Shown: one piece after another, positions 1 through 64,000 of the stretch | Numbering within the stretch: position 1 is the first letter of the stretch | How the letters are laid out: each line of letters opens with the position of its first letter | From: Jiangella muralis | Lineage (GTDB): Bacteria > Actinomycetota > Actinomycetes > Jiangellales > Jiangellaceae | Reading direction: 5' to 3' | DNA length: 64,000 nt | Assembly (NCBI RefSeq): GCF_001270745.1 | Contig: NZ_LFXL01000042.1 | Location: forward strand, 1-64,000 | Notes under the pieces: model-generated | What the model was told of the DNA's origin: nothing | Seen by the model: the letters and a program-made list of their open reading frames with translations, nothing else | Database searches by the model: none | Made by a program: the position numbers and the translations under genes

Positions 1-62
1 TTGAACAGGCACTTCCGTGCATCACACGCCACACACCACCCCGGCAGACGTGAAACCCCGAG

Positions 63-130
63 GTTAGGGCGTGTCTCCCAAGTCCATGGCCTACTGCGCG
101 ACGGCCGAGACTTGGGAGACACGCCCTAAC
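63..130. repeat. MITE-like perfect hairpin (22-bp arms)
   Basis: Bases 63-84 are an exact inverted copy of bases 109-130, with a 24-nt loop at 85-108. The outer ends read GTTAGGGCGTG and CACGCCCTAAC. No transposase lies beside it and no target duplication is clear. It sits 42 bp before the nagA start codon, so it may shape the nagA leader RNA. A miniature transposable element or IS remnant is the likeliest origin (inference). Its length excludes chance. Confidence 0.75.
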
Positions 131-172
131 GATACGGTGCGGACCGAGACGAAAGAGCCAGGAGGTACGCGG

Positions 173-1303
173 ATGACGGTGATCGCCGGTGCGCAGATGG
201 TCACGCCCGACGGCGTGGTGGAGGACGGCTGGCTGCAGACCGACGGCGGGCGCATCGCCGCGCTCGGGTCCGGCCGGCCGCCGGCGAACCCGGGCCGCGA
301 CCTCGGCGGCCGCTGGCTGGTGCCCGGGTTCGTCGACCTGCACACGCACGGCGGAGGCGGCGGCAGCGTGGTGGGCGCCGACGAAGCGGCCGTGCGCACG
401 TTCGTCGCCACGCACCGTCGCCACGGCACCACATCCATCGTCGCGAGCCTGGTCACCGGCGAGTACGACGCGCTCGAGCATGACGTGCGGGTGCTGGCCG
501 AGCTGACCGACGCGGGCCTGATCGCGGGCGTGCACCTGGAAGGGCCGTGGATCTCGCCGGCCCGCAAGGGCGCCCACGACGAGCGCGCCCTCCGCGCGCC
601 GGAGCCGGCCGCCGTCGACCGGCTGCTGAAGGCGGGCCACGGCACGGTCCGCATGGTCACCCTCGCGCCGGAGCTCAAGCACGGGCTGGACGCGGTCCGC
701 GCGGTCGTCGCGGCGGGCGCCGTCGCCGCCGTCGGGCACACCGACGCGACCTACGACGTGACGAGGCAGGCCATCGATGCCGGGGCGACGGTCGCGACGC
801 ACCTGTTCAACGCGATGGCGCCGGTGCATCACCGCGACCCGGGCCCGATCGTCGCGCTGCTGGAGGACGAGCGGGTCACCGTCGAGCTGATCCTGGACGG
901 CGTCCACCTGCATGCCGCGATCGCCCGCCTCGTGCGCAGCGCGGCCGGCCCGCAGCGCATCGCGCTGGTCACCGACGCCATGGACGCGACGGACATCGGC
1001 GACGGCGAGTACGTGCTCGGCGATATGGCGGTGCGGGTCGAGAACGGGGTGGCCCGGCTGGTGGAGGGCGGCTCCATCGCCGGCAGCACGCTCACCATGG
1101 ACCACGCCTTCCGCTTCGCCGTCCAGCAGGCCGGGTTCAGCGTTCCGGAGGCCGTGCGGGCGACGTCCGCCACGCCCGCACGGCTGCTCGGTCTCGACGG
1201 GCGCACCGGCGCGCTCGCCCCCGGCCTCGACGCCGACCTCGTCGTGCTCGACGCGGACCTGGTCGTCGACGCCGTCATGGCCCGTGGGGAGTGGGCACCC
1301 TAG
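173..1303 (+). CDS. nagA: N-acetylglucosamine-6-phosphate deacetylase
   Basis: This 376-residue enzyme removes acetate from N-acetylglucosamine 6-phosphate to give glucosamine 6-phosphate, a cytoplasmic step in recycling cell-wall or chitin sugars. The amidohydrolase fold is clear: HTHGGGG near residue 57, the family motif HLEGP with metal ligand Glu123, His189 in VGHTDATY, His210 in ATHLFNAM and the catalytic Asp268 in LVTDAM. I chose ATG 173 over longer in-frame starts because GGAGGT lies 6 nt upstream and earlier starts fall inside the hairpin at 63-130. The length is normal. The stop overlaps the tail of the convergent ABC permease by 4 bp. No NagB or sugar transporter is visible in the window. 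Confidence 0.93.
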   Translation: MTVIAGAQMVTPDGVVEDGWLQTDGGRIAALGSGRPPANPGRDLGGRWLVPGFVDLHTHGGGGGSVVGADEAAVRTFVATHRRHGTTSIVASLVTGEYDALEHDVRVLAELTDAGLIAGVHLEGPWISPARKGAHDERALRAPEPAAVDRLLKAGHGTVRMVTLAPELKHGLDAVRAVVAAGAVAAVGHTDATYDVTRQAIDAGATVATHLFNAMAPVHHRDPGPIVALLEDERVTVELILDGVHLHAAIARLVRSAAGPQRIALVTDAMDATDIGDGEYVLGDMAVRVENGVARLVEGGSIAGSTLTMDHAFRFAVQQAGFSVPEAVRATSATPARLLGLDGRTGALAPGLDADLVVLDADLVVDAVMARGEWAP

Positions 1304-2483
1304 CCGGCGCGGAGGGCCTCGACGGGGGAGAGCCGGGCGGCCTTCACCGCCGGGTAGAGGCCGGCGACGGCGCCGAGAGCGAGAGCTATCCCGGTACCGC
1401 CCGCGATCGCGACCGCGGGGACGGCGACGGGGAGGTCCCGGCTGAAGGCGTAGGCACCCGTCACGAGGCCGCCGAGGAGCACACCGGCAGCGCCGCCGAC
1501 CCCCGCGAGCACGACCGACTCGGTGAGGAACTGGCGGCGAATGTGGGCGCGGGTCGCCCCGATGGCCCGCCGCAGCCCGATCTCGCCGCGTCGCTCCAGC
1601 ACGCCCATGACCATCACGTTGGCGACGCCGACCCCGCCGACGACGAGGGAGACCGCGCCGAGCCCGAGCAGCAGGCCGGTGAACGCCTCCTCGGTGGCGG
1701 CCCGGGCCACGAGGGCGTCCGAGGGCCGGGAGACGGTGACATCGCCCGGGACCGCGGGGTTGATCTGATCGTTCAGGACCGCGGCCACCGCCTCGACATG
1801 GTCCGGGTCGGCGCGGACGTAGACGGTGGTCGGCTCGCCGGACAGGCCGAGCTTCTGCACCGCGACCGGGTAGCCGACCAGGGCGGACCGGTCGAGGTCG
1901 GGGCTGAGCTCGAGCTGCTGCAGGATGCCGACGACGACGAACCTGACGCCGTCGATGACGATCGCGGCGCCGAGGTCGGCCGAGCCGATGCCGAGCCGCT
2001 GCGCGGTGACGGCTCCGAGGACGACGGCTGGATAGGCGCCGTTGGCATCGTCGATGAAGACGCCGTCGGCCACGGCCCCCTTGAGGACGTCGAGCAGGTC
2101 CGGGTCCACGGCCTTGACCATGATCCCCTGGCTCTGGTCCTTGGGCACGAGCTCGTTGCGGTACACGTCGGCCTCGACGTCGGCCACGGACGACACCGAC
2201 TCGACCGGGCCGATGTTGCGTACTGAGTCGGTCGCCGTCGGCGGAAGGGTCGCCTGCTCGTCGACGCTGGTGTTGGCCTGGGCCTGGAGCAGGTTGGTGC
2301 CCAGAGCGTCGAGCTTGGCCAGCAGGTCGGCCTGAGCCGAGGTGGAGATGCCGAGCACCGCGACGATCGAGGCCACGCCGATGGCGATGCCGATCGCCGA
2401 GAGCACCGCCCGGACCGGCCGGGCCCTGACGCCGAACAGCGCGAGCTCACCGAGGTCGCGGGCCCGCAGCCGGCTGCCGGTCG

Positions 2484-2487
<4 letters not shown>
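1300..2487 (-). CDS. MacB-like ABC transporter permease (FtsX fold)
   Basis: This 395-residue membrane protein is the permease of a type VII (MacB-like) ABC system. It has one N-terminal transmembrane helix near residues 27-47, a large extracytoplasmic domain, and three C-terminal helices from about residue 270. The conserved [19 protein letters not shown] segment between them is typical of MacB/FtsX permeases. Its start overlaps the ATPase stop by 4 bp (ATGA), so the two are translationally coupled. In Gram-positive bacteria such pumps usually export peptides or drugs or sense envelope stress. The substrate here is unknown. Confidence 0.9.
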
Positions 2488-3205
<718 letters not shown>

Positions 3206-3209
<4 letters not shown>

Positions 3210-4327
3210 TCGGGGACCACCACTTCGGTGCCCTCGCCGATGCCGTCGCCGGTGACCTGCACGAAGCCGTCGGCGTACATCCCGGGCTCGACCGGCACCA
3301 GTTCGACCTGCTCGCCGTCGGCGCCGGCCGTCACGACCTGGACGGCGAAGCCGCCCTCGGCGAGGGCGACGAGCGCCGTGACGGGGACGGCGAGGGCGTC
3401 CGCCGCGGTCTGAGCGACCAGCTCGACGCTGACCGGCGAGCCGGGCGGCGCGGCGACGGCGGCGTCGCCGAGGGCGAGCACGATCGGCACCACGAGCTTG
3501 TCCTCGTCGTCCTTCTCCGGTGTCCCCGTGGAGACGACGGAGGCATCGACCGTGCTGCCGTCGGGCAGGGTGACCACGGCCGCGGTCCCCACCCCGGCGA
3601 TGTCGGCGTCGCCGATCGAGACCTCGGCCTCGACCTGCAGCTGCGTGGACGTCGTGGTCAGCAGCGGCGTGTCGGCGGCAACCGTGTCACCGACCGCCGC
3701 GCCCGCGGGTCCGTCGGCGTCGTCCGCGCCGCCCTCGTCGGGCGACTGGGCGCCGACGCGGATCTCGCCGGAGGCCACGGCGACGTCGCCCGGCAGCAGC
3801 ACACCGGTCTCCTCCATCCCCCAGTCCTCCTGCAGCTCCTTCAGCGCCCTGGCGGTCGCCCTGGTGAAGTGGTCGTCGATCTCCATCTCGTCCGGCGTGA
3901 CACCGAGCGCTTCGAGGTTCTGCTCGAGTTGCAGGACGTCCGGCCCATCGTCGACGCCGATCCTCAGCTCGCGGTAGAACGGCAGCTCCCCGAAGAGGAG
4001 CGGGACGGGGACGTCGTCGATGCGGGCGACCGCGCCGCCGCGGCCGATGACGTCGCCCTCGGCCGGAAGCCAGGTCAGGACGCCGGTGCGGCCGGCCTTC
4101 AGCTGTCTCCCGCTGGAGTAGTCGAGGCTGCCGTCGGCCCGGGACCGCTCCACCAGATCCCGCACGGTGACCGGGGTGGTGGACGGCGTCTCGGTCTCGG
4201 CCGTCGCCTCCGCGTCGTCCTCACGGGTGACGGCGACGGCCGCCGTCGTGGCCCCGGCGACGACCACCGTCACCGCGACCCACAGGACCGTGCGGCGGCG
4301 CCGTCGGCGTGGTGGCGTGCCGGACAT
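3206..4327 (-). CDS. Membrane-fusion (efflux adaptor) protein with peptidoglycan-binding domain
   Basis: This 373-residue envelope protein has a basic N-terminus (RRRRRR) and one signal anchor near residues 13-35. A peptidoglycan-binding-like repeat follows ([12 protein letters not shown] ... [13 protein letters not shown]), then lipoyl/beta-barrel segments of the HlyD/MacA adaptor type. In actinomycetes such proteins accompany MacB-like ABC pumps and probably link the permease to the cell wall. I chose ATG 4327 because it is 1 nt after the upstream lipoprotein stop. A start at 4375 would overlap that gene by 47 bp. The family call is firm, the cargo unknown. Confidence 0.87.
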
Positions 4328-4328
4328 G

Positions 4329-4919
4329 TCACGACCCCACCGACGCCAGGATGTCTTCGCAGGCCGCATGCGCATTCAGCAGCGCCGGGTCATCGCCCTC
4401 CTGCGGAACGGAGGGGAGCGGGATGGCGCCGCCGGAGAAGTCCGGATCGGGCATGTCGTAGCCGTTCTCCCGCATGCACTGGGCGTAGGCCAGCAACGCG
4501 TCCTGGAGAGCGCCCTCGTCGACGTCGCCGCCGGACTGGGATGCCGGCATGAGGTCAGCACAGGCGTCGAGTGCCGCCTCGGCGACGGGGTCGCCCATCG
4601 GCAGCCCCTGCATGGTCATGGAGCCGTCGGGGCCGATCTCCGGGTCGGGCATGTCGAAGCCGTTCTCCCGCATGCACTCGGCAAAGGCCTGCGCCTGCTC
4701 GAGCTCGTCCTCGGCCGCACCGCCGCCGCCCCCGCCGCCGGACGTCGGGTCGGACGCCGCCTCGGTCTGGGCGGCCTCGGTCTCCAGGCTGCTGACGCCG
4801 TCGGAGGAGTCGTCGCCGCAGCCGGCGACGGCGAGGGCGAGGAGGGCGGTCAGCGCCGCGGGCAGCAGCAGGGTGCGCCGGCGCCCGGACGGGCGCCGCT
4901 GGCGGATGGTCGTGGTCAT
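4329..4919 (-). CDS. Lipoprotein with duplicated CMRENG repeat
   Basis: This 196-residue predicted lipoprotein has a basic start, a hydrophobic stretch and lipobox LAVAGC with acylated Cys34. After a Gly-rich linker come two homologous repeats. Repeat 1 (about 75-125) has ECMRENGFDMPDP, and repeat 2 (about 142-192) has QCMRENGYDMPDP. Each repeat holds two cysteines about 38 residues apart (Cys82/Cys120 and Cys148/Cys187), which suits one disulfide per repeat or ligand binding (inference). It is the first gene of the adaptor-ATPase-permease unit, so it may be the pump's extracellular sensor or substrate-binding part. Biochemical function is not known to me. Confidence 0.85.
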   Translation of the reverse strand: MTTTIRQRRPSGRRRTLLLPAALTALLALAVAGCGDDSSDGVSSLETEAAQTEAASDPTSGGGGGGGAAEDELEQAQAFAECMRENGFDMPDPEIGPDGSMTMQGLPMGDPVAEAALDACADLMPASQSGGDVDEGALQDALLAYAQCMRENGYDMPDPDFSGGAIPLPSVPQEGDDPALLNAHAACEDILASVGS

Positions 4920-4950
4920 CAGGGTCCTTCGGTCGCGGTGAGCTGGTGGC

Positions 4951-4996
4951 GGCGGCTCACCGGAACCTCCCCGTGGGGGACGCTCCGGGAGCCGCC
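4951..4996. promoter_or_regulatory. Nested palindrome in the leader of the lipoprotein-ABC operon
   Basis: Three nested arm pairs lie here: GGCGGCT (4951) with AGCCGCC (4990), CCGGA (4960) with TCCGG (4984), and TCCCC with GGGGA around a 2-nt turn at 4973. The RNA would form a long, very stable hairpin ending 32 nt before the lipoprotein start and after the histidine-kinase stop. There is no U-run, so it is not a classic terminator. It may separate the two transcripts or act as an attenuator or operator. Confidence 0.5.
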
Positions 4997-5041
4997 GTCA
5001 CCACCGTCGCAGTCGCGACTGAGCGATCCTGAAACCGTGTT

Positions 5042-6472
5042 CTAAGGCAAGCTGAGAATCTCTGCTCCGGCACCGCGGTCGAGGGGGAGGGAGAGCACGA
5101 ACTCCGTCCCTCCGCCGGGGCGGCCGGCGGCGGTCACGGAGCCGCCGTGCTGCGCCGCCACCTGCGCGACGATGGACAGCCCGAGCCCCGACCCCGGGTA
5201 CCCGCGGCCGCTCTCACCTCGGTAGAAGCGGTCGAAGACGCGCTCGTGGTCGCCGTCGGGGAGGCCGGGGCCGCGGTCGGCGACCCGGATACCGGCCTGG
5301 CTGCCGCTGCGCTCGACGGCGACCTCGACGACGTCGCCGGCGCGGCTGACCTGGACGGCGTTGCGGACGAGGTTGGCCACGGCCCGCTCCACGGCGCCGC
5401 GGCGGACCACGGCGCGGACCGGTGCGCCGCTCACCTCGATCCGCACGTCCGGTGCGACCCGGGCGGTCAGCTCGGCGGCGGCGGCGACGATCGCGCGCAG
5501 ATCGGCCGGTCCGGCGACCTCCGCCTCGGCCTCGCCGCGGGCGAGATCGAGGACCTCGCCCATCAGATGGGACAGCGACGCCGACTGCCGGGTGAGGTTC
5601 GCCAGCAGCTCGCGCCGATCGGTGGCACTGAGGGTCCGCTCCGGATGGTCTTCGGCCCGCAACAGCAGGTCGAGATCGTTGCGCAGCGTGGCCAGCGGCG
5701 TGGCCAGTTCGTGCCCGGCGTCGTCGACCAGCCGGCGCTGCTGGGCGCGAGCGCCGTCCAGCGCCTCCAGCATCTCGTTGAAGGACCGGCTCAGCCGTCC
5801 GATCTCGTCGTCGCCCGCGACCGGGATGCGGTGCGCCAGGTCCTTGGTCAGGGCGACCCGTTCCGTCGCGGCGCTGAGCCGGTCGACCGGCCGCAGCCCG
5901 GTCCGTGCGACCGCCCAGCCGACACCGGCCGCGACCACGACGCCGGCCAGCGCCAGACCGGTCAGCAACCAGGCGAGCCGGTCCAAGGACCCTTCGACGT
6001 CGGTCAGCGACCGGCTCATCTGGACGACGAGCGCACCGTCGGCCAGTACCGCGCTGACGATCCGGAACTGCTCGCCGTCGAGCTCCTCGGTGCGCAGGAC
6101 CGGGCCGTCGATCTCACCCGCGATCAGCCGGCGCTCGACGTCGCTCACCGGTATCTCCGGCGCCGTGGACGAGAACAGCCGCATGACCTCGCCGTCGGCG
6201 TCGACCAGCTGCCCGCCGATCGGGATCAGATCGACCTCACGCGTCTCGGCGAGCTCCTCCACCGGTGCGGACGGCAGCGTCGGGTCGGGCTCTCCGCCGA
6301 TGCCGATGGCGCTGCCGAGCACGTCGCCGTCGTCGACCTGGTCGATGAGCTGCTGGTCCACCTCGCTCATCAGCGTCGACCGTGCGAACAGCCAGGCCGC
6401 CACCGCCGCCGCGACCACCGCGGCCGCCACCGCGGTGGCGGCGATCACGGTGAGCCTCGTCCGCAGGGTCAC
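5042..6472 (-). CDS. Two-component sensor histidine kinase
   Basis: This 476-residue membrane sensor kinase has transmembrane helix 1 near residues 8-30, an extracytoplasmic domain of about 135 residues and helix 2 near 168-190. A HAMP segment follows, then the H box DAGHELATPL with phospho-accepting His254, N box NLVRNAVQ, and ATP-lid motifs DRGPGLPDGD and GSGLGLSI. I chose GTG 6472 because it overlaps the response-regulator stop by 4 bp (GTGA). The longer reading frame upstream has no family similarity. The signal is unknown. The lipoprotein/ABC pump directly downstream is its probable target, as in many envelope-stress systems. Confidence 0.93.
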   Translation of the reverse strand: MTLRTRLTVIAATAVAAAVVAAAVAAWLFARSTLMSEVDQQLIDQVDDGDVLGSAIGIGGEPDPTLPSAPVEELAETREVDLIPIGGQLVDADGEVMRLFSSTAPEIPVSDVERRLIAGEIDGPVLRTEELDGEQFRIVSAVLADGALVVQMSRSLTDVEGSLDRLAWLLTGLALAGVVVAAGVGWAVARTGLRPVDRLSAATERVALTKDLAHRIPVAGDDEIGRLSRSFNEMLEALDGARAQQRRLVDDAGHELATPLATLRNDLDLLLRAEDHPERTLSATDRRELLANLTRQSASLSHLMGEVLDLARGEAEAEVAGPADLRAIVAAAAELTARVAPDVRIEVSGAPVRAVVRRGAVERAVANLVRNAVQVSRAGDVVEVAVERSGSQAGIRVADRGPGLPDGDHERVFDRFYRGESGRGYPGSGLGLSIVAQVAAQHGGSVTAAGRPGGGTEFVLSLPLDRGAGAEILSLP

Positions 6473-7170
6473 GAGGCGCCGCCGCCGTTCGGCGGCGGCG
6501 CGAGCAGCTTGAAGCCGACGCCGCGGACGGTGTGCACCATGCGCGGGCGACCGCCTGCCTCCAGTTTCCGCCGGAGGCAGCCGATGTGGGCGTCGAGAGT
6601 CTTCGAGCTGTCCTCGAGCTCGTCGTCGCCCCACACGTCCCGGTAGAGCTGGCCGCGGCTGAGCACCTCGCCTGCCGCCCGGGCCAAGGCCGTCAGCAGC
6701 CGGAACTCGGTGCGGGTCAGGCTGAGCGCGGCGCCGTCCAGGCTCGCGGTCCAGGAGCGGGTGTCGACCGCGAGCCCGCCTGCCGCCGTCGCGCCGTCAG
6801 CGGAGACGAAGCGACGGCGCCGCAGCATCGCGCGCAACCGCGCCAGCAACTCCTCCGGAGCGAACGGCTTCGTCAGATAGTCGTCGGCGCCGGAGTCCAA
6901 GCCGCGGATGCGGTCGGTCACCATGCCGCGGGCGGTGAGGAGCAGCACCGGGACGTCCTGGCCCGACGCCCGCAGCCGGCGACACGTCTCGACCCCGTCG
7001 AGGCCGGGCATGACGACATCGAGAATGACGGCATCCGGTTGGCTCGTCGCGACCACGGACAGCGCCTGCGGGCCGTCGGCCGCCGTGACGACCTCGTAGC
7101 CCTCGAATCGGAGCGAGCGGGTCAGCGACTCCCGCAGCCCGATCTCGTCGTCCACCACCAAGACACGCAT
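6469..7170 (-). CDS. OmpR/PhoB-family response regulator
   Basis: This 233-residue DNA-binding regulator has a receiver domain with acidic pair Asp8/Asp9, phospho-acceptor Asp51 (ILDVVMPGLDG), Thr79 and Lys101 (LTKPF). A C-terminal winged helix follows (TRTEFRLL ... DAHIGCLRRKLE ... RTVRGVGF-like). It is the first gene of the two-component operon. Start ATG 7170 begins the receiver fold exactly (MRVLVVDDE). The longer frame adds 23 residues without homology. It resembles the PrrA/MprA group of actinobacterial regulators. Its targets probably include the downstream ABC locus (inference from context). Confidence 0.95.
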   Translation of the reverse strand: MRVLVVDDEIGLRESLTRSLRFEGYEVVTAADGPQALSVVATSQPDAVILDVVMPGLDGVETCRRLRASGQDVPVLLLTARGMVTDRIRGLDSGADDYLTKPFAPEELLARLRAMLRRRRFVSADGATAAGGLAVDTRSWTASLDGAALSLTRTEFRLLTALARAAGEVLSRGQLYRDVWGDDELEDSSKTLDAHIGCLRRKLEAGGRPRMVHTVRGVGFKLLAPPPNGGGAS

Positions 7171-7180
7171 GCAGGCATTG

Positions 7181-7729
7181 TCACGCACCTCGTGAGGCGG
7201 CGGGCGTCGGCGAGCCCAGCGACCAGTGCCGCAGCACACGGGTGCGGTGCGGCTGGTACCACGCGAGGTCGACGCGGTCGGCGACGCACGTGACGGGGAC
7301 GGTGTCGCCCAGCGCGTCGCGGGTCGACGCCACCGAGACGTCCGCCGAGAGCTGGTCGAGGGTGAGGTGCGGCACGACGTCGGGGAACTCGCCGCCGTAG
7401 GGCGGGCACTGCGGGAACGCCGCGACGAGCGCCTCGGTGAGGGCGCGGAACGGGGCGGCCGGCTCCGGCGCGAGGTAGACGATCCCGTTCGGGAACGTCT
7501 CCAGCCGTTCGAGGGTGAACGTGATCGGCGCCGCGGCCGCGATGATCGACCGCACCGCCCCGAGCGCCGCCGCGTCCGGCGAGGGCAGGAACGGCGCCAG
7601 CACCGTGATGTGCGCGTGTGTGAAAGCGGGATCGGACGAGAGGTACGCGCGGTCGTAGTGCTCGAACCGGCCCCGGACGAACGACTCCACGGCCGGCACC
7701 GGAATCTGCAGGACCGTGAAGCCCGACAC
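7181..7729 (-). CDS. 2H phosphoesterase (2'-5' RNA ligase-like)
   Basis: This 182-residue soluble protein has the two HxT signatures of the 2H phosphoesterase superfamily: HIT at His40-Thr42 in THAHITVLAPF and HLT at His121-Thr123 in PHLTLDQL. Members hydrolyse or form 2'-5' or cyclic phosphodiester bonds in RNA or nucleotides. The substrate cannot be told from sequence. Start GTG 7729 is 2 nt after the stop of the upstream small basic protein, so it is the third gene of a parA-like operon. The longer upstream frame is a shadow of that operon. Confidence 0.85.
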   Translation of the reverse strand: MSGFTVLQIPVPAVESFVRGRFEHYDRAYLSSDPAFTHAHITVLAPFLPSPDAAALGAVRSIIAAAAPITFTLERLETFPNGIVYLAPEPAAPFRALTEALVAAFPQCPPYGGEFPDVVPHLTLDQLSADVSVASTRDALGDTVPVTCVADRVDLAWYQPHRTRVLRHWSLGSPTPAASRGA

Positions 7730-7731
7730 CG

Positions 7732-8019
7732 CTATTCGTCGGCCCAGGCGCGCAGCACGTGCGCGGCCGCTTCCTCCGCCGTCCAGCCGTAGCCGTCGGC
7801 CTTGCGCCGCAGCCGCTTCCGGTCGCGCTTGGAGAGCGTGACCACGAGGTCCGCGTCGTCGTCGCCGGGGCGGACCTTCTTCTTCTTGTGTTTCTTGGCC
7901 GCCTTGGCGACGGCGTCCTCGTCGACGGAGAGCGAGGAGAGGTGCGGCGCGGCGGAGCGGACGGTGCCGTCGGGGCGGCGGACGAGTGCGGGCCGCGGCG
8001 GCGGCAGCGACGAGCTCAT
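7732..8019 (-). CDS. Small basic protein coupled to ParA-like ATPase
   Basis: This 95-residue protein has no family I recognise. The N-terminal third is proline-rich. The middle has a lysine cluster (KKHKKKK) followed by an acidic patch, and the C-terminus forms a likely helical domain (LSKRDRKRLRRKADGYGWTA ... HVLRAWADE). Its ATG overlaps the ParA-like stop by 4 bp (ATGA). The charge pattern suits nucleic-acid or nucleoid binding, so it may be the partner that a ParB-like protein usually provides (inference). Confidence 0.7.
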   Translation of the reverse strand: MSSSLPPPRPALVRRPDGTVRSAAPHLSSLSVDEDAVAKAAKKHKKKKVRPGDDDADLVVTLSKRDRKRLRRKADGYGWTAEEAAAHVLRAWADE

Positions 8020-8816
8020 CGGGAGACCCCCTTCGAGAACGGTCCGGCACCGGCCCGGGACGCGCTCAGCAGCAGCGTGAGATAGCCGGCGAAGATGCGG
8101 CCGACCTCGCGGGCGCCCGGCGACGGCCAGCGCTGCACCGGCACCCCGGCGCCCTGGGCGCGGGAGATGGCCGAGCGTTCCGGCAGCACGGGGTCGATGA
8201 CGAGGTCGCGGTAGGCGGCGATCAGCTCGTCGAGCCGGTACCGGTGCTCGGCGGCGCCGGCCCGGAACCGGTTGACGACGATGCCGGCCGGCCGTAGCCG
8301 CAGGTTGTGGGCGCTGCGGACGGCGTCGACGGCGTCGAGCGCCTGCTGGGCGCCGGCCAGCGCGAACGCCGTCGGCTCGGTGACGACGAGCGCGGTGTCG
8401 CTGGCCGCCAGCGCGTTGCGGGTCAGCTCGGCCAGGCTGGGCGGGCAGTCGATCAGCACGAGGTCGGCGTCGCGCAGGCCGGCCAGCGCGGCGCGCACGT
8501 GGTGCCGTCCGGGTGGGCCGTCGGCCGGGTTGTTGCGCCGCTCGAGCGCGGGCTCGCCGGCGAGGACGCGGACCGGCTCGCCCCAGCCGCTGACGGCGAG
8601 CGCGTCGCCGATGGCCACCGGGCGGTCGCCGGTGAGGACGTCGTTGGCGGTGAACCGCACGCCGTCGGGCGCCAGCACCGTGGTGGCGTTGCCCTGCGGG
8701 TCGAGGTCGACGACGACGCAGCGCAGCTTCTGTGCGGCTGCCGCGCCGGCCAGCCCAAGCGTGACCGACGTCTTCCCGACGCCGCCCTTGAGGCTCAGGA
8801 CGCTCACCACCGGCAC
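8016..8816 (-). CDS. ParA/MinD-family ATPase
   Basis: This 266-residue cytoplasmic P-loop ATPase has the deviant Walker A KGGVGKTS (Lys10 to Thr16) with the signature lysine, a switch motif VVDLDPQGNATT and Walker B LVLIDCPPSL. The family positions plasmids, chromosomes or large complexes by cycling on the nucleoid or membrane. No parB or parS is visible, so this is an orphan partner set of ATPase, small basic protein and 2H phosphoesterase. The start is GTG, and alternative GTG codons a few residues downstream are possible. Confidence 0.9.
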   Translation of the reverse strand: MPVVSVLSLKGGVGKTSVTLGLAGAAAAQKLRCVVVDLDPQGNATTVLAPDGVRFTANDVLTGDRPVAIGDALAVSGWGEPVRVLAGEPALERRNNPADGPPGRHHVRAALAGLRDADLVLIDCPPSLAELTRNALAASDTALVVTEPTAFALAGAQQALDAVDAVRSAHNLRLRPAGIVVNRFRAGAAEHRYRLDELIAAYRDLVIDPVLPERSAISRAQGAGVPVQRWPSPGAREVGRIFAGYLTLLLSASRAGAGPFSKGVSR

Positions 8817-8913
8817 TCCGTGAGTCTGTCACGAGGTACGCCCCGGCGTCTCGGTCCGAGGCCGGTGAGCGATCGAAACCGGAAACGAGACGCGGTCGCG
8901 ATAAGCTCGACGT

Positions 8914-8940
8914 ATCGACCCGAGACCCCGGCGGGTCGAT
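8914..8940. promoter_or_regulatory. Palindrome in the ParA-like/ideR divergent region
   Basis: ATCGACCC (8914-8921) and GGGTCGAT (8933-8940) form an exact 8-bp inverted repeat with an 11-nt spacer. It lies in the 190-bp space between divergent starts, 66 bp before the ideR start codon. It does not resemble the IdeR/DtxR iron box (TTAGGTTAGGCTAACCTAA). It could be an operator or a leader hairpin. Confidence 0.35.
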
Positions 8941-9006
8941 CGGCGAACGACGGCACTACCAGCCGCAGCGCCATGGAAATCTGAGTGATGCGAGGAGAGC
9001 CGTCGG

Positions 9007-9690
9007 GTGAGCGACCTCATCGATACGACAGAGATGTACCTCAAGACGATCTTCGAGCTCGAAGAGGAAGGCATCGTCCCGCTCCGCGCGCGTATTGCCG
9101 AGCGGCTGCACCAGTCCGGTCCCACCGTCAGCCAGACCGTCGCCCGCATGGAGCGCGACGGCCTACTGCACGTCGACGAAGACCGTCACCTCGAGCTGTC
9201 CGAGAAGGGCCGGCTGCTGGCCATGCGGGTCATGCGCAAGCACCGCCTGGTCGAGCGGCTGCTGGTGGACGTCATCGGGCTCGACTGGGAGCTGGTGCAC
9301 AACGAGGCCTGCCGCTGGGAGCACGTGGTCTCCGAGGCGGTCGAGCGCCGCCTGGTCGACCTCCTGCACGAGCCGGCCGCCGACCCCTACGGCAACCCGA
9401 TCCCGGGCCTGGCCGAACTCGGCAGCTCCACCGAGGTCGAGGAGTTCCGCTCCGGCGTCCGGCAGCTGCGCCAGGCCGGCACCAGCGACGGCGCCGAAGT
9501 GGTCGTCCGGCACATCGGCGAGCCGCTGCAGGTCGACGAGAAGCTGCTGGCCAGCCTGCGCGAGGCCGAGATCGTCCCCGGCCGCACCGTGCGCGCCACC
9601 ACCACCGACAACGGCGTGCAGGTGCGCAGCACCGAGACCGTCGAGCTGTCCTCCGCCGACGCCTCGCACATCTTCGTGAGCGTCCCGTGA
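9007..9690 (+). CDS. ideR: Iron-dependent repressor IdeR/DtxR
   Basis: This 227-residue metal-dependent regulator controls iron uptake, siderophore and storage genes. It closely matches IdeR/DtxR. The N-terminal winged helix contains LRARIAERLHQSGPTVSQTV. The metal ligands fall at the DtxR positions: Met10, Cys102, Glu105 and His106 for one site, and His79, Glu83 and His98 for the other. The C-terminal half has the SH3-like domain. Start GTG 9007 follows AGGAG at 8993. It overlaps the downstream rhodanese gene by 4 bp, so the two are co-translated. Confidence 0.95.
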   Translation: MSDLIDTTEMYLKTIFELEEEGIVPLRARIAERLHQSGPTVSQTVARMERDGLLHVDEDRHLELSEKGRLLAMRVMRKHRLVERLLVDVIGLDWELVHNEACRWEHVVSEAVERRLVDLLHEPAADPYGNPIPGLAELGSSTEVEEFRSGVRQLRQAGTSDGAEVVVRHIGEPLQVDEKLLASLREAEIVPGRTVRATTTDNGVQVRSTETVELSSADASHIFVSVP

Positions 9691-10010
9691 GCGCCGCCGA
9701 GGTCACCGTCGACGAGCTGATGGCGGTGTGGAAGGACGGCGGCGCCGCCATCGTCGACGTCCGCGAGCCGGGCGAGTACGTCGAGGCGCACATCCCGGGC
9801 GTCCAGCTGATCCCCATGGGGTCGGTCATCGAGCAGATCGACGACATTCCGCGCGACCGCACCGTCTACCTCGTGTGCGCGGTCGGCGGGCGCAGCGGAC
9901 AGGTGGCCGACTACCTCGACGCGCAAGGCTACGACGTCCGCAACGTCGCCGGCGGCACCAACGCGTGGGTCCGCGCCGGGCACCCGGTCGAGACCGGCCT
10001 GCCCGAGTAA
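9687..10010 (+). CDS. Rhodanese-like sulfurtransferase
   Basis: This 107-residue single-domain rhodanese has DVREPGEYVEAHIPG and the active-site loop CAVGGRS with catalytic Cys64. Such proteins carry sulfane sulfur for detoxification, tRNA thiolation or Fe-S assembly. The GTG start overlaps the ideR stop (GTGA), so its expression is tied to the iron regulator. That fits a role in Fe-S or sulfur supply (inference). A strong hairpin terminator follows. Confidence 0.93.
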   Translation: MSAAEVTVDELMAVWKDGGAAIVDVREPGEYVEAHIPGVQLIPMGSVIEQIDDIPRDRTVYLVCAVGGRSGQVADYLDAQGYDVRNVAGGTNAWVRAGHPVETGLPE

Positions 10011-10024
10011 CCAGGAGACGATCG

Positions 10025-10058
10025 AGCAAGCGGGCGGCCTGACGGCTGCCCGCTTGCT
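10025..10058. terminator. Hairpin terminator after the ideR-rhodanese operon
   Basis: AGCAAGCGGGC (10025-10035) pairs exactly with GCCCGCTTGCT (10048-10058) around a 12-nt loop, followed by GTTGT. It lies between the convergent rhodanese gene and the small gene at 10074, so it can serve both strands. Confidence 0.8.
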
Positions 10059-10073
10059 GTTGTCAGGGACTGA

Positions 10074-10340
10074 TCAGATCCGGCGGACGTGCCGCACCAG
10101 CATCGCCGGGGTGTCGCGGGCCCCACGGCCCTGCGGCGCCACGACGCCGGTGATCTCGACGTCGTCGCCCAGTTCGGCGGCGTTGTCGAACGGGCCGAGC
10201 AACTCGAACCGCTCGCCGGCGGCGTCGAGCTCGATGAACCCCTCACGCTGGGCAAGCACGAGCCTGCCTCGTCGGGTGACAGCGGTGAGCGGGTCGGCGA
10301 AGTCCGTCATGGTCTCGAACTGACTCCTCGTCATGGGCAC
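10074..10340 (-). CDS. Small conserved-looking hypothetical protein
   Basis: This 88-residue protein is of unrecognised family. It has alternating hydrophobic strands (RGRLVLAQREGFIELDA, DDVEITGVVAP, AMLVRHVRR) that suggest a small all-beta fold, perhaps OB-like. No signal peptide or membrane segment is seen. The start is uncertain: GTG 10340 or ATG 10334, neither with a strong ribosome-binding site. It is isolated between the ideR terminator and the PRPP synthetase gene, and codon use matches its neighbours. Confidence 0.6.
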   Translation of the reverse strand: MPMTRSQFETMTDFADPLTAVTRRGRLVLAQREGFIELDAAGERFELLGPFDNAAELGDDVEITGVVAPQGRGARDTPAMLVRHVRRI

Positions 10341-10415
10341 TGAGTATGGATGGCGGGTTCGGGCGCCGTCTGGGAAATGCCCGTATTGGTCCCAGTGATG
10401 CGGGTGAGCTGCCTC

Positions 10416-11360
10416 TCACGCGTCGTGGAAGAGTGCGCTCACCGACTCGCCGTTGTGGATGCGGCGGATCGCCTCGGCGAGCAGCGGCGCCACGGAGAGC
10501 ACCGTCAGCTTCGGATGCGTGGTTCCGTTGGCCAGCGGCACGGTGTTGGTGCAGACGATCTCTTCGACGTCCGGCTGGTCGCCGAGGCGGCGCAGCGCGT
10601 CGTCGGCGAACAGGCCGTGCGTGCAGGCGATGCTGATGGATCGGGCGTCGCGCTCGCGCAGCCGCTCCATCAGCTCGATCAGCGTGCTGCCCTTCGCGAT
10701 CTCGTCGTCGAGCACGATGATGTCGCGGCCTTCGACCGCACCGATGATGGCGGTGATCGTGACCTTGTCGTCGGCGAAGCGCTGCTTGGCGCCGGCCGCG
10801 ACGGGCACGCCGAGCATGCGGGCGAACGCCGACGCCGGCTTGGCGTTGCCGAGGTCGGGTGACACGACGACGGTGTTGGAGAGGTCGCGTCCCTGGAAGT
10901 GCGCCGCCAGCTCGCGCAGCGCGTGCAGCTGGTCGACCGGCACGCTGAAGAAGCCGTGCACCTGCGGCGAGTGCAGCGTCATCGCCAGGACGCGGTTGGC
11001 GCCGGCCGTGGTGAGCAGGTCGGCCATCAGCCGGCCGCCGATGGAGATGCGCGGGGCGTCCTTCTTGTCCGACCGGGCGTAGGCGTAGTGCGGCATGACG
11101 ACTGTGGTGCGCGCGGCCGAGGCGCCCCGGGCGGCGTCGAGCATGAGGAACAGCTCGACCAGATGCTCCTGGACCGGCGGGACGATCGGCTGGATCAGGA
11201 ACACGTCGTGCTCGCGGCAGTTCGCCTGCAGCTGCACTTCGAGGCAGTCGTTGGCGAAGCGCTGGATGCGGACCGGGTTGAGGGCTGCGCCCAGCTGGGC
11301 GCAGATCTCGGCGGCCAGTTCCGGGTGGGCGCTGCCGCTGAAGACGGCGATGTCTCGCAT
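10416..11360 (-). CDS. Ribose-phosphate pyrophosphokinase, variant PRPP loop
   Basis: This 314-residue enzyme would make 5-phosphoribosyl 1-pyrophosphate from ribose 5-phosphate and ATP. It has the two type-I PRTase-fold halves, with YARSDKKD in the flexible-loop position and LHSPQVHGFF where classical enzymes have the DLHAEQIQGFF segment. The PRPP-binding loop reads IIVLDDEIAKGST instead of the usual VDDMIDTAGT, so this is a divergent paralogue, probably not the housekeeping copy. ATG 11360 gives the standard N-terminus (MRDIAVFSGSAHPELA). A longer frame extends into the neighbouring MarR gene and is rejected. Confidence 0.82.
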   Translation of the reverse strand: MRDIAVFSGSAHPELAAEICAQLGAALNPVRIQRFANDCLEVQLQANCREHDVFLIQPIVPPVQEHLVELFLMLDAARGASAARTTVVMPHYAYARSDKKDAPRISIGGRLMADLLTTAGANRVLAMTLHSPQVHGFFSVPVDQLHALRELAAHFQGRDLSNTVVVSPDLGNAKPASAFARMLGVPVAAGAKQRFADDKVTITAIIGAVEGRDIIVLDDEIAKGSTLIELMERLRERDARSISIACTHGLFADDALRRLGDQPDVEEIVCTNTVPLANGTTHPKLTVLSVAPLLAEAIRRIHNGESVSALFHDA

Positions 11361-11439
11361 GGTCGCTGCCTCTCTCGCGTCGAGTCGGCGTGGTCGAGGT
11401 AGTGTCGGCCGGCCTGCGGCTGCCGTCGCGGGCAGCATC

Positions 11440-11922
11440 TCACACGTGCGGAGCGCGTCCGTCATGCGGCGCGACGATCGCCGCGACGATCTCGCCGAGT
11501 TGGTCGACCTGTTCCGGCGTGAGCGGGTCGAACAGGATGCCGCGGACCTCCCCGACGTGGCCCGGCGCGGCCTCGGCCAGCACCGCGAAGCCGTCGTCGG
11601 TAAGCGAAGCGACCGTGGTGCGGCCGTCGGTGGGGTGCTTGCGGCGGCGCACCCAGCCGGCCTGTTCCAGCCGGGACACGGCGTGCGACAACCGGCTCGG
11701 TGACGAGCCGACCAGGCGGGCCAGGTGCGACATCGTCAGCTCGCGGTTCGGCGCCTCGGAGAGCATGGCGAGGATCATGTAATACGCGTGCGGCATGCCG
11801 GCGTCGCGTTGCAACTGCCGGTCCAGGGCAGCCCACAGCAGCTGGTTCGCCAGCAGGTAGGTCCGCCACACCTTCTGTTCGTCGGCACTGAGCCACGGCG
11901 TCGACTTCACGTCGCCCAGCAT
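11440..11922 (-). CDS. MarR-family transcriptional regulator
   Basis: This 160-residue winged-helix repressor has MSHLARLVGSSPSRLSHAVSRLEQAGWV as recognition region, and the wing RRRKHPTDGRTTVASLTDDG is typical of MarR proteins. It is divergent from a VOC enzyme gene 39 bp away with a palindrome between them, so it probably represses both. The ligand is unknown. Phenolic or oxidant inducers are common in the family. Confidence 0.9.
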   Translation of the reverse strand: MLGDVKSTPWLSADEQKVWRTYLLANQLLWAALDRQLQRDAGMPHAYYMILAMLSEAPNRELTMSHLARLVGSSPSRLSHAVSRLEQAGWVRRRKHPTDGRTTVASLTDDGFAVLAEAAPGHVGEVRGILFDPLTPEQVDQLGEIVAAIVAPHDGRAPHV

Positions 11923-11931
11923 ACGATGATG

Positions 11932-11945
11932 GTTGAAGGTTCAAC
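11932..11945. promoter_or_regulatory. MarR operator candidate
   Basis: GTTGAA (11932) and TTCAAC (11940) are exact inverted arms with a 2-nt spacer, centred between the divergent MarR and VOC start codons. Position and symmetry suit autorepression and control of the VOC gene. GAGGAGG at 11951 is the VOC ribosome-binding site. Confidence 0.6.
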
Positions 11946-11961
11946 TTTCTGAGGAGGGGTT

Positions 11962-12438
11962 GTGGAGGTCAAGGAGCTGGGGCACCTCGTGCTCTACGTA
12001 CGCGACATCCAGCGGTCGGTGGCGTTCTACCGCGACGTGCTCGGCTGGCGGCAGGTGCTGCCGAAGCCGGACGGCGACGGCTCCGGCCCGCTGCCCATGC
12101 CGTTCGCGATGTTCAACGCGCCGTCCGGCCGCACCCACCACGAGCTGCTGCTGATCGAGGTCGGACCGGACGCGGCGGCGTTGCCGGCCGGGCGCCGGGT
12201 CGGGCTGTACCACTTCGGCCTGAAGATCGGCACGTCCGACGACGAGCTGCGGGCGGCGCTGCGGACGCTGCAGGAGGCCGGCGCGACGGTGCTCGGCGCG
12301 ACCGACCACGTGGTGACGCACAGCCTCTACATCGCCGACCCGGACGGCAACGAGATCGAGCTGTACGTGGACGTGCCCGGCATGGACTGGGAGGATGCGG
12401 ATCTGCTGGCCTCGCCGCCCCGCGCCCTGCAGCTGTGA
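11962..12438 (+). CDS. VOC-superfamily (glyoxalase/dioxygenase-like) protein
   Basis: This 158-residue metalloenzyme has paired beta-alpha-beta-beta-beta modules. Likely metal ligands are His in LGHLVLYVRD, His in LYHFGLKIG and Glu in DGNEIELYVD, as in extradiol dioxygenases and glyoxalase I. The start is GTG with GAGGAGG 5-10 nt upstream. It is divergent from the MarR regulator, so it is probably induced by a compound it acts on, such as a catechol or reactive aldehyde (inference). Confidence 0.85.
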   Translation: MEVKELGHLVLYVRDIQRSVAFYRDVLGWRQVLPKPDGDGSGPLPMPFAMFNAPSGRTHHELLLIEVGPDAAALPAGRRVGLYHFGLKIGTSDDELRAALRTLQEAGATVLGATDHVVTHSLYIADPDGNEIELYVDVPGMDWEDADLLASPPRALQL

Positions 12439-12452
12439 GGTGGGCGGCGCCG

Positions 12453-12468
12453 TACGTCACCTGACGTA
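12453..12468. promoter_or_regulatory. 16-bp palindrome upstream of the esterase homologue
   Basis: TACGTCA (12453) and TGACGTA (12462) are exact arms with a CC spacer. It lies 85 bp before the start codon of the secreted esterase homologue, in its 114-bp upstream region. It is a plausible operator. No cognate regulator can be assigned, though the AraC gene downstream is one option. Confidence 0.4.
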
Positions 12469-12552
12469 GGCGAGATGTCGCGCCCGGACGGATGCGCGCG
12501 ATCTCCGGGCACGCGAGCGTGGGGTTCCACACATCCCGCTCAGGAGGTATCC

Positions 12553-13854
12553 GTGAGAACCCGCAGTACTCTGCTCGGACTCGCCGCCGGTGCGGCCGCG
12601 TTCGCCCTGCTGGCGACGGCCGCCCCCACGCAGGCCGCGCCGCCCGAGCCCGTCTCGCCGGTCACCCGGTGGGCCGAGCGGCACGCCGTCCCCGTCCCCG
12701 ACGATCCGGCCCGGCCCGGACTCGACCTCGTGACGGTGTCCCGCGCCACCGCCGGCGCACGGGTGATCGGACTCGGCGAGCCAGGGCACCAGATCGGCGA
12801 GGTCACCGAGCTGCAGGCGCGCTACCTGCGGCACCTCGTCACGTACGGAGGCGTCCGCGCGGTCGCGTTCGAGATGGACTGGACGGTCGCGCTGCCGCTG
12901 AGCGACTACGTGCTCGGCCGCCGCGACGACCTCGAGGCCGTGCTGGGCACGTCCGAGGACATCTGGCAGACCACCGAGATCCGCGACCTGTTCCAGTGGC
13001 TGCGCCGGTACAACGACACGCATGCCGACGACGTCGAGGTCGCCGGGTCGGAGTACTTCGCGACCGGGCCGGCCGCCTACGACGCCGTCGCCGCCTACGT
13101 CGCGGCGAACGCGCCGGACCGGATGGCCGACCTGGAGGCGCAGTATGAGTGGGTGGAACCCGAGAACGACGACATCGGCGCGCACCTGGGCGCCTACATG
13201 GCGGTCCCGGACAAGGCGCCGTACGTCCAGGCCGCGTACGAGGTCGAACGCATCGTCGCGTCCATCGACCCGGGGGCAGGGCACGAGGTCGTCGCGCACC
13301 ACGCGCGGCAGATCCGGTTCTGGTACGAGGGCTTCAGCCAGGAGTGGGGCGACATCCCGGCCTACCGGGACGCGAAGGCGGCCGAGAACGTGCGCTGGTG
13401 GCAGCGGCACACGGGCGGACGCACCGTCTACTGGGCGGCCTCGGCGCACGTCGCCGACGCGCCGCGGCTGACGCTCACCGAGCCGGGTGAGCCGGACACC
13501 GTCGCCGCCAGCGCCGGGTCGTACCTCGAGGACTGGTACGGGCGCGGCTACGTGCCGATCGGGTTCACCTTCGACCACGGAAGCTACCGGACCGGCGACG
13601 GCGCCACGATCGAGCTGCCGCCGGCGCTGGACGGCTGGTTCGAGCGGCCGCTCGGTGACGTCGAGGCGGAGCGGTTCGTGCTCCGGATCGACCGGGCCGG
13701 CCCGCCCGCGGTGCGCGACTGGCTCGACGCCCCGCTCGTGACGCGCGGCCGGCCCGAGTACGGCACCGCGTCGATCGCGTACGGCGGCACCCTGGACGAG
13801 TGGTTCGACGTCGTCGTCCACACCCAGGCGGTCACCCCGGCCCACCCGCTCTGA
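12553..13854 (+). CDS. Secreted erythromycin-esterase-family protein
   Basis: This 433-residue exported hydrolase of the EreA/EreB superfamily has a signal peptide at residues 1-29 (ALLATAAPTQAAP). The family motif GLGEPGHQ gives Glu76 and His79, FEMDW lies near 106-110, and a later His sits in VVAHHARQIRFW, followed by YWAASAHV. True Ere enzymes open macrolide lactones, but most chromosomal members have unknown substrates. The Ere motif GLGEATHG is changed here to GLGEPGHQ. GTG 12553 has CAGGAGGT just upstream. Export suggests action outside the cell. Confidence 0.85.
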   Translation: MRTRSTLLGLAAGAAAFALLATAAPTQAAPPEPVSPVTRWAERHAVPVPDDPARPGLDLVTVSRATAGARVIGLGEPGHQIGEVTELQARYLRHLVTYGGVRAVAFEMDWTVALPLSDYVLGRRDDLEAVLGTSEDIWQTTEIRDLFQWLRRYNDTHADDVEVAGSEYFATGPAAYDAVAAYVAANAPDRMADLEAQYEWVEPENDDIGAHLGAYMAVPDKAPYVQAAYEVERIVASIDPGAGHEVVAHHARQIRFWYEGFSQEWGDIPAYRDAKAAENVRWWQRHTGGRTVYWAASAHVADAPRLTLTEPGEPDTVAASAGSYLEDWYGRGYVPIGFTFDHGSYRTGDGATIELPPALDGWFERPLGDVEAERFVLRIDRAGPPAVRDWLDAPLVTRGRPEYGTASIAYGGTLDEWFDVVVHTQAVTPAHPL

Positions 13855-13870
13855 CCACGGGTACCCGGGC

Positions 13871-14593
13871 ATGCCGATCGAGAGCGGTCATCGCGCTTCG
13901 GACTCGCCGTACGTGGCGCGGGTCTGGTGGGGTCGCACGTCCGGCGCCGGGCGGATGACCTCGGTCGCGACGTCGACGTGGGAGCTGGTGTTCTGGACCG
14001 ACGGCGGGGTCGTGCACGCCGGCGTCCGCGGCCCGGAGACGACCGCGTCCACCGCGGAGATCACCGGCGACTCGGAGGCGTTCGGGATCGCGTTCGCGCA
14101 CGGCACGTCGATGCCGCACCTGCCGATCGCCGGGCTCGTCGACGGTGAGCTGGAGATGCCGCGGGTCACCGGCCGGACGTTCGATCTGCGCGGAGACGAA
14201 TGGGAGATCCCCGGCACGGACGACGCCGAACTGCTGATCCAGCGGCTCGTGCGCGCCGGGGTGATCGTCCGCGACCCGATGGTGGACGAGATCGTGTGGG
14301 GCGGCATCGCCCGGGTGGGCGTCCGGTCGGTGCAGCGGCGGGTGGCCGCCGCCACCGGCCTCACCCAGGGTGCGATCCGGCAGATCGAACGCGCCCGCCA
14401 GGCCGCGATGCTGCTCGCCGAGGGGGCGGACCCGCTCGACGTCGTGCACCGGTGCGGCTACTACGACCAGCCGCATCTGGCGCGGTCGCTGCAGCGGTTC
14501 ATCGGCCGCACCGCGACCCAGCTGCGGCACGGCGACGCCACCGACGACGTCCTGTCGCTCCTGTACAAGCCCGAGGACGCGGCCGGTCCCTAG
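13871..14593 (+). CDS. AraC-family transcriptional regulator
   Basis: This 240-residue regulator has a variable N-terminal effector domain and a C-terminal AraC-type double helix-turn-helix. The clearest part is the second HTH: GADPLDVVHRCGYYDQPHLARSLQRFIGRTATQL. It starts 16 bp after the esterase homologue and is followed within 55 bp by the hydrolase and DHFR-like genes, so it may control the set. No ligand can be inferred. Confidence 0.85.
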   Translation: MPIESGHRASDSPYVARVWWGRTSGAGRMTSVATSTWELVFWTDGGVVHAGVRGPETTASTAEITGDSEAFGIAFAHGTSMPHLPIAGLVDGELEMPRVTGRTFDLRGDEWEIPGTDDAELLIQRLVRAGVIVRDPMVDEIVWGGIARVGVRSVQRRVAAATGLTQGAIRQIERARQAAMLLAEGADPLDVVHRCGYYDQPHLARSLQRFIGRTATQLRHGDATDDVLSLLYKPEDAAGP

Positions 14594-14648
14594 CGTCGGT
14601 CGTGAGCGGTGACGGACACCGCAGTACCGGACGAAGGGCCCGACGACC

Positions 14649-15467
14649 ATGCACCACGGCACGATCACCTCGGCCGACGGCACCCGCATCGCCTACACGG
14701 CATGGGGCGCCGGCGACCCGATCGTCATCATCGACGGCGTGACCGCGTATCGCGCCACGACCCCCGAGAACGCGCCGACGGCCGAACTGCTGGCCGACGA
14801 GTTCCTCGTGATCAACTACGACCGCCGCGGCCGCGGCGAGAGCGGCGACACCCTGCCCTACGCCGTCGACCGCGAGATCGACGACCTCGCCGCGATCATC
14901 GGCCAGGCCGGCGGCGGGCGTCCGGCGACGGTGTTCGGCTGGTCCTCCGGCGGCAATCTCGCCCTCAACGCGGCGCAGGCCGGCGTCCCCATCGCCCGCA
15001 TCGCGTTGTTCGAGCCGAACGCCGTCGTCGACGACACCCGTCCGCCGCTGCCGGCCGACTACGTCGAGCAGATCGAGGCCGCCATCGCCGCGGGCCGGCC
15101 CGGCGACGCCGTCGCCCTGTTCCTGACCGCGGCGGTCCTCGTCCCGGACGAGATGGTCGCCGAGCTGCGTCAGGACCCCGCGGAGTGGCCCGTGCTCGAG
15201 GCCGTCGCCCCCACCATCGCCTACGACGGCCGCAACGTCGGCGACGCGATGTCGGGCAAGCCGCTGCGGACCGACCTGTGGGACCGCGTCGACGTGCCGG
15301 TGCTCGTCATGAACGGCAAGGACACCTGGCCGTTCCTCGCCACGGCGGCGCAGGCGATTGCCGAGCACCTGCCCACCGCGACCCACCGGGTGGTGCCGGG
15401 TGAGGACCACAGCACCACGCCCGAGGTGCTGGCCGCCGAGCTCCGCGCGTTCGCCAAGGGGGCCTGA
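14649..15467 (+). CDS. Alpha/beta hydrolase
   Basis: This 272-residue serine hydrolase has nucleophile Ser99 in FGWSSGG, an acid Asp in VLVMNGKDTWP and a C-terminal His in VPGEDHSTTPE. No signal peptide is present, so it is cytoplasmic. It is coupled to the downstream DHFR-like gene with a 1-nt gap. The substrate is unknown. The oxyanion segment (VIIDGVTAYR) lacks the usual HG pair, which points away from classic esterases. Confidence 0.9.
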   Translation: MHHGTITSADGTRIAYTAWGAGDPIVIIDGVTAYRATTPENAPTAELLADEFLVINYDRRGRGESGDTLPYAVDREIDDLAAIIGQAGGGRPATVFGWSSGGNLALNAAQAGVPIARIALFEPNAVVDDTRPPLPADYVEQIEAAIAAGRPGDAVALFLTAAVLVPDEMVAELRQDPAEWPVLEAVAPTIAYDGRNVGDAMSGKPLRTDLWDRVDVPVLVMNGKDTWPFLATAAQAIAEHLPTATHRVVPGEDHSTTPEVLAAELRAFAKGA

Positions 15468-15468
15468 C

Positions 15469-16032
15469 ATGGGAACGATCGTGCTGACCGAGTTCATCTC
15501 GCTCGACGGTGTCGTCGAGGCGCCCGGCGGGGAGGACTTCAAGTACCAGGACTGGAGCTTCGAGTTCGACCGCGGTGTCGACGGCGAGCGGTTCAAGGAG
15601 ACCGAGGCGCTCGGCGCCACCGCGCTGCTGCTGGGACGCGCCACCTACGACGGGTTCTCCGAGGCCTGGCCGAAGTACGAGGGCGAACTCGCCGACAAGT
15701 ACAACAGCATGCCCAAGTACGTCGTCTCCAGCACGCTCACCGACCCGACGTGGCCCAACACCACGGTGCTGTCCGGCGATCTCGTCGAGGAGGTGTCCCG
15801 GCTCAAGCGCGACGTCGACGGCGAGATCTCGGTGGCCGGCAGCATCCGGCTGGCCCAGGGGCTGCTGGCCCACGACCTGGTCGACGAGGTGCACCTCATG
15901 ACGTTCCCCGTCGTCCTGGGCCACGGCCGCAAGCTGTGGACCGCGACCCCGGACAAGCTCGTGTGGAAGCTGTCCGAGGCCACGACCTACGGCGACGGTG
16001 TGCTCGTCACCATCTACCAGCGCAGGCGCTAG
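15469..16032 (+). CDS. Dihydrofolate-reductase-family (RibD C-terminal-like) protein
   Basis: This 187-residue protein is similar to the YwjB/RibD-C branch: it starts ILTEFISLDGVVEAPGG-like, then LLLGRATYDGFSEAWP, YVVSSTL and VAGSIRLAQGLLAHDLVDEVHL. Members bind NADPH and reduce unknown substrates. Real folate reductase activity is unlikely. It starts 1 nt after the hydrolase stop, so the pair forms an operon. The longer upstream frame is rejected. Confidence 0.88.
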   Translation: MGTIVLTEFISLDGVVEAPGGEDFKYQDWSFEFDRGVDGERFKETEALGATALLLGRATYDGFSEAWPKYEGELADKYNSMPKYVVSSTLTDPTWPNTTVLSGDLVEEVSRLKRDVDGEISVAGSIRLAQGLLAHDLVDEVHLMTFPVVLGHGRKLWTATPDKLVWKLSEATTYGDGVLVTIYQRRR

Positions 16033-16036
16033 ACGC

Positions 16037-16483
16037 CTAGTGCCAGTTGCTGACCTGGACGTCGTCGGGGGCGGGCCGGCCGGAGCCGGTCTCGGTGAAC
16101 TCCTTGAGGCTCATGAGGAACGTGGCCCACTTCGTGCTGCAGTGGTACATGAACTCGACCGGCTCCCGCCAGCCCTCATGCCGGAACAGCACGATGGTGA
16201 AGTCGTCCTCCTGCTTCAGGTCGAAGCGGATCTGGGTTCCGACCCACTCCGCGGGGCCGTCGACGACCTCCCAGCGCACCAGCTCGGCGGGGACGGTCTC
16301 CAGGACCTTCATGTCGAAGCCGTCCTCGCCGTGCGGTGCGTCGAAGCGGAACCGGATGACGTCGTCGCCGACGTCGGTGGTCTTCACGGTCCACCAGCCG
16401 GCCAGCCCGTCGATCGTGGTCAGGGCCGCGTAGACGGTGTCGGGCGACGTGGTTGCGCCGATGCGGTGCAGGATCTCGGCCAT
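16037..16483 (-). CDS. SRPBCC (AHSA1-like) domain protein
   Basis: This 148-residue START/Bet-v-1-like protein has a hydrophobic-cavity fold. Typical pieces are SPDTVYAALTTIDGLAGWW, FRFDAPHG and the C-terminal helix ending MSLKEFTETG. It is the last gene of a three-gene unit (SRPBCC, ArsR, SRPBCC) read leftward, 90 bp after the ArsR stop. The family binds hydrophobic ligands. In such operons the ArsR protein is usually the repressor. Confidence 0.88.
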   Translation of the reverse strand: MAEILHRIGATTSPDTVYAALTTIDGLAGWWTVKTTDVGDDVIRFRFDAPHGEDGFDMKVLETVPAELVRWEVVDGPAEWVGTQIRFDLKQEDDFTIVLFRHEGWREPVEFMYHCSTKWATFLMSLKEFTETGSGRPAPDDVQVSNWH

Positions 16484-16573
16484 GGTGTGTCCTTCCTGGT
16501 GGCGCTCGGGTTTCGGGCGCGCTTCGGTGGCGCCGCCACGGTCGTGACGGCGGGTGGGGGTCGGGTGCCGAGG

Positions 16574-16912
16574 TCAGCTCTGACGTCGGCGCTGGATCTC
16601 CTCGGAGATCCGCTTGATGCGGCCCAGCCGGGCGTCCCACGTGGCGCCGACGGAGGTCAGCTGGGCGACCGCGCGGGCCAGCTGGGTCTCGTCGACGTCG
16701 TAGCGGCGCTCGCGGCCGGACGGCGTGCCGTGCACGAGCCCGACGCGGTCGAGGACGCCGAGGTGCTTGGCGACCGCCTGCCGCGACACCGGCAGCCGTT
16801 CGCTCAGCGTCGTCGCGGTGCCCCCGCCGCCGGCCAGCAGCAGGTCGAGAATGCGCCGCCGGGTCGGGTCGCCGACCGCCGACCAGAGCTCGTCGTCGAT
16901 CGGGCCGGTCAT
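16574..16912 (-). CDS. ArsR-family transcriptional regulator
   Basis: This 112-residue winged-helix repressor has DPTRRRILDLLLAGG, LPVSRQAVAKHLGVLDRVGLV and a basic wing (PSGRERRYDV). It lacks the metal-binding ELCVCDL motif of ArsR proper, so it probably senses an organic ligand or partner protein. Its ATG overlaps the stop of the upstream SRPBCC gene by 4 bp. Two similar palindromes upstream of the operon are its likely operators. Confidence 0.92.
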   Translation of the reverse strand: MTGPIDDELWSAVGDPTRRRILDLLLAGGGGTATTLSERLPVSRQAVAKHLGVLDRVGLVHGTPSGRERRYDVDETQLARAVAQLTSVGATWDARLGRIKRISEEIQRRRQS

Positions 16913-17373
16913 GGTGTCGAGACCAGGCGGTCGACGTACTCGACCAGGCGCGGCAGGTAGTGGTCCCAGCCGGCGACGTTGCCGCGGTACATCTCCTCGA
17001 GCACGGCCGCCTCCCAGCCGCGCTCGCGGAAGCCGGTCTCGCGGAACCGCACCAGCGTGCCGGTGCCGGACGGCTCGAGGTCGAACGTCACCACCAGCGA
17101 GTTGCCCGCCGTCGCCTCGTCGCCGTCGTAGATCCAGCGGAACGCGAACCGTCGCGGCGGGTCGGCCTCGACGACGGTGATCGCCTCGACCTTGGCGTCC
17201 GGCCCGGCCGGGTCACCGAAGGTGATGGTGCCCGTGGCGCCGGGGACCCGGGCGGCCAGCTCGGCGTCGTCGGGCCACCACTCGCGCAGGTGCTCGGGCG
17301 TGCTGAGGACCTCGTAGACGATCTCGGGAGCGGCCTCGATGTGGAGCTCCCGCTCGATGCTGCCGTACTCCAT
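16909..17373 (-). CDS. SRPBCC (AHSA1-like) domain protein
   Basis: This 154-residue protein, first gene of the SRPBCC-ArsR-SRPBCC operon, has hallmarks IEAAPEIVYEVLSTPEHLREWWPDDA, RFAFRWIYDG and the C-terminal helix MYRGNVAGWDHYLPRLVEYVD. It is related to but clearly different from the product at 16037-16483, so the two may bind different ligands or pair up. It starts 19 bp from a palindrome that should overlap its promoter. Confidence 0.9.
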   Translation of the reverse strand: MEYGSIERELHIEAAPEIVYEVLSTPEHLREWWPDDAELAARVPGATGTITFGDPAGPDAKVEAITVVEADPPRRFAFRWIYDGDEATAGNSLVVTFDLEPSGTGTLVRFRETGFRERGWEAAVLEEMYRGNVAGWDHYLPRLVEYVDRLVSTP

Positions 17374-17391
17374 GGCGCCGTCCCGTCTTCT

Positions 17392-17408
17392 CGCAACTAT
17401 TGGTTGCG
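17392..17408. promoter_or_regulatory. ArsR operator 1
   Basis: CGCAAC (17392) and GTTGCG (17403) are exact arms with a 5-nt spacer (TATTG). The site is 19-35 bp upstream of the first SRPBCC gene. A near copy lies 46 bp further upstream, so both probably bind the ArsR repressor of the operon. Confidence 0.65.
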
Positions 17409-17437
17409 TATGACTGTAGGGCGGCCGGCCTCAATGT

Positions 17438-17453
17438 GCAACCCTTGGTTGCG
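17438..17453. promoter_or_regulatory. ArsR operator 2
   Basis: GCAAC (17438) and GTTGC (17448) flank a 5-nt spacer. The core CAACC-N3-GGTTG is symmetric. It shares TTGGTTGCGT with operator 1 in the same orientation and abuts the 3' end of the GNAT gene. The repeated motif supports cooperative binding by the ArsR protein. Confidence 0.6.
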
Positions 17454-17993
17454 TTACGGCTGGAGGGCGAGCGTGGCGCGCCGGGCCGGCGCCTCGCCGG
17501 GACCGCTGGCGCGGTTGCCGGACGGCTCGGCCGGCGGCCCGATGGTGAAGCCGAGAGTGCGCAGGAACGCCTGCGCCGGCGGCCAGGCGTCGGGTGCCGA
17601 CGCGGTGACGGTGTCGAGGCCGCTGTCGCGGGCCTCGGCGAGCAGGACCCGCGCGACGGCGGCGCCGACGCCACGGCCGCGGTGCGACGGCGCGACGAGG
17701 AACAGCCCGACGGCGACGGCGGTGCGGTGCGGGAACCCGAGCACGGCGTCGATCAGCCCGACGATCTTCTCGCCGTCACGGATCGTGAACAGCCGCTTGT
17801 CCTCGAACGACGCGCCCTCGGGCAGGGCGTAGAAGAGGCTCTGCACGTCGCCCGGACCGGACGGCGTGCCGTTGACGGCCTCGAACCAGTCGTCGCAGGC
17901 GGCGAAGAGCTCCAGCAGCCCGGGCTCGTCGTCGGGCTCCAGCTGCTCGCGGACGGTGAGGGGCCCGGTTGCGGTGGCGACGGTCCAGATCAC
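17454..17993 (-). CDS. GNAT-family N-acetyltransferase
   Basis: This 179-residue protein has an acetyl-CoA-binding segment FLVAPSHRGRGVGAAVARVLLAEAR (motif A, Q/RxxGxG/A form), preceded by the strand VGLIDAVLGFPHRTAVAVG. It also has a C-terminal F-L-R-T-L-G-F element typical of GNAT motif B. Acceptor substrate is unknown. The start is GTG. It sits upstream of the ArsR operon on the same strand, but the operator between them implies separate control. Confidence 0.88.
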   Translation of the reverse strand: MIWTVATATGPLTVREQLEPDDEPGLLELFAACDDWFEAVNGTPSGPGDVQSLFYALPEGASFEDKRLFTIRDGEKIVGLIDAVLGFPHRTAVAVGLFLVAPSHRGRGVGAAVARVLLAEARDSGLDTVTASAPDAWPPAQAFLRTLGFTIGPPAEPSGNRASGPGEAPARRATLALQP

Positions 17994-18050
17994 GAGTTCA
18001 CCCTAGGCGATGTCCCGGAACCACCGCGGGGCGCCGGACGTCTGATCATC

Positions 18051-18545
18051 GTGAGGCTGAACGGGGTGCTGACGGCTGTCGCGGCGGCGACGATCCTGCT
18101 GCTGGCGGGGTGTGGCGACGACGTGCCGGCGACGGGCGGTGACGACCCGACGGCGACGTCCACGTCGTCCGGTGAGCCCAGTGGCACGCCGTCGGTGCCC
18201 ACCGACGAGCCGTTGCCGCCCACGGGGCCGCCCACCGAGGTTCCGACCGGCGACCCGACGCCGCTGCCGACCGTCCCCGGCACCACGCCGCTGCCGTCGG
18301 ACACCCCGGTCCCGCAGCCCACCACAGTGCCCGAGGGCCCCGTCGAGCTGATCGGCTTCCCGACACCCGGCGTCGAGGCCGGCTGCTGGCTGCTCGACGG
18401 CTACCTGCTGATGGGCGGCGACCAGGAGTTGATCGCGTCCGGCCGCGAGGTGCAGATCACCGGCGAGGTGCAGACCGACGTCCTGACCACGTGCCAGCAG
18501 GGCACGCCGCTGCGGGTCGACTCCGTGACCGGCATCGAGCCCTGA
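18051..18545 (+). CDS. Small Pro/Thr-rich lipoprotein
   Basis: This 164-residue predicted lipoprotein has a short signal with lipobox LLAGC (Cys21). Next comes a low-complexity Pro/Thr/Ser/Asp linker of about 85 residues, then a C-terminal domain of about 60 residues with two Cys (EAGCWLL and TTCQQG) that could form a disulfide. The linker probably spans the cell wall. GTG 18051 gives a typical lipoprotein N-terminus, but its ribosome-binding site is weak. Function is unknown. A bidirectional terminator follows. Confidence 0.72.
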   Translation: MRLNGVLTAVAAATILLLAGCGDDVPATGGDDPTATSTSSGEPSGTPSVPTDEPLPPTGPPTEVPTGDPTPLPTVPGTTPLPSDTPVPQPTTVPEGPVELIGFPTPGVEAGCWLLDGYLLMGGDQELIASGREVQITGEVQTDVLTTCQQGTPLRVDSVTGIEP

Positions 18546-18581
18546 CACCGCCGCGACCCCCACGGGACCCGGGGGACGCGA

Positions 18582-18621
18582 AACGGCCGGGGCGGCCCGT
18601 TCTCGGACCGCCCCGGCCGTT
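18582..18621. terminator. Bidirectional hairpin terminator
   Basis: A 14-bp exact stem (18582-18595 with 18608-18621, AACGGCCGGGGCGG arm) encloses a 12-nt loop. It lies between the convergent lipoprotein and hsp20 genes, 37 and 18 bp from their stops. The A and T runs at the two ends are short but symmetric. Confidence 0.85.
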
Positions 18622-18638
18622 GGTGTTCGCTGCCCGCG

Positions 18639-19064
18639 TCAGGCGGCGCGCTGCACCTCGATACGGGTAGGCGAGGTGCCCGCGTAGACGCCGGACACCG
18701 TCACGGTGAGGACGCCGGCGTCGTAGCTCGCGCTGACGGCGCCCGGGTCGGCCGCGACGGGGAGCGCGACGGTGCGGCGGAAGCTGCCGTAGCGGACCTC
18801 ACGGACCCGGCGGCCGGCGCCGTTCTCGTCGCGGACGTCCTTGCGCTCGCCGCGCACGACCAGCCGGCGCCCCTCGACCTCGACGGTGACGTCGTTCTCC
18901 GGGTCGAGGCCCGGGAGGTCGAAGCGGGCCACCAGGTCGTCGCCCTCGCGGGCGAGGTCGGCGGCGGGGGCGAAGCCCTTGGTGGAGCCGGCGGCGACGG
19001 GCGCGTCCCAGAACGTGCGGAACAGGCGGTCGACGTCGGCGAACGGTGCGAGGGTGGTGCTCAT
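18639..19064 (-). CDS. hsp20: Small heat-shock protein (Hsp20/alpha-crystallin)
   Basis: This 141-residue cytoplasmic holdase chaperone has an N-terminal arm with DRLFRTFW. The alpha-crystallin domain spans about residues 45-130 (DLPGLDPENDVTVEVEGRRLVVRGERK ... ASYDAGVLTVTVSG), and a short C-terminal tail carries the basic end RIEVQRAA. It resembles the Hsp18/Hsp16.3 type of actinomycetes. A HAIR-like HspR site upstream indicates heat-shock repression. Confidence 0.95.
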   Translation of the reverse strand: MSTTLAPFADVDRLFRTFWDAPVAAGSTKGFAPAADLAREGDDLVARFDLPGLDPENDVTVEVEGRRLVVRGERKDVRDENGAGRRVREVRYGSFRRTVALPVAADPGAVSASYDAGVLTVTVSGVYAGTSPTRIEVQRAA

Positions 19065-19117
19065 GGCGTCTCCTTCGTGGTCAGAGTACCTGGGATCACC
19101 AGGTCTGACCGCTACAA

Positions 19118-19138
19118 CTTGAGTCGACCACGCTCAAT
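19118..19138 (-). promoter_or_regulatory. HAIR-like HspR operator
   Basis: CTTGAGT (19118-19124), 7 nt, then GCTCAAT (19132-19138) match the HspR consensus CTTGAGT-N7-ACTCAAG at 12 of 14 positions. The site lies 54-74 bp upstream of the hsp20 start. A second palindrome (ACCTGG, 5 nt, CCAGGT at 19088-19104) lies between it and the gene. Confidence 0.75.
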
Positions 19139-19292
19139 TCCGCCGTTCGCCGTGGGCGATGCGCCGCTGCTGGATGGGTGAGTCCGGTTGATCGTTTCGC
19201 CGCGTTGGCCGCTTTGCTGCCGTTCGCCGCCGTGCGGACCCCGGGCCGACCGAGTCGACCGGGCCGGTCGGCAGCACCGGCCATCACCTTGG
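19139..19292. other. Non-coding stretch between hsp20 and the small reading frame
   Basis: I find no gene with recognisable features here. The long frames crossing this stretch on both strands lack similarity and have no ribosome-binding site. It probably holds the distal part of the hsp20 promoter region and the 3' end of the leftward methyltransferase transcript. Confidence 0.4.
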
Positions 19293-19406
19293 CTAGGCCG
19301 ACCGCCGCTCGTACGTCCGGTTCATCCCGGTATCCAGCATGGTCAGCAGTGCCAAGGCACCCGCGGCGATCAGCCCACCCAAGTTGCGTAGATCAAGGGG
19401 ACTCAT
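19293..19406 (-). CDS. Possible 37-residue membrane peptide coupled to the methyltransferase
   Basis: ATG 19406 overlaps the methyltransferase stop by 4 bp (ATGA) and the frame runs 37 codons to TAG. The peptide begins MSPLDLRNLGGLIAAGALAL, continues with LLTMLDTGMN and ends in a basic, polar tail (RTYERRSA). A single hydrophobic segment of about 15 residues could insert in the membrane. Codon third positions are less GC-biased than in neighbours, so it may be a remnant. The coupled start is the main support. Confidence 0.4.
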   Translation of the reverse strand: MSPLDLRNLGGLIAAGALALLTMLDTGMNRTYERRSA

Positions 19407-20290
19407 TCATAGGGGGTGGCGCGGTGGCCGACGTGGACGCTGCGGGCGCTGAGCGAGCACACGTCGTCGCGGTGGCCGAGCCAGGCGTCGTCGCCGGGGT
19501 CGAGCAGCCGGGCCCAGGCCGCCTGGTCGTCGGGGCGCAGCTCGCCGTCGGCGATGGCACGGCCGACGCGGTGCCGCAGGCTCAGCAGTACCGAGTCCAG
19601 GTCCTCGGCGCACAGCGGCACCGGCCGCTCGAAGGTGAACGTCTTCGTCGTGACCTCGACGAGGTCGGCCCGGCGCAGTGCGGTGCACCAGCCGTAGGGC
19701 ATCGCGACGCTGCCCGGGACGCCGGCCCGCATGCGCGCGAACCAGCGGTCCTCGGCGGCGGCCAGTCGCACCTCGAGCCCGGGTTCGCCGACGCCGACGT
19801 CCCACGGCAGGTGCTGTGCGGGCAGTCCGCCCTCGGCCAGCGCGAGCCGGCCGCCGGGCGCGAGCAGCGCCGCCAGCGCGTCGATGGCCGCCTGCTGGTC
19901 GGCGAGATGATGGATCGACGACGACGCCCAGATGATGTCCGCGCCGCGCGCCACCAGGGGCAGTACGGCGAGGTCGGTGTCGAGGTCGGCGCGCAGCAGC
20001 CGGATGTGGCCGTCGTCGACGCCGGTCTCGACGATGCGCCGGCGCGCCGCGTCGAGCACGTCGCCGTCGCCGTCGACCCCGACGACGAACGCGGACGGCG
20101 GCAGCGCGGCGCCCAGCGCGACCGCCATGCCGGCGCCGCCGCAGCCGATGTCGACGGCCAGCTGGTCGCCGGGCCGGGCCAGCTCACGGGCGACGGACGA
20201 GTACCAGGCGGCGTCGTCGGCGACGGCGGCGCACAGCCGCTCGGCCTCGTCGGCCCAGTTGATGACGATGGCGTGGTGGTGGACGTTCAT
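19403..20290 (-). CDS. Class I SAM-dependent methyltransferase
   Basis: This 295-residue enzyme has motif I VDIGCGGAG (about 46-54), the acidic end of strand 2 (VGVDGDGDVLDAARR), motif II-like IIWASSSIHHLAD and motif III LLAPGGRLALAEGG. No membrane segment is found. The substrate is unknown, but the overall type resembles UbiE/trans-aconitate-like enzymes. ATG 20290 is preferred over the very long frame extending to 21058, which crosses the FmdB-like gene. It lies 50 bp downstream of that gene on the same strand, so they probably share a transcript. Confidence 0.88.
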   Translation of the reverse strand: MNVHHHAIVINWADEAERLCAAVADDAAWYSSVARELARPGDQLAVDIGCGGAGMAVALGAALPPSAFVVGVDGDGDVLDAARRRIVETGVDDGHIRLLRADLDTDLAVLPLVARGADIIWASSSIHHLADQQAAIDALAALLAPGGRLALAEGGLPAQHLPWDVGVGEPGLEVRLAAAEDRWFARMRAGVPGSVAMPYGWCTALRRADLVEVTTKTFTFERPVPLCAEDLDSVLLSLRHRVGRAIADGELRPDDQAAWARLLDPGDDAWLGHRDDVCSLSARSVHVGHRATPYE

Positions 20291-20340
20291 GGCGGTCCCC
20301 CCTCGGCCGGCTCCGTTGCCGGCCTGGACCTGTCGTGCGG

Positions 20341-20553
20341 TCAGCCGCAGCCGCAGGCACCGCCGCAGCAGCCGCCGCCGCTTGCCGGGCCGGCTTGGGC
20401 GTCGGATCGGCCGGCCAGGCCCACGGTGGTCAGCAGCTTCACGGTGTCGTCGTGGCCGGCCGGGCAGAGGGCCGCGGCGCTCGCGTCGGCCATGGGCCTG
20501 ACGACGTCGAAGGTCGAGCCGCAAGAGCGGCAGCGGAACTCGTAGGTCGGCAC
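20341..20553 (-). CDS. FmdB-family zinc-ribbon protein
   Basis: This 70-residue protein has the typical N-terminus [17 protein letters not shown] with one CxxC pair. The second metal pair is altered to CPAGH rather than CxxC. The tail is Gly/Cys-rich (GGGCCGGACGCG). The family is often linked to regulation or small-molecule metabolism, but its role is unclear. Start GTG 20553. It is divergent from a zinc-independent L31 gene, with a Zur-like box between, so it may be zinc-controlled. Confidence 0.83.
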
Positions 20554-20613
20554 GTCGTCGAGGATACCGGGCCGCGGCGCTCGCGGGAATGTCCGGCGGC
20601 CGGGACATGTTGT

Positions 20614-20628
20614 TGAGAACGACAATCA
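20614..20628. promoter_or_regulatory. Zur-like box upstream of L31
   Basis: TGAGAACGACAATCA at 20614-20628 matches the Fur/Zur-family core TGANAATNATTNTCA at 9 of 12 fixed positions. It lies 14 bp before the type-B L31 start codon. Genes for C-minus L31 paralogues are classic Zur targets, so zinc repression is likely. AGGAGG at 20631 is the ribosome-binding site. Confidence 0.55.
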
Positions 20629-20641
20629 GAAGGAGGCTGTC

Positions 20642-20887
20642 GTGAAGAAGCACATCCACCCCCACTACCGTCCGGTGATCTACCGCGACGCCGACGCGGG
20701 TCTCACGTTCCTGACCCGCTCGACCGCCAGCACCGAGCAGACCCTCGTATGGGACGACGGCAACACCTACCCCGTCGTCGACGTCGAGGTGTCGGCCGCG
20801 AGCCACCCGTTCTACACCGGCCGGACGCGGATCCTGGACTCCGCCGGCCAGGTGGAGAAGTTCCGCCGGCGCTACCGCGCGAGCTGA
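20642..20887 (+). CDS. rpmE2: 50S ribosomal protein L31, type B (zinc-independent)
   Basis: This 81-residue ribosomal protein replaces zinc-binding L31 when zinc is scarce. It begins [20 protein letters not shown] and ends [25 protein letters not shown], both typical of the C-minus form, and it contains no cysteine. The start is GTG with AGGAGG 6 nt upstream. The Zur-like box before it supports induction under zinc starvation, freeing the zinc held by the ordinary L31. Confidence 0.95.
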
Positions 20888-21333
20888 GCGGCGGCGCGCG
20901 CCGGGTGCGCCGTGAGCGTGAGGGTAACCGGCGTGCGCGCACTGAGCGGCGTTGCGCGCCGGGCACGTCCCGCCCGGACCGGGTGGGTCCAACCTACGCG
21001 CGAGCACCGACAAGCTCGCCGCCGGCGCCGACTGGTCCCTCGCTCGGTGTGGACTCACCCCACCACCGTGGGACAGCTAGCGGCGCCGGGTCTGTCGAGG
21101 CGCCCACTGATGAGAACCGTGTCCATGGCGCTGTTTGTGTCGCCAGGGCAGCAACAAGAGCGCCATGGACGCGGTTCTCATCAGCGCGGGACCAGCCTCG
21201 CGGCATTGTCACCGGCCACAGCGACCAGCTGATCATTCGGACTCACTATCTGCGCGCGGGCACCGACAGGCTCGCCGTCTCGGCGACCGTCAGCCTCGCC
21301 CGTCCGCTGCCGCTGAAGTCCGGGCGGCCGCGC
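20888..21333. other. 446-bp non-coding region with repeats
   Basis: I see no credible gene. The region holds a 26-bp-arm hairpin at 21107-21184. An imperfect direct repeat of GAGCGGCG(N)2-GCGCGCCGGG type starts near 20886 and again near 20944. A second imperfect repeat (GCACCGACA-R-GCTCGCCG) occurs near 21005 and 21260, flanking the hairpin. The layered repeats suggest past insertion or duplication. Confidence 0.55.
21107..21184. repeat. MITE-like hairpin (26-bp arms, one mismatch)
   Basis: Bases 21107-21132 and 21159-21184 are inverted copies with a single difference, around a 26-nt loop that itself has weak inverted symmetry. The ends read CTGATGAGAACCG and CGGTTCTCATCAG. There is no transposase. 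Any reading frame through it mirrors itself because of the palindrome. A miniature mobile element or a structured RNA are the two main options. Confidence 0.75.
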
Positions 21334-22593
21334 CTACCCCTGCCGACGTCCCGCGGCGCGCAGTTCGGCGGCTTGGGCCAGCAGGTAGGACCGCTCCACC
21401 TCGTTGGCGGTCAAGGCGGCCGCCTCCTCGTAGAACGCCGCCGCTTCCGCGGTCCGGCCGAGCCGCCGCAGCAGGTCGGCCCGGACGGCCGGCACCCCGT
21501 AGTACCCGCCCAGTCGCGCATCGGCGGCCAGTGCGGCCAGCTCGGAGAGCGCCGCCGCCGGCCCGGCCACGTGTGACCATGCCGCCACCCGGGCCAGCGC
21601 AGTCACCGGTGACGGGGCCACGGCCAGCAGCAGGTCGTACAGCGCGACGACCTGGGGCCAGTCGGTCGCCTCGTACGTCGCGGCCTCCGAGTGCACCGCC
21701 GCGAGCGCCGCCTGCAGCGCGTACGGCCCGGCCCGTCCCGGCACCGCGCGCCGCATGGCCCGCGCCGCCAGCGCGCACCCGTCCTCGATCAGCGAACGGT
21801 CCCAGCGGGACCGGTCCTGCGACGACAGCAGCACCAGCCCGCCGTCGTCGTCGAGGCGGCCCGGCCGCCGGGCCGCGGCCAGCCGCACAGTCGCCAGCAG
21901 GCCCAGCACCTCGGCCTCGTCCGGCATCAGCTCGGCCAGGACCTCGGCCAGTTCGGTCGCGGTCCGGACGAGTTCCGGCCGGCCCAGCCCGGTGCCCCGC
22001 GACGCCGTGTGGCCCTCGGTGAGCAGCAGCGACACCACCGCCAGCGCGGCGGGCAGCCGGTCCGGCAGCTCGTGCTCCGCCGGCACCTTGTACGGGATGC
22101 CGGCGGCCTGGATCTTCTTCTTCGCCCGGGTCAGCCGCGCCGCCATCGTCGGCTGCGACACCAGGAACAGCCGCGCGACGTCCGGCGTGGGCACGCCGCA
22201 GACCAGCCGCAGCGTCAGCGCGACCCGGCTCGGCAGCGACAGCGCCGGATGGCAGCAGGTGAACACCAGCCGCAGGCGCTCGTCCTCGACCGCCTCGCGG
22301 TCGGCCGGCGCGTCGTCGCCGGGCACGATGAGCAGCGGCAGCTTGCGGGCCAGCGTCTGCTCCCGCCGCTTGGCGTCCAGGGCGCGGTTGCGGGCCACGG
22401 TGGTCAGCCAGGCGGTGGTGTCGTCCGGCACGCCCTGACGCGGCCACAGCTCGACGGCTGCGGCGAACGCCTCCTGGACGGCGTCCTCCGCGGCGCCGAG
22501 GTCGCGGGTGACGCGCACCACCGTGGCCAGGACCCGGGCCCAGCCGCGGCGGTGCGCATCGGCGACCGCGTCGGTCAGATCCCGGCGTCCCAC
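21334..22593 (-). CDS. ECF42-type RNA polymerase sigma factor
   Basis: This 419-residue sigma factor has an N-terminal ECF part: sigma2 (DLGAAEDAVQEAFAAAVELWP, TAWLTTVARNRALDAKRRE) and sigma4 (LSLPSRVALTLRLVCGVPTPDVARLFLVSQPTMAARLTRAKKKI). A long C-terminal alpha-helical TPR-like domain follows (about 190-419). This layout and the partner DGPF protein gene define group ECF42, which has no anti-sigma factor and is thought to be controlled through its C-terminal extension. The start is probably GTG 22593, overlapping the DGPF gene end. Targets are often DGPF genes themselves. Confidence 0.92.
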   Translation of the reverse strand: MGRRDLTDAVADAHRRGWARVLATVVRVTRDLGAAEDAVQEAFAAAVELWPRQGVPDDTTAWLTTVARNRALDAKRREQTLARKLPLLIVPGDDAPADREAVEDERLRLVFTCCHPALSLPSRVALTLRLVCGVPTPDVARLFLVSQPTMAARLTRAKKKIQAAGIPYKVPAEHELPDRLPAALAVVSLLLTEGHTASRGTGLGRPELVRTATELAEVLAELMPDEAEVLGLLATVRLAAARRPGRLDDDGGLVLLSSQDRSRWDRSLIEDGCALAARAMRRAVPGRAGPYALQAALAAVHSEAATYEATDWPQVVALYDLLLAVAPSPVTALARVAAWSHVAGPAAALSELAALAADARLGGYYGVPAVRADLLRRLGRTAEAAAFYEEAAALTANEVERSYLLAQAAELRAAGRRQG

Positions 22594-22927
22594 AGCGGCC
22601 GGATCTCCGTCCCGGTACCGGTCGGGCAGTGCCGGCGATCTCGACGGCGTCGTCGAGGTCGGCGGCCTCGACGATGTAGAAGCCGGCGAGGTTCTCCTTC
22701 AGCTCGACGTACGGCCCGTCCGTCACCAGCAGGTCCTGGTCCGGGCCGGCCGGGCGCAGCGTGGTCGCCGTCGTGGACGGCCGCAGCGCTTCGCCGGAGA
22801 ACTCGATGCCGCGCTCCTGGAGGTAGGCGATGAAGGCCCCGTGCTCGTCCAGCGCCGCTGCGCGCTCGGCCTCCGGCACCGCGTCCCAGTCGGTGTCCCG
22901 CTCGAACAGCATGAGCATGTACTTCAT
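22575..22927 (-). pseudogene. DGPF/YCII-domain protein, apparent frameshift
   Basis: The N-terminal frame is a normal DGPF protein: MKYMLMLFERDTDWDAVPEAE ... TDGPYVELKENLAGFYIVEAADLDDAVEIAG. Just after EIAG (near 22630) the expected C-terminus (PTGTGTEIRPLWDAGI, then stop at 22575) is found in another frame. One missing base at about 22630-22631 explains it. Otherwise the frame runs on for over 400 meaningless residues across the sigma gene. Either the gene is broken, there is a sequence error, or translation shifts frame. It is the ECF42 partner gene. Known members have unproven function. Confidence 0.75.
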
Positions 22928-23023
22928 GACGTCTCGTCCTTCCGTCTCGGTGGCTGTCTATCACCGTTGACGAACGAGGTGCGACGGAATCGACATAGGC
23001 TCGGCGGCAACATGGGAGGTGCG

Positions 23024-24388
23024 ATGAGCGAGCAGGTCGACGTGGTCGTGCTGGGGCTCGGTGTCGGTGGCGAGCAGGTCGCCGGATCGCTGGCCGAGGC
23101 GGGTCTGAACGTGGTCGGCATCGAGGGCCGGCTGGTCGGCGGCGAATGCCCGTACTACGGCTGCGTGCCCACCAAGATGATCATCCGGGCGGCCGATCTG
23201 CTCGCCGAGGGGCGCCGCGTCGACGGCATGGCCGGCCATGTGGACGTCACGCCCGACTGGGCGCCGGTCGCCGCGCGCATTCGCGACGAGGCCACCGACG
23301 ACTGGAACGACCAGGTCGCCGTCGACCGCCTCGTCGGCAAGGGCGTGCGGTTCGTCCGCGGCTGGGGCCGCCTGGCCGGTCCGGGCCTGGTCGAGGCCGG
23401 CGGGACGGTGTACGAGGCGAGCCGCGCGGTGGTCGTCGGCACCGGGACGGCGCCGTTCGTGCCGCCGATCGCCGGCCTGGCGGGCACCCCGTACTGGACC
23501 AATCAGGACGCCGTCCGGGCCAAGGAGCTGCCCGAGTCGCTGCTGGTGCTCGGCGGCGGCGCCATCGGGCTGGAGCTGGCGCAGGCGCTGGGCCGGTTCG
23601 GTGTGCGGGTCACCGTCGTCGAGGCGGCCGACCGGCTGCTCGGCGTCGAGGAGCCCGAGTCGTCCGAGCTGGCCGCGCGGGTGCTGACGGCCGAGGGTGT
23701 CGAGGTGCGCGTCGGAGCCGGCGCCGAGGCCGTCCGGCACGACGGCGAGTCGTTCACCGTCACGCTCGGCGGCGGCGCCGAGCTGAGCGCCGAGAAGCTG
23801 CTGGTGGCCGTGGGCCGGCGCACCGACCTCGCGGCCGTCGGCGTCGACACCGTCGGCCTCGACCCGTCCGCCCGGTTCCTCGAGGTCGACGACCGGCTGC
23901 GGGCCGGCGAGCGGCTCTGGGGCGTCGGCGACGTCACGGGGCACGGCGCGTTCACCCACATGGCCACCTACCAGGCTGACATCGTCACCCGCGACGTGCT
24001 CGGCCAGGACGGCCCGCCGGCCGACTACCGCGCGCTGCCCCGGGTGACGTTCATGGACCCCGAGATCGGCGCCGTCGGCCTCACCGAGGCGCAGGCGCGC
24101 GACCAGGGGCTGGACGTCCGCACCGGCAGCACGCAGGTGCCGTCGACGTCGCGCGGCTGGATCCACAAGGCCGGCAACGACGGCTTCATCAAGCTGGTCG
24201 CCGACGCCGGGCAGGGCGTGCTGGTCGGCGCCACGTCGGCCGGCCCGACCGGCGGCGAGGTGCTCGGCGCGCTGTCGGTCGCGGTGCACGGCCGGGTGCC
24301 GGTCGAGCAGTTGCGGCACATGATCTACGCCTACCCGACCATCCACCGCGGCATCCAGGACGCGCTGCGCGACCTCGACCTGCGTTGA
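23024..24388 (+). CDS. FAD-dependent pyridine nucleotide-disulfide oxidoreductase
   Basis: This 454-residue class I flavoprotein is of the dihydrolipoamide dehydrogenase/mercuric reductase type. It has an N-terminal FAD motif (VVVLGLGVGGEQVAG; the usual third Gly region is slightly altered), the redox pair in GGECPYYGCVPTK (C-x4-C), a second NAD(P) motif LVLGGGAIGLELA, LWGVGDVTG, and the C-terminal dimer domain (AYPTIHRGIQDAL). Catalytic His is in YPTIHRG. No MerA-type terminal Cys pair is present, so the substrate is a small disulfide or quinone rather than mercury. ATG 23024 follows GGGAGGT. Confidence 0.88.
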   Translation: MSEQVDVVVLGLGVGGEQVAGSLAEAGLNVVGIEGRLVGGECPYYGCVPTKMIIRAADLLAEGRRVDGMAGHVDVTPDWAPVAARIRDEATDDWNDQVAVDRLVGKGVRFVRGWGRLAGPGLVEAGGTVYEASRAVVVGTGTAPFVPPIAGLAGTPYWTNQDAVRAKELPESLLVLGGGAIGLELAQALGRFGVRVTVVEAADRLLGVEEPESSELAARVLTAEGVEVRVGAGAEAVRHDGESFTVTLGGGAELSAEKLLVAVGRRTDLAAVGVDTVGLDPSARFLEVDDRLRAGERLWGVGDVTGHGAFTHMATYQADIVTRDVLGQDGPPADYRALPRVTFMDPEIGAVGLTEAQARDQGLDVRTGSTQVPSTSRGWIHKAGNDGFIKLVADAGQGVLVGATSAGPTGGEVLGALSVAVHGRVPVEQLRHMIYAYPTIHRGIQDALRDLDLR

Positions 24389-24392
24389 CGGG

Positions 24393-25562
24393 TTACTGCA
24401 GCCAGGCCATCGGGTCGGTGAAGTTGCCGTTCACCAGCACCTCGAAGTGCAGGTGGCAGCCCGTCGACGACCCGGTGGTGCCGACTCGGCCGATGAGGTC
24501 GCCGGCCGCCACGGACTGACCCGGGCTGGAGCTGAACGCCGACAGGTGGTTGTACGTCGTGGTGACGTCCATGCCGTTGACGTTGCCGTGCGAGATCTCG
24601 ATGCGGTTGCCGTAGGCGCCCGCGTAGCCGGCGGAGTCGACCGTGCCCGGGTAGGCCGCGTACACCGGGGTGCCGCAGGCCGCGCCGAAGTCGGTGCCGC
24701 TGTGCAGCTTGTAGACGCCGGTCAGCGGGTGCACCCGCATGCCGTACGGCGACGTGATGCCGCCGCTGGACGGGCGCTGGAAGACGCCGTCGCCGCTGGG
24801 CGGGGGCGTGTCGGTGGTGCCGTCGTCGCCGTCGTCGCGGTCGCCGCGGTCGGGCTGGTTCTCGGCCTCTTCGCGCTCGCGCGCGGCCTGCTCGGCGGCG
24901 GCGTGGATGTCGCGCATCTTCTGCAGCTGCTCGTTGGCAGCGGTGGAGGCCGCCGAGGCCTCGGCGAGGGCGGCGGTGGCCTGCTCGGACAGGTCCGTGG
25001 CGGCGGCCGCGGACACCTCGGCGGCGGCCGCGTGGCCGTCGGCCCGGCTGGCGGCGTCGGTCGCGTTGGCCCGCGCCTCCGCCGCCTCCGCGAGGACGCT
25101 GTCCTGGACCCGCATCAGCTCCGAGACGCCGGTGGACCGGGCCTGGAACTCCTCGGGGTCGGCGATGCCGAGCTGCATGAGCCCGCTGAGCTCGGAGTTG
25201 GTCATGTAGGCGTGCGCGGCCAGCCGTCCCAGCGTCTCGCGAGCGGTGTCGGCCGTCGCGGCGGCGTCGGTGCTCTCGCCGCGGGCCCGCTCGGCCCGGG
25301 CGGTCGCCTGGTCGGCGGCCGTCCGTGCGTCGGCGGCGGCCTGGCTGGCCTGCTCGGCACGCTGCTGAGCGGCCTGCTCGGTCTGCTGGGCCTCGGTGAA
25401 CGCCGCCTGCGCGGACTCGAGATCGGCCTGCGCCTCCTCGACGGAGGGCACGGTGGACGCTGCACGGGGATCAGGCGCTGCCGTCGAGGACGTCATTCCC
25501 CAGGCGAGGCACCCGGCGGTGACAGCTGCGGCCATGATCGGCCCCAGAGATCGTCTCCTCAC
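24393..25562 (-). CDS. Exported M23 (LytM-like) endopeptidase with coiled coil
   Basis: This 389-residue cell-wall hydrolase has a signal peptide in the first 33 residues (MAAAVTAGCLAWGMTSSTAAP region). A long Ala-rich coiled coil spans about 40-215 and a charged linker (DRGDRDDGDDG) follows. The C-terminal M23 domain has zinc ligands in HSGTDFGA and HLHFEV and the TTYNHLS segment. This EnvC/NlpD-like plan means it may cut peptidoglycan cross-links or activate amidases during division. GTG 25562 has AGGAAGG upstream. The longer frame is rejected. Confidence 0.92.
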   Translation of the reverse strand: MRRRSLGPIMAAAVTAGCLAWGMTSSTAAPDPRAASTVPSVEEAQADLESAQAAFTEAQQTEQAAQQRAEQASQAAADARTAADQATARAERARGESTDAAATADTARETLGRLAAHAYMTNSELSGLMQLGIADPEEFQARSTGVSELMRVQDSVLAEAAEARANATDAASRADGHAAAAEVSAAAATDLSEQATAALAEASAASTAANEQLQKMRDIHAAAEQAAREREEAENQPDRGDRDDGDDGTTDTPPPSGDGVFQRPSSGGITSPYGMRVHPLTGVYKLHSGTDFGAACGTPVYAAYPGTVDSAGYAGAYGNRIEISHGNVNGMDVTTTYNHLSAFSSSPGQSVAAGDLIGRVGTTGSSTGCHLHFEVLVNGNFTDPMAWLQ

Positions 25563-25653
25563 TCGGGGCCCTTCCTGTCTGCGGTCATCGGCGGCTACTG
25601 TAAGCGGGCTTTGCCCGATATACAACCAATGGCTGTAGTGGCAGGAGGCGACC

Positions 25654-26229
25654 GTGCTCGACGCCGGAGCCGAGCTGGAGGCCGCTCTGCGCCCTCTGAC
25701 CTGGCCCGATGCCGAGCTGGTGGTCGGCGGCGGCAACTATCTGCGGACCGGCGGAACCTGGGTCTACACGGCCTCGCGCCGGCCGGTCCCGGGCGCCGAG
25801 GACGTCACGTTCGGCCGGCGCTACGCCGGCGCCCCGCGCGCCGGCCGCGACGACGGCGAGGTCGTCCTGCTCGACCGCGACTGGCTGGAAGGCCCTGACG
25901 CACGTCCTGAGCTGCGCTGGTGCATCCCGCTGGCCACCCTCGGCGGCACGTCCGCGACCGTGGAGGTGCCGGTGGACGAGATCCTGGCGCGGTCCGCGGT
26001 CGTGGTGGGCCTGTGGGCGCCCGAGCTCGACCCGGCGGCCCTCCTGACGGCGTCGGCGATCGCCCGCCTGCTCGGTGTGACGAGAAGCACGGTCAACGCC
26101 TACCACGCGCGGCAGCAGATGCCGCCGCCCGTCGCGACGCTGAACCAGCGGGTGCCGCTGTGGACCAGGCCCGTCATCGACCACTGGGCCGCCCGCCAGA
26201 CCCGGCGCCGCCGCCCGATCGCCCCATGA
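25654..26229 (+). CDS. Hypothetical protein with C-terminal helix-turn-helix
   Basis: This 191-residue protein has an N-terminal 130 residues matching no family I recognise. The end has a likely MerR/excisionase-like HTH: LTASAIARLLGVTRSTVNAYHARQQMPPPVA followed by WTRPVIDHWAARQ. That layout (helix-turn-helix plus a proline hinge) is common in actinobacterial DNA-binding proteins that recognise their site through a small winged helix. Start GTG 25654 with GGAGG 7 nt upstream. It is divergent from the M23 gene and may regulate it. Confidence 0.72.
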   Translation: MLDAGAELEAALRPLTWPDAELVVGGGNYLRTGGTWVYTASRRPVPGAEDVTFGRRYAGAPRAGRDDGEVVLLDRDWLEGPDARPELRWCIPLATLGGTSATVEVPVDEILARSAVVVGLWAPELDPAALLTASAIARLLGVTRSTVNAYHARQQMPPPVATLNQRVPLWTRPVIDHWAARQTRRRRPIAP

Positions 26230-27351
26230 TCATGGGACGAGCGCGTCGACGGCGCCGGGAGCGTAGACGTGGCCGGTGACGAGGGCGGCCATGCCGACGG
26301 CGGCGGGATGGTGGGCGGTGCTGGGCACGATCTCCAGGTCGCTGGTCAGCCGGTCCAGTGCGTCGGCCCGCACGGCAGCCGCCACCTCGTCCACCACGAC
26401 CGGCAGCCGGCCCAGGGTGCCGCCGAGCACGATGGTCTGCGGGTTCACCAGCGCGACCAGCCCGGCCAGCGTCCGGCCGAGCCGCCGCGCGGCCGCTGTC
26501 AGCTCCGGTGACGACGCCAGCCGCGCCGCCAGGTCGTCCGACGAGGACGGCGTCACGCCACGGCGGCGCAGCAGCGCGTATCCGGACGCGAACGCCGCGA
26601 GGCAGCCCGTCCGCCCGCACCGGCAGACCGGCGCGTCCGCATCGTCGGACACCCGGATGTGCCCGATGTCGCCGGCCGCGCCATCGAACCCGCGCAGCAG
26701 TGCGCCGTCCATGACCAGGCCGGCGCCGATCCCGTGCGCGTACTTCACGGCCAGCAGCGGCGTCGTGCCGGGCCGCTCGGCCGCCTCGCCGAGCGCGTGC
26801 GCGCGGGCGTCGTTCTCCAGCAGGACGGGGACCGGCCAGCGCGCCCCGACGAACGCGGCGATCGGGAAGCCGTCCCAGCCGGGCATGACGGTCGCCGGGC
26901 GCAGCAGCCCGGTCGCAGGCGACACCGGGCCGGGCAGCGCCACCCCGACCCCGACCAGCGTCTCGTCCGCGCCGGCCGCCAGCAGCGCGGCGCCCGCGTC
27001 GCAGACCGCCGCCAGCACCGCGTCCGGCGGTCCGGCGATGTCCAGTGGCAGTTCGCGTTCGCGCAGGCTGTGCCCGGTGAGGTCGGTGACGGCGACCCGT
27101 CCGGTGTGATGGTCGAGGTCGAGGACCAGCACGACCCGGCCGCGGTCGGCGAACCGGATCAGCGCCGCCGGGCGCCCGCCGGTCGGCCCGGCCGGGCCTG
27201 CCTCGTACACCAGTCCGGCCCGGAACAGCGCGTCCAGCCGCTCGAACAGCGTCATCCGCGACAGCCCGGTCTCGGCCAGCAGCTGCCGCCGGGTCCAGCC
27301 GTCGCCGGACCGGATCAGCTGCAGCAGCCATCCGGGCGAGGTCCCAGCCAC
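26230..27351 (-). CDS. ROK-family transcriptional regulator
   Basis: This 373-residue sugar-responsive repressor has an N-terminal winged helix (TRRQLLAETGLSRMTLFERLDALFRAGLV) followed by the actin-like ROK domain. The zinc motif CRCGRTGCLAAFASG has Ala where many ROK proteins have Glu in GCxE. Motifs VGVGVALPGPV, LLENDARAHALGE and GIGAGLVMDG are clear. It is divergent from a GH63-like hydrolase gene 92 bp away, so it most likely regulates that gene in response to the sugar product. Start GTG 27351. Confidence 0.9.
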   Translation of the reverse strand: MAGTSPGWLLQLIRSGDGWTRRQLLAETGLSRMTLFERLDALFRAGLVYEAGPAGPTGGRPAALIRFADRGRVVLVLDLDHHTGRVAVTDLTGHSLRERELPLDIAGPPDAVLAAVCDAGAALLAAGADETLVGVGVALPGPVSPATGLLRPATVMPGWDGFPIAAFVGARWPVPVLLENDARAHALGEAAERPGTTPLLAVKYAHGIGAGLVMDGALLRGFDGAAGDIGHIRVSDDADAPVCRCGRTGCLAAFASGYALLRRRGVTPSSSDDLAARLASSPELTAAARRLGRTLAGLVALVNPQTIVLGGTLGRLPVVVDEVAAAVRADALDRLTSDLEIVPSTAHHPAAVGMAALVTGHVYAPGAVDALVP

Positions 27352-27383
27352 GGTAGCCCCTTACGTCCAGTGATTTGACAAAA

Positions 27384-27405
27384 CCAGGACGATATCGAAA
27401 CCTGG
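27384..27405. promoter_or_regulatory. Inverted repeat between ROK and hydrolase genes
   Basis: CCAGG (27384) and CCTGG (27401) are inverted arms spaced by 12 nt, beside a TTGACA sequence at 27375. Position between the divergent genes makes it a candidate ROK operator. The arms are short, so confidence is limited. Confidence 0.35.
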
Positions 27406-27443
27406 TCGGGACGACTACCCGTCGGAGGGCGAAGGAGACGCGA

Positions 27444-28763
27444 GTGCGGGTCCCGGTCAGCGACGTGGGGCTCGGCGACCGCGCGGCCGACGTGCTGCGC
27501 GGCAACGACCTCGGCTCCATGACGGCGGCGGCGCCGCGGCTCTATCCGCACATGTGGAGCTGGGACTCCGGGCTGATCGCCGTCGGGCTGGCCCGGCTGT
27601 CGGTGCCGCGTGCCATCACCGAGCTGCGCACGCTGCTGCGCGCCCAGTGGGCGACCGGCATGATCCCGCACATCGTGTTCTCGGCGGGCGACGGCTACTT
27701 CCCCGGCCCGGAACGGTGGGGGACGGAGTCGGCGGCGGCCGCGCCCCGGGCCGTCCGCACGTCCGGCATCTGCCAGCCACCCGTGCACGCGCTCGCGGTG
27801 CGCCGCATCCTCGACGCCGGGCGGTCGGCCGGAGGCGAGGACCGCGCGGAGGCCGAGGCGTTCGTCCGCGACACCTTCGGCGCCTGGCTGGCCTGGCATC
27901 GCTGGCTGGCCACCGCGCGCGACCCGGACCGCCGCGGGCTGGTCGAGATCCACCACGGCTGGGAGAGCGGCATGGACAACTCGCCGCGCTGGGACCAGCC
28001 CTACGCCGCCGTCGTCCCCGGCGACGACCTGCCCGGGTTCGTCCGCACCGACGTCGACCACGTCGGCGACGTGCATGAACGCCCCACCGACGCCGAGTAC
28101 GGCCGGTACCTGTGGATCGTCGAGCAGCTGCGCCGGGTCCGCTACGACGACGCCGCCGCCCGCGAGGTCGTCGGGTTCCGGGTGGCCGACGTGTTCATGT
28201 CCGCCATCCTCGCCGTCGCCAGCGACGAGCTGGCCGGCCTCGGCGACGAGTTCGGCTTCGACGACGACGCGGCCGAGCTGCGCGAGCTGGCCGCCCGGTT
28301 CCGCGCCGGAGTCCGGTCGACAGTGTCGCCGTCGACGGGGCTGGCCCGCGACCTCGACCGCCGGTCCGGCCGCTGGATCGAGACGGAGACGGTCGCCGGC
28401 TTCGCGCCGCTGTTCTGCGGCGTCGACGACGGGTCGCAGCGGGCGCTGTTCTGGGGCGAGCGCTGGTGCGGCCACCCCGCGCTGGCGCACCCGCTGCCGC
28501 CGTCGGTCTCGCCGTCCGACCCCGGCCTGCGGCCGCGCACCTACTGGCGCGGCCCGGTCTGGCCGATCGTGTCGTGGCTGTTCAGCTGGGCCTTCGAGCG
28601 TCAGGGCGACGACGACGGCGCCCGGCGGCTGCGGGCGGCGTCGCTGCGGCAGCTGGCCGGCGGCGACTTCGGCGAGTATTACGAGCCGTTCACCGGCGAG
28701 CCGCTGGGCAGCCTGCACCAGTCCTGGACCGCCGCCGTGGCGCTCGACTGGCTGGCCCGCTGA
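27444..28763 (+). CDS. GH63-like (alpha/alpha)6-barrel glycoside hydrolase
   Basis: This 439-residue cytoplasmic hydrolase is like glucosylglycerate/mannosylglycerate hydrolases. Conserved segments are LYPHMWSWDSGLIAVG, EIHHGWESGMDNSPRWD (probable catalytic acid Asp), RTYWRGPVWPIVSW and GEYYEPFTGEPLGSLHQSWTAA (probable base Glu). Such enzymes free glucose or mannose from glycerate or related compatible solutes. Start GTG 27444 has GAAGGAGA upstream. The 23-residue longer form reaches into the regulator promoter. The exact substrate is not provable here. The divergent ROK regulator supports a sugar role. Confidence 0.82.
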   Translation: MRVPVSDVGLGDRAADVLRGNDLGSMTAAAPRLYPHMWSWDSGLIAVGLARLSVPRAITELRTLLRAQWATGMIPHIVFSAGDGYFPGPERWGTESAAAAPRAVRTSGICQPPVHALAVRRILDAGRSAGGEDRAEAEAFVRDTFGAWLAWHRWLATARDPDRRGLVEIHHGWESGMDNSPRWDQPYAAVVPGDDLPGFVRTDVDHVGDVHERPTDAEYGRYLWIVEQLRRVRYDDAAAREVVGFRVADVFMSAILAVASDELAGLGDEFGFDDDAAELRELAARFRAGVRSTVSPSTGLARDLDRRSGRWIETETVAGFAPLFCGVDDGSQRALFWGERWCGHPALAHPLPPSVSPSDPGLRPRTYWRGPVWPIVSWLFSWAFERQGDDDGARRLRAASLRQLAGGDFGEYYEPFTGEPLGSLHQSWTAAVALDWLAR

Positions 28764-28774
28764 GTCCGCCCGCG

Positions 28775-31700
28775 TCAGTCCGGCGGCAGCGCCGCCGCCC
28801 GGATGATCTCCTGGTCGATCCGGTTGCCGGCGGCGTCGGCGGCGCTGAAGCGCAGCGACAGGAATCCGGTGTGGCCGCGCGGCGGACGGTTCGGCAGGTG
28901 TGCCTTGAACGTGTCGCCGGAGCGGCGCACCCGCAGCGGCCGCCAGCTGGCGCCGTCGTCGTAGGAGGCCTCGACGGTGACTCCGGTGACCCGCGGGTCC
29001 GCACCGGCCAGGTGGCCGACCTCGACGGAGATCTCGTTCGGCCCGCGCCGGTCCCGCGGCGCGGGCAGCCGGTTGGTGAGGTCGGCGCCGAGGTCGTGGC
29101 CGAGGGTGAGCAGCGGCACCACGGCCGGCTCGTCTCCGGCCGGCGTCGTGTCGGAGACGAACGTCCAGGACGTGCGGGTGCGGGTCGAGAGCACCGCCCA
29201 CGGCGTCCGGTTCTCGAGTGAGTAGTCGATCCGGTACGTCTCCTCGCCGGGCGGCAACGCGATGGTGCCGGACGGCAGCAGGATGCCGCTCGCCTCGCCG
29301 AGCAGCTCGTCGCCGTGCCAGACCTGGAACAGCGAGCGGTAGCCGGCGCCGTCGTGGCCGCCCGCCCACGCCTCGCCGAAGTTGCCCGCGGCGTCGACGA
29401 AGCCGGCGGTGGGGATGATCAACTGGTCGCCGTGGCGGGTCATCGGCTGCTGGTCGTCGAAACCGGGGACGAGCGGCTGCCGCAGCCACGAGCGCTCACC
29501 GTCGGCCACGGGCTGGAGCGGGCCTAGAAGGGTGAGGTCGACGACGGTAGGGGCGGGCCAGTGCCCGCCGTACGGCACCGCCGGGGTCTGCACGGCGTGC
29601 TGCCAGAGCATGCCCGGGTCGTCGAGGTAGTAGTCGGTGCGGCTCACCGGCGCCTCCGGCACCGGCACCCAGACCGACGCGGAGAAGTCGTGCTCGGCGT
29701 CGAAGGGGTAGGCCACTTCCGTCAGCGACCCGCTCAGCTGGACGCCGTAGTCGTGCTGGACGGCGGTGAGGTCCGCGGCGCGGTCCACGTAGCTCAGCTC
29801 CGCCGGGATCCGGCCGCGTTCGAGGTGCACGAGGTCGTACACGTACGGGCTGGACGGGGTCCCGGTCGCGGTCGCGGTGACGGCGCCGTCGGCCAGCCGG
29901 TCCAGCAGCGCCTGGCCCTCCTCGTGCGACAGCCGCACGGTGGGCACCTCCAGCTGGGCGACCTCCGGGCCGACCTGGTCGTTCGACCCGGGCACGTCGT
30001 TGTAGACGGCGACCAGCGCGGCGCCGGCCGCGGCGGCCCGGTTCGCCTGCACGGCGACCGAGACCGCGTCGGAGCGGCGGATCAGCGCCAGCGCGCCGTC
30101 CAGGTCCGTGGCGGCGACGTCCGCGGCGGTGCCGTCACCGGCGTCGGCGACGGGCAGCGTCAGCTCGCCGTCGAGCATGGGGAACTGCGAGATCACGTCG
30201 CTGAGCCGGCTCGGCGGATAGTACGACGGCGCCAGTGCGACGCCATCGACGTCGAGCGTGATGTCCGGCGCGGTCAGGCGGAACCGGGACGAGGCGCTGA
30301 ACGAGCCGATGGTCACGTCCTCGGTGGGCTGCAGGAACGCCCGCTCCTCCAACTGTGCGCCGGGCGGACTCAGTAGGAAGTCGACGGTCGCCGGGCCGTC
30401 GGCCGGGGTCCGCGCCCAGCCGAATCCGACCGAGCCGCCGAGGTTCGCCCGCGTCTCGTGGTCCGGCGTCGCCACCTCGACCTCGACCGCCTCCCGCGCG
30501 TCCATGACCAGCGTGGTGTCGCCGGTGATCGTCACCTCCGGGTCGCCGACCAGCGCGGAGTACAGCGGTGTCGCCGTGTAGGGGTCGCCGTCGCTGTCGG
30601 CCCAGGCCGGCTTGGTCACGACCCACGTCATGACGGAGTAGGTTCCGGCCGGTACCCGCACGCACCAGGACAGCTCCGGCCCGTCCGAGCACGGCCCGTG
30701 CGGCGGCGCCTCGCCGGTCCGGACGTCGATGACAGGGTTGGCGTAGCCGGTGGTCAGGGCCAGCGCCGGCCGGCCGTCCGCGGCGATCGCCGTGACCATG
30801 ACCTCGAAGTGCTCCGCCTCGACGGTGTAGCCGAGCGGCAGCCGCAGCGGGTCCGGCTCGCCGGCAGGCGTCGCGAGCAGGTAGCCGGCGTAGTCGCCCG
30901 GCCGGCCGCCGGCGACGTCGAGCACCACCTCGGCGCTGCCTGCGGCGCCGGGCGCGAGCGTCAGCGTGGACGGCGTCACCGTCAGGTCGCCGGCGGCGGC
31001 GCCGGGCACGTCCGCGGCGAGGTCGACGGTGACCGGCGCGGTGGTCGTGTTGCGGTACTCGACGGTGCGCCGCAGCGGCGGCGCCGGTTCGTCGCCGGGG
31101 AACGGCACCAGGCCGAAGCTCAGGTCGCCGCCGGACGCCAGCACCGGGCTGGCCAGCACCCGGCCGACGTCGATCCGGCCACTGCCCTGCGCGGTGACGG
31201 CGACGCCGTCGGCGGGCACGGCGGTCGAGGTCAGCGCGGCCCGCAGCTCCGGCCCGGTGAGGTCCGGCCGGGCCTGGGCCAGCAGCGCGGCGGCGCCCGC
31301 GACGTGCGGCGCGGCCATGGACGTGCCGGAGTAGGCGACGTACGGGTCGCCGCCACCGGCCCGTGCGGCGGCGATCTCCACGCCCGGCGCGGTGACCTCG
31401 GGCTTGAGCCGGTGGCCGCCGTGCGTCGGGCCGCGGCTGGAGAAGTCGGCCAGCTGGTCGTCGCGGCCGACGGCGCCGACGGTGAGCGCCGACGGGGCGT
31501 CGCCCGGGCTGCCGATGCACGCGTCGCACCCGTCGTTGCCGGCGGCGATGACGAACAGCGTGCCGTGCTCGGCGGAGAGCCGTTCGACCGCGCCGGTCAG
31601 CAGTGGCGCGTCCAGGCTGCCCGGGCCGAGCGTCAGGCTCATGTTGACGATCCGCGCGCCCTCGGCGGCGGCCCACTCCATGCCGGCGATCGCCCAGGAG

Positions 31701-32632
31701 ACGAAGCCGCCGCCCCCGTAGTCCAGCACCTTGCCGCTGAGCAGCCGGGCGCCCGGCGCGACGCCGCGGCGGTCCCCGTCCGACGCCGCACCCGTCCCGG
31801 CGACGATCGAGGCGACGTGCGTGCCGTGCCCGGCGCCGTCGGTGGCGTCGGGGTCCTCGGTGAAGTTGACCGCGGCGTCGACCCGCCCGGCGAGGTCGGG
31901 GTGGGTGTCGTCGATGCCGGAGTCCAGCACGGCGACCGTGACGCCGTCGCCGTCGACGCCCGCGTCCCAGGCGGCCGGCGCGGAGATCTGGCCGGTGCTG
32001 CGGTCCAGCCGGGCCTCCGTGCGGGCGTCCAGCCAGACCTTCTCCACGGCGCCCAGCGGGTCGCCCCCGGCCAGCGGCCGTGCCCCGGCCAGGGCCAGCA
32101 CGGCCGCGCCGAACTCCGTCGGGTCTGCGTCGACCGCGACGGCGTTGACGCTGTTCAGCTGCAGGGTGGCGGTCGTACCGGGCACCGGCGTGGCGTCCAA
32201 GGGCCGCACGGCGTCGTCGGCGTAGTCGAGGATCAGCGGCAGCGTCGCGCCGGCATCCTGCGCGGCCAGCGCCGTCACGTCGAACAGCGCGGGGTCGAGG
32301 CGGTCCGGCACCAGCGCGGCGACGTCCGACGGCACCACCCGCGTGACGCCGTCGCGGGAACTGGCGTGGAACTGCGGGACGACGCCGCCGGGCCGCGGCG
32401 CGGGATCGACGGCGATGCCCTCGCGGCCGTCGGCGCCGCGCTGGACGTGCACGCGGTCGCCGGTGACGAGGGTGACGGTCGTGGTCTCCGGCTCCGCGCC
32501 GAACGCCGTCACCGCGTCACCCGTGCCGGCCGCCTCGCCGGCCTGCCCCGGCGCCGCGCCGAGGGTGGCGAGCAACGACCCGGCGACGAGAATCGCGAGG
32601 AGACGCCTGGATCTGTCCGACCGACCGCTCAT
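28775..32632 (-). CDS. Secreted subtilisin-like (S8) serine protease, multidomain
   Basis: This 1285-residue exported protease has a signal peptide at residues 1-31 (LLAILVAGSLLATLGAAPGQA) and a propeptide to about 205. The S8 domain has catalytic Asp at about 237 (VLDSGIDDTH), His at about 269 (GHGTHVA) and Ser at about 438 (GTSMAAPH). A beta-rich FN3-like region follows. A PA-like segment comes well after the catalytic domain (AVQANRAAAAGAALVAVYND), with more beta domains at the C-terminus. Start ATG 32632 has AAGGAG upstream. No sortase or membrane anchor is visible, so it is probably released and digests extracellular proteins. Confidence 0.93.
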   Translation of the reverse strand: MSGRSDRSRRLLAILVAGSLLATLGAAPGQAGEAAGTGDAVTAFGAEPETTTVTLVTGDRVHVQRGADGREGIAVDPAPRPGGVVPQFHASSRDGVTRVVPSDVAALVPDRLDPALFDVTALAAQDAGATLPLILDYADDAVRPLDATPVPGTTATLQLNSVNAVAVDADPTEFGAAVLALAGARPLAGGDPLGAVEKVWLDARTEARLDRSTGQISAPAAWDAGVDGDGVTVAVLDSGIDDTHPDLAGRVDAAVNFTEDPDATDGAGHGTHVASIVAGTGAASDGDRRGVAPGARLLSGKVLDYGGGGFVSWAIAGMEWAAAEGARIVNMSLTLGPGSLDAPLLTGAVERLSAEHGTLFVIAAGNDGCDACIGSPGDAPSALTVGAVGRDDQLADFSSRGPTHGGHRLKPEVTAPGVEIAAARAGGGDPYVAYSGTSMAAPHVAGAAALLAQARPDLTGPELRAALTSTAVPADGVAVTAQGSGRIDVGRVLASPVLASGGDLSFGLVPFPGDEPAPPLRRTVEYRNTTTAPVTVDLAADVPGAAAGDLTVTPSTLTLAPGAAGSAEVVLDVAGGRPGDYAGYLLATPAGEPDPLRLPLGYTVEAEHFEVMVTAIAADGRPALALTTGYANPVIDVRTGEAPPHGPCSDGPELSWCVRVPAGTYSVMTWVVTKPAWADSDGDPYTATPLYSALVGDPEVTITGDTTLVMDAREAVEVEVATPDHETRANLGGSVGFGWARTPADGPATVDFLLSPPGAQLEERAFLQPTEDVTIGSFSASSRFRLTAPDITLDVDGVALAPSYYPPSRLSDVISQFPMLDGELTLPVADAGDGTAADVAATDLDGALALIRRSDAVSVAVQANRAAAAGAALVAVYNDVPGSNDQVGPEVAQLEVPTVRLSHEEGQALLDRLADGAVTATATGTPSSPYVYDLVHLERGRIPAELSYVDRAADLTAVQHDYGVQLSGSLTEVAYPFDAEHDFSASVWVPVPEAPVSRTDYYLDDPGMLWQHAVQTPAVPYGGHWPAPTVVDLTLLGPLQPVADGERSWLRQPLVPGFDDQQPMTRHGDQLIIPTAGFVDAAGNFGEAWAGGHDGAGYRSLFQVWHGDELLGEASGILLPSGTIALPPGEETYRIDYSLENRTPWAVLSTRTRTSWTFVSDTTPAGDEPAVVPLLTLGHDLGADLTNRLPAPRDRRGPNEISVEVGHLAGADPRVTGVTVEASYDDGASWRPLRVRRSGDTFKAHLPNRPPRGHTGFLSLRFSAADAAGNRIDQEIIRAAALPPD

Positions 32633-32954
32633 CACCGCGGGCTCCTTCGCTGGGGTGCCCATCAGTGTTCGAGCCGGTGTGATGACGGCGCCAGGGCCCG
32701 GCGCTGGCGAATGCCCGCCATGGCGCCATCTCGCCAACGCGGAGAAACGCGGAATTCCCATGATCGAATGAGTGCGCCGGCTTATACGTGATTGTTTTCT
32801 AGATCACCACGATCCTCTCGTCCGAGTACTCCATCGGGTGTTCGGACCATATTGCTCCAAGATCCGACATACGTCGCGATGCGTACCTAGTCTGCGAGGG
32901 AACCGCAGGTGAACGGGGTGTTCACCGGTGGCAGGCCACACGCGAGGGAGCCTG
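32633..32954. promoter_or_regulatory. Divergent intergenic region (322 bp)
   Basis: The region separates the S8 protease and caspase-helicase genes. It has an AT-rich island at about 32775-32830 (GTGATTGTTTTCTAGATCA), unusual here and a likely promoter area. No hairpin or operator stands out, and no gene is seen. GAGGGAG at 32944-32950 is the ribosome-binding site of the rightward gene. Confidence 0.45.
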
Positions 32955-35900
32955 ATGAACGAGCCGTCGATGCATGTGCGGACCGAACCTGTCCGGGATC
33001 GGTTCGTGGCCGTCCGTCCGGCCACGGTCACGCTTCCGGCGCCGCCACGACGTACGCCCGAGGCGTCGCTGCGATTCCCGTCCGCCGTGGAGTCCACCGC
33101 CGCTCCGGCCGTCCCGGGCGCCCGCCGGCTGCCCGCCGGCGACCGCGCCGCGCTGCTCGTCGGCACGGCCGTCCACGACCACACCGGCTACCCGCTGCTG
33201 CCCGCCGCGGCGGCCGGGCTGCGCCAGTTGCGGCAGGTCCTGGAGCGCGCCGACGTCGGCATGGTCGACACCTGCCAGGTGGTCGCCGACGGCAGCCGCG
33301 GCGAGATCATGCGGGCGGTCGAGACGTTCCTCGACGATCGGGCGCTGGCCGACACCGTGCTGGTGTACCTCACCGGCTACGCGCAGGTGTCCGGCGCCGA
33401 CGGACGGCTCTACCTCGCCGCCGCCGACACCGACCCCGCCGACCTCGAGCGCACCGCCGTCCCGGCCGACTTCCTCCGCGACCAGCTGCAGGAGTGCCGG
33501 GCGGCCAGCAAGGTCGTGCTGCTCGACGCCTGCCTGCCCGGCCCGGAGACCGACCGGTTCGCCGTCCAGCGCCGCCAGGTCATGCTCGAGCCGGCCGGCG
33601 TCTACGTCATCTCGGCGTCGCCGGCCCCGCTGCCCGCGTCCGTCATGGCCGAGCCGGTGCCGCAACTGGGCACGTCGCGGTTCACCGGCGAGATCGTCGA
33701 AGGGCTGCGCACCGGCCGGGTCAAGGACGGCCTGGGCCCGTGGGTCACCGCCGAGGACCTCGCCCGCTACCTCACCACCAAGCTCGCCGCGCAGGGCGTG
33801 CCGGCCGAGCAGTTGCCGGCCACGTCCACGCTCGCCGTCACCGGCAACCACGTCATCGCTCGGTCGGCGGTGCGGGCGCTCAGCCTGCTCGACGGCAACG
33901 GCGGGCGCGACGTCCGCGGCACGTCCACCGGCGCCGGCGGCACCGTCGCCGTCCCGCCTGCCGGGACGGACGGCGCGGCAGGCGGCGCGGGGGCGGCCGG
34001 CGGCGACCACGGCGACCAGGTCGCCGACCCGGGCTGGCGCGAGGTCATCGACTACTACCGGTCCTGCCTGGCCGAGGCGCCGTCGCCCGCGGCGCTGCCG
34101 GTGCGCGGCGCCGAGTCCGCCGACTGGTTCCCGATGACCGACGGCGCCGAGGCCCTGCTCAGCGGCACCGAGCCGACGACGCTCGCCCCGGCCGGCGTCG
34201 ACACGTTCGACTGGAAGGAACGCGACGTCTGGTACGGGTACCCGCTGGTCACGCTGGCCGGCGCCGGCCGCCGGAACTCGGGCGACCCGCTCGCGCCGTC
34301 CACCGTCGCACCGCTGCTGGTCCGCCGCGCCGAGGTCACCGTCGACGCCCGCGGCGCCGCCGCACTGCGCCCCGTCGGACCGGTGCTGCCGCACGCCGGC
34401 ATCCTGCAGGCGTGCTTGGACGACCAGGAGGCGGCCAGCGTGCTGGCGGCCTGGCGGCAGAGCTGGAAGCCGGGCGACCGCGACCAGCTGCTGGTGGCGA
34501 TCCGGCAGCTGCTGAAGCGGCTGGACCTGGACGAGCTGAGCCGGCTCGACCCCGCCGCGCTGGACGCCGTCGACCAGAAGTCCGCCAACCGCACCGGCGT
34601 GCACAACACCGCCTGCGTGCTGTACGTCGAGTCCGAGCGGGCCGCCCAGCAGGCCGTCGCCGCCGAGCTGGCCGAGCTGGGGGAGCGGCTGGCCGACGTG
34701 CCCGGCACCGCGCTGGAGTTCCTGGGCAAGCCGGTCGGGCTGCGCACCACCACCCGCGCCGTCGTCGCGCCGGTGCTGCCGGCCGAGCTGAACGAGAGCC
34801 AGCAGGCGGTGCTGACGGCGGCCATGTCGCGGCCGCTCACCGTCGTCGCCGCGCCGCCCGGCACCGGCAAGGACGAGCTCATCGTCGACGTCGTCGCCAC
34901 GGCGGTCGCCGCGGGGCAGAAGGTGCTGGTCGCCTCCGCCGACGACGCCGCGCTGCAGCGGCTGGCCGACCGGTGCGGCACGCTCGTCACCGGCCTGCTG
35001 ATCAAGACCGGCGACGCACAGGGCCGGGCCGAGGAGAAGCAGGTCGTCCGCGAGCTGCTGCGCTCCACCAAGGACGCGTCGCGCAGCCGCAGCCGCGGTT
35101 CCGTCGCCGCCGAGCTGGCCGCCGCCCAGGTGCAGGTCAAGGCCTGGCGCGACCGCCTGGCCGAGCGGAACGACCTCGAGGCGCTGCTGCGTAAGACCAC
35201 CGCCGCCCGGTCCGCCGCGGCCGAGCGGCTGGGCGTGCCGTCCGACCTGCTGGCCGCCGCGTGGCGCGGCGACGACGCCGGGCTGGCCGACTGGGTCGAC
35301 CGCGCGCGCACGCTCACCGAGACGCACCTCATGGGCGGACTGCGCCGCCGCAACCTGGTGCTCGCGTTCGTCCGCGCCATCGCCGACGCCGGTGCCGACT
35401 CCGGCGCCGTGCGCGAGCTGCTGCTGGACCCCGCCGCGTTCGACGCGCTGCTGCTGTTCGCGCGGGCCGAGGACCGGCTGCGCGAGGACCGGCGCGAGGC
35501 GCTCGCCGTCAGCGACGACGCGCTCGACCTCGAGGGCCGCGAGCTGTCCGCGCGGGTCGCCGAGCTCTCCGCGGAGCTGCTCACCGTCGTCGTCGCGGAG
35601 CAGGCCGGCACCGCCCGGGAGCGGCTGGAGGCGCGCCGCATCGCGCTGGAGCCGGGCGGCCGGAACCGCCGGACCAGCCACCGCGAGCTGCTCAGTCACC
35701 TCGGCGGCTGGGCGGTCACGCCGCGCGACGCCGGGCAGCTGGCGCTGGAGCCGGGCATGTTCGACCTGGTCGTCATCGACGACGCGCACCACTGCCCGGT
35801 GTCCGCCGCACTGCCGCTGCTGTTCCGCGCCCGCCGCGCCCTCGTCGTCGGCGACCCGCGGCAGCGGCTGCGCGCGCCCGGCCTCAGCGACCACCGGCTG

Positions 35901-36959
35901 CGCCGCGCCCGCCGCGCCGCCGGCCTGAGCGCCGGTTTCCTGGCCGAGCGGCGGCTGTCCTTCCGCGGCGACTCCGTCTACGACGCCGCGCTGCCCAACG
36001 TCGAGGAGCCGATGCTGCTCGACGAGCACGACGGCGCCCACCCGGGCATCGCCCGCATCGTCGACGAGCACTTCTACGGGGGCCGGCTGACCGTCGTCAC
36101 CGATGTCGGCGCGCTGCCCAGGGCACACGACGCCGAGACCGGCGACGCGACGCTGCTGCTCTGGGAGGACGTCACCGGCACGCCCGAACGCGGCGCCAAC
36201 GGCGGCTCCTGGCGCAACCAGGCCGAGATCGACCGCGTCGTGTGGGCGGTCAAGGAACTGCGCGAGCAGCTGCCCGCCGACGCCACGATCGCCGTCGCCA
36301 CCCCGTTCCGGGCCCAGGCCGAGGAGCTGCGGTCGCTGTTCCGGTTCGAGCCGGTGCCGGTGGCCTGCGTGGCCGACGGCGACGCCGTCGACTGCGACGC
36401 GGTCGTGCTGTCGCTGGTCGCCGGCGACGGGATGCCGGAGCAGACGCTGCGTTGGGCGCAGGGGCAGACGGCGCTGTGGAGCGGCTCGCTGGCCCGGGCG
36501 CGGGCGCACGTCGTCACCGTCGGGCAGCACGGGTTCTGGTCGCGGCAGGCCGGGCTGCCGGCGCTGCTGGCCCGGATGTCGTCCGTCCGGTCCTTCCACG
36601 TCCGGCCCAACCCGCCGGCGCCACTGGAGTCGGCCGTCTTCACCGACCCGCTGGTCGAGGCGCTGTGCGCGCGGCTCGAGGCGGCCGGCGCCGGGGTCGG
36701 CGCGGTCGAGCCGAACGCCGTCGTCGACGGCTACCGCGTCGACGTGCTGGTGCGCACGCCGTCCGGCAGCACCGCCGTCCTGCTGGACCGCGGCTGGCCG
36801 GGCGAGGACGCCGCCCGCCACCTGCGGCTGCTGCTGCGCCGGCGCCGGCTGCTGACCGGGCTGGTGCCGGACTCGGGGCTGCCGCCGGTGACGCGGGTCC
36901 TGCGGGTGGCGACGTGGCAGGTGCGCGCCGGAGAGCCGATCGACGGACTTCTCGACTGA
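32955..36959 (+). CDS. Caspase-like / SF1 helicase / possible nuclease-fold fusion protein
   Basis: This 1334-residue protein has an N-terminal caspase-fold segment at about 65-300: strands AALLVGTAVHD and DTVLVYLTG, and the Cys motif LLDACLPG with Cys193. The catalytic His of SGHG is replaced by Tyr142 (LTGYAQ). A Gly-rich linker follows (about 320-355). A UPF1-like superfamily 1 helicase spans about 610-1200: motif I APPGTGKDE, motif II VVIDDAHH, motif III VVGDPRQ, TPFRAQ and LARARAHVVTVG, with a coiled-coil insert between I and II. The end (about 1230-1300, VDGYRVDVLV, AVLLDRGW) may be a degenerate PD-(D/E)XK fold. No partner gene is evident. A conflict or stress role is plausible. Confidence 0.85.
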   Translation: MNEPSMHVRTEPVRDRFVAVRPATVTLPAPPRRTPEASLRFPSAVESTAAPAVPGARRLPAGDRAALLVGTAVHDHTGYPLLPAAAAGLRQLRQVLERADVGMVDTCQVVADGSRGEIMRAVETFLDDRALADTVLVYLTGYAQVSGADGRLYLAAADTDPADLERTAVPADFLRDQLQECRAASKVVLLDACLPGPETDRFAVQRRQVMLEPAGVYVISASPAPLPASVMAEPVPQLGTSRFTGEIVEGLRTGRVKDGLGPWVTAEDLARYLTTKLAAQGVPAEQLPATSTLAVTGNHVIARSAVRALSLLDGNGGRDVRGTSTGAGGTVAVPPAGTDGAAGGAGAAGGDHGDQVADPGWREVIDYYRSCLAEAPSPAALPVRGAESADWFPMTDGAEALLSGTEPTTLAPAGVDTFDWKERDVWYGYPLVTLAGAGRRNSGDPLAPSTVAPLLVRRAEVTVDARGAAALRPVGPVLPHAGILQACLDDQEAASVLAAWRQSWKPGDRDQLLVAIRQLLKRLDLDELSRLDPAALDAVDQKSANRTGVHNTACVLYVESERAAQQAVAAELAELGERLADVPGTALEFLGKPVGLRTTTRAVVAPVLPAELNESQQAVLTAAMSRPLTVVAAPPGTGKDELIVDVVATAVAAGQKVLVASADDAALQRLADRCGTLVTGLLIKTGDAQGRAEEKQVVRELLRSTKDASRSRSRGSVAAELAAAQVQVKAWRDRLAERNDLEALLRKTTAARSAAAERLGVPSDLLAAAWRGDDAGLADWVDRARTLTETHLMGGLRRRNLVLAFVRAIADAGADSGAVRELLLDPAAFDALLLFARAEDRLREDRREALAVSDDALDLEGRELSARVAELSAELLTVVVAEQAGTARERLEARRIALEPGGRNRRTSHRELLSHLGGWAVTPRDAGQLALEPGMFDLVVIDDAHHCPVSAALPLLFRARRALVVGDPRQRLRAPGLSDHRLRRARRAAGLSAGFLAERRLSFRGDSVYDAALPNVEEPMLLDEHDGAHPGIARIVDEHFYGGRLTVVTDVGALPRAHDAETGDATLLLWEDVTGTPERGANGGSWRNQAEIDRVVWAVKELREQLPADATIAVATPFRAQAEELRSLFRFEPVPVACVADGDAVDCDAVVLSLVAGDGMPEQTLRWAQGQTALWSGSLARARAHVVTVGQHGFWSRQAGLPALLARMSSVRSFHVRPNPPAPLESAVFTDPLVEALCARLEAAGAGVGAVEPNAVVDGYRVDVLVRTPSGSTAVLLDRGWPGEDAARHLRLLLRRRRLLTGLVPDSGLPPVTRVLRVATWQVRAGEPIDGLLD

Positions 36960-37043
36960 CCGTTTGCGGGAGGTTTGTCTACAAGTCATCCGGAGTGGGA
37001 AGGCTCGACGGCACGTGCGCCGTGACGTCGAAAGGACCCCACC

Positions 37044-37895
37044 ATGCGCCTGCTCCGCACCGCCGCCCCCGCGGTTCTGGCAGTCTTGGGACTGATGGCC
37101 GGGACCACTCAGCCCGCTTTGTCGGCCGATCCGTCGCCCCGCGACCGGCCGCTCACCGTCATGAGCTTCAACATCCACCACGGCGTCGGCGTCGACGGCC
37201 TGCTGAACCTGCAGCGGGCCGCCGACGTCATCAAGACCGAAGGCGTCGACGTCGTCGGCCTGCAGGAGGTCGACCGGCACTGGGGCGAGCGCAGCGACTT
37301 CGCCGACCAGGCCGCCTGGCTCGCCGATGAGCTGGACATGCACGTCGTCTACGGCGCCAACCTCGATCTCGACCCGGCGCAGCCGGGGGAGCCGCGGCGG
37401 CAGTACGGCACCGCGATCCTGAGCGAGCGGCCGATCCGCGCATGGGACAACACCTTTCTGCCCAAGTACGAGGGGCACGAGCAGCGCGGCCTGCTGCGCG
37501 CCCGCATCAACGTGCGCGGCGTCTGGGTGAGCGTCTACAACACCCACCTGCAGCACAACGACGCCAACGAGCGGCTCGAACAGGTCGCGGCGATCGAGGC
37601 GCTGATGGGGCAGCCGGACGAGTCGGTGGTCCTGCTCGGCGACCTCAACGCCGTCCCGTCGTCGCCGGAGATCCGCGAACTCGTCGACGACCTCGTCGAC
37701 ACCTGGGAGGCCGCCGGAGTCGGCGACGGCAACACCTACCCGGCCGAGGACCCGAACGCCCGCATCGACTACGTCCTCACGTCCGGCGACGTCATCGTCC
37801 GCACCGCTGCCGTCGTCTCCACCGACGCGTCGGACCACCTGCCGGCCAAGGCGGAGGTCCTGCTGCCCGGTTCCCGTGTTGGCCTGGGGAATTGA
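37044..37895 (+). CDS. Secreted endonuclease/exonuclease/phosphatase family protein
   Basis: This 283-residue exported EEP-fold hydrolase has a signal peptide at 1-28 (AVLGLMAGTTQPALSA). Catalytic motifs are MSFNIHHG, LQEVD with metal-binding Glu75, YNTHLQH, GDLNAVPSSPE with Asp200 and Asn202, and SDHLP near the end. Family members cut DNA or RNA, phosphoinositides or other phosphodiesters. Export and lack of extra domains leave the substrate open. GAAAGGA precedes the ATG. It follows the caspase-helicase gene by 84 bp but has its own signal for translation. Confidence 0.92.
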   Translation: MRLLRTAAPAVLAVLGLMAGTTQPALSADPSPRDRPLTVMSFNIHHGVGVDGLLNLQRAADVIKTEGVDVVGLQEVDRHWGERSDFADQAAWLADELDMHVVYGANLDLDPAQPGEPRRQYGTAILSERPIRAWDNTFLPKYEGHEQRGLLRARINVRGVWVSVYNTHLQHNDANERLEQVAAIEALMGQPDESVVLLGDLNAVPSSPEIRELVDDLVDTWEAAGVGDGNTYPAEDPNARIDYVLTSGDVIVRTAAVVSTDASDHLPAKAEVLLPGSRVGLGN

Positions 37896-38007
37896 TGAGT
37901 AGGGCAAGTTTCTGAGACGGATTCGGGCAAACGCGTGAGGGTGCGGAACTGCGTATCGTGACGGTATGACTCGAAGGTCAGAACATGATCGAGCGAAGGA
38001 GGTCCCG

Positions 38008-38580
38008 ATGATGACGGTCACGGTGCCCAACGAGCTCCTGACCATCGAGGACTGGGATGCACTCGAGGAGACCGACGCCAACCGGTACTGGGAGCTCGTC
38101 GACGGAACGATCGTCATGAACTCGTTCCCGTCGGGCGGACATCAGCTGGTTGCGCAGGAACTGGTCACCCAGTTGGGTGCGCAGCTACCCGACGGCCTGG
38201 TCGCGCTTCAGCACATGGGCGTGATCATCGAGGCGCAGTTCCCGCCGACGGAGCGTGGCCCGGACATCGTCGTGTTCCCGCGGGCGCAGGCGCGACTGAG
38301 CGTGTCGCGGCTCGACCCGGCCGACGTGCGGCTGGTCGTCGAGATCGTCTCGCCCGGATCGCGGCGCACCGACCGCATCGCGAAGGTCGCCGACTATCAG
38401 TACGCCGGCATTCCGGCGTACTGGATCATCGACCCGGCGGCCGACGACGAAGCCAGGTTCGTGGCGTACGAGCTGGTCGGCGGCGCGTACAAGGAGGTCG
38501 CCGGTGGTTCCGGGGTGATCTCGCTCGAGCGGCCGTTCCCGGTGTCCATCGACGTCGACGAGCTGCTGACGTTCGACTGA
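38008..38580 (+). CDS. Uma2-family (DUF820) nuclease-fold protein
   Basis: This 190-residue PD-(D/E)XK-superfamily protein has features ANRYWELVDGTIVMN, GPDIVVF, LVVEIVSPGSRRTDRIAKVADYQYAGIPAYWIIDP, giving the Asp, Glu and Lys expected for the fold. Uma2 proteins are abundant in actinobacteria and cyanobacteria; some may be parts of mobile or toxin-like units. AAGGAGG lies at 37996-38002, and ATG 38008 or ATG 38011 are both possible. It is 3 nt before the alcohol dehydrogenase gene, so the two are co-transcribed. Confidence 0.87.
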   Translation: MMTVTVPNELLTIEDWDALEETDANRYWELVDGTIVMNSFPSGGHQLVAQELVTQLGAQLPDGLVALQHMGVIIEAQFPPTERGPDIVVFPRAQARLSVSRLDPADVRLVVEIVSPGSRRTDRIAKVADYQYAGIPAYWIIDPAADDEARFVAYELVGGAYKEVAGGSGVISLERPFPVSIDVDELLTFD

Positions 38581-38583
38581 GGC

Positions 38584-39588
38584 ATGCGCGCCTGGCGAGT
38601 CACCACGCCCGGCCCGATGGCGAGCCGGCCGCTGACGCGCGTCGATGAGCCGGTGCCCGAGCCCGGCCCCGGCGAGCTGCTGGTCCGGGTGCTGGCCTGC
38701 GGCGTCTGCCGCACCGACCTGCACGTCGCCGAGGGCGACCTGCCGGTGCACCGCCCGCGGGTCGTGCCCGGCCACGAGGTGGTCGGCGAAGTGGAGAGCG
38801 ACGGCGGCGCCGGAGGTTTCGCCGTCGGCGACCGCGTCGGCATCGCCTGGCTGCGCGGCACCGATGGGACCTGCGCGTACTGTCGTCGCGGCGCCGAGAA
38901 CCTGTGCCCGGCCTCGGTCTACACCGGCTGGGACGCCGACGGCGGATACGCCGAGTACGCGACCGTCCCGGCCGCCTACGCGCTGGCGCTGCCGTCCGGT
39001 TACGACGACATCGAGCTGGCGCCGCTGCTGTGCGCCGGCATCATCGGCTACCGCGCGCTGCTCCGCGCCGAGCTGCCACCCGGCGGCCGGCTGGGGATCT
39101 ACGGATTCGGCGCCAGCGCCCACCTCGCGGCCCAGGTCGCGCTGGCCCAGGGGGCCACCGTCCACGTCCTGACCCGCAGCCCGGCGGCGCAACGGCTGGC
39201 GCTCCAGCTGGGCGCGGCCTCGGCCGGCGGCGCTGCCGACCCGCCGCCGGAGCCGCTCGACGCCGCGATCCTGTTCGCGCCGGTCGGCGACCTCGTCCCG
39301 CCGGCGCTGGCCGCGCTGGACCGTGGCGGCACGCTCGCCGTCGCCGGTATCCATCTCACCGACGTGCCGCCGCTGAACTATCAGCGGCACCTGTTCCAGG
39401 AACGGCAACTGCGCAGCGTCACCGCCAACACCCGCGACGACGCCCGGGCGTTCCTCCGTTTCGCCGGGGAGCACCGGCTGCTCGTCACCACGACGCCGTA
39501 TCCGCTCGGCCGCGCCGATGCCGCGCTGAGCGACCTCGCCGCCGACGCCGTCAGCGGCGCCGCAGTACTCGTCCCCGCCCTCGGTTGA
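38584..39588 (+). CDS. Zinc-dependent alcohol dehydrogenase
   Basis: This 334-residue medium-chain dehydrogenase has catalytic zinc ligands in [10 protein letters not shown] and PGHEVVGEV. The structural-zinc lobe has only three cysteines ([13 protein letters not shown]): the first of the usual four is replaced by Asp-Gly, so this site may be weakened or lost. The NAD(P) fold ([15 protein letters not shown]) carries GFGASA. It resembles the AdhA/YahK-like group active on aldehydes. The 3' end overlaps the antiporter gene on the other strand by 38 bp. Confidence 0.9.
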
Positions 39589-40753
39589 GCACCCGCCGCC
39601 GCACCACGTCACGGAACCAGGGCAGGTCCGGCAGCCGCGCCAGCAGCGGCCCGAGCACCACCGTCAGCAGCACGTACGTCGTCACCAGCGGCGCCAGCGT
39701 CGGCTCGATGCCGGCGCCGACCGCCAGCCCGGCGATCACGACGGAGAACTCGCCCCGCGGCACCAGCGCCAACCCAGCCCGCCACCGTCCCGGCTCGGCG
39801 ATGCCGGCGCGCCGGGCCGCCAGCCAGCCGGTGAGCACCTTCGTCGCGGTCGTGACGACGGTCAGCGCCAGCGCCGGCAGCAGTACCGGCCCGATGTCGG
39901 CGGGGTCGGTGGTCAGCCCGAAGAAGATGAAGAACACCGCCGCGAACACGTCCCGCAACGGTGTCAGCAGCTCCGACGCGTGCTCGGCGACCGGGCCGGA
40001 GATCGCGATGCCGACTAGGAACGCCCCGACGGCGGCCGACACGTTCACCTGCTCCGCGACACCCGCCACCACCATCGTCAGCCCGAGCACGCCCAGCAGC
40101 AGCGCCTCCCGCTGCCGCGGCGAGAACAGCGTCGAGATCGCGTTGCCGTGCCGCAGGGCCAGGTAGAGGATCACCACGGCCGCGGTGACGGCGATCGCCA
40201 GCGTCCGCGCGCCCTCGGCCAGCCCGGCGCCGACCACCAGCGTCGACAGCACCGGCAGGTAGAACGCCATCGCGAGGTCCTCGATGACCAGGACCGACAG
40301 CACCACCGGGGTCTCGCGGTTGTTCAGCCGGCCGAGGTCGCGCAGCACTTTCGCGATGACACCCGACGACGACACCCAGGTCACCCCGGCCAGCGCGACG
40401 GCGGCGACCGGGCCCCAGCCCATCAGCAGCGCGAACGCCGCACCCGGCAGCGCGTTGAGCAGCGCGTCGTACAGTCCGGACAGCGCCGAGCGGCGGATGC
40501 TCGCGACCAGCTCGCCGGCCGAGTACTCCAGCCCCAGCATGAGCAGCAGCAGGATGACGCCGACCTCGGAGCCGACCTCGAAGAACTCCTCGCTGGCCGA
40601 CAGCGGCAGCAGCCCGCCCTGCCCGAACGCCAGCCCGGCCAGCAGGTAGAACGGGATCGGCGACACCCCGGCGCGGCCGGCCAGCCGGCCCAGCAGCCCC
40701 ATCCCCAGCAGGAGCGCACCGATCTCGATCAGGAGGGTGGTGGTCTCCGGCAT
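39551..40753 (-). CDS. khtU: CPA2-family cation:proton antiporter (KhtU-like)
   Basis: This 400-residue integral membrane antiporter has about 12 hydrophobic segments. The transmembrane motif LIEDLA-like ([17 protein letters not shown]) contains the essential acidic residue, and [12 protein letters not shown] and [11 protein letters not shown] are conserved in Na+/H+ and K+/H+ antiporters. It is encoded directly after a TrkA-C regulatory subunit, the gene order of KhtTU potassium efflux systems that respond to high pH or methylglyoxal. Its 3' end overlaps the alcohol dehydrogenase gene. Confidence 0.92.
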
Positions 40754-40765
40754 CGGGGCAGCGGA

Positions 40766-41260
40766 TCAGTTCGCGCCGTCGGCGATGAGCCGGGTCAGCG
40801 CGTCGAGGCCCTCGCGGGTGCCGACCGCGACCAGGAGGTCGCCGGCCCGCAGCGGCGCTTCCGGCCCCGGCGACGGCTGCACGGCGCCGTCGCGGAGCAG
40901 CGCGACGATGGACGCGCCGGTGCGGGTGCGCGCCCGGGTGTCGCCGAGCGCGCGGCCCGCGAACGGCGACCCGGCGGTGACGGCGATCTGCTCGGTGTAC
41001 AGCCCGGCGGCGTGGTCGCGCAGCGCGGCCAGCTGGCCGAGCACGACGGACGCGCCGAGCAGCCCGGCCAGCGTCTCGGCTTCGTCGTCGGTGAGCGTGA
41101 TGGGGTCGCGGCAGGAGTCGGGGTCGTCGATGTCGAAGACGGCCAGCGTGCGCTCGCCGGAACGTTGCGCCAGGACGCTGACCCGTCGGCCGGACTGCGT
41201 CAACACGTCGTGTCGCACTCCGATGCCCGGCAGGTCGACCTGTTCGATGCGCACCGCCAC
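40766..41260 (-). CDS. khtT: Antiporter regulatory subunit (KhtT-like, RCK_C/TrkA-C)
   Basis: This 164-residue soluble regulator has an N-terminal KhtT-type domain (MAVRIEQVDLPGIGVRHDVLTQSGRRVSVL-like) and a C-terminal TrkA-C domain (LYTEQIAVTAGSPFAGRALGDT ... LRAGDLLVAVGTREGLDAL) that binds nucleotide ligands to gate the antiporter. The start is GTG. It lies 12 bp before the transporter gene, so the subunits are co-expressed. Together they should expel K+ under alkaline or electrophile stress. Confidence 0.92.
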   Translation of the reverse strand: MAVRIEQVDLPGIGVRHDVLTQSGRRVSVLAQRSGERTLAVFDIDDPDSCRDPITLTDDEAETLAGLLGASVVLGQLAALRDHAAGLYTEQIAVTAGSPFAGRALGDTRARTRTGASIVALLRDGAVQPSPGPEAPLRAGDLLVAVGTREGLDALTRLIADGAN

Positions 41261-41292
41261 GCCTCGACACTACCTCCGGGCGCGCCGGCGGC

Positions 41293-41670
41293 TCAGCGGG
41301 CGTCCAGCGCCTTGAGCATGCGCTGCAGCGCGACCTGCCGGTACGAGCCGTCCAGCAGCTCGCCGACCTCCGTCCAGTCGACGTCGGCGGCGGTGAAGTC
41401 GAGAGCCAGCCAGCCGCTGGGGCCGAAGTAGGGGGGCACGTAGACGCGCGGGTCCTGCAGCAGCGCCGGCCGGTCGGCCGGGTCGGGCTTGAAGGTCACC
41501 GCGAACGGGTGGTCGTCGCTGCCCGTGAAGACGGCGAAGATCTTCTTCGCCGCGCGGAAGGTCGGCCGGCCCCACGCCTCGACCTCGACCGCCTCGGGGA
41601 AGCGGAGGCAGGCGGCGCGCAACTCGGCGAGGTATGGCTCGTCGTCGGTGTACATCCGCGGGTGCGCCAC
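41293..41670 (-). CDS. MmcQ/YjbR-family DNA-binding-like protein
   Basis: This 125-residue protein of the MmcQ/YjbR fold has CLRFPEAVEVEAWGRPTFRAAKKIFAVF, VYVPPYFGPSGWLALDF and a final helix (ELLDGSYRQVALQRMLKALD). The fold resembles a type of double-wing DNA-binding domain but a role is not established. A second, divergent member lies at 59894. The start is GTG. It is upstream of and on the same strand as khtT, 32 bp away. Confidence 0.85.
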   Translation of the reverse strand: MAHPRMYTDDEPYLAELRAACLRFPEAVEVEAWGRPTFRAAKKIFAVFTGSDDHPFAVTFKPDPADRPALLQDPRVYVPPYFGPSGWLALDFTAADVDWTEVGELLDGSYRQVALQRMLKALDAR

Positions 41671-41736
41671 CCGGTCAGCGTACGGCGTCCGATTCCTTCA
41701 AGACGCCCTCGCGAGCCGGGCCGTAGCGTCGTCGGC

Positions 41737-42150
41737 ATGACACAGCCACGTTTCAACGCCATCGGCTTCGCGGTCGCCGACATGGCCCGCTCGCTGGAGT
41801 TCTACCGGGCGCTCGGCCTCGACGTCCCCGACGGCGCGGAAGTCGCGCCGCACGCCGAGATCCCGCTCGCGCCGGGCGTGAAGCTGCTGCTCGATACGCA
41901 CGCGTCGATCGCCGGGTTCGATCCCGGCTTCACCCCGGAGACCGGCGGCCACGCCAGCCTCGCCTTCGACTGCGGCGACCCGGCCGGCGTCGACGCGGCG
42001 TACGAGCGGATGATCGCCGCCGGCGCCGCGAGCCACCTCGCGCCGTGGGACGCGTTCTGGGGTCAGCGCTACGCCGTGGTGCAGGACCCGGATGGCAACG
42101 GCGTCGACTTCTATGCCGCGCTGCCGGGCGCTACGCCACCAGGGTCGTGA
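41737..42150 (+). CDS. VOC-superfamily protein
   Basis: This 137-residue protein has NAIGFAVADMARSLEFYRALGLDVP at the start and VVQDPDGNGVDFYAALPG at the end, the paired-module VOC layout. The first metal His is missing at the usual spot, so it may be a binding protein rather than an enzyme; bleomycin-resistance-like proteins are similar. Start ATG 41737 is chosen because the N-terminal motif begins there. The 3' end overlaps the convergent AraC gene by 20 bp. Confidence 0.83.
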   Translation: MTQPRFNAIGFAVADMARSLEFYRALGLDVPDGAEVAPHAEIPLAPGVKLLLDTHASIAGFDPGFTPETGGHASLAFDCGDPAGVDAAYERMIAAGAASHLAPWDAFWGQRYAVVQDPDGNGVDFYAALPGATPPGS

Positions 42151-42880
42151 GCGTGACGCCGGCCAGTGAGCGCGCCTCGCGAGACAGGTGCGCCTGGTCG
42201 GCGTACCCGGCCGCGTAGGCGGCGTCCGCGGCCGGCGTGCCGGACCGGCCCAGCTCGAGTGCGCGGTTCAACCGCAGGATGCGCGCGAGCGTCTTCGGCC
42301 CGTACCCGAACGCGTCGAGGCTGCGCCGGTGCAGCTGACGGGCGCTCAGGCCGACCTCGCGGGCGACGGCGCCGACGGTGGCGCCCTGCCCCAGCCGCCA
42401 CGCCACCCGTTCGACGACGGGATCGGCCGGCGGCGCCCCGTCCAGCCGGTGCGCGGCGACGGCCTCCAGCAGCGCGCCGGGGTCGGCGGTCGTGGTCGCC
42501 GCTCCGGCGAACCCGACCAACCCGTCCGACGCTGCTCTCTCCGCTGTTTCGACCGCTTCGGCCAGTCGGTCGGCCAGCCGGCGCACCTCGGCGCCGGGCC
42601 ATAGCGCGTCGAGAGGCACCCGCTGGTCGCGCAGTTCGTGAGCCGGCAGTCCGAGCACCCGCGGCCCGACCCCGGAGCCGAGCCGCAGCCCGACGAACGG
42701 CGTGCCCGCCCGCCACGACGCGAGGTGCGCGACGGTGTCGGGCCCGGCCACCATCAGCCGGCCGCCGGACCACAGCAGGTCGAGGCAGCCGTCGGGCAGC
42801 ACCCGGTGCGCCTGGTCCGCCGTGACCGTCGACGACCAGACCACCGCGTGCGCGATGGTGGACGGACGCTCGCGGTACAT
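42131..42880 (-). CDS. AraC-family regulator (DUF6597-type N-terminus)
   Basis: This 249-residue regulator begins MYRERPSTIAHAVVWSSTVTA and has the DGCLDLLWSGGRLMVAGPDT strand cluster typical of DUF6597 effector domains. The C-terminal AraC DNA-binding domain shows VGAVAREVGLSARQLHRRSLDAFGYGPKTLARILRLNRALEL and the second HTH ADAAYAAGYADQAHLSREARSLAG. It is 20 bp overlapped by the VOC gene at its end. Targets are unknown; the VOC gene is a candidate. Confidence 0.88.
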   Translation of the reverse strand: MYRERPSTIAHAVVWSSTVTADQAHRVLPDGCLDLLWSGGRLMVAGPDTVAHLASWRAGTPFVGLRLGSGVGPRVLGLPAHELRDQRVPLDALWPGAEVRRLADRLAEAVETAERAASDGLVGFAGAATTTADPGALLEAVAAHRLDGAPPADPVVERVAWRLGQGATVGAVAREVGLSARQLHRRSLDAFGYGPKTLARILRLNRALELGRSGTPAADAAYAAGYADQAHLSREARSLAGVTLTTLVA

Positions 42881-42961
42881 ACCCTCACTGTGCCACTCGG
42901 CGCCGACAGCCCTGCGCCTCGCCGTTCGGCCGGCGCCTCGCCATCGGGCGGGCACTCGCCG

Positions 42962-43798
42962 TCAGGCGAAGGCGGCGCGGTACTCGCGCGGCGTCATCGC
43001 CTTGAGCTCGCGGAAGCGCCGGTTGAAGTTCGAGAGGTTGCCGAACCCGCAGGACGCGGCGATGTCGGCGACGGCGCGGTCGCTCTCGGACAGCAGCCGG
43101 CACGCGGCGCCGACGCGCAGCTCGGTCAGGTAGGCGGTGAACGTGCGGCCGGTCGCGCGGCGGAAGAACCGGCTGAACGCGGCCGGCGACAGGTGCGCGA
43201 CGGCGGCGACGTCGTCGAGGGCGATCGGCTCGCCGTACCGCTCATGCAGATACCCGAAGACGACGTCCATCCGGTGCCGGCTGTCGGGCCGGTCCGGAGA
43301 GCGGTAGCCGGCGCTGGCCAGCGGACGTCCGGGCGCGCCGTCGGCCAGCCGGACCAGAACGTCCAGCAGGCCGAGCGTGCCGCCGGCACCGGGCTGCTCC
43401 GTCAGCGCGACGATCCGCCGCACGAGGTCGTCCGGCGCCGGTAGTTCCAGGCCCCGCCCGGCCGCGTCCAGCAGCCCGCCCACCGCCGCGAACTCCGGCA
43501 CGTCGAACAGCCCGGGGCCGAGGAAGTCGGCCCGGAAGTGGATGACGACCGCCTCGTTGTCGCCCGGCGCCGCCGACACGAACGCGTGCGGCACGCCCGC
43601 CCCGAGCAGCGTCAGCTGGCCCGGGTCGTACGGCTCGATCCCGTCGCCCGCGTACCGGGTGCCGGTGCCCGCCGTGATCAGCGTCAGCTCGATCTCCGGG
43701 TGGAAATGCCAGCTGAACGCGAACTCGGCGCTGCGATACAGGTAGCGCTTCCAGGACAGGCCGCCCGTGGTGCCGATGTGTTCGAGGGCCGGGCGCAT
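42962..43798 (-). CDS. AraC-family regulator with cupin sensor domain
   Basis: This 278-residue regulator has an N-terminal cupin segment (AFSWHFHPEIELTLITAGTGTRYAGD) that binds a small ligand, perhaps a sugar. The AraC domain follows (IALDDVAAVAHLSPAAFSRFFRRATGRTFTAYLTELRVGAACRLLSES and VADIAASCGFGNLSNFNRRFRELKAMTPREYR). ATG 43798 is preferred over the 44-residue longer frame. It is divergent from the PhyH oxygenase gene, with 161 bp between starts, and is its likely regulator. Confidence 0.92.
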   Translation of the reverse strand: MRPALEHIGTTGGLSWKRYLYRSAEFAFSWHFHPEIELTLITAGTGTRYAGDGIEPYDPGQLTLLGAGVPHAFVSAAPGDNEAVVIHFRADFLGPGLFDVPEFAAVGGLLDAAGRGLELPAPDDLVRRIVALTEQPGAGGTLGLLDVLVRLADGAPGRPLASAGYRSPDRPDSRHRMDVVFGYLHERYGEPIALDDVAAVAHLSPAAFSRFFRRATGRTFTAYLTELRVGAACRLLSESDRAVADIAASCGFGNLSNFNRRFRELKAMTPREYRAAFA

Positions 43799-43959
43799 GC
43801 CTCGACGATACGGTGCGCGCGCCATTTGCCCGCTGTGCGGCCCGAAACGGCCGCGAGAGTATCGGAAACCGTCATCGTCGGCGTGGTGCTGCGAGGCGGA
43901 GGCCCAGGAGCATTGACCTAGGCGCCACACCCGAGACCCTTTCCTTCCTGGAGGACCCG

Positions 43960-44772
43960 ATGACCACGTCGACCGCTCTCGACACGCCCTACGACCTCGC
44001 GGCGGACCAGATCGCCGCGTTCGATCGCGACGGCTTCGTCCGCCTGTCCGGCGTGCTCGACCCGGACGTCGTCCGGCACTACGAGCCGGAGATCACCGAG
44101 AAGGTGATCGAGCTGAACACCATGCATCTGCCGATGGAGGAGCGCTCGACGTACAACAAGGCGTTCCTGCAGGTCGGGAACCTGTGGCAGCACAGCGAGC
44201 TGGTGAAGGAGCTGGTGTTCTCGCAGCGGCTGGCCAAGATCGCCGCCGACCTCCTCGGCGTCGAGGGCGTGCGGCTCTACCACGACCAGGCGCTGTACAA
44301 GGAGCCCGCCGGCGGCATCACCCCCTGGCACGCCGACCAGTACTACTGGCCGTTCTCGAGCGACCGGAGCTGCACGATCTGGCTGCCGCTGCAGGAGACG
44401 CCGCTGGAGATGGGGCCGCTGTCGTTCGCCGCAGGCAGCCACCGGTTCGAGTTCGGCCGCGACCTGCCCATCAGCGACGAGTCCGAGACGGCGCTGCAGG
44501 CGGCGCTCGCCGAGCAGAACCTGCCCGTCGTCACCGAGCCGTTCGCCCTCGGCGACGCCAGCTACCACCTCGGCTGGACCTTCCACCACGCCGGCCCCAA
44601 CGTCGGCGTCGACCCTCGCCGCGTCATGACCGTCATCTACATCGACGCGGACATGGTGGTGGCCGAGCCGGTCAACGACCACCAGGTCGGCGACCTCGCG
44701 GCCTCCCTCCCGGGGATCAAGCCGGGCGAGCTGGCGGCCAGCCCGAACAACCCGGTGCTCTACCGGCGCTGA
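43960..44772 (+). CDS. Phytanoyl-CoA dioxygenase (PhyH) family oxygenase
   Basis: This 270-residue Fe(II)/2-oxoglutarate oxygenase has metal ligands in WHADQYYW (His124, Asp126) and the distal His in FHHAGPN (His209), with Arg221 (DPRRVMTVIY) as the 2-oxoglutarate anchor. The family hydroxylates fatty acyl-CoAs, ectoine or natural products; the substrate cannot be told. GGAGG lies 6-10 nt before ATG 43960. It is opposite the cupin-AraC regulator, whose ligand may be the substrate. Confidence 0.9.
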   Translation: MTTSTALDTPYDLAADQIAAFDRDGFVRLSGVLDPDVVRHYEPEITEKVIELNTMHLPMEERSTYNKAFLQVGNLWQHSELVKELVFSQRLAKIAADLLGVEGVRLYHDQALYKEPAGGITPWHADQYYWPFSSDRSCTIWLPLQETPLEMGPLSFAAGSHRFEFGRDLPISDESETALQAALAEQNLPVVTEPFALGDASYHLGWTFHHAGPNVGVDPRRVMTVIYIDADMVVAEPVNDHQVGDLAASLPGIKPGELAASPNNPVLYRR

Positions 44773-45190
44773 GGACTCGCCGGTCGGTAGCGGTTCAGGT
44801 GGGCGTGCTCGCCCGGTCTTGCCGAGGTGGCGGGCCGGCGGGCGCGCCCACACGCACGTCCGGCCCGCTGATCGTCGTGGTCGTGGTCGTGGTCGCGGTC
44901 GTTGCCCTGGGCCGTCACGCCGTCGCGGCAGTGCGGCTGTAGGTGGTCACGGCGATGCGCCACCCGGTCGCCCGGCTGGAGCGCGGACGCACGGACACCA
45001 TCGGGCGAGTGCAGCTGTGCGCCACGCGACCGTCGGTGTGCGGCTCCCGTTGGGCGGTCGGGTAACCCGTGCGGATAGCGTGACCAGCCGCGGATCGGCG
45101 CGACGAAGGGCCGGACCGACCTCGGTGGTGACGTCCGTCAACACGGCACCGCGCCGCTGTGCTGGCGATCGGGATCGCGGCGGCGCGGAC
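44773..45190. other. 418-bp non-coding region with GTGGTC-type simple repeat
   Basis: No credible gene is found. A short tandem run of GTGGTC-like units lies at about 44875-44905. Short reading frames here (for example the His/Asp-rich one on the reverse strand) come from that repeat. No tRNA-like or terminator structure is apparent. Confidence 0.45.
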
Positions 45191-46030
45191 TCAGGACATC
45201 AGCGTGTTCAACACTCCGTAGGCGAGCCCTCCCTCCAACGCGGTGTACGTGCCGTCCTCGAACAGTTCGCGCGCCGCCCGCTGGGCCACGGCATAGGCAG
45301 CCGCGGCGACGGACGAGCCGAGGCTGATGCGGGCGGCTCCGGCGGCGGCCAACTCGCGCACCGGCGGAGCCGTCGGGCCGGCGAGGATGTTGACCGGCCC
45401 GTCGATCTCGGCGGCCAGGCGAGTGACGGTGGGCACGTCGACAACACCGGGGACGAAGACGCCGGAGGCGCCGGCCGCGAGGTAGGCCCGCGCTCGGGCC
45501 ACGGTGTCGGCGAGGCGGGTGTCGGGGTCGCCGACGCCACGGAGGTAGGTGTCGATCCGGGCGTTGAGGTAGAACGGCACGCCCGCGGCGGCGGCGGCGG
45601 AGCGGGCCGCGGCCAGGCGCTCGGCCTGCTCGACGGGGTCGCGCAGCGCGCTGGGATCGTGGGGGTGGACGTCCTCGAGGTTGGCCCCGACGGCGCCCGC
45701 CGCGAGCACGCCCTCGATGGTGACGGCGACCTCGGCGGGCGTGGCGCCGAACCCGCTCTCGACGTCGGCGGTGACGGGGACGCCGACCGCCGCCACGACG
45801 CGGCGGGTGAGGGCCAGCACGCTGTCGCGGTCGATGCGGTCGCCGTCGGCCGTGCCGAGCGCCCACGCCACCCCGGCGCTGGTAGTGGCCACCGCCGCGG
45901 CGCCGGCGGCCTCGACCAGCCGGGCGCTCAGCGGATCCCAGGCGTTCGGCAGCAGCAGCGGAGACCCGGGCCGATGCAGCGCGCCGAACCGCTCGGCGGT
46001 GTCGCGAAGAGTCGTCATGAATGAAGTCAA
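45191..46030 (-). CDS. Isocitrate lyase/PEP mutase-family protein
   Basis: This 279-residue TIM-barrel enzyme has the features PGSPLLLPNAWDPLSARLVEAAGAAAVATTSAGVAWALG and VPVTADVESGFG (metal-binding Asp/Glu), with GANLEDVHPHD. It lacks the KKCGH loop of isocitrate lyase, so it is more like oxaloacetate hydrolase/PEP-mutase relatives that cleave or form C-C or P-C bonds. ATG 46030 is used, but ATG 46018 is possible. It is isolated from clear partners. Confidence 0.87.
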   Translation of the reverse strand: MTSFMTTLRDTAERFGALHRPGSPLLLPNAWDPLSARLVEAAGAAAVATTSAGVAWALGTADGDRIDRDSVLALTRRVVAAVGVPVTADVESGFGATPAEVAVTIEGVLAAGAVGANLEDVHPHDPSALRDPVEQAERLAAARSAAAAAGVPFYLNARIDTYLRGVGDPDTRLADTVARARAYLAAGASGVFVPGVVDVPTVTRLAAEIDGPVNILAGPTAPPVRELAAAGAARISLGSSVAAAAYAVAQRAARELFEDGTYTALEGGLAYGVLNTLMS

Positions 46031-46190
46031 TCAGCCGGGTCCGACAAGGTCCGGCGGCTTTCCGCCGACGCTGCCGCCGCCCCGCCCGGGCGCAGCCAGG
46101 GCCAGCCGCGGCACCGGGGACGACGGCTCCTGGGCACCCGATCTTGGGCACCGCCGTCGTGGCGGTGCGGCCGACCGATAGCGTGGCGGG

Positions 46191-47423
46191 GTGACCGAGC
46201 AGCCATTCGTCATCGTCGGCGGCGGACTCGCCGGAGCCAAGGGCGCCGAGGCGCTCCGCGACCAGGGGTACGACGGCCCGCTGGTGCTCATCGGCGACGA
46301 GCCCGACCGCCCGTACGAGCGTCCGCCGCTGTCCAAGGGCTACCTCCTCGGCAACGACGAACGCGACAGTGCGTTCGTCCACGACGCCGGCTGGTACGCC
46401 GACCACGACGTCGATCTGCGGCTGGGCACGACGGTGGTCGAGATCGACCCCCGCACGCGCACCGTCGTCCAGGACGACGGCGGCACCGTCCGCTACGCGA
46501 AGCTGCTACTGGCCACCGGCTCCAGCCCGCGCCGTCTGAGCATCCCCGGCGCCGACGCCGCGGGCGTGCACTACCTGCGCCGGCTGCCCGACTCCGACGC
46601 GATCAAGACGACCCTCGCGTCGGTGCGCCGGCTGCTGGTCGTGGGCGGCGGCTGGATCGGCCTCGAGGTCACCTCGGCCGCACGCGCCGCGGGCGTCGAG
46701 GTCACCATCGTCGAGGCGCAGGAACTGCCGCTGCTCGGCCCGCTCGGCCCGGAGCTGGCCCGCGTCTTCGCCGACCTCCACGTCGAGCACGGCGTCACGC
46801 TGCGCACGGGCGTCGGCATCGAGCGGTTCACCGTCGACGGCGAGCGCGTGAGCGGCGCGGTTCTCGCCGACGGCAGCCGCATCGAGGCCGACGCGGTCGT
46901 CGTCGGGGTGGGTGCGGCGCCGAACCTGCAGCTGGCCGCGGCGGCCGGGCTGCGCGTGCACTCGGGCGTCGTCACCGACGCGAGGCTGCAGAGCAGCGAT
47001 CCCGACATCGTCGTGGCCGGCGACATCGCCGAGGCCGATCACCCGCTGCTGGGGCCGGGCATCCGGGTCGAGCACTGGGCCAACGCGCTCAACCAGCCGG
47101 CGGTGGCGGCGTCGACGATGCTCGGCGGCGACGCCGTCTACGACGAGCTGCCGTACTTCTACACCGACCAGTACGACCTCGGCATGGAGTTCCACGGCCT
47201 GGTCACGCCGGACAACTACGACGAGGTCGGGTACCGCGGCGACGTCGCGGCGCGCGAGTTCATCGCGTTCTGGCTGCGCGAGGGCCGGGTCGTCGCCGGC
47301 ATGAACGTCAACGTCTGGGACGTCGACGGGCCGATCAAGGCGCTGATCCGCTCCGGTGCGCAGGTCGACGTCGCGCGGCTCACCGACACCGCGGTGCCGC
47401 TCGAGGAGATCGCGGGAGGCTGA
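46191..47423 (+). CDS. Ferredoxin-reductase-type NAD(P)H/FAD oxidoreductase
   Basis: This 410-residue flavoprotein is of the rubredoxin/ferredoxin reductase group. It has an FAD motif FVIVGGGLAGAKGAEALRD, PYERPPLSKGYLLG, ATGSSPRRLSIPGAD, an NAD(P) motif LLVVGGGWIGLEVTSAARAAG and DIVVAGDIAEADHPLLG, all typical of redox partners for P450 or dioxygenases. The C-terminal reductase domain is complete. Start GTG 46191. It is followed 8 bp later by a DDN protein gene. Confidence 0.92.
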   Translation: MTEQPFVIVGGGLAGAKGAEALRDQGYDGPLVLIGDEPDRPYERPPLSKGYLLGNDERDSAFVHDAGWYADHDVDLRLGTTVVEIDPRTRTVVQDDGGTVRYAKLLLATGSSPRRLSIPGADAAGVHYLRRLPDSDAIKTTLASVRRLLVVGGGWIGLEVTSAARAAGVEVTIVEAQELPLLGPLGPELARVFADLHVEHGVTLRTGVGIERFTVDGERVSGAVLADGSRIEADAVVVGVGAAPNLQLAAAAGLRVHSGVVTDARLQSSDPDIVVAGDIAEADHPLLGPGIRVEHWANALNQPAVAASTMLGGDAVYDELPYFYTDQYDLGMEFHGLVTPDNYDEVGYRGDVAAREFIAFWLREGRVVAGMNVNVWDVDGPIKALIRSGAQVDVARLTDTAVPLEEIAGG

Positions 47424-47431
47424 GCGCGGTC

Positions 47432-47857
47432 GTGCGCGACGCCACCGCCCGCCGGCTGTCCCGCCTGCACATCGCGCTCTATCGGGCGACGCGCGGGGTG
47501 CTGGGGCGGCGGCTCGTACGCAACGACATGCTGCTGCTCACCACCACGGGCTCGCGGACCGGACGCCGGCACACCGTGCCGCTGCTCTGCCTGCGCGACG
47601 ACGAGCACCTGGTGGTCATCGCGTCGTGGGGCGGCCGGCCGCGGCATCCGCAGTGGTACACGAACCTCGTCGCGCACCCGGACGTCACCGTGCAGGTGCG
47701 CGGCCGCCGCTGGCCGGCCCGGGCCCGGACGGCGTCGCCGGAGGAGCGGGCGGTCTGGTGGCCGCGCGTCCTGGCCACATACAAGGGCTACCGCCTCTAC
47801 GAGTCCAACACCGACCGCGTCATCCCCGTCGTGTTCCTGGAGCCGCCCGCGCCGTGA
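47432..47857 (+). CDS. DDN-family (F420-type) nitroreductase-like protein
   Basis: This 141-residue protein has LLLTTTGSRTGRRHTVPLLCLRDDEHLVVIASWGGRPRHPQWYTNLVAHPDVTVQV, characteristic of the deazaflavin(F420)-dependent DDN family (DUF385). These reduce nitroimidazoles or quinones, with the physiological substrate usually unknown. Start GTG 47432, 8 bp after the reductase. Its end overlaps the MFS gene by 61 bp on the opposite strand, the longest overlap in the window. Confidence 0.9.
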   Translation: MRDATARRLSRLHIALYRATRGVLGRRLVRNDMLLLTTTGSRTGRRHTVPLLCLRDDEHLVVIASWGGRPRHPQWYTNLVAHPDVTVQVRGRRWPARARTASPEERAVWWPRVLATYKGYRLYESNTDRVIPVVFLEPPAP

Positions 47858-49230
47858 CGGCTGAGTAGGGTCAGTGCGAACAGACCGGCCACCGCCAGCA
47901 GAGCCGCGGCGGCGCCGTACCCGATGACGGGGTCGACCAGCGCTCCGCCGGTCGCCGTGGCCGCCGCCAGCGCGCCGAGCGTCGCCAGGCCGGCCGCCGC
48001 CCCGATCTCCTGTGCGGTGTTGATCAAGCCGGACGCCCGACCCTGCTGCTCCGCCGGCACGGTCGTGGCCAGCGCGAACGTCGGCGCGTACGACAGCCCG
48101 CTGCCGATGGCCAGCAGCGCCAGCCCGGGGAACACGCCGGTCCAGTAGTCGTCCGCCACGCTCGCGGTCGCCGCCAGCAGTGCGGTCCCGGCAACCCCGA
48201 GTGCCGCGCCGGCGACGAGCAGCCACGGCGCGCCGAACCGCTCGATCAGCGCCCCGGCCCGCGGTGAGACCAGCAGGACGATCACGGTGATCGGCGCGAA
48301 TCCGAGCCCGGTTTGCAGCGGCCCGTAGCCCATCGACGTCTGCATCACCAGCGTCGCGACGTACAGCGTGGCGCCCAACGCGCCGGCGCTGAGCAGCAGC
48401 GACGCATTGGCCACCAGCACCGGCCGGGTGCGCAGCAGGAACCCGGGAACGACGGGGTCAGAGTGGCGTCGTTCGGTGCGGACCAACGCGACGGTGACGG
48501 CGGCGAGCCCGACCGCGACAGCGGTGAGCCCGGCCGCGGGCAGGTCGAAGGGGTCGGCGAGCAGCAGGCTCACACCGGCGAGCAGCGCCGTCAGCAGCGC
48601 CGCCCCGGCGACGTCGAGGCGGCCGCCCCGGACCCCGTCCGGCGCCGCAGCCGTCGTGCCCGCGGCCGCCGGCACCACCCGCAGCAGCAGGGCGATCGCC
48701 ACGACCCCGATCGGCAGGTTGACCAGGAAGATCCCGCGCCAGCCGACCGTCTCGGTGAGCACGCCGCCGAGCAGTTGTCCGGCGACCGCACCGGCCGAGG
48801 CGACTGCCGCCCAGATGCCGAGCGCCCAGTTGCGCTCGCGGTCGTCGCGGTAGCTGCCGACCAGCAGGGCCAGCGCATTCGGCGACACCAGCGCGGCGCC
48901 CACGCCCTGCGCGGCCCGGGCGGCGAACAGCTGCCAGCCGGTCTCAGCCAGCGCGCAGCCCAGCGACGCGGCCATGAACAGGGCCAGCCCGAGGACCAGC
49001 AGCGGGCGCCGTCCGTACAGGTCGCCGAGCCGGCCGGCCAGGATCAGCAGGCTGCCGAACGTCACGGTGTACGCGACGCCGGTCAGCTGCAGGGACCTCG
49101 GGGCGATGCCGAGGTCGGCCTGGATGGCCGGGACCGCGACGTTGACGATCACGACGTCGATGATCAGCACGAACTGCGCCGCACAGAGCACGGCGAGGAG
49201 GGTGGCGTTCCGCCTCGTTTCCGAATTCAT
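47797..49230 (-). CDS. MFS drug/proton antiporter, DHA2-like
   Basis: This 477-residue membrane transporter has about 14 hydrophobic helices, motif A in GRLGDLYGRRPLLV, and the DHA2-type N-terminus LIIDVVIVNVAVPAIQADLG with the motif D1-like region. Such pumps export drugs or dyes. Its start codon sits inside a TetR operator, so the divergent TetR regulator should repress it. The last ~20 residues are read through the overlap with the DDN gene and look less conserved. Confidence 0.92.
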   Translation of the reverse strand: MNSETRRNATLLAVLCAAQFVLIIDVVIVNVAVPAIQADLGIAPRSLQLTGVAYTVTFGSLLILAGRLGDLYGRRPLLVLGLALFMAASLGCALAETGWQLFAARAAQGVGAALVSPNALALLVGSYRDDRERNWALGIWAAVASAGAVAGQLLGGVLTETVGWRGIFLVNLPIGVVAIALLLRVVPAAAGTTAAAPDGVRGGRLDVAGAALLTALLAGVSLLLADPFDLPAAGLTAVAVGLAAVTVALVRTERRHSDPVVPGFLLRTRPVLVANASLLLSAGALGATLYVATLVMQTSMGYGPLQTGLGFAPITVIVLLVSPRAGALIERFGAPWLLVAGAALGVAGTALLAATASVADDYWTGVFPGLALLAIGSGLSYAPTFALATTVPAEQQGRASGLINTAQEIGAAAGLATLGALAAATATGGALVDPVIGYGAAAALLAVAGLFALTLLSRHGAGGSRNTTGMTRSVLDS

Positions 49231-49237
49231 ATTCGGA
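49220..49237. promoter_or_regulatory. TetR operator 1 for the MFS/TetR pair
   Basis: TCCGAAT (49220) and ATTCGGA (49231) are exact arms spaced by TCAT, with the MFS start codon inside the spacer. A related partial copy lies 30 bp downstream. Both start with CTCGTTTCCGAATT. Binding here would block MFS translation initiation and transcription. Confidence 0.7.
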
Positions 49238-49249
49238 TACTAGCTCGTT

Positions 49250-49267
49250 TCCGAATTGTGATTCAAT
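49250..49267. promoter_or_regulatory. TetR operator 2 (degenerate)
   Basis: TCCGAAT (49250) is followed by 4 nt and ATTCAAT, matching operator 1 on the left arm and partly on the right. It is 7 bp before the TetR start codon, suiting autorepression. Spacing of 30 bp between site centres fits two dimers on one DNA face. Confidence 0.55.
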
Positions 49268-49273
49268 AACGGT

Positions 49274-49852
49274 GTGGGCAGGCCGCGCAAAGTCACCGAC
49301 GAGCAGCTGATGGCCGCCTGCGGTCGCGCCATCGGGCAGTACGGTCCGCGGTTCACGCTCGCCCAGGTCGCGCAGGAAGCAGGCGTCGCCACGGCCACGG
49401 TCGCCGAGCGGTTCGGGTCCAAGCAGGCGCTGCTCGAGACGATGCTGACCGCGGAGAACGCCGGCCTGGCCGACCGGATGTGGGCGGCGGTGGCGGGCGC
49501 GGGTGGGCCGGTCGAGGCGCTACGGACGGCCGCACTGGTCGGCGCCGAGGACGTGTCCGCCGCCGCGACCGCCGTGAACCACCTGGCTCAGTTCGGTGCG
49601 GATCTGGCCGACCCGGTGCTGCGGGCCGGCTTCGCGGCCCAGCGCGACCTGGTGCAGGGTGTGCTCGCGGAGCTGGCGGCGGATGCCGTAGCCGCGGGCG
49701 AGCTGCCCGGCGCGCCGTCGGCCGAGGTGATCGCCCGGGTGCTGGCCGCGCTGGTGCACGGCGCGCAGGTCGACTGGGCGATGCGGCCGGACGGGTCGCT
49801 CATCGACCGGTTGGACGCCGATGTGAACGCGGTACTGGCCGGCTGGCGGTGA
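49274..49852 (+). CDS. TetR-family repressor
   Basis: This 192-residue regulator has the TetR HTH PRFTLAQVAQEAGVATATVAERFGSKQALLETML and an all-helical C-terminal ligand domain. Start GTG 49274. It is divergent from the MFS pump, with two operator copies between, so it most likely represses the pump until a transported compound binds. Confidence 0.93.
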   Translation: MGRPRKVTDEQLMAACGRAIGQYGPRFTLAQVAQEAGVATATVAERFGSKQALLETMLTAENAGLADRMWAAVAGAGGPVEALRTAALVGAEDVSAAATAVNHLAQFGADLADPVLRAGFAAQRDLVQGVLAELAADAVAAGELPGAPSAEVIARVLAALVHGAQVDWAMRPDGSLIDRLDADVNAVLAGWR

Positions 49853-49921
49853 GTTCGGGCCGCGCGGCTCCGTGCGGCGAGTGACCGGAGTTCGTCGGAC
49901 CCTCGTGGCAGGGTAGAACGC

Positions 49922-50698
49922 ATGGACCGCTCGTACGTGGTGACCGGCGGCGGCCGCGGCGTGGGCCGGGCCGTCGTGGAACGGCTGCTCGGCACTGGCG
50001 GCACGGTCGTGGCGCTCGATCTCGACCCGACGGCGCTCGGCTGGCTGCGCGACCACCCGGCCGGCACCCGGGCGCTGGCGGTCGCCGGCAGCGCGTCCGA
50101 CGACGGCGTCGCCTGGCACGCCGCCGACCTCGCCGAGTCGGCGGCGCCGCTGGCCGGCTGGGTGAACAACGCGGCGGTGTTCCGCGACGCGTCCGTGCAC
50201 ACGACGGACGCGGCCGAGACGTCGCGGCTCATCGCGCTCAACCTCGACCCCGTCGTCGTCGGCTGCACCACGGCGGTGCGCCGCTTCCTCGCGCACGGGC
50301 AGGGCGGCGCCATCGTCAACGTGTCGTCGCACCAGGCGCAGCGCGCGGTGCCCGGCTCGCTGCCGTACGCCACGGCGAAGGCGGCGGTCGAGGGCCTGAC
50401 CAGGGCGCTCGCGGTCGAGTACGGCGGGCGCGGCATCCGCGTCAACGCCGTCGCGCTGGGGTCCATCGCCACCGAGCGCTACGACGCCTTCCTCGCCGGG
50501 CTCTCGCCCGCGGCGGCCGCCGAGGTCGAGGCGCAGCTGCGTCAGCTGCACCCCGTGGGGCGGGTGGGGCGGACGGACGAGGTCGCCGCCGTCATCGCGC
50601 ACCTGCTCTCCGAGGACGCCTCGTTCGTGACCGGCGCCACCGTGCCGGTCGACGGCGGGCGCGCGGCCCTGGGCCTCGATCCGGAGGCCCCCGCGTAG
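49922..50698 (+). CDS. Short-chain dehydrogenase/reductase
   Basis: This 258-residue SDR has the cofactor motif TGGGRGVGRA (residues 8-17), the NNAAV element, and catalytic Tyr149 and Lys153 (YATAKAAVEG) with Ser at 135-136. Arg/Asp pattern after strand 2 (VALDLDPTAL) suggests NAD(H) preference. It catalyses oxidation or reduction of an unknown alcohol or ketone. It is monocistronic, 69 bp after the TetR gene. Confidence 0.93.
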   Translation: MDRSYVVTGGGRGVGRAVVERLLGTGGTVVALDLDPTALGWLRDHPAGTRALAVAGSASDDGVAWHAADLAESAAPLAGWVNNAAVFRDASVHTTDAAETSRLIALNLDPVVVGCTTAVRRFLAHGQGGAIVNVSSHQAQRAVPGSLPYATAKAAVEGLTRALAVEYGGRGIRVNAVALGSIATERYDAFLAGLSPAAAAEVEAQLRQLHPVGRVGRTDEVAAVIAHLLSEDASFVTGATVPVDGGRAALGLDPEAPA

Positions 50699-50701
50699 CC
50701 G

Positions 50702-51061
50702 CTACATGTCGGCGGGGTCCATCACCCGGCGCACCTCGACGAGGTCGAACGCGGCCTCCGGGATCTGCGCCGCGATCTCCGTCGCCCGCTCCACGCTCGC
50801 GCAGTCGACCAGGTAGTAGCCGGCCAGCACCTCCTTGGCCTCGGTGAACGGGCCGTCGGTGACCGCCGGCACGCCGTCGCGCACCCGCACCGTCCGCGCC
50901 GCCTCGACGGTGAGCCCGGACGACGCGACATACTCGCCGGACGCGACCAGCCGGTCGGTCAGTTCGCGGTGGGCGCGCATGAGGTCGTCGCCCACCTGGT
51001 CGCCGGCGTAGACGCGCTGCCAGGTCTCGTCGGTCCCGTAGATGAGCATCATGTACTTCAT
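50702..51061 (-). CDS. DGPF/YCII-domain protein
   Basis: This 119-residue protein starts MKYMMLIYGTDETW and has the signature TDGPFTEAKEVLAGYYLVDCASVERATEIAAQIPEA. The family is often co-encoded with ECF sigma factors and may be a ligand or redox sensor; function is unproven. The ECF42 locus in this window (21334) has a related, frameshifted copy, so this intact one could serve the sigma factor in trans (inference). It is convergent with the SDR gene. Confidence 0.9.
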   Translation of the reverse strand: MKYMMLIYGTDETWQRVYAGDQVGDDLMRAHRELTDRLVASGEYVASSGLTVEAARTVRVRDGVPAVTDGPFTEAKEVLAGYYLVDCASVERATEIAAQIPEAAFDLVEVRRVMDPADM

Positions 51062-51245
51062 GGGCGGCAGCCTACTGCGGCGATGGCGCTCATCGACTGG
51101 TTGACCTGCTGGTTCACCTGTCAGAGCCTCGCGTCAGCTTGCAGCGTCTTCCGGCTTCATATGCCCTGGATATGCCCTGTGGGGTGGCGGCAGTCACCCC
51201 CAGCCAGCCCTGGCAGCCAGCCGACCCTGTTTATGCTCACGCCCC
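51062..51245. other. Odd-composition stretch with tandem short repeat
   Basis: The 184-bp stretch is less GC-rich than its surroundings. It contains a tandem ATATGCCCTG-type pair near 51157-51180 and a 6-bp-arm hairpin (GGGGTG with CACCCC, 51181-51200). I see no gene. It may be the scar of an inserted element together with the following VOC gene. Confidence 0.35.
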
Positions 51246-51599
51246 ATGGCACTCGAATGGGAACAGATCATCGTCGACTCCTCCGACCCCATCGCCCTCG
51301 GGCGCTGGTGGGCCGAGGCTCTCGGCTGGGTAGTGGTCGACGAATCCGAGGAGATCATCGAGATCCGGCCTGAGCCGGACCAGCTGCCGGGGCTGCTCTT
51401 CGTGCCTGTCCCCGAGGGCAAGACGTCGAAGAACCGGCTCCACCCCGACTTCCGCCCCGACGACCAGGAGGCCGAGGTCGCCCGGCTGCTCTCCCTCGGT
51501 GCCCGGCGCGCCGACACCGTGCAGGACGAGCAGCACTGGGTGACCCTCCTCGACCCGGAGGGCAACGAATTCTGTGTCCTGGGTGAGCGGAAGAGCTGA
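51246..51599 (+). CDS. Glyoxalase-like VOC protein
   Basis: This 117-residue single VOC-type module set has WEQIIVDSSDPIALGRWWAEALGW at the start and VTLLDPEGNEFCVLGERK at the end, a common actinobacterial layout. Metal ligands are not obvious, so a binding role is possible. It has more A/T-ending codons than neighbours (for example in its first 20 codons), suggesting a different origin. No partner gene is seen nearby. Confidence 0.82.
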   Translation: MALEWEQIIVDSSDPIALGRWWAEALGWVVVDESEEIIEIRPEPDQLPGLLFVPVPEGKTSKNRLHPDFRPDDQEAEVARLLSLGARRADTVQDEQHWVTLLDPEGNEFCVLGERKS

Positions 51600-51833
51600 G
51601 CGGGGCCGGGCAGCCGTTCAGGCGGAGGTGCCGGACGGCTTGGCCCACCCGCAGCTGCCCCAGCCGCTGCCCCTCCCTCGGACCAGTTCTTCGGCGACCA
51701 GGCCGCGTAAGTGCCCCCGATGTGCCCCAGGGAGGGAACCCACCATGAGAAGGCCCCAGCTCAGCGCGCATTTGCGCTACACGAGCACCATGTACTTCAC
51801 GAGGGGCGGCATAGGGTTCCTAGACTGGATCGC
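51600..51833. other. 234-bp non-coding stretch
   Basis: No gene is apparent. A small hairpin (AGCGC, 6 nt, GCGCT at 51763-51778) and repeated TGCCCC words (51708-51727) occur. The short frames here overlap several ways with no similarity. It may be the 3' part of the same odd block as 51062-51599. Confidence 0.35.
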
Positions 51834-52373
51834 GTGGCGCGGCCGAACAGCACGGTGGTGGTGATCGCCGGCGACGACTCCGCCCGGGTGGTGGCCGGGC
51901 TGGACGGGCTGGCGAACGTCCGGGCCGTCCCGCGGCCGTCCGGCGACGACGCCGAGCAGCGGGTCCGCGCGGCCGTCGCCCAGTCGCACGCCGCCTACGT
52001 CGTGCACGACGTCGACCCGCTCGCCGAGGTGGGCGCGGCCTGGACCGGCTTCTTCGACCGGACGGCGCCGGTCGGCACGCTGGAGGTCGCCGTCGAGGCG
52101 ACGCTGCGGTCGCTGCGCACCGAGGCCGCCGCGCTGCCCGACTACTACGTCGTCCTCGACCCCGACGCGCTGCCGGAGACTCGGCGGCACTGGTGGTTCG
52201 GCGTGCTCGCGGGCGTCTCGCCGAACCGCGTCGTGCCGGCCGCCGCCGACGTCGCGACCGTCCGCGACACCATCGGTGCGCTGCGGTCCGGCCGCTGGTG
52301 GCCGGACCCGCCGGACGAGTGGCTGCACGGCCTCGGCCGGGTCGTCCCCGACCGCGCCGTCCTGTCCGGCTGA
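51834..52373 (+). CDS. Hypothetical protein
   Basis: This 179-residue protein has no recognised family. It has alternating short strands and helices (VVVIAGDDSARVVAGLDG, AAYVVHDVDPLAEVGAAWTGFFD, TRRHWWFGVLAGVSPNRVVPAA) that suggest an alpha/beta fold, perhaps a nucleotide- or SAM-binding type, though no glycine loop is clear. Start GTG 51834 is used; the in-frame extension upstream is not supported. The gene ends 7 bp before the hairpin element. Confidence 0.68.
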   Translation: MARPNSTVVVIAGDDSARVVAGLDGLANVRAVPRPSGDDAEQRVRAAVAQSHAAYVVHDVDPLAEVGAAWTGFFDRTAPVGTLEVAVEATLRSLRTEAAALPDYYVVLDPDALPETRRHWWFGVLAGVSPNRVVPAAADVATVRDTIGALRSGRWWPDPPDEWLHGLGRVVPDRAVLSG

Positions 52374-52380
52374 CCCCGCC

Positions 52381-52472
52381 CCCAAGCCACGTTGATCTTG
52401 GAGTAGCGGCGGAATCAACCCGGCATTTCACCCATGAACCCGACGGTTGCTCCAAGATCAACGTGGCTTGGG
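52381..52472. repeat. MITE-like perfect hairpin (23-bp arms)
   Basis: Bases 52381-52403 are an exact inverted copy of 52450-52472, with a 46-nt loop. The ends read CCCAAGCCACGTTG and CAACGTGGCTTGGG. The right arm ends 4 bp before an ArsR operator. No transposase or target duplication is evident. It is the third large hairpin in the window and its arm sequence differs from the other two. Confidence 0.8.
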
Positions 52473-52475
52473 TGT

Positions 52476-52497
52476 ATTGACAAATTTGGTTGTCAAT
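52476..52497. promoter_or_regulatory. ArsR operator (second ArsR-SRPBCC locus)
   Basis: ATTGACAA (52476) and TTGTCAAT (52490) are exact 8-bp arms with a 6-nt spacer (ATTTGG), just 15 bp before the ArsR-like start codon. The TTGACA inside may double as a -35 element, so binding would block transcription. It lies 3 bp from the hairpin element. Confidence 0.72.
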
Positions 52498-52511
52498 TCG
52501 ACGATGGTGTC

Positions 52512-53090
52512 ATGGCCGCGATCACCTACCTCGACGAGCCCGGTGCGGTGCGGGTCGCGCTCGCCCCGCCGCGGCGCGAGCTGCTGAGCCGGCTGCGCGA
52601 GCCGGCGTCGGCCACCCAGCTGGCCGGCGCGCTCGGCCTGCCGCGGCAGCGGGTCAACTACCACCTGCGGGTGCTCGAGGCGGCCGGGCTGGTCGAGCTG
52701 GTCGAGGAGCGCAGGCGACGCGGCTGCGTCGAGCGCATCCTGCGGGCCACGCCGGGCGCCGTCGTCGTCGACCCCACCGTCATGTCCGCCGACGACGAGC
52801 CGGCCCGGTTGCGCGACCAGTACGCCGCCGAGCACCTGGTCGCAACCGCGGCCGACACCGTCCGCGACGTCGCGCGCATGCAGGCGCGGGCCGACGAGTC
52901 CGGCCGGCGGCTGCTCACGTTCACCATCGAGGCGGAGGTCCGGTTCGCCGAGCCCGGCGACGTCCACGCCTTCACCGACGAGCTGACCGAGGCGGTCCGC
53001 CGCACCGTCGCCCGGTTCGACACCGGCGACGGCCGCCCGTACCGGCTGGTCGCCGGCGGCTACCCGGCCCCACGAGGAGACCGATCATGA
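52512..53090 (+). CDS. ArsR-like winged-helix regulator
   Basis: This 192-residue regulator has an N-terminal HTH: PPRRELLSRLREPASATQLAGALGLPRQRVNYHLRVLEAAGLVELVEER. A C-terminal half of unknown fold could bind a ligand. It overlaps the downstream SRPBCC gene by 4 bp (ATGA), repeating the ArsR-SRPBCC pairing of the 16-17 kb locus with unrelated operator sequence. Start ATG 52512 is chosen because the HTH domain begins there. Confidence 0.88.
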   Translation: MAAITYLDEPGAVRVALAPPRRELLSRLREPASATQLAGALGLPRQRVNYHLRVLEAAGLVELVEERRRRGCVERILRATPGAVVVDPTVMSADDEPARLRDQYAAEHLVATAADTVRDVARMQARADESGRRLLTFTIEAEVRFAEPGDVHAFTDELTEAVRRTVARFDTGDGRPYRLVAGGYPAPRGDRS

Positions 53091-53818
53091 CCGACCAGGA
53101 CCGTCCCGTCATCCAGGTGACCATCGCCGCGCCCGTCGGCGAGGTGTGGCGCGCGCTGCGCGAGAAGGACCGCATCAGGCACTGGCACGGCTGGGACTCG
53201 CCGGGCCTGGACGACGAGATCGACTTCATCTACTTCCAGAGCTTCACCGAGGACGTGCCGGCGCGCACGCTCGGCGTGCAGGAGGGCGACCAGATCGTCG
53301 TCGAGCCCGACGGCGACGGCACGCGCGTCACGCTGACCAGGGCGCCGCGCGGCGTCAGCCCCGAGTGGGACGCCTACTACGACGACATCACCGAGGGCTG
53401 GACGACGTTCCTGCAGCAGCTGCGCTTCTACCTGGAGCGGCAGCCCAGCGGGTCGCGGCGCACCGCGTTCTTCGCCGGGACGACGGCGGGCGCGCCGGAG
53501 CTGTTCGGCGAGCTCGGCCTCGACGACGTCGCCGGGGCGCCGCCCGGGTCGGCGTACCGCGCGACGCTGGCCGGCCAGGACGTCGGCGGCGCGGTGTGGT
53601 TCCGGTCGGCGCACCAGCTCGGGCTGACCGTCGACGGGTGGGGCGAGGGGCTGCTGGTGGTCGCGTTCGTCCCGCCTGGCGTGGAGAAGCCGGGCGGTTC
53701 CGCGATGGCCGTGCTCAGCACGTTCGGCCTCGACGACGCCGCGTACGCCGAGTTGAACGACCGGTGGGCGGCGTGGTGGGGCGAGCGCTACTCGGCGGCG
53801 TCCGGCGCCGAGGCCTGA
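53087..53818 (+). CDS. SRPBCC (AHSA1-like) domain protein
   Basis: This 243-residue protein has an N-terminal SRPBCC segment: IAAPVGEVWRALREKDRIRHWHGWD and ITEGWTTFLQQLRFYLERQ. The second half (from about 130) continues with strands and a tail ending ELNDRWAAWWGERY, which may be another START-like module. It is coupled to the ArsR gene upstream. The last 31 bp overlap the convergent CGNR gene. Confidence 0.87.
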   Translation: MTDQDRPVIQVTIAAPVGEVWRALREKDRIRHWHGWDSPGLDDEIDFIYFQSFTEDVPARTLGVQEGDQIVVEPDGDGTRVTLTRAPRGVSPEWDAYYDDITEGWTTFLQQLRFYLERQPSGSRRTAFFAGTTAGAPELFGELGLDDVAGAPPGSAYRATLAGQDVGGAVWFRSAHQLGLTVDGWGEGLLVVAFVPPGVEKPGGSAMAVLSTFGLDDAAYAELNDRWAAWWGERYSAASGAEA

Positions 53819-54312
53819 CGGGCGCGGTACGCGCGAACCTTGGCGATGCTGCCGCACGACCGGCCGTCCGGGCCGCCGGCCGTCATCAGGCACCAGCGCT
53901 TGCTGCCGTTGCGGGTGTGGTCGTAGAAGGCCCAACGGCAGTCCGGGCAGGTCTTGAGTCGCCGCCACGTCCCGTCGCCGATCGCGGCCACGACGGTGAC
54001 CAGCAGGTCGCCGGCGGTGCCGCCGTCGTGCCGGAACTCCAGCGCCCCGCCGCCGACCCGCGGCCGGACGCCGGTCCGCTCGATCCACGCGTTGACGACG
54101 GCGTCGGCGCCGGCCGTCCCCTCGACGGCCGCGCGGAGGTCGTCGCGCAGCCAGCGGACGCCGGCGTGGTCGGCGGGCGGGACGGCGTGCGCGGCGGCCC
54201 AGCGGTCGAAGCGGTCGTCGGGGCGCCGGGTGTCGTTGGGGATCAGCCAGCTGTTCAGCAGCTCGCGGACGGTCTCGAGCTCGCCGGGCGCCTCCTGCGC
54301 GGCGTTAACCAT
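53788..54312 (-). CDS. CGNR zinc-finger regulator
   Basis: This 174-residue protein has an N-terminal helical domain (ELETVRELLNSWLIPND ... DRFDRWAAAH) and the C-terminal CGNR-type finger CPDCRWAFYDHTRNGSKRWCLMTAGGPDGRSCGSIAKVRAYRAR, with four Cys and the variant CGS in place of CGN. The family is a stress-linked DNA-binding group. It is divergent from the gene at 54365 with a palindrome between. Its 3' end overlaps the SRPBCC gene. Confidence 0.87.
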   Translation of the reverse strand: MVNAAQEAPGELETVRELLNSWLIPNDTRRPDDRFDRWAAAHAVPPADHAGVRWLRDDLRAAVEGTAGADAVVNAWIERTGVRPRVGGGALEFRHDGGTAGDLLVTVVAAIGDGTWRRLKTCPDCRWAFYDHTRNGSKRWCLMTAGGPDGRSCGSIAKVRAYRARQASAPDAAE

Positions 54313-54343
54313 TCACTGAGTTTAGCGGTTGCGCTGGCGTGGT

Positions 54344-54364
54344 GAACGCTGTTAACTGGCGTTC
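54344..54364. promoter_or_regulatory. Palindrome between CGNR and glycolipid-binding genes
   Basis: GAACGC (54344) and GCGTTC (54359) are exact arms around a 9-nt centre that contains GTTAAC, itself palindromic. It touches the start codon of the rightward gene. A second GTTAAC lies at 54304. It is a candidate operator for the CGNR regulator. Confidence 0.45.
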
Positions 54365-54913
54365 ATGATGACCGGTAACCGGGAGTTGATGTGGTCGGCG
54401 CTGGCCTGGCCCGCGACGGAGCACCTGGCGCTCCGGACCGACGGCGACGGCGTGCGGGCCGACGGGGCGATCGTCGCGCTGGACGGGCGGCCGACGCGGC
54501 TGGCGTACGCGATCGAGGCCGGGCCGGACTGGACCGTCCGCCGCCTGACAGTGGCCCCGTACGGCGAGCCCGACCTGGTGCTGGACCGCCGCGCCGACGG
54601 CCGCTGGTTCGACGGCTCCGGCGCGGAGCGGGCCGACCTCGCCGGCTGCGTCGACGTCGACATCGCGCTGACGCCGTTCACCAACACGCTGCCGATCCGC
54701 CGGCTGGGGCTGGCGGCGGGGGAGTCGGCCGGCCTGCGAGTCGTCTACGTGCAGGTCGATCACGGGCTGACGGCGGACGCGGTGGACCAGCGCTACGAGC
54801 GGCTCGGTCCGGACACCTACCGGTACTCCTCCGGCGACTTCACCGCCGACCTCACCGTGGACGACGACGGGCTCGTCACCGACTATCCGGACCTGTGGCG
54901 GCGGCTGGTCTGA
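54365..54913 (+). CDS. Putative glycolipid-binding protein (PF06475-like)
   Basis: This 182-residue protein has the segments LMWSALAWPATEHLALRTDGDGVRADGAIVAL, GRWFDGSGAERADLAGCVDVDIALTPFTNTLPIRRL and FTADLTVDDDGLVTDYPDLWRRL, which match the family called putative glycolipid-binding. It has no signal peptide. The name of the family is not backed by clear function. It overlaps the convergent regulator gene's end by 38 bp. A start at the second Met is possible. Confidence 0.85.
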   Translation: MMTGNRELMWSALAWPATEHLALRTDGDGVRADGAIVALDGRPTRLAYAIEAGPDWTVRRLTVAPYGEPDLVLDRRADGRWFDGSGAERADLAGCVDVDIALTPFTNTLPIRRLGLAAGESAGLRVVYVQVDHGLTADAVDQRYERLGPDTYRYSSGDFTADLTVDDDGLVTDYPDLWRRLV

Positions 54914-57900
54914 CCGGCGGGTAGGCCTGGTCGAGCGGAGTCACGCCGCCGGCGGCGAACTCCGCGGCGAACCGGTCGCGGCCGAGGAGCGCCATGGCCG
55001 CGGCGGTGATGCGGTCGACGTCACCACGTTCGGCCGGCGGCAGCGGAACGCCGGCGCCGTCCCGAGCGGCCGCCGCCGCGCCCAGCAGGCGGGCCGCGCC
55101 GGCGCCGTCACCCGTCGACGCGTGCACGCCGGCCAGGCCCTCGAGGGCCAGCGCGACGGCGCGCGGGTCGCCGGCGGACCGGGCCGCCGCGAGGCCGTCC
55201 AGGTGCAGCGCCCGCGCGGCGTCGGCGTCGCCGCGCAGTTCGGCGACGAAGCCCAGCTCGGCCAGGATGAGCGCCGCGCCCATCGCGCCGTCCACGTCCA
55301 GGCACCAGTCCAGCCAGGCGCGTAGGTGCCGCTCGGCGTCGTCGAGCCGGCCCTGCCGCCGCGCCGACAACGCCAGCCCGATCTCCGCGAACTGCTCGCC
55401 GCGCCGGTGCGCGTGCCGGGCCGCGAGCGCCCGAGCCCGTTCGTGCAGGTCATCGGCCGTGGCGAGGTCGCCACGCAGGAGCGCGACCCGGCCGAGCCCG
55501 GCCAGCTTCGCCGACAGCTCCGTCGCCAGCCCCAGTTCGGTGGCGATGCGCACCCCTTCGTCGTGCAGGGCGGCGGCGCGGTCGTGGTCGCCGCGGATCT
55601 CGGCGTGGCCGGCGAGCGTGTCGATCACCCGGAGCCGGCCCCACTGGTCGCCCAGCTGGGCGAAGAGCGCGGCCGCCTCCTCGGCCGGGCCCGGCCGGGG
55701 ATCCAGGCTGAGCGCGGCCGCCGTCCCCCAGCGGTCGCCGCGCCGCCGGAACGACACCAGTGCCGCCGCGACCCGCCGGGCGTGCACCGACCGGTCGCCG
55801 ACGCCGGCCAGGCCGAGGCTGAGGAACCAGCGCGCCCAGGCCAGCCCGGCCTCGTCGCCGTCGAACCCGGCGAGGACGGCGTCGGCCCGCGCCGCCATGG
55901 CGGGGTCGTCGCCCAGCTGGACGGCGAACCCGGCCGCCCAGACCGCCACCCGCGCCCGCGGCCCGTCGCCGTCGACGGCGAGCGCGGCCGTCGCCGACCG
56001 CCGTCCCTCGCTCAGCCGCCCGCGCAGGAACCAGTACCACCCGAGCGCGTCGACCAGCCGCAACGCCGGCTCCGCGGCGTCCTCCCGCACGGCCTCGTCG
56101 AGCACGGCACGCAGGTTGGCCGACTCCGCGTCCAGCACGTCGAGCCAGTGCCGCTGGTCCGGGCCGCGCAGCCTCGCGTCGGCGCGGACGGCGAGCGCCA
56201 GCAGGTGGTCGCGGTGCCGCCGGCGGACGGCGTCCAGCTCACCCGCCGCGCGTAGCCGCTCGCGCGCGTAGGACGCGACGGACTCCAGCAACCGGTACCG
56301 CGGCCCGGCCGGCGACGGCACGACGGCGACCAGCGACCGATCCACCAGCCGCGCCAGCAGCCCCGCGACCTCCCCACCACCGGCGATGGCCTCGGCGCCG
56401 GCGAGATCGCATCCGTCGGCCGGGACGGCGAGCCGCCGCAGCACCGTCCGCTCCGGCTCGGTCAGCAGCTCCCAGCTCCAGTCGATCACCGCCCGCAGCG
56501 TCCGCTGCCGCTCCGGCCCGCCGCGCTGCCCGGCGAGCAGCTCGAACCGGTGATCCAGCCGGGCCAGCAGGTCCCGCTCGCCGAGCGCACGGATCCGGGT
56601 GGCGGCCAGCTCCAGCGCCAGCGGCAGCCCGTCCAGCCGCCGGCAGATCTCCGCGACGGTGTCACGGTCCAGCTCGCGGCCGGGCGCGGCGGCCACGGCT
56701 CGGGCGAGGAACAGCTCGGCGGCGTCGGTATCGGGGTCGAGCGGCGGGACGGGGACGACGATCTCGCCGGGCAGGCCGAGCGGAAGCTGGCTGGTGGCGA
56801 GGATCCGGACGGCGGGCGCGGCCCGCAGTAGCCGCCCGGTGACCTCTGCCGCGGCGTCGACGAGGTGCTCGCAGTTGTCCAGGACCAGCAGCGGCTCGCG
56901 GGTGCCCAGTGCCGTCGCCAGCTGGGTGACGGGGTCCGGGCCGGTGTCGGCGCGCAGCTGGAGGACGCCGGCGATCGTCTCGGCGACCGCGTCGGCCGTG
57001 CTGCCGGGGCGCAGGCCGGCCAGTTCGACCAGCCAGGCGCCGTCTCGCGGCGACGTCCGCCCGGCGACCTCGACGCCCAGCCGGGTCTTGCCGACCCCAC
57101 CCGGGCCGGTCAGCGTGACCAGCCGGTGTGCGGCCAGCTGTCGCGTCGCGTCGGCGGTGGTCGTCGCGCGGCCGATCAGCGGCGTGAGCGGGGCGGGCAG
57201 ATGGCCCGCGGCGGCGGCTTCGCGGCGGGGCCGGGCGCCGGTGATCGCCGGATCCTGCGCGAGGACGGCGTCCTGCAGGCGTTGCAGCTCCGGTGACGGG
57301 TCCACCCCCAGTTCGTCGGCCAGGTGGCGGCGCAGCTCGGCCAGGCTCGCCAGCGCGTCGGCCTGCCGGCCGGCGCCGTAGAGGGCACGGACGTACGCGG
57401 CCCGGAGCCGTTCGCGCAGCGGCTCGGCGCTCACCCACCGCGCCAGCTCGCCGGCCAGCGCACCGTGCGCGGCCGCGCCGCCGGAGTGGTCGTCGGCGGC
57501 CACCTCCAGACAGGCATCCGCCCAGTCCTCGACCGTGACCAACCGCAACTCCTCCAGTTGCCGGATCGCCGGCGCCAGCGCACCAGCGTCGGCCACGTCC
57601 GCGAACGCCGGCCCGCGCCACAGCTCCAGCGCCGAGTCCAGCAGCGCCGCCCGCGCGACCGGATCGTCGTGTGCTCGCGCCCGCCCGGCCAGTGCGGCGA
57701 ACCGGCCCGCGTCGACGTCGTCGGCGGCGACGTGCACCTGGTAGCCGGCCGGCCGGTACGTCACCAGGTCCGCGCCGAGCACCCGTCGCAGCAGCGACAC
57801 CTTGGTCTGCAGGGCGCCGAGCGGGCGGGCCGGCGGAGCCTCGCCCCAGAGCGCGTCGACGAGGCGGTCGGCGGAGACGGGGCGGCCGCGGTGGGCCAGC

Positions 57901-57998
57901 AGGACGGCGAGCAACAGCCGCACCTTCGCTTCCGGGACCCGCACCGCGACGCCGTCGGCCGTGGTGACCTCCAGCGGGCCGAGCACCCCGAAACGCAC
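54876..57998 (-). CDS. AfsR/SARP-type regulator (BTAD, NB-ARC, TPR)
   Basis: This 1040-residue regulator has an N-terminal OmpR-like winged helix (about 1-90), then the bacterial transcriptional activation domain (about 95-245), an NB-ARC ATPase with Walker A LTGPGGVGKTR (about 297-307) and Walker B LLVLDNCEHLVD, and a long C-terminal TPR region. Such large SARP proteins switch on secondary metabolism or stress genes. No biosynthetic cluster is adjacent, so the targets lie elsewhere or are the neighbouring genes. Start GTG 57998. Confidence 0.93.
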   Translation of the reverse strand: MRFGVLGPLEVTTADGVAVRVPEAKVRLLLAVLLAHRGRPVSADRLVDALWGEAPPARPLGALQTKVSLLRRVLGADLVTYRPAGYQVHVAADDVDAGRFAALAGRARAHDDPVARAALLDSALELWRGPAFADVADAGALAPAIRQLEELRLVTVEDWADACLEVAADDHSGGAAAHGALAGELARWVSAEPLRERLRAAYVRALYGAGRQADALASLAELRRHLADELGVDPSPELQRLQDAVLAQDPAITGARPRREAAAAGHLPAPLTPLIGRATTTADATRQLAAHRLVTLTGPGGVGKTRLGVEVAGRTSPRDGAWLVELAGLRPGSTADAVAETIAGVLQLRADTGPDPVTQLATALGTREPLLVLDNCEHLVDAAAEVTGRLLRAAPAVRILATSQLPLGLPGEIVVPVPPLDPDTDAAELFLARAVAAAPGRELDRDTVAEICRRLDGLPLALELAATRIRALGERDLLARLDHRFELLAGQRGGPERQRTLRAVIDWSWELLTEPERTVLRRLAVPADGCDLAGAEAIAGGGEVAGLLARLVDRSLVAVVPSPAGPRYRLLESVASYARERLRAAGELDAVRRRHRDHLLALAVRADARLRGPDQRHWLDVLDAESANLRAVLDEAVREDAAEPALRLVDALGWYWFLRGRLSEGRRSATAALAVDGDGPRARVAVWAAGFAVQLGDDPAMAARADAVLAGFDGDEAGLAWARWFLSLGLAGVGDRSVHARRVAAALVSFRRRGDRWGTAAALSLDPRPGPAEEAAALFAQLGDQWGRLRVIDTLAGHAEIRGDHDRAAALHDEGVRIATELGLATELSAKLAGLGRVALLRGDLATADDLHERARALAARHAHRRGEQFAEIGLALSARRQGRLDDAERHLRAWLDWCLDVDGAMGAALILAELGFVAELRGDADAARALHLDGLAAARSAGDPRAVALALEGLAGVHASTGDGAGAARLLGAAAAARDGAGVPLPPAERGDVDRITAAAMALLGRDRFAAEFAAGGVTPLDQAYPPVRPAAATGPDSR

Positions 57999-58083
57999 CT
58001 CACCACGCTAGCTCAGCCGGCCGTGAGCGTTTCGAAAGCGGCCCCGCACAGGCTGGTCGGGACCGAACCACGAAAGGACAACC

Positions 58084-58968
58084 ATGACCGACCGTCACCC
58101 CGTCACCGTCGTCGGCCTCGGCGCGATGGGCCGCGAGATCGCCCGCGTGCTGCTCGAGGCCGGCCACCCGGTCACGGTGTGGAACCGCACGCCGTCGCGC
58201 GCCGACGACCTCGTCGCCCGCGGCGCGACTCGTGCGGACACCGTCGCGAGCGCCGTCGCCGGCAGCCCGCTCGTACTGGTCTGCGTGCTCGACTACGCCG
58301 CCACCCGCGAACTGCTGGAGCCGGTCGCCGCCGACCTGGCCGGGCGCACCGTCGTCCAGCTGACGACCGGCACGCCGCGGCAGGCGCGCGAGCTGGCCGG
58401 CTGGGCCGCGGAGCACGGCGTCGACTACGTCGACAGCGGCATGATGGCCACGCCGCCGATGATCGGCACCGAGACGTCCCTGTTCCTGTACAGCGGTGAC
58501 GAGGCCGCGTTCCAGCGGTACCGGCCGGCGCTGGACCTGCTCGGCACCGGCCGCTGGTTCGGCAGCGACGCCGGGCTCGCCTCGCTGTACGACCTCGCGC
58601 TGCTGAGCGGCATGTACACGATGTTCGCCGGGTTCCTGCACGGCGCCGCGATGGTCGGGACCGCCGGGGTGAGCGCCGCCGAGTTCGCCGAGGCGTCCGG
58701 TGACTGGCTGCGCGCCATGACCGCGTCGCTGCCGTACGCCGCCGCGTTCGTCGACAGCGGTGACTACACGACCGACGTCCAGGACGTCGTGTTCAACAAG
58801 TCCGCGCTCGACGTGATCGTGCAGGCCAGCGTCGACCAGGGCGTCGCGCCGGACATCGTCGCGCCGATCCAGCGACTGCTCGCGCGGCAGCTGGCCGAGG
58901 GGCACGGGAAGGAGTCGTTCGACCGGATCATCGAGAGCATCCGGCCGGCGGTCACCCGGCGGGCGTGA
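58084..58968 (+). CDS. Imine-reductase / beta-hydroxyacid dehydrogenase-family protein
   Basis: This 294-residue Rossmann enzyme has the NADP motif VVGLGAMGREIARVLLEAGH, TVWNRTP with the Arg that prefers NADPH, and the C-terminal helical domain (DLALLSGMYTMFAGFLHGAAM). The IRED-type substitution of the usual catalytic Lys region suggests imine rather than hydroxyacid reduction. GAAAGGA precedes the ATG. The downstream HxlR gene overlaps its end by 17 bp on the other strand and may be its regulator or convergent neighbour. Confidence 0.87.
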   Translation: MTDRHPVTVVGLGAMGREIARVLLEAGHPVTVWNRTPSRADDLVARGATRADTVASAVAGSPLVLVCVLDYAATRELLEPVAADLAGRTVVQLTTGTPRQARELAGWAAEHGVDYVDSGMMATPPMIGTETSLFLYSGDEAAFQRYRPALDLLGTGRWFGSDAGLASLYDLALLSGMYTMFAGFLHGAAMVGTAGVSAAEFAEASGDWLRAMTASLPYAAAFVDSGDYTTDVQDVVFNKSALDVIVQASVDQGVAPDIVAPIQRLLARQLAEGHGKESFDRIIESIRPAVTRRA

Positions 58969-59299
58969 TCGCGATACCGTGCCGCGCCGCGTGCTCCTCG
59001 CCCCACGTGTAGAGGGCCTCGAGCACCGGCGCGAGGCTGCGGCCCTCACTGGTGAGGTCGTAGCTGACCGGCGCCGGCACGCCGTCGTGGACCGTCCGGG
59101 CGACCAGGCCGGCGCGCTCCAGCTCGCGCAGCCGCTGGGTGAGCATCTTCTCCGTCAGGTCCGGCATCCGCCGGCGCAGCTCGCCGTACCGATGCACCCC
59201 CTCCTTGAGGTGGGCCAGGATCACCGGCGTCCAGCGGCCGCCGATGACGTCGACGGTGATCTCGACCGGGCAGTAGTACCGCGTTCGAGCGACGCTCAT
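58952..59299 (-). CDS. HxlR-family transcriptional regulator
   Basis: This 115-residue winged-helix regulator has Cys in the N-terminal RTRYYCPVEITVDVIGGRWTPVILAHLKEG, typical of redox-sensing HxlR proteins, and LTEKMLTQRLRELERAGLVARTV as the recognition region. GGAGGTGA lies 6-9 nt before ATG 59299, preferred over ATG 59323. A palindrome further upstream is its likely site. Electrophiles or quinones often act as signals. Confidence 0.9.
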   Translation of the reverse strand: MSVARTRYYCPVEITVDVIGGRWTPVILAHLKEGVHRYGELRRRMPDLTEKMLTQRLRELERAGLVARTVHDGVPAPVSYDLTSEGRSLAPVLEALYTWGEEHAARHGIAITPAG

Positions 59300-59321
59300 G
59301 GCCGCATCACCTCCACGCACC

Positions 59322-59338
59322 ACAAGGTACGTTCTTGT
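59322..59338. promoter_or_regulatory. HxlR operator candidate
   Basis: ACAAG (59322) and CTTGT (59334) are exact arms spaced by 7 nt (GTACGTT), with a GTAC centre. It lies between the HxlR start and the divergent haemoglobin gene, so it could serve both. Confidence 0.4.
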
Positions 59339-59369
59339 CCGCTCCGGCTGCCGGTGGTGGACTCGTGAC

Positions 59370-59846
59370 GTGACCGTTCCGACGTTGTACGAGTGGGCCG
59401 GCGGCGCCCCGGCGCTCGAGCGGCTGTTCGCCGTCTTCTACACCCATGTTCGGGCCGATCCCGAGCTGAGCGAGCTGTTCCGCGACATGGACCTGGACCA
59501 TCCGCGGCACGTGGCGGCCTGGCTCGGTGAGGTGTTCGGCGGGCCGCCGGCGTACTCGCGGGAGCGCGGCGGGCACGCCCACATGGTCGGCATGCACCTG
59601 GGCAGGGCGATCACCGAGCGGCAGCGCCGGCGCTGGGTCGAGCTGCTGCAGGACGCGGCCGACGAGACCGGCCTGCCCGCCGATCCGGAGTTCAGGGCGG
59701 CGTTCACCGGCTACGTCGAGTGGGGCAGCCGGATGGCCGTGCTGCTGTCGCAGCCGGGCGCCCGGCCCGGCCCGCCCGAGCCGATGCCGGCCTGGACGTG
59801 GGCGCTTCCGCCGTGGCAGCCGCCCGGCGAGGTCCCGGCCGAGTGA
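59370..59846 (+). CDS. Group II truncated haemoglobin (trHbO-like)
   Basis: This 158-residue haem protein has FAVFYTHVRADPELSELF, a distal segment, and the proximal His in HAHMVGMHLGRAIT (about His76), with the sequence pattern of 2-on-2 globins. It may bind O2 or NO, or manage redox stress. Start GTG 59370 gives VTVPTLYEWAGG. It is divergent from the HxlR regulator, which would suit redox control. Confidence 0.92.
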   Translation: MTVPTLYEWAGGAPALERLFAVFYTHVRADPELSELFRDMDLDHPRHVAAWLGEVFGGPPAYSRERGGHAHMVGMHLGRAITERQRRRWVELLQDAADETGLPADPEFRAAFTGYVEWGSRMAVLLSQPGARPGPPEPMPAWTWALPPWQPPGEVPAE

Positions 59847-59893
59847 TCGGCGGACGCTGTCCAACGCGCCCGCGCGGGTCTACCGTTGATCAC

Positions 59894-60286
59894 ATGTGCG
59901 ACTGGGACGACGTCACCCGCATCGCGACGGCGTTGCCGGAGACGAGCGAGCAGGCCGGGCGCGAAGGACTGCGCAGCTGGCGGGTGCGCGACAAGACCTT
60001 CGTCTGGGAGCGGCCGTTGCGCAAGGCCGACATCAAGGCGCTCGGAGACGCCGCACCGGACGGGCCGATCCTCGGCGCGTGGGTGCCCGACCTCGGGGCC
60101 AAGGAGGCGATCCTCGCCGACGATCCGGAGGTCTTCTTCACCACGCCGCACTTCGACGGGTACTCCATGGTGCTGGTGCGGCTGGAGCGCATCGACGAGC
60201 CAGAGCTGGCCGAGCTGGTGGTCGAGGCGTGGCTGGACCGGGCGCCGAAGAAGGTCGCCCAGGCGTTCCTGGACGACATGCGCTGA
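59894..60286 (+). CDS. MmcQ/YjbR-family protein
   Basis: This 130-residue protein has ALPETSEQAGREGLRSWRVRDKTFVWERP, VFFTTPHFDGYSMVLVRLERID and the C-terminal helix ELVVEAWLDRAPKKVAQAFLDD, matching the MmcQ/YjbR fold. It is a paralogue of the gene at 41293, with low similarity. Start ATG 59894. Function is unproven, maybe DNA binding. It is monocistronic. Confidence 0.85.
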   Translation: MCDWDDVTRIATALPETSEQAGREGLRSWRVRDKTFVWERPLRKADIKALGDAAPDGPILGAWVPDLGAKEAILADDPEVFFTTPHFDGYSMVLVRLERIDEPELAELVVEAWLDRAPKKVAQAFLDDMR

Positions 60287-60304
60287 CGGCGCGGGCCTGT
60301 GTGA

Positions 60305-60898
60305 TCAGCCGGCCGGCCGCACCCGGATGCCGTCGAGCGCCATCGTCAGGACGCGTTCGAGCTGGGCCGGATCGGCGAACGGGTACATCGTGACGCCGCC
60401 GACCAGGCGCAGCACGTCGTCGAAGGAGGCGTCGGGCCGGGCGTCGCCGGAGTCCTGGGCCCGGCGCAGCAGCGGCTGGCCGGCGTCGCCGATGGCCTTG
60501 CGGCAGGTCGCGAAGACCGGGGAGTCGTGGTTGAGCGCCTCGGCGATGGCCCGCTTCGTGGCGGCGTAGCTGACGAACCGGCGCAGCCACCCGGCCAGCG
60601 CGGCCCACGGCGGCAGGCCGGCGAGCTCGTCGGCGGCGCGGCACAGCGCCTCGACCTCGTCGACGTAGACGCTCTCGAACAGGTCCTGCCGGGTGGGGAA
60701 GTGGCGGTAGAGGGTGCCGATGCCGACGCCGGCCCGCCGGGCGATGTCTTCCAGCGACGCGGACACGCCGGCCTCGGCGTACGCCTCGCGGGCGGCGGCG
60801 AGCAGCTTCTCGTAGTTGCGGCGCGCGTCGGCGCGCTTCGGCCGCCGGGCGAAGACGTCGATCGGCCCGCCGGGGGCCGCGCCGTCCGCGTTGGTCAT
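60305..60898 (-). CDS. TetR-family repressor
   Basis: This 197-residue regulator has the HTH SLEDIARRAGVGIGTLYRHFPTRQDLFESVY and a helical ligand domain. ATG 60898 is preferred over a 33-residue extension. It is divergent from an LLM oxidoreductase gene with a perfect 10-bp-arm palindrome between, so it should repress both. Confidence 0.93.
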   Translation of the reverse strand: MTNADGAAPGGPIDVFARRPKRADARRNYEKLLAAAREAYAEAGVSASLEDIARRAGVGIGTLYRHFPTRQDLFESVYVDEVEALCRAADELAGLPPWAALAGWLRRFVSYAATKRAIAEALNHDSPVFATCRKAIGDAGQPLLRRAQDSGDARPDASFDDVLRLVGGVTMYPFADPAQLERVLTMALDGIRVRPAG

Positions 60899-60937
60899 GC
60901 CGTCACCTTCACTCGAGCGCCTTGCAAACGGAGGCAA

Positions 60938-60961
60938 CCCTCCGTATGGTGATACGGAGGG
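60938..60961. promoter_or_regulatory. TetR operator, perfect palindrome
   Basis: CCCTCCGTAT (60938) and ATACGGAGGG (60952) are exact arms with a 4-nt spacer. Another half-site ACGGAGG starts at 60928. It lies 40 bp upstream of the TetR start and 45 bp from the LLM gene, an ideal place to repress both divergent promoters. Confidence 0.85.
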
Positions 60962-61005
60962 ACACCTCCACCTTAGTCGACCGCTTCCGAAGGACACCTC
61001 ACGCC

Positions 61006-61878
61006 ATGAAGGTCGGTCTGCAGATTCCCAACTTCACCTGGCCGAACGGCCCCGCCGCGCTGGGCCCTGAGCTGGCCGCCGTCGCCGGCACCGCCGATCG
61101 GGCCGGGTTCGAGTACGTCGCCGTCATGGACCACTTCTTCCAGATCCGCGGCGTCGGCCCGTCCGAGAACGACATGCTCGAGGCGTACACCACGCTGGGC
61201 TTCCTGGCCGCGCACACCGAGCGGGCCAAGCTGCTCACCCTCATCACCGGCATCCACTACCGCGAGCCGGGCCTGCTGGCCAAGGCCGTCACCACGCTGG
61301 ACGTACTGTCCGGCGGGCGGGCGATCCTGGGCATCGGGGCGGGCTGGAACGAGGAGGAGTCGCGCGGCCTGGGCTTCCCGTTCCCGTCCACCTCCGAGCG
61401 GTTCGAGCGTCTCGAGGAGGCGCTGCACTACCTGCTGCAGCTGTGGTCCGACGACGACGGGCCGTTCGCGGGCCGGTTCACGCAGGCCGAGCGGCTGCTC
61501 AACTCGCCGCAGCCGCTGAGCCGCCCGCGTCCGCCGATCATGATCGGCGGCGGTGGCGAGAAGAAGACGCTGCGGCTGGTCGCGCAGTACGCCGACTCCT
61601 GCAACCTGTTCCAGGGCCCGGAGCTGCTCCGCAAGCTCGACGTGCTGCGCCAGCACTGCGACGACGTCGGCCGCGACTACGACGACATCACCAAGACCGT
61701 CTACCACGTGCTCGACGTCGGCGAGAACGGCGAGCGGACGCAGCAGCTGATCGACGAGCTCGGGCAGCTGGCCGAGCTGGGCTTCGACGTCGCCGTGGGG
61801 TCGGTGCCGACGGTGCCGCGGCTGGACCCGCTCGAGCGCATCGGCGCCGACGTCATCCCGCAGGTCGAGAAGCTCTGA
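61006..61878 (+). CDS. LLM-class F420-dependent oxidoreductase
   Basis: This 290-residue luciferase-like TIM-barrel protein has MKVGLQIPNFTWPNGPAAL, YVAVMDHFFQI, ITGIHYREPGLLAKAVTTLDVLSGGRAILGIGAGWNEEES and PPIMIGGGGEKKTLRLVAQYADSCN, the last typical of F420-dependent members (actinobacteria make F420). GAAGGA precedes the ATG. The substrate is unknown; the divergent TetR repressor probably senses it. Confidence 0.92.
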   Translation: MKVGLQIPNFTWPNGPAALGPELAAVAGTADRAGFEYVAVMDHFFQIRGVGPSENDMLEAYTTLGFLAAHTERAKLLTLITGIHYREPGLLAKAVTTLDVLSGGRAILGIGAGWNEEESRGLGFPFPSTSERFERLEEALHYLLQLWSDDDGPFAGRFTQAERLLNSPQPLSRPRPPIMIGGGGEKKTLRLVAQYADSCNLFQGPELLRKLDVLRQHCDDVGRDYDDITKTVYHVLDVGENGERTQQLIDELGQLAELGFDVAVGSVPTVPRLDPLERIGADVIPQVEKL

Positions 61879-61979
61879 TCGCGACGGTGTCAGTGCCCGC
61901 CCGTAGGGTGGGCTCCCTCCCTAACCGGGCGGGTCATGCCTACCCCATCGCGACGGCGCGCGACCAGCCCTCGCCGTGC

Positions 61980-62075
61980 AGCGCGGCTGGGAGTTGACGG
62001 CGGGGGGCCGGGAGCGGACGGCGGCGGCTGGGAGTGCGCGGCGGCGCGGCTGGGAGTGCGCGGACAGCGGGGGCC
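61980..62075. repeat. Short GC-rich tandem-like repeat
   Basis: GCGGCTGGGAGT-like words occur three times in about 80 bp (near 61983, 62025 and 62047), with GCGCGG or GACGGCGG between. The 262-bp gap 61879-62140 shows no gene. The repeat may be slippage-derived or a spacer. Confidence 0.4.
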
Positions 62076-62140
62076 CGGGCCGCACTCTCGCCCGCTCCTC
62101 CCGTGGCCCGGCGGCGATGGCAGCCGGCCGGGCGCCGCGG

Positions 62141-62728
62141 TCAGCCGCCGGCGAGGGTGCGGAAGTGGCCGAGGTCCCCGCCGCAGACCTGGGTGACCAG
62201 CTCGACGGCGTCGGGGTCGTCCGAGCCGTGCAGCTGCAACGCCAGCACGGTGTTGATCAGCATGCCCTCGGCGAGGAAATGGCTGGCGTCCTCGGGGGAC
62301 AGCCCGGCCTCGTCGCGGACCAGCCGGTAGATCGTCAGGAACCCGTCGCGCCCGACCGGGCCGATGGCGGGGTCGCTGCCGAGGCTGAAGATGTGCAGCA
62401 GTGACAGCAGGATGCCGCGGTCGGCGACCAGTTCGATGTAGGCCTGGCCGAGCCGCCGGGCGACCGGGCGGCCGTCGTCGTCGGCGATGGCGGCCCGGAA
62501 CGCCGCCTCGATGCGGCCGACCGCGCGCCGGGCGACCTCGACGAACAGCGCCTCCTTGCTGCCGAACGTGCGCACGACGTAGGCCTGGCTGATGCCGGCG
62601 GCGGTGGCGATCTGGTCGGTGGTGGCGCCCGCGTAGCCGCGTTCCCCGAACACGACGCTGGCCGCGGCCAGGATCGACTCGCGCCGCTCGGCCGCCGGGA
62701 GCCGTGGTCTCGTCTCCATGGTTGACAT
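62141..62728 (-). CDS. TetR-family repressor
   Basis: This 195-residue regulator has the HTH ATTDQIATAAGISQAYVVRTFGSKEALFVEV and a helical ligand domain (LGQAYIELVADRGILLSLLHIFSLGS). ATG 62728, or ATG 62719, both fit. It is divergent from an MFS exporter gene 64 bp away, with inverted repeats between, so it should repress the pump and itself. Confidence 0.93.
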   Translation of the reverse strand: MSTMETRPRLPAAERRESILAAASVVFGERGYAGATTDQIATAAGISQAYVVRTFGSKEALFVEVARRAVGRIEAAFRAAIADDDGRPVARRLGQAYIELVADRGILLSLLHIFSLGSDPAIGPVGRDGFLTIYRLVRDEAGLSPEDASHFLAEGMLINTVLALQLHGSDDPDAVELVTQVCGGDLGHFRTLAGG

Positions 62729-62735
62729 GTTATCA

Positions 62736-62763
62736 GTCGATTACTACTGTACAAGTAATCAAC
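62736..62763. promoter_or_regulatory. TetR operator for the last MFS pump
   Basis: GATTACT (62739) and AGTAATC (62754) are exact arms spaced by 8 nt; including outer bases the arms match 9 of 10. A third GATTAC occurs at 62765. It lies between the divergent TetR and MFS start codons, in a markedly AT-rich stretch. Confidence 0.65.
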
Positions 62764-62792
62764 CGATTACAACCTGATCGAGAGGTACGGCG

Positions 62793-64000
62793 ATGAACGG
62801 CGTGCGATCCCGGCCGACGTGGCTGCTCATCCTGGCGGCGTCGGTGCCGATGTTCATGGCGGCGCTCGACAACCTGGTCGTGACCAGTGCCCTGCCCGTC
62901 CTGCGACGCGAGTTCGGCGCCTCCATCGAGGAACTGCAGTGGTTCGTCAACGCCTACACGCTGGCCTTCGCGGGGCTGATCCTCGTCGCCGTCGCACTCG
63001 GTGACCGGTACGGCCGGCGCCGGGTGTTCGCGCTCGGGCTGGCGCTGTTCACCGTCGCGTCGGCCCTGTGCGCGGTGAGTGTGGAGCCGTGGCAGCTGAT
63101 CGCCGCCCGCGCGGTGCAGGGCGCGGCCGCCGCGGCGCTGATGCCGTTGTCGCTGACGCTGCTGTCGACGTCGGTGTCGCCGCGGCTGCGGCCGATGGCG
63201 ATCGGCGTCTGGGGTGGCGTGACGGGGCTCGGCGTCGCGCTCGGCCCGCTGGTCGGCGGCGCCGTCGTCGAAGGGCTGAGCTGGCACGCGATCTTCTGGC
63301 TGAACGTGCCGATCGGCGTGCTGTCGCTCCCGCTGGTGCTGGCGGTGCTGCCCGAGTCGTTCGGCCGCCGCGTCCGCATCGACCTTGTCGGCGTCGGGCT
63401 GGCCAGCACCGGGCTGCTCGCGCTGGTCTACGGCATCGTCCGCGCCGAGTCGGCCGGCTGGGGGAGCGCGCCGATCGTGACGACGCTGACCTCCGGCGTC
63501 GTGCTGCTCGCGCTGTTCGTGGCGTGGGAGCGGCGGACGAGGGACCCGCTGCTGTCGCTCGGGCTGTTCCGCGACCGCGGCTTCTCCGCCGCCAACGTGG
63601 TGGGCGTGCTGTTCAGCTTCGGCGTGTTCGGGGCGATCTTCATCCTCATCCAGTTCCTGCAGGTCGTGCAGGGCTACAGCCCGCTGGAGGCCGGCGTGCT
63701 GACGATGCCGTGGACGATGGCGCCGATGGTCGTCGCGCCGCTGGCCGGGCTCGCGGTGCCGCGCCTGGGTACCCGGCTGCCGATCGTCACCGGCCTGGTC
63801 CTCGTGTCCGCGGGGCTGGCCTGGATCGCGCTGGTCATGACCGAGACCGTCGGCTACGGGCGGCTCGTCGGGGCGTTCGTGCTGGCCGGCGTCGGCATGG
63901 GCCTGGTCATCGCGCCGAGCGCCACCGCCGTCCTCGCCACCATCCGCGACGACGACAACGCGAAGGCGTCCGGCACCAACTCGGCGTTGCGCGAGATCGG
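62793..64000 (+). CDS. MFS transporter (EmrB/QacA, DHA2), cut by the window end
   Basis: The first 402 residues are visible; no stop is reached. The start is MNGVRSRPTWLLILAASVPMF with helix 1 motif MAALDNLVVTSALPVLRREFG, then motif A LGDRYGRRRVFALG, motif C-like GLGVALGPLVGG and many hydrophobic helices. DHA2 pumps (14 helices) export drugs and dyes. It is divergent from a TetR regulator and probably repressed by it. GAGAGGT precedes the ATG. Confidence 0.93.
   Translation, partial: MNGVRSRPTWLLILAASVPMFMAALDNLVVTSALPVLRREFGASIEELQWFVNAYTLAFAGLILVAVALGDRYGRRRVFALGLALFTVASALCAVSVEPWQLIAARAVQGAAAAALMPLSLTLLSTSVSPRLRPMAIGVWGGVTGLGVALGPLVGGAVVEGLSWHAIFWLNVPIGVLSLPLVLAVLPESFGRRVRIDLVGVGLASTGLLALVYGIVRAESAGWGSAPIVTTLTSGVVLLALFVAWERRTRDPLLSLGLFRDRGFSAANVVGVLFSFGVFGAIFILIQFLQVVQGYSPLEAGVLTMPWTMAPMVVAPLAGLAVPRLGTRLPIVTGLVLVSAGLAWIALVMTETVGYGRLVGAFVLAGVGMGLVIAPSATAVLATIRDDDNAKASGTNSALREI

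Follow-up and report, generated by a model that had tools for sequence, protein, structure and literature searches.

A conserved protein of Jiangella and Haloactinopolyspora with predicted caspase and UPF1-like helicase folds and degenerate catalytic motifs

In the window, the whole stretch of 64,000 nucleotides from Jiangella muralis that was analyzed, the gene at positions 32955 to 36959 (plus strand, as are all features of this gene given below) encodes a protein of 1,334 residues in which a caspase fold and a UPF1-like superfamily 1 (SF1) helicase fold are predicted, both with degenerate catalytic motifs. Orthologues were found in 14 of the 22 genomes of the family, and the gene is present in all 14 genomes of its two genera, Jiangella and Haloactinopolyspora. 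The residues that both enzymes would need for catalysis have disappeared, yet protein and promoter region remain conserved; the gene therefore resembles an immune enzyme that was dismantled and taken up for a nonenzymatic part in the cell. We consider it reasonably probable that the product is a domesticated, catalytically dead pseudocaspase-pseudohelicase serving as a nonenzymatic scaffold or regulator, a role at which we arrive by exclusion. A literature search, with supplements and source data outside its reach, returned no description of this protein.

The 1,334-residue open reading frame, delineated in an earlier note on this DNA, is real, with a coding-type GC content over the three codon positions (0.80/0.53/0.97, measured from a GTG at 32928) and without internal stops in any orthologue row of the family genome comparison. 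That note had also read it as a fusion of a caspase to a helicase; both folds are present in this order in the models, but the catalytic motifs of both are degenerate. The N-terminal tail carries the motif RFVAVRP (residues 16 to 22; 33000 to 33020), in which R16, F17, V18, A19, V20, and P22 are invariant, and R21 nearly so, among 13 aligned orthologues and which has no counterpart in the three aligned relatives with intact motifs that are described below. The middle domain (residues 355 to 604; 34017 to 34766), which belongs to no known family and gave Pfam matches at chance level only, contains the most conserved stretch of the protein, APxGVDTFDWKERxxWYGYP (residues 411 to 430). The C-terminal domain (residues 1226 to 1334; 36630 to 36956) is also found in the intact relatives. 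Its proposed likeness to PD-(D/E)XK nucleases found no support: up to an E value of 10, Pfam offered no nuclease family for these 109 residues, the sole match being SURF1 (E value of 0.13), and an (E/D)xK motif is absent both here and in all three intact relatives.

The pseudocaspase domain (residues 62 to 305; 33138 to 33869) matches the NCBIfam family NF047832 (caspase_w_EACC1) with an E value of 2.2e-40 and 138.4 bits, against a cutoff of 140, in the protein search and with 143.2 bits in the genome search; two orthologues, L022 and L023, scored 131.1 and 124.8 bits. In an AlphaFold2 model of residues 58 to 612, residues 58 to 305 adopt a caspase/paracaspase fold, matching the MALT1 paracaspase (Z score of 23.3 over 200 residues; root mean square deviation [rmsd] of 2.2), which bears out the earlier assignment of residues 65 to 300 to this fold. 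The model of caspase plus middle domain is of moderate quality (a mean pLDDT of 73.5 for the best of five, with the other four at 60 to 62), and the structure comparisons mainly covered the caspase domain and the helicase core. The His-Cys catalytic dyad of NF047832 caspases is not intact. At the position of the catalytic histidine stands Tyr142 (33378 to 33380), all 13 orthologues reading GYA versus GHG in the three intact relatives. Cys193 (33531 to 33533), at the catalytic cysteine position and taken in the earlier note for the caspase center, is indeed there and is shared by 12 of the 13 orthologues, but its partner histidine is gone in all 13 and the cysteine itself is replaced by glycine in L023. 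With a predicted fold of the caspase p20 type and its His-Cys dyad substituted, the protein qualifies as a pseudo-orthocaspase. Asp75 and His76 are invariant in the 13 orthologues, and His76, which has no histidine counterpart in the aligned intact relatives, could in principle stand in for the lost catalytic histidine.

For residues 605 to 1225 (34767 to 36629), a UPF1/IGHMBP2-like tandem of RecA-like folds is predicted. Pfam AAA_11 and AAA_12 both score above their cutoffs, and the model of residues 598 to 1334 (pLDDT of 87.1; pTM of 0.86) matches IGHMBP2/UPF1 (4b3g) with a Z score of 20.3 over 390 residues and an rmsd of 3.6. Single helicase motifs have assigned roles in binding ATP or nucleic acid. 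The helicase core had been described as nearly complete; this holds for the fold, but not for the ATP- and nucleic-acid-binding motifs, which are degenerate in all 13 full-length orthologues of a motif table that further comprised the three intact and four other degenerate relatives. In this protein, none of the SF1 motifs I, II, YRxHP, and V is conserved. Walker A reads APPGTGKDEL (34851 to 34880), its Ser/Thr being lost in 13 of 13 orthologues and its lysine as well in two (L017 and L018); Walker B reads VVIDDAHH (35769 to 35792), with the glutamate retained in a single orthologue. The arginine of YRxHP is lost throughout (EHDGAHP at 36024 to 36044, against EHYRCHP or EHFRCHP in the intact relatives), as is the FQGGE of motif V, which has been erased to VACVADGDAVDCD (36360 to 36398) versus VGTVHTFQGGERD in the intact relative L038. 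The TNN of motif Ia is likewise changed in all 13, and both halves of a further copy that is split over two contigs (genome G013) agree with these losses. Among the columns that are invariant in the three intact relatives, the protein keeps 34 of 63 inside motifs and 144 of 218 elsewhere (Fisher P value of 0.10), so that motif columns are retained no better than the others.

The same domain order, for which the earlier note had proposed a search, does occur in other actinomycetes: three full-length relatives with intact active-site motifs, 30 to 35% identical and from three other families, were found among 118 genomes of the class, together with one further copy that is apparently frameshifted. 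The intact relatives match NF047832 at 144 to 157 bits, and the intact form is present in 2 of the 35 genomes of family f18, possibly Frankia-like. Just upstream of each of the three lies a small EACC1-like gene, missed by the Pfam EACC1 model (PF19953) and recognized by a profile match between two sets of three sequences, run without a control. No such partner was found at our locus. PF19953 had no match in any of the 14 gene-bearing genomes, although it did match in genome G058 and misses divergent members, and by eye no EACC1-like open reading frame of ≥60 codons ends between −320 and +40 of the start at any of the 14 loci, a scan in which two starts (L007 and L009) were approximate and which found the partner in three of four controls. 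The EACC1 gene expected 5′ of the caspase gene in the two-gene system is thus not seen here. With motifs and an EACC1-like gene both kept in the relatives, a conflict system of the EACC1 type with a caspase-helicase protein is the probable ancestor. The suspected link to caspase-based conflict systems is borne out by the intact relatives, but the present copy is degenerate, had no partner found for it, and hardly resembles a functional caspase-helicase.

Despite its motif losses, the gene is under purifying selection. Over the whole gene, dN/dS was 0.19 to 0.32 in eight pairs, no single domain reached 0.6 in any of them, and 528 of the 1,334 positions are invariant across 13 proteins; the degenerate copy has been kept across some 40% protein divergence. 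Conservation extends into a stretch about 150 to 50 nucleotides upstream of the start (32805 to 32905), which is 74 to 84% identical to that of L022 and L023, versus 51 to 53% at the fourfold sites of the same pairs, and which is probably regulatory. It contains an invariant element, CATCGGGTGTTCGGNCCA (32832 to 32849), found once each in 26 of 88 loci; these 26 include one per gene-bearing genome (14), and several of the loci repeat one gene. We recognized no known regulator for CATCGGGTGTTCGGNCCA, and a looser form of it is not overrepresented in the window. A possible promoter, CCGACA-18-TAGTCT (32864 to 32893), was read by eye from the alignment; a consensus scan returned no sigma-70-type site, and Rfam had no match between 28000 and 42000.

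Of the ten neighboring genes, most are metabolic or cell wall genes. Directly downstream on the same strand, in all 14 genomes with the gene, follows a gene (37044 to 37895) for a protein of the endonuclease/exonuclease/phosphatase (EEP) family (PF03372), possibly cotranscribed with ours. As a direct partner this constant neighbor seems unlikely, since its signal-peptide-like N terminus points to export. In genus g5, which belongs to the same family, its orthologue has a different location (four loci), and synteny is therefore uninformative on gain or loss. The adjacent, divergent S8 subtilase gene (28775 to 32761) was also rejected as a partner: of 12 loci, it adjoins the gene in 4 (L002, L008, L047, and L049), is missing in 7 (L003, L004, L006, L007, L009, L010, and L048), and could not be judged in L005. 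In a PADLOC scan of four window genes, this subtilase matched the models "subtilase" (E value of 2.1e-36) and IetS (1e-13), and a nearby Uma2 gene matched the candidate PDC-S03 (3.5e-30). The matches of these two genes leave some room for a linkage to defense genes; the constant downstream neighbor and the mostly metabolic and cell wall surroundings speak against it. Carriage by plasmids or phages was not indicated by any match spanning 80% of the query, and viral carriage was rejected, the one viral-contig helicase being 29% identical over residues 604 to 1194.

A second degenerate lineage was found in family f17, which may be Nocardiopsis/Thermobifida-like. Its members L041, L042, L044, and L043 share the helicase and C-terminal layout, the first three also the middle domain, and have lost the Walker A lysine and the Walker B acidic pair. 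In contrast to the Jiangella clade, the aligned caspase domain is deleted in L041, L042, and L044 and reduced in L043 to a remnant without His and Cys. The two lineages lie on opposite sides of the main branch of the tree (support of 98/99), which joins our clade with the intact L026 and L027 and the f17 clade with the intact L028, in a tree with long branches that meet. Placing the three intact rows together, i.e., with one degenerate group, was worse by 16.8 log units (P value of 0.019 in the approximately unbiased test), for groups named after the tree had been seen. From this topology, f17 probably lost its motifs separately. We tentatively propose, at somewhat less than even chances, that in actinomycetes caspase-helicase immune machines became conserved core proteins on two or more occasions, through erasure of the catalytic centers within folds that were retained. 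The caspase shape would have survived in one lineage and been dropped in the other, and the helicase-shaped body, rather than the protease, would have been selected as a nonenzymatic hub with its own conserved upstream control region.

Several other readings were weighed. In an active defense, the helicase would sense nucleic acid and the caspase would kill or arrest the infected cell. The architecture is that of the intact relatives, both folds are predicted, Cys193 is mostly kept, and the adjoining subtilase and Uma2 genes match candidate defense models; nevertheless, the histidine, the Walker A Ser/Thr, the YRxHP arginine, and motif V are lost in every orthologue, the partner gene was not found, and occurrence is universal in the two genera rather than patchy as for the intact form. 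The motif table led us to reject the protein as an active enzyme, and such a defense is very unlikely. Less so, yet still improbable, is an unconventional catalysis with migrated active-site residues, in which His76 would serve Cys193, or Lys639 would bind nucleotide without hydrolysis, to yield a new activity. The invariance of Asp75 and His76 speaks for it, and with Cys193 in 12 and the Walker A lysine in 11 of 13 orthologues, a thiol or nucleotide function could remain; each of these two residues is, however, dispensed with in some orthologues (Cys in L023 and Lys in L017 and L018).

A dead protein might also bind and block EACC1-type components, resident or incoming, as a decoy or dominant-negative factor. 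Such a role fits the retained caspase fold and what has been suggested for related, vWA-linked systems, where about 70% of the effector-position caspase domains are called inactive and, in the part of the paper available, a dominant-negative regulatory or a peptide-binding role is suggested for them (PMC7159879). On the other hand, NF047832 matches the genome of the window in a single domain, that of the present protein, and PF19953, a model that misses divergent members, does not match it at all, so that the decoy would have no known resident target; we regard this reading as rather unlikely. Least probable of all would be a functionless leftover, in slow decay, of a conflict system that has been lost. 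Eroded motifs and the failure to find a partner would suit it, and the f17 relatives went further by losing most or all of the caspase, but the uninterrupted reading frames, the dN/dS of about 0.2, the many invariant positions, and a conservation of the upstream DNA above that of silent sites all argue against decay.

On the preferred reading, that of a nonenzymatic scaffold or regulator, the ancestral system would have comprised two genes, encoding a small EACC1-like protein and a protein made up, in this order, of caspase, middle domain, and UPF1-like helicase. In the common ancestor of Jiangella and Haloactinopolyspora, the general base of the caspase would have been lost (His to Tyr) along with the ATP- and nucleic-acid-binding motifs of the helicase, and the partner gene lost or left behind. 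The shape has been kept, from the predicted caspase fold through middle domain and helicase fold to the C-terminal domain, with a new N-terminal tail and with conserved DNA in front of the gene. Presumably inactive in vitro, the protein would most likely work without catalysis, binding as yet putative protein targets through conserved surfaces such as the stretch at residues 411 to 430, GSWRxQAExDRVVWAVxELR, TSTLxVxGNHVIARSxVR, and the tail motif. A copy of an immune-type enzyme that is kept under selection though dead would mean that such proteins are useful without catalysis. Intact relatives coexist with one dead lineage that retains the caspase and one that lacks it, so that a comparison can test what caspase, middle domain, and helicase each contribute to EACC1-type systems. 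An annotation of "caspase plus helicase" in Jiangella should not be taken as a cell death or defense function.

Compared with SF1 helicases of the UPF1/IGHMBP2/Senataxin type, the predicted fold is the same, whereas here the ATP and nucleic acid motifs are lost and a caspase fold is fused. The PADLOC model of Mokosh MkoA matches this protein with an E value of 8.6e-26, and the intact relatives match MkoA/MkoC with values down to 4e-62. Mokosh proteins work with other partners. The EACC1 two-gene system (NF047832; PMC7159879), as far as described in the text available, is alike in caspase subfamily, N-terminal position of the caspase, and a large, variable C-terminal part; ours differs in the 5′ partner not found, the clade-wide loss of the catalytic histidine, and its presence in every genome of its genera. 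The section of that paper on these caspases (Kaur et al. 2020, section 33) does not name a helicase among their fused domains; in related systems, an SF1 helicase module is an effector, usually with a PIN domain (PMC7159879). In the text at hand of the paper on pseudo-orthocaspases (Klemencic et al. 2019, PMC6426788), helicases are not mentioned, and these proteins come mostly from Alphaproteobacteria and Cyanobacteria, with 3 of 636 sequences being actinobacterial. As here, His gives way to Tyr, a change that forms part of their most frequent substitution, but, unlike here, it is usually accompanied by a change from Cys to Ser (PMC6426788).

The open reading frame at 32955 to 36959 (+ strand) encodes 1,334 residues, and its GC content by codon position is as in genuine genes. 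Residues 65 to 279 match NCBIfam model NF047832 (EACC1-associated caspase) with 138.4 bits (cutoff, 140 bits); a search of the whole 7.27-Mb genome gave 143.2 bits for the same protein and found no further member of this family there. The best structural match of the AlphaFold2 model of residues 58 to 612 (mean pLDDT, 73.5; pTM, 0.47; remaining four models, 60 to 62) was MALT1 paracaspase (Foldseek E value, 1.5e-9; Z score, 23.3; 200 residues; rmsd, 2.2), bearing out the caspase fold that the earlier note had proposed for residues 65 to 300. The model of residues 598 to 1334 (pLDDT, 87.1; pTM, 0.86) matched IGHMBP2, UPF1, Senataxin, and Aquarius in a structure search, and both the middle domain (residues 355 to 604) and the C-terminal domain (residues 1226 to 1334) had Pfam matches at chance level only.

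We aligned 13 full-length orthologues and set them against three full-length relatives, L026/L038 in G058, L027/L039 in G122, and L028/L040 in G057, which belong to other families, show 30 to 35% identity, and possess intact caspase (SGHG and D[CS]C) and helicase (GPPGTGKS/GAPGTGKS, DEASQ, GDxxQL, EHYRCHP/EHFRCHP, FQGGE, and TRARS) motifs. All 13 orthologues carry Tyr instead of the catalytic His, have Asp, Glu, Gly, or Gln in place of the Walker A Ser/Thr, show an altered motif Ia TNN, and lack both the YRxHP arginine and FQGGE; the Walker B Glu is present in only one, the Walker A Lys is missing in two, and the catalytic Cys is retained in 12. With 34 of 63 motif columns retained by this protein, and 144 of 218 elsewhere (P = 0.10; 281 columns invariant across the three intact proteins), its motif columns are no better preserved than its remainder; we would expect an active enzyme to retain nearly all of them.

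The gene is not a pseudogene. Whole-gene dN/dS was 0.19 to 0.32 (Nei-Gojobori, eight pairs, uncorrected for codon bias) and stayed below 0.6 for each domain in each pair; 528 of the 1,334 positions are invariant among the 13 proteins, most densely in the middle domain (residues 411 to 430) and the second helicase lobe (residues 1084 to 1103). Between about -150 and -50, the upstream DNA is 74 to 84% identical to that of the two most distant orthologues, as opposed to 51 to 53% at fourfold sites in the same pairs and 32 to 36% beyond about -150. All 14 genomes carrying the gene have CATCGGGTGTTCGGNCCA upstream of it (here at 32832 to 32849, + strand; 18 bases, one position free), an element resembling no regulator site that we recognized.

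The gene was found in 14 of 22 Jiangellaceae genomes: 12/12 in its own genus, 2/2 in a second genus, which includes Haloactinopolyspora alba, and 0/8 in the others, two of which are <90% complete. The intact form has a scattered distribution in another family, f18, where 2 of 35 genomes carry it, one of them apparently in a frameshifted version. In this second copy (L051/L052; G139:C241:8165-11814), a two-base step falls between query residues 457 and 459 and splits the gene, suggesting a frameshift or an error in the draft assembly.

Directly 3' of the gene, on the same strand, lies an endonuclease/exonuclease/phosphatase-family gene in 14/14 genomes, after a gap, stop codon counted, of 85 to 92 bases in 13 and 40 in one. 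A peptidase M23 gene was upstream in all eight compared loci long enough to include the site, and the presence of GH, ROK, and S8 genes varied. The S8 subtilase with a PA domain (28775 to 32761, - strand; 1,328 residues) adjoins the gene in some Jiangella species (64 to 87% identical) and is absent from others; it matches the PADLOC subtilase and IetS models (candidate defense). Two genes 3', a Uma2-family gene (37966 to 38580, + strand) matches candidate defense model PDC-S03; in several Jiangella species its identity is only 53 to 63% where adjoining genes reach 84 to 98%, but at loci L004 and L049 the Uma2-family gene itself is 87 to 88% identical. The other Pfam-scanned neighbors are ordinary genes.

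A small ORF lies upstream in all three intact relatives. Aligned, these ORFs matched three small caspase-preceding proteins, from two Streptomyces plasmids and another site in G122 (the genome of one intact relative), with an hhalign probability of 96.3 (E value, 1.5e-9; no control). One of the latter has a subthreshold match to Pfam EACC1 (E value, 0.0075), a model matching none of the three ORFs. On the basis of position, length, hydrophobic stretch, and the profile match, we consider them putatively EACC1-like. No such ORF was seen at the gene start in the 14 genomes, nor did the Pfam EACC1 model (PF19953) have a match in these genomes. At L045 (8035 to 12736, + strand), an EACC1-like gene precedes one in which a caspase is joined to ATPase domains of the FtsK/SpoIIIE and NACHT/AAA types, another variable caspase architecture.

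Family f17 contains further degenerate proteins. Three (L041:8530-11505, - strand; L042:7360-10491, + strand; L044:7979-11116, + strand; 991, 1,043, and 1,045 residues) lack the caspase, start at the middle domain, and miss the Walker A Lys and Walker B acidic pair; a fourth (L043:3866-6754, + strand; 962 residues) retains a remnant caspase (54.5 bits) in which the alignment shows neither the His nor the Cys. The same regulator-like gene is immediately upstream of the first three and two genes upstream of the fourth. One tree branch (98/99) separates the Jiangella clade and intact L026 and L027 from the f17 group and intact L028, and a tree uniting all degenerate rows was disfavored (p-AU, 0.019, with groups defined post hoc and a long-branch warning from the tool). 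We read the f17 motif loss as a probable second, parallel one.

The most economical reading of these sequences is a non-enzymatic role, since the His and the nucleotide- and nucleic acid-binding residues were lost while folds, surfaces, and upstream DNA were kept; the protein would be a scaffold or regulator made from a dismantled EACC1-type caspase-helicase. It is possible that it acts as a decoy against caspase systems, but no resident EACC1-type target was found in this genome. There is a smaller chance of altered catalysis via Cys193, Lys639, and His76, the first two being kept in most orthologues and the last newly gained.

No description of double motif loss in a caspase-UPF1-like fusion was found in the literature searched, making such loss, present in 14/14 genomes of its genera and paralleled in f17, a candidate novelty. 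Inactive bacterial caspases as such are already known, with His-to-Tyr being part of the commonest substitution (PMC6426788), and inactive caspase domains are described as common in related conflict systems (PMC7159879).
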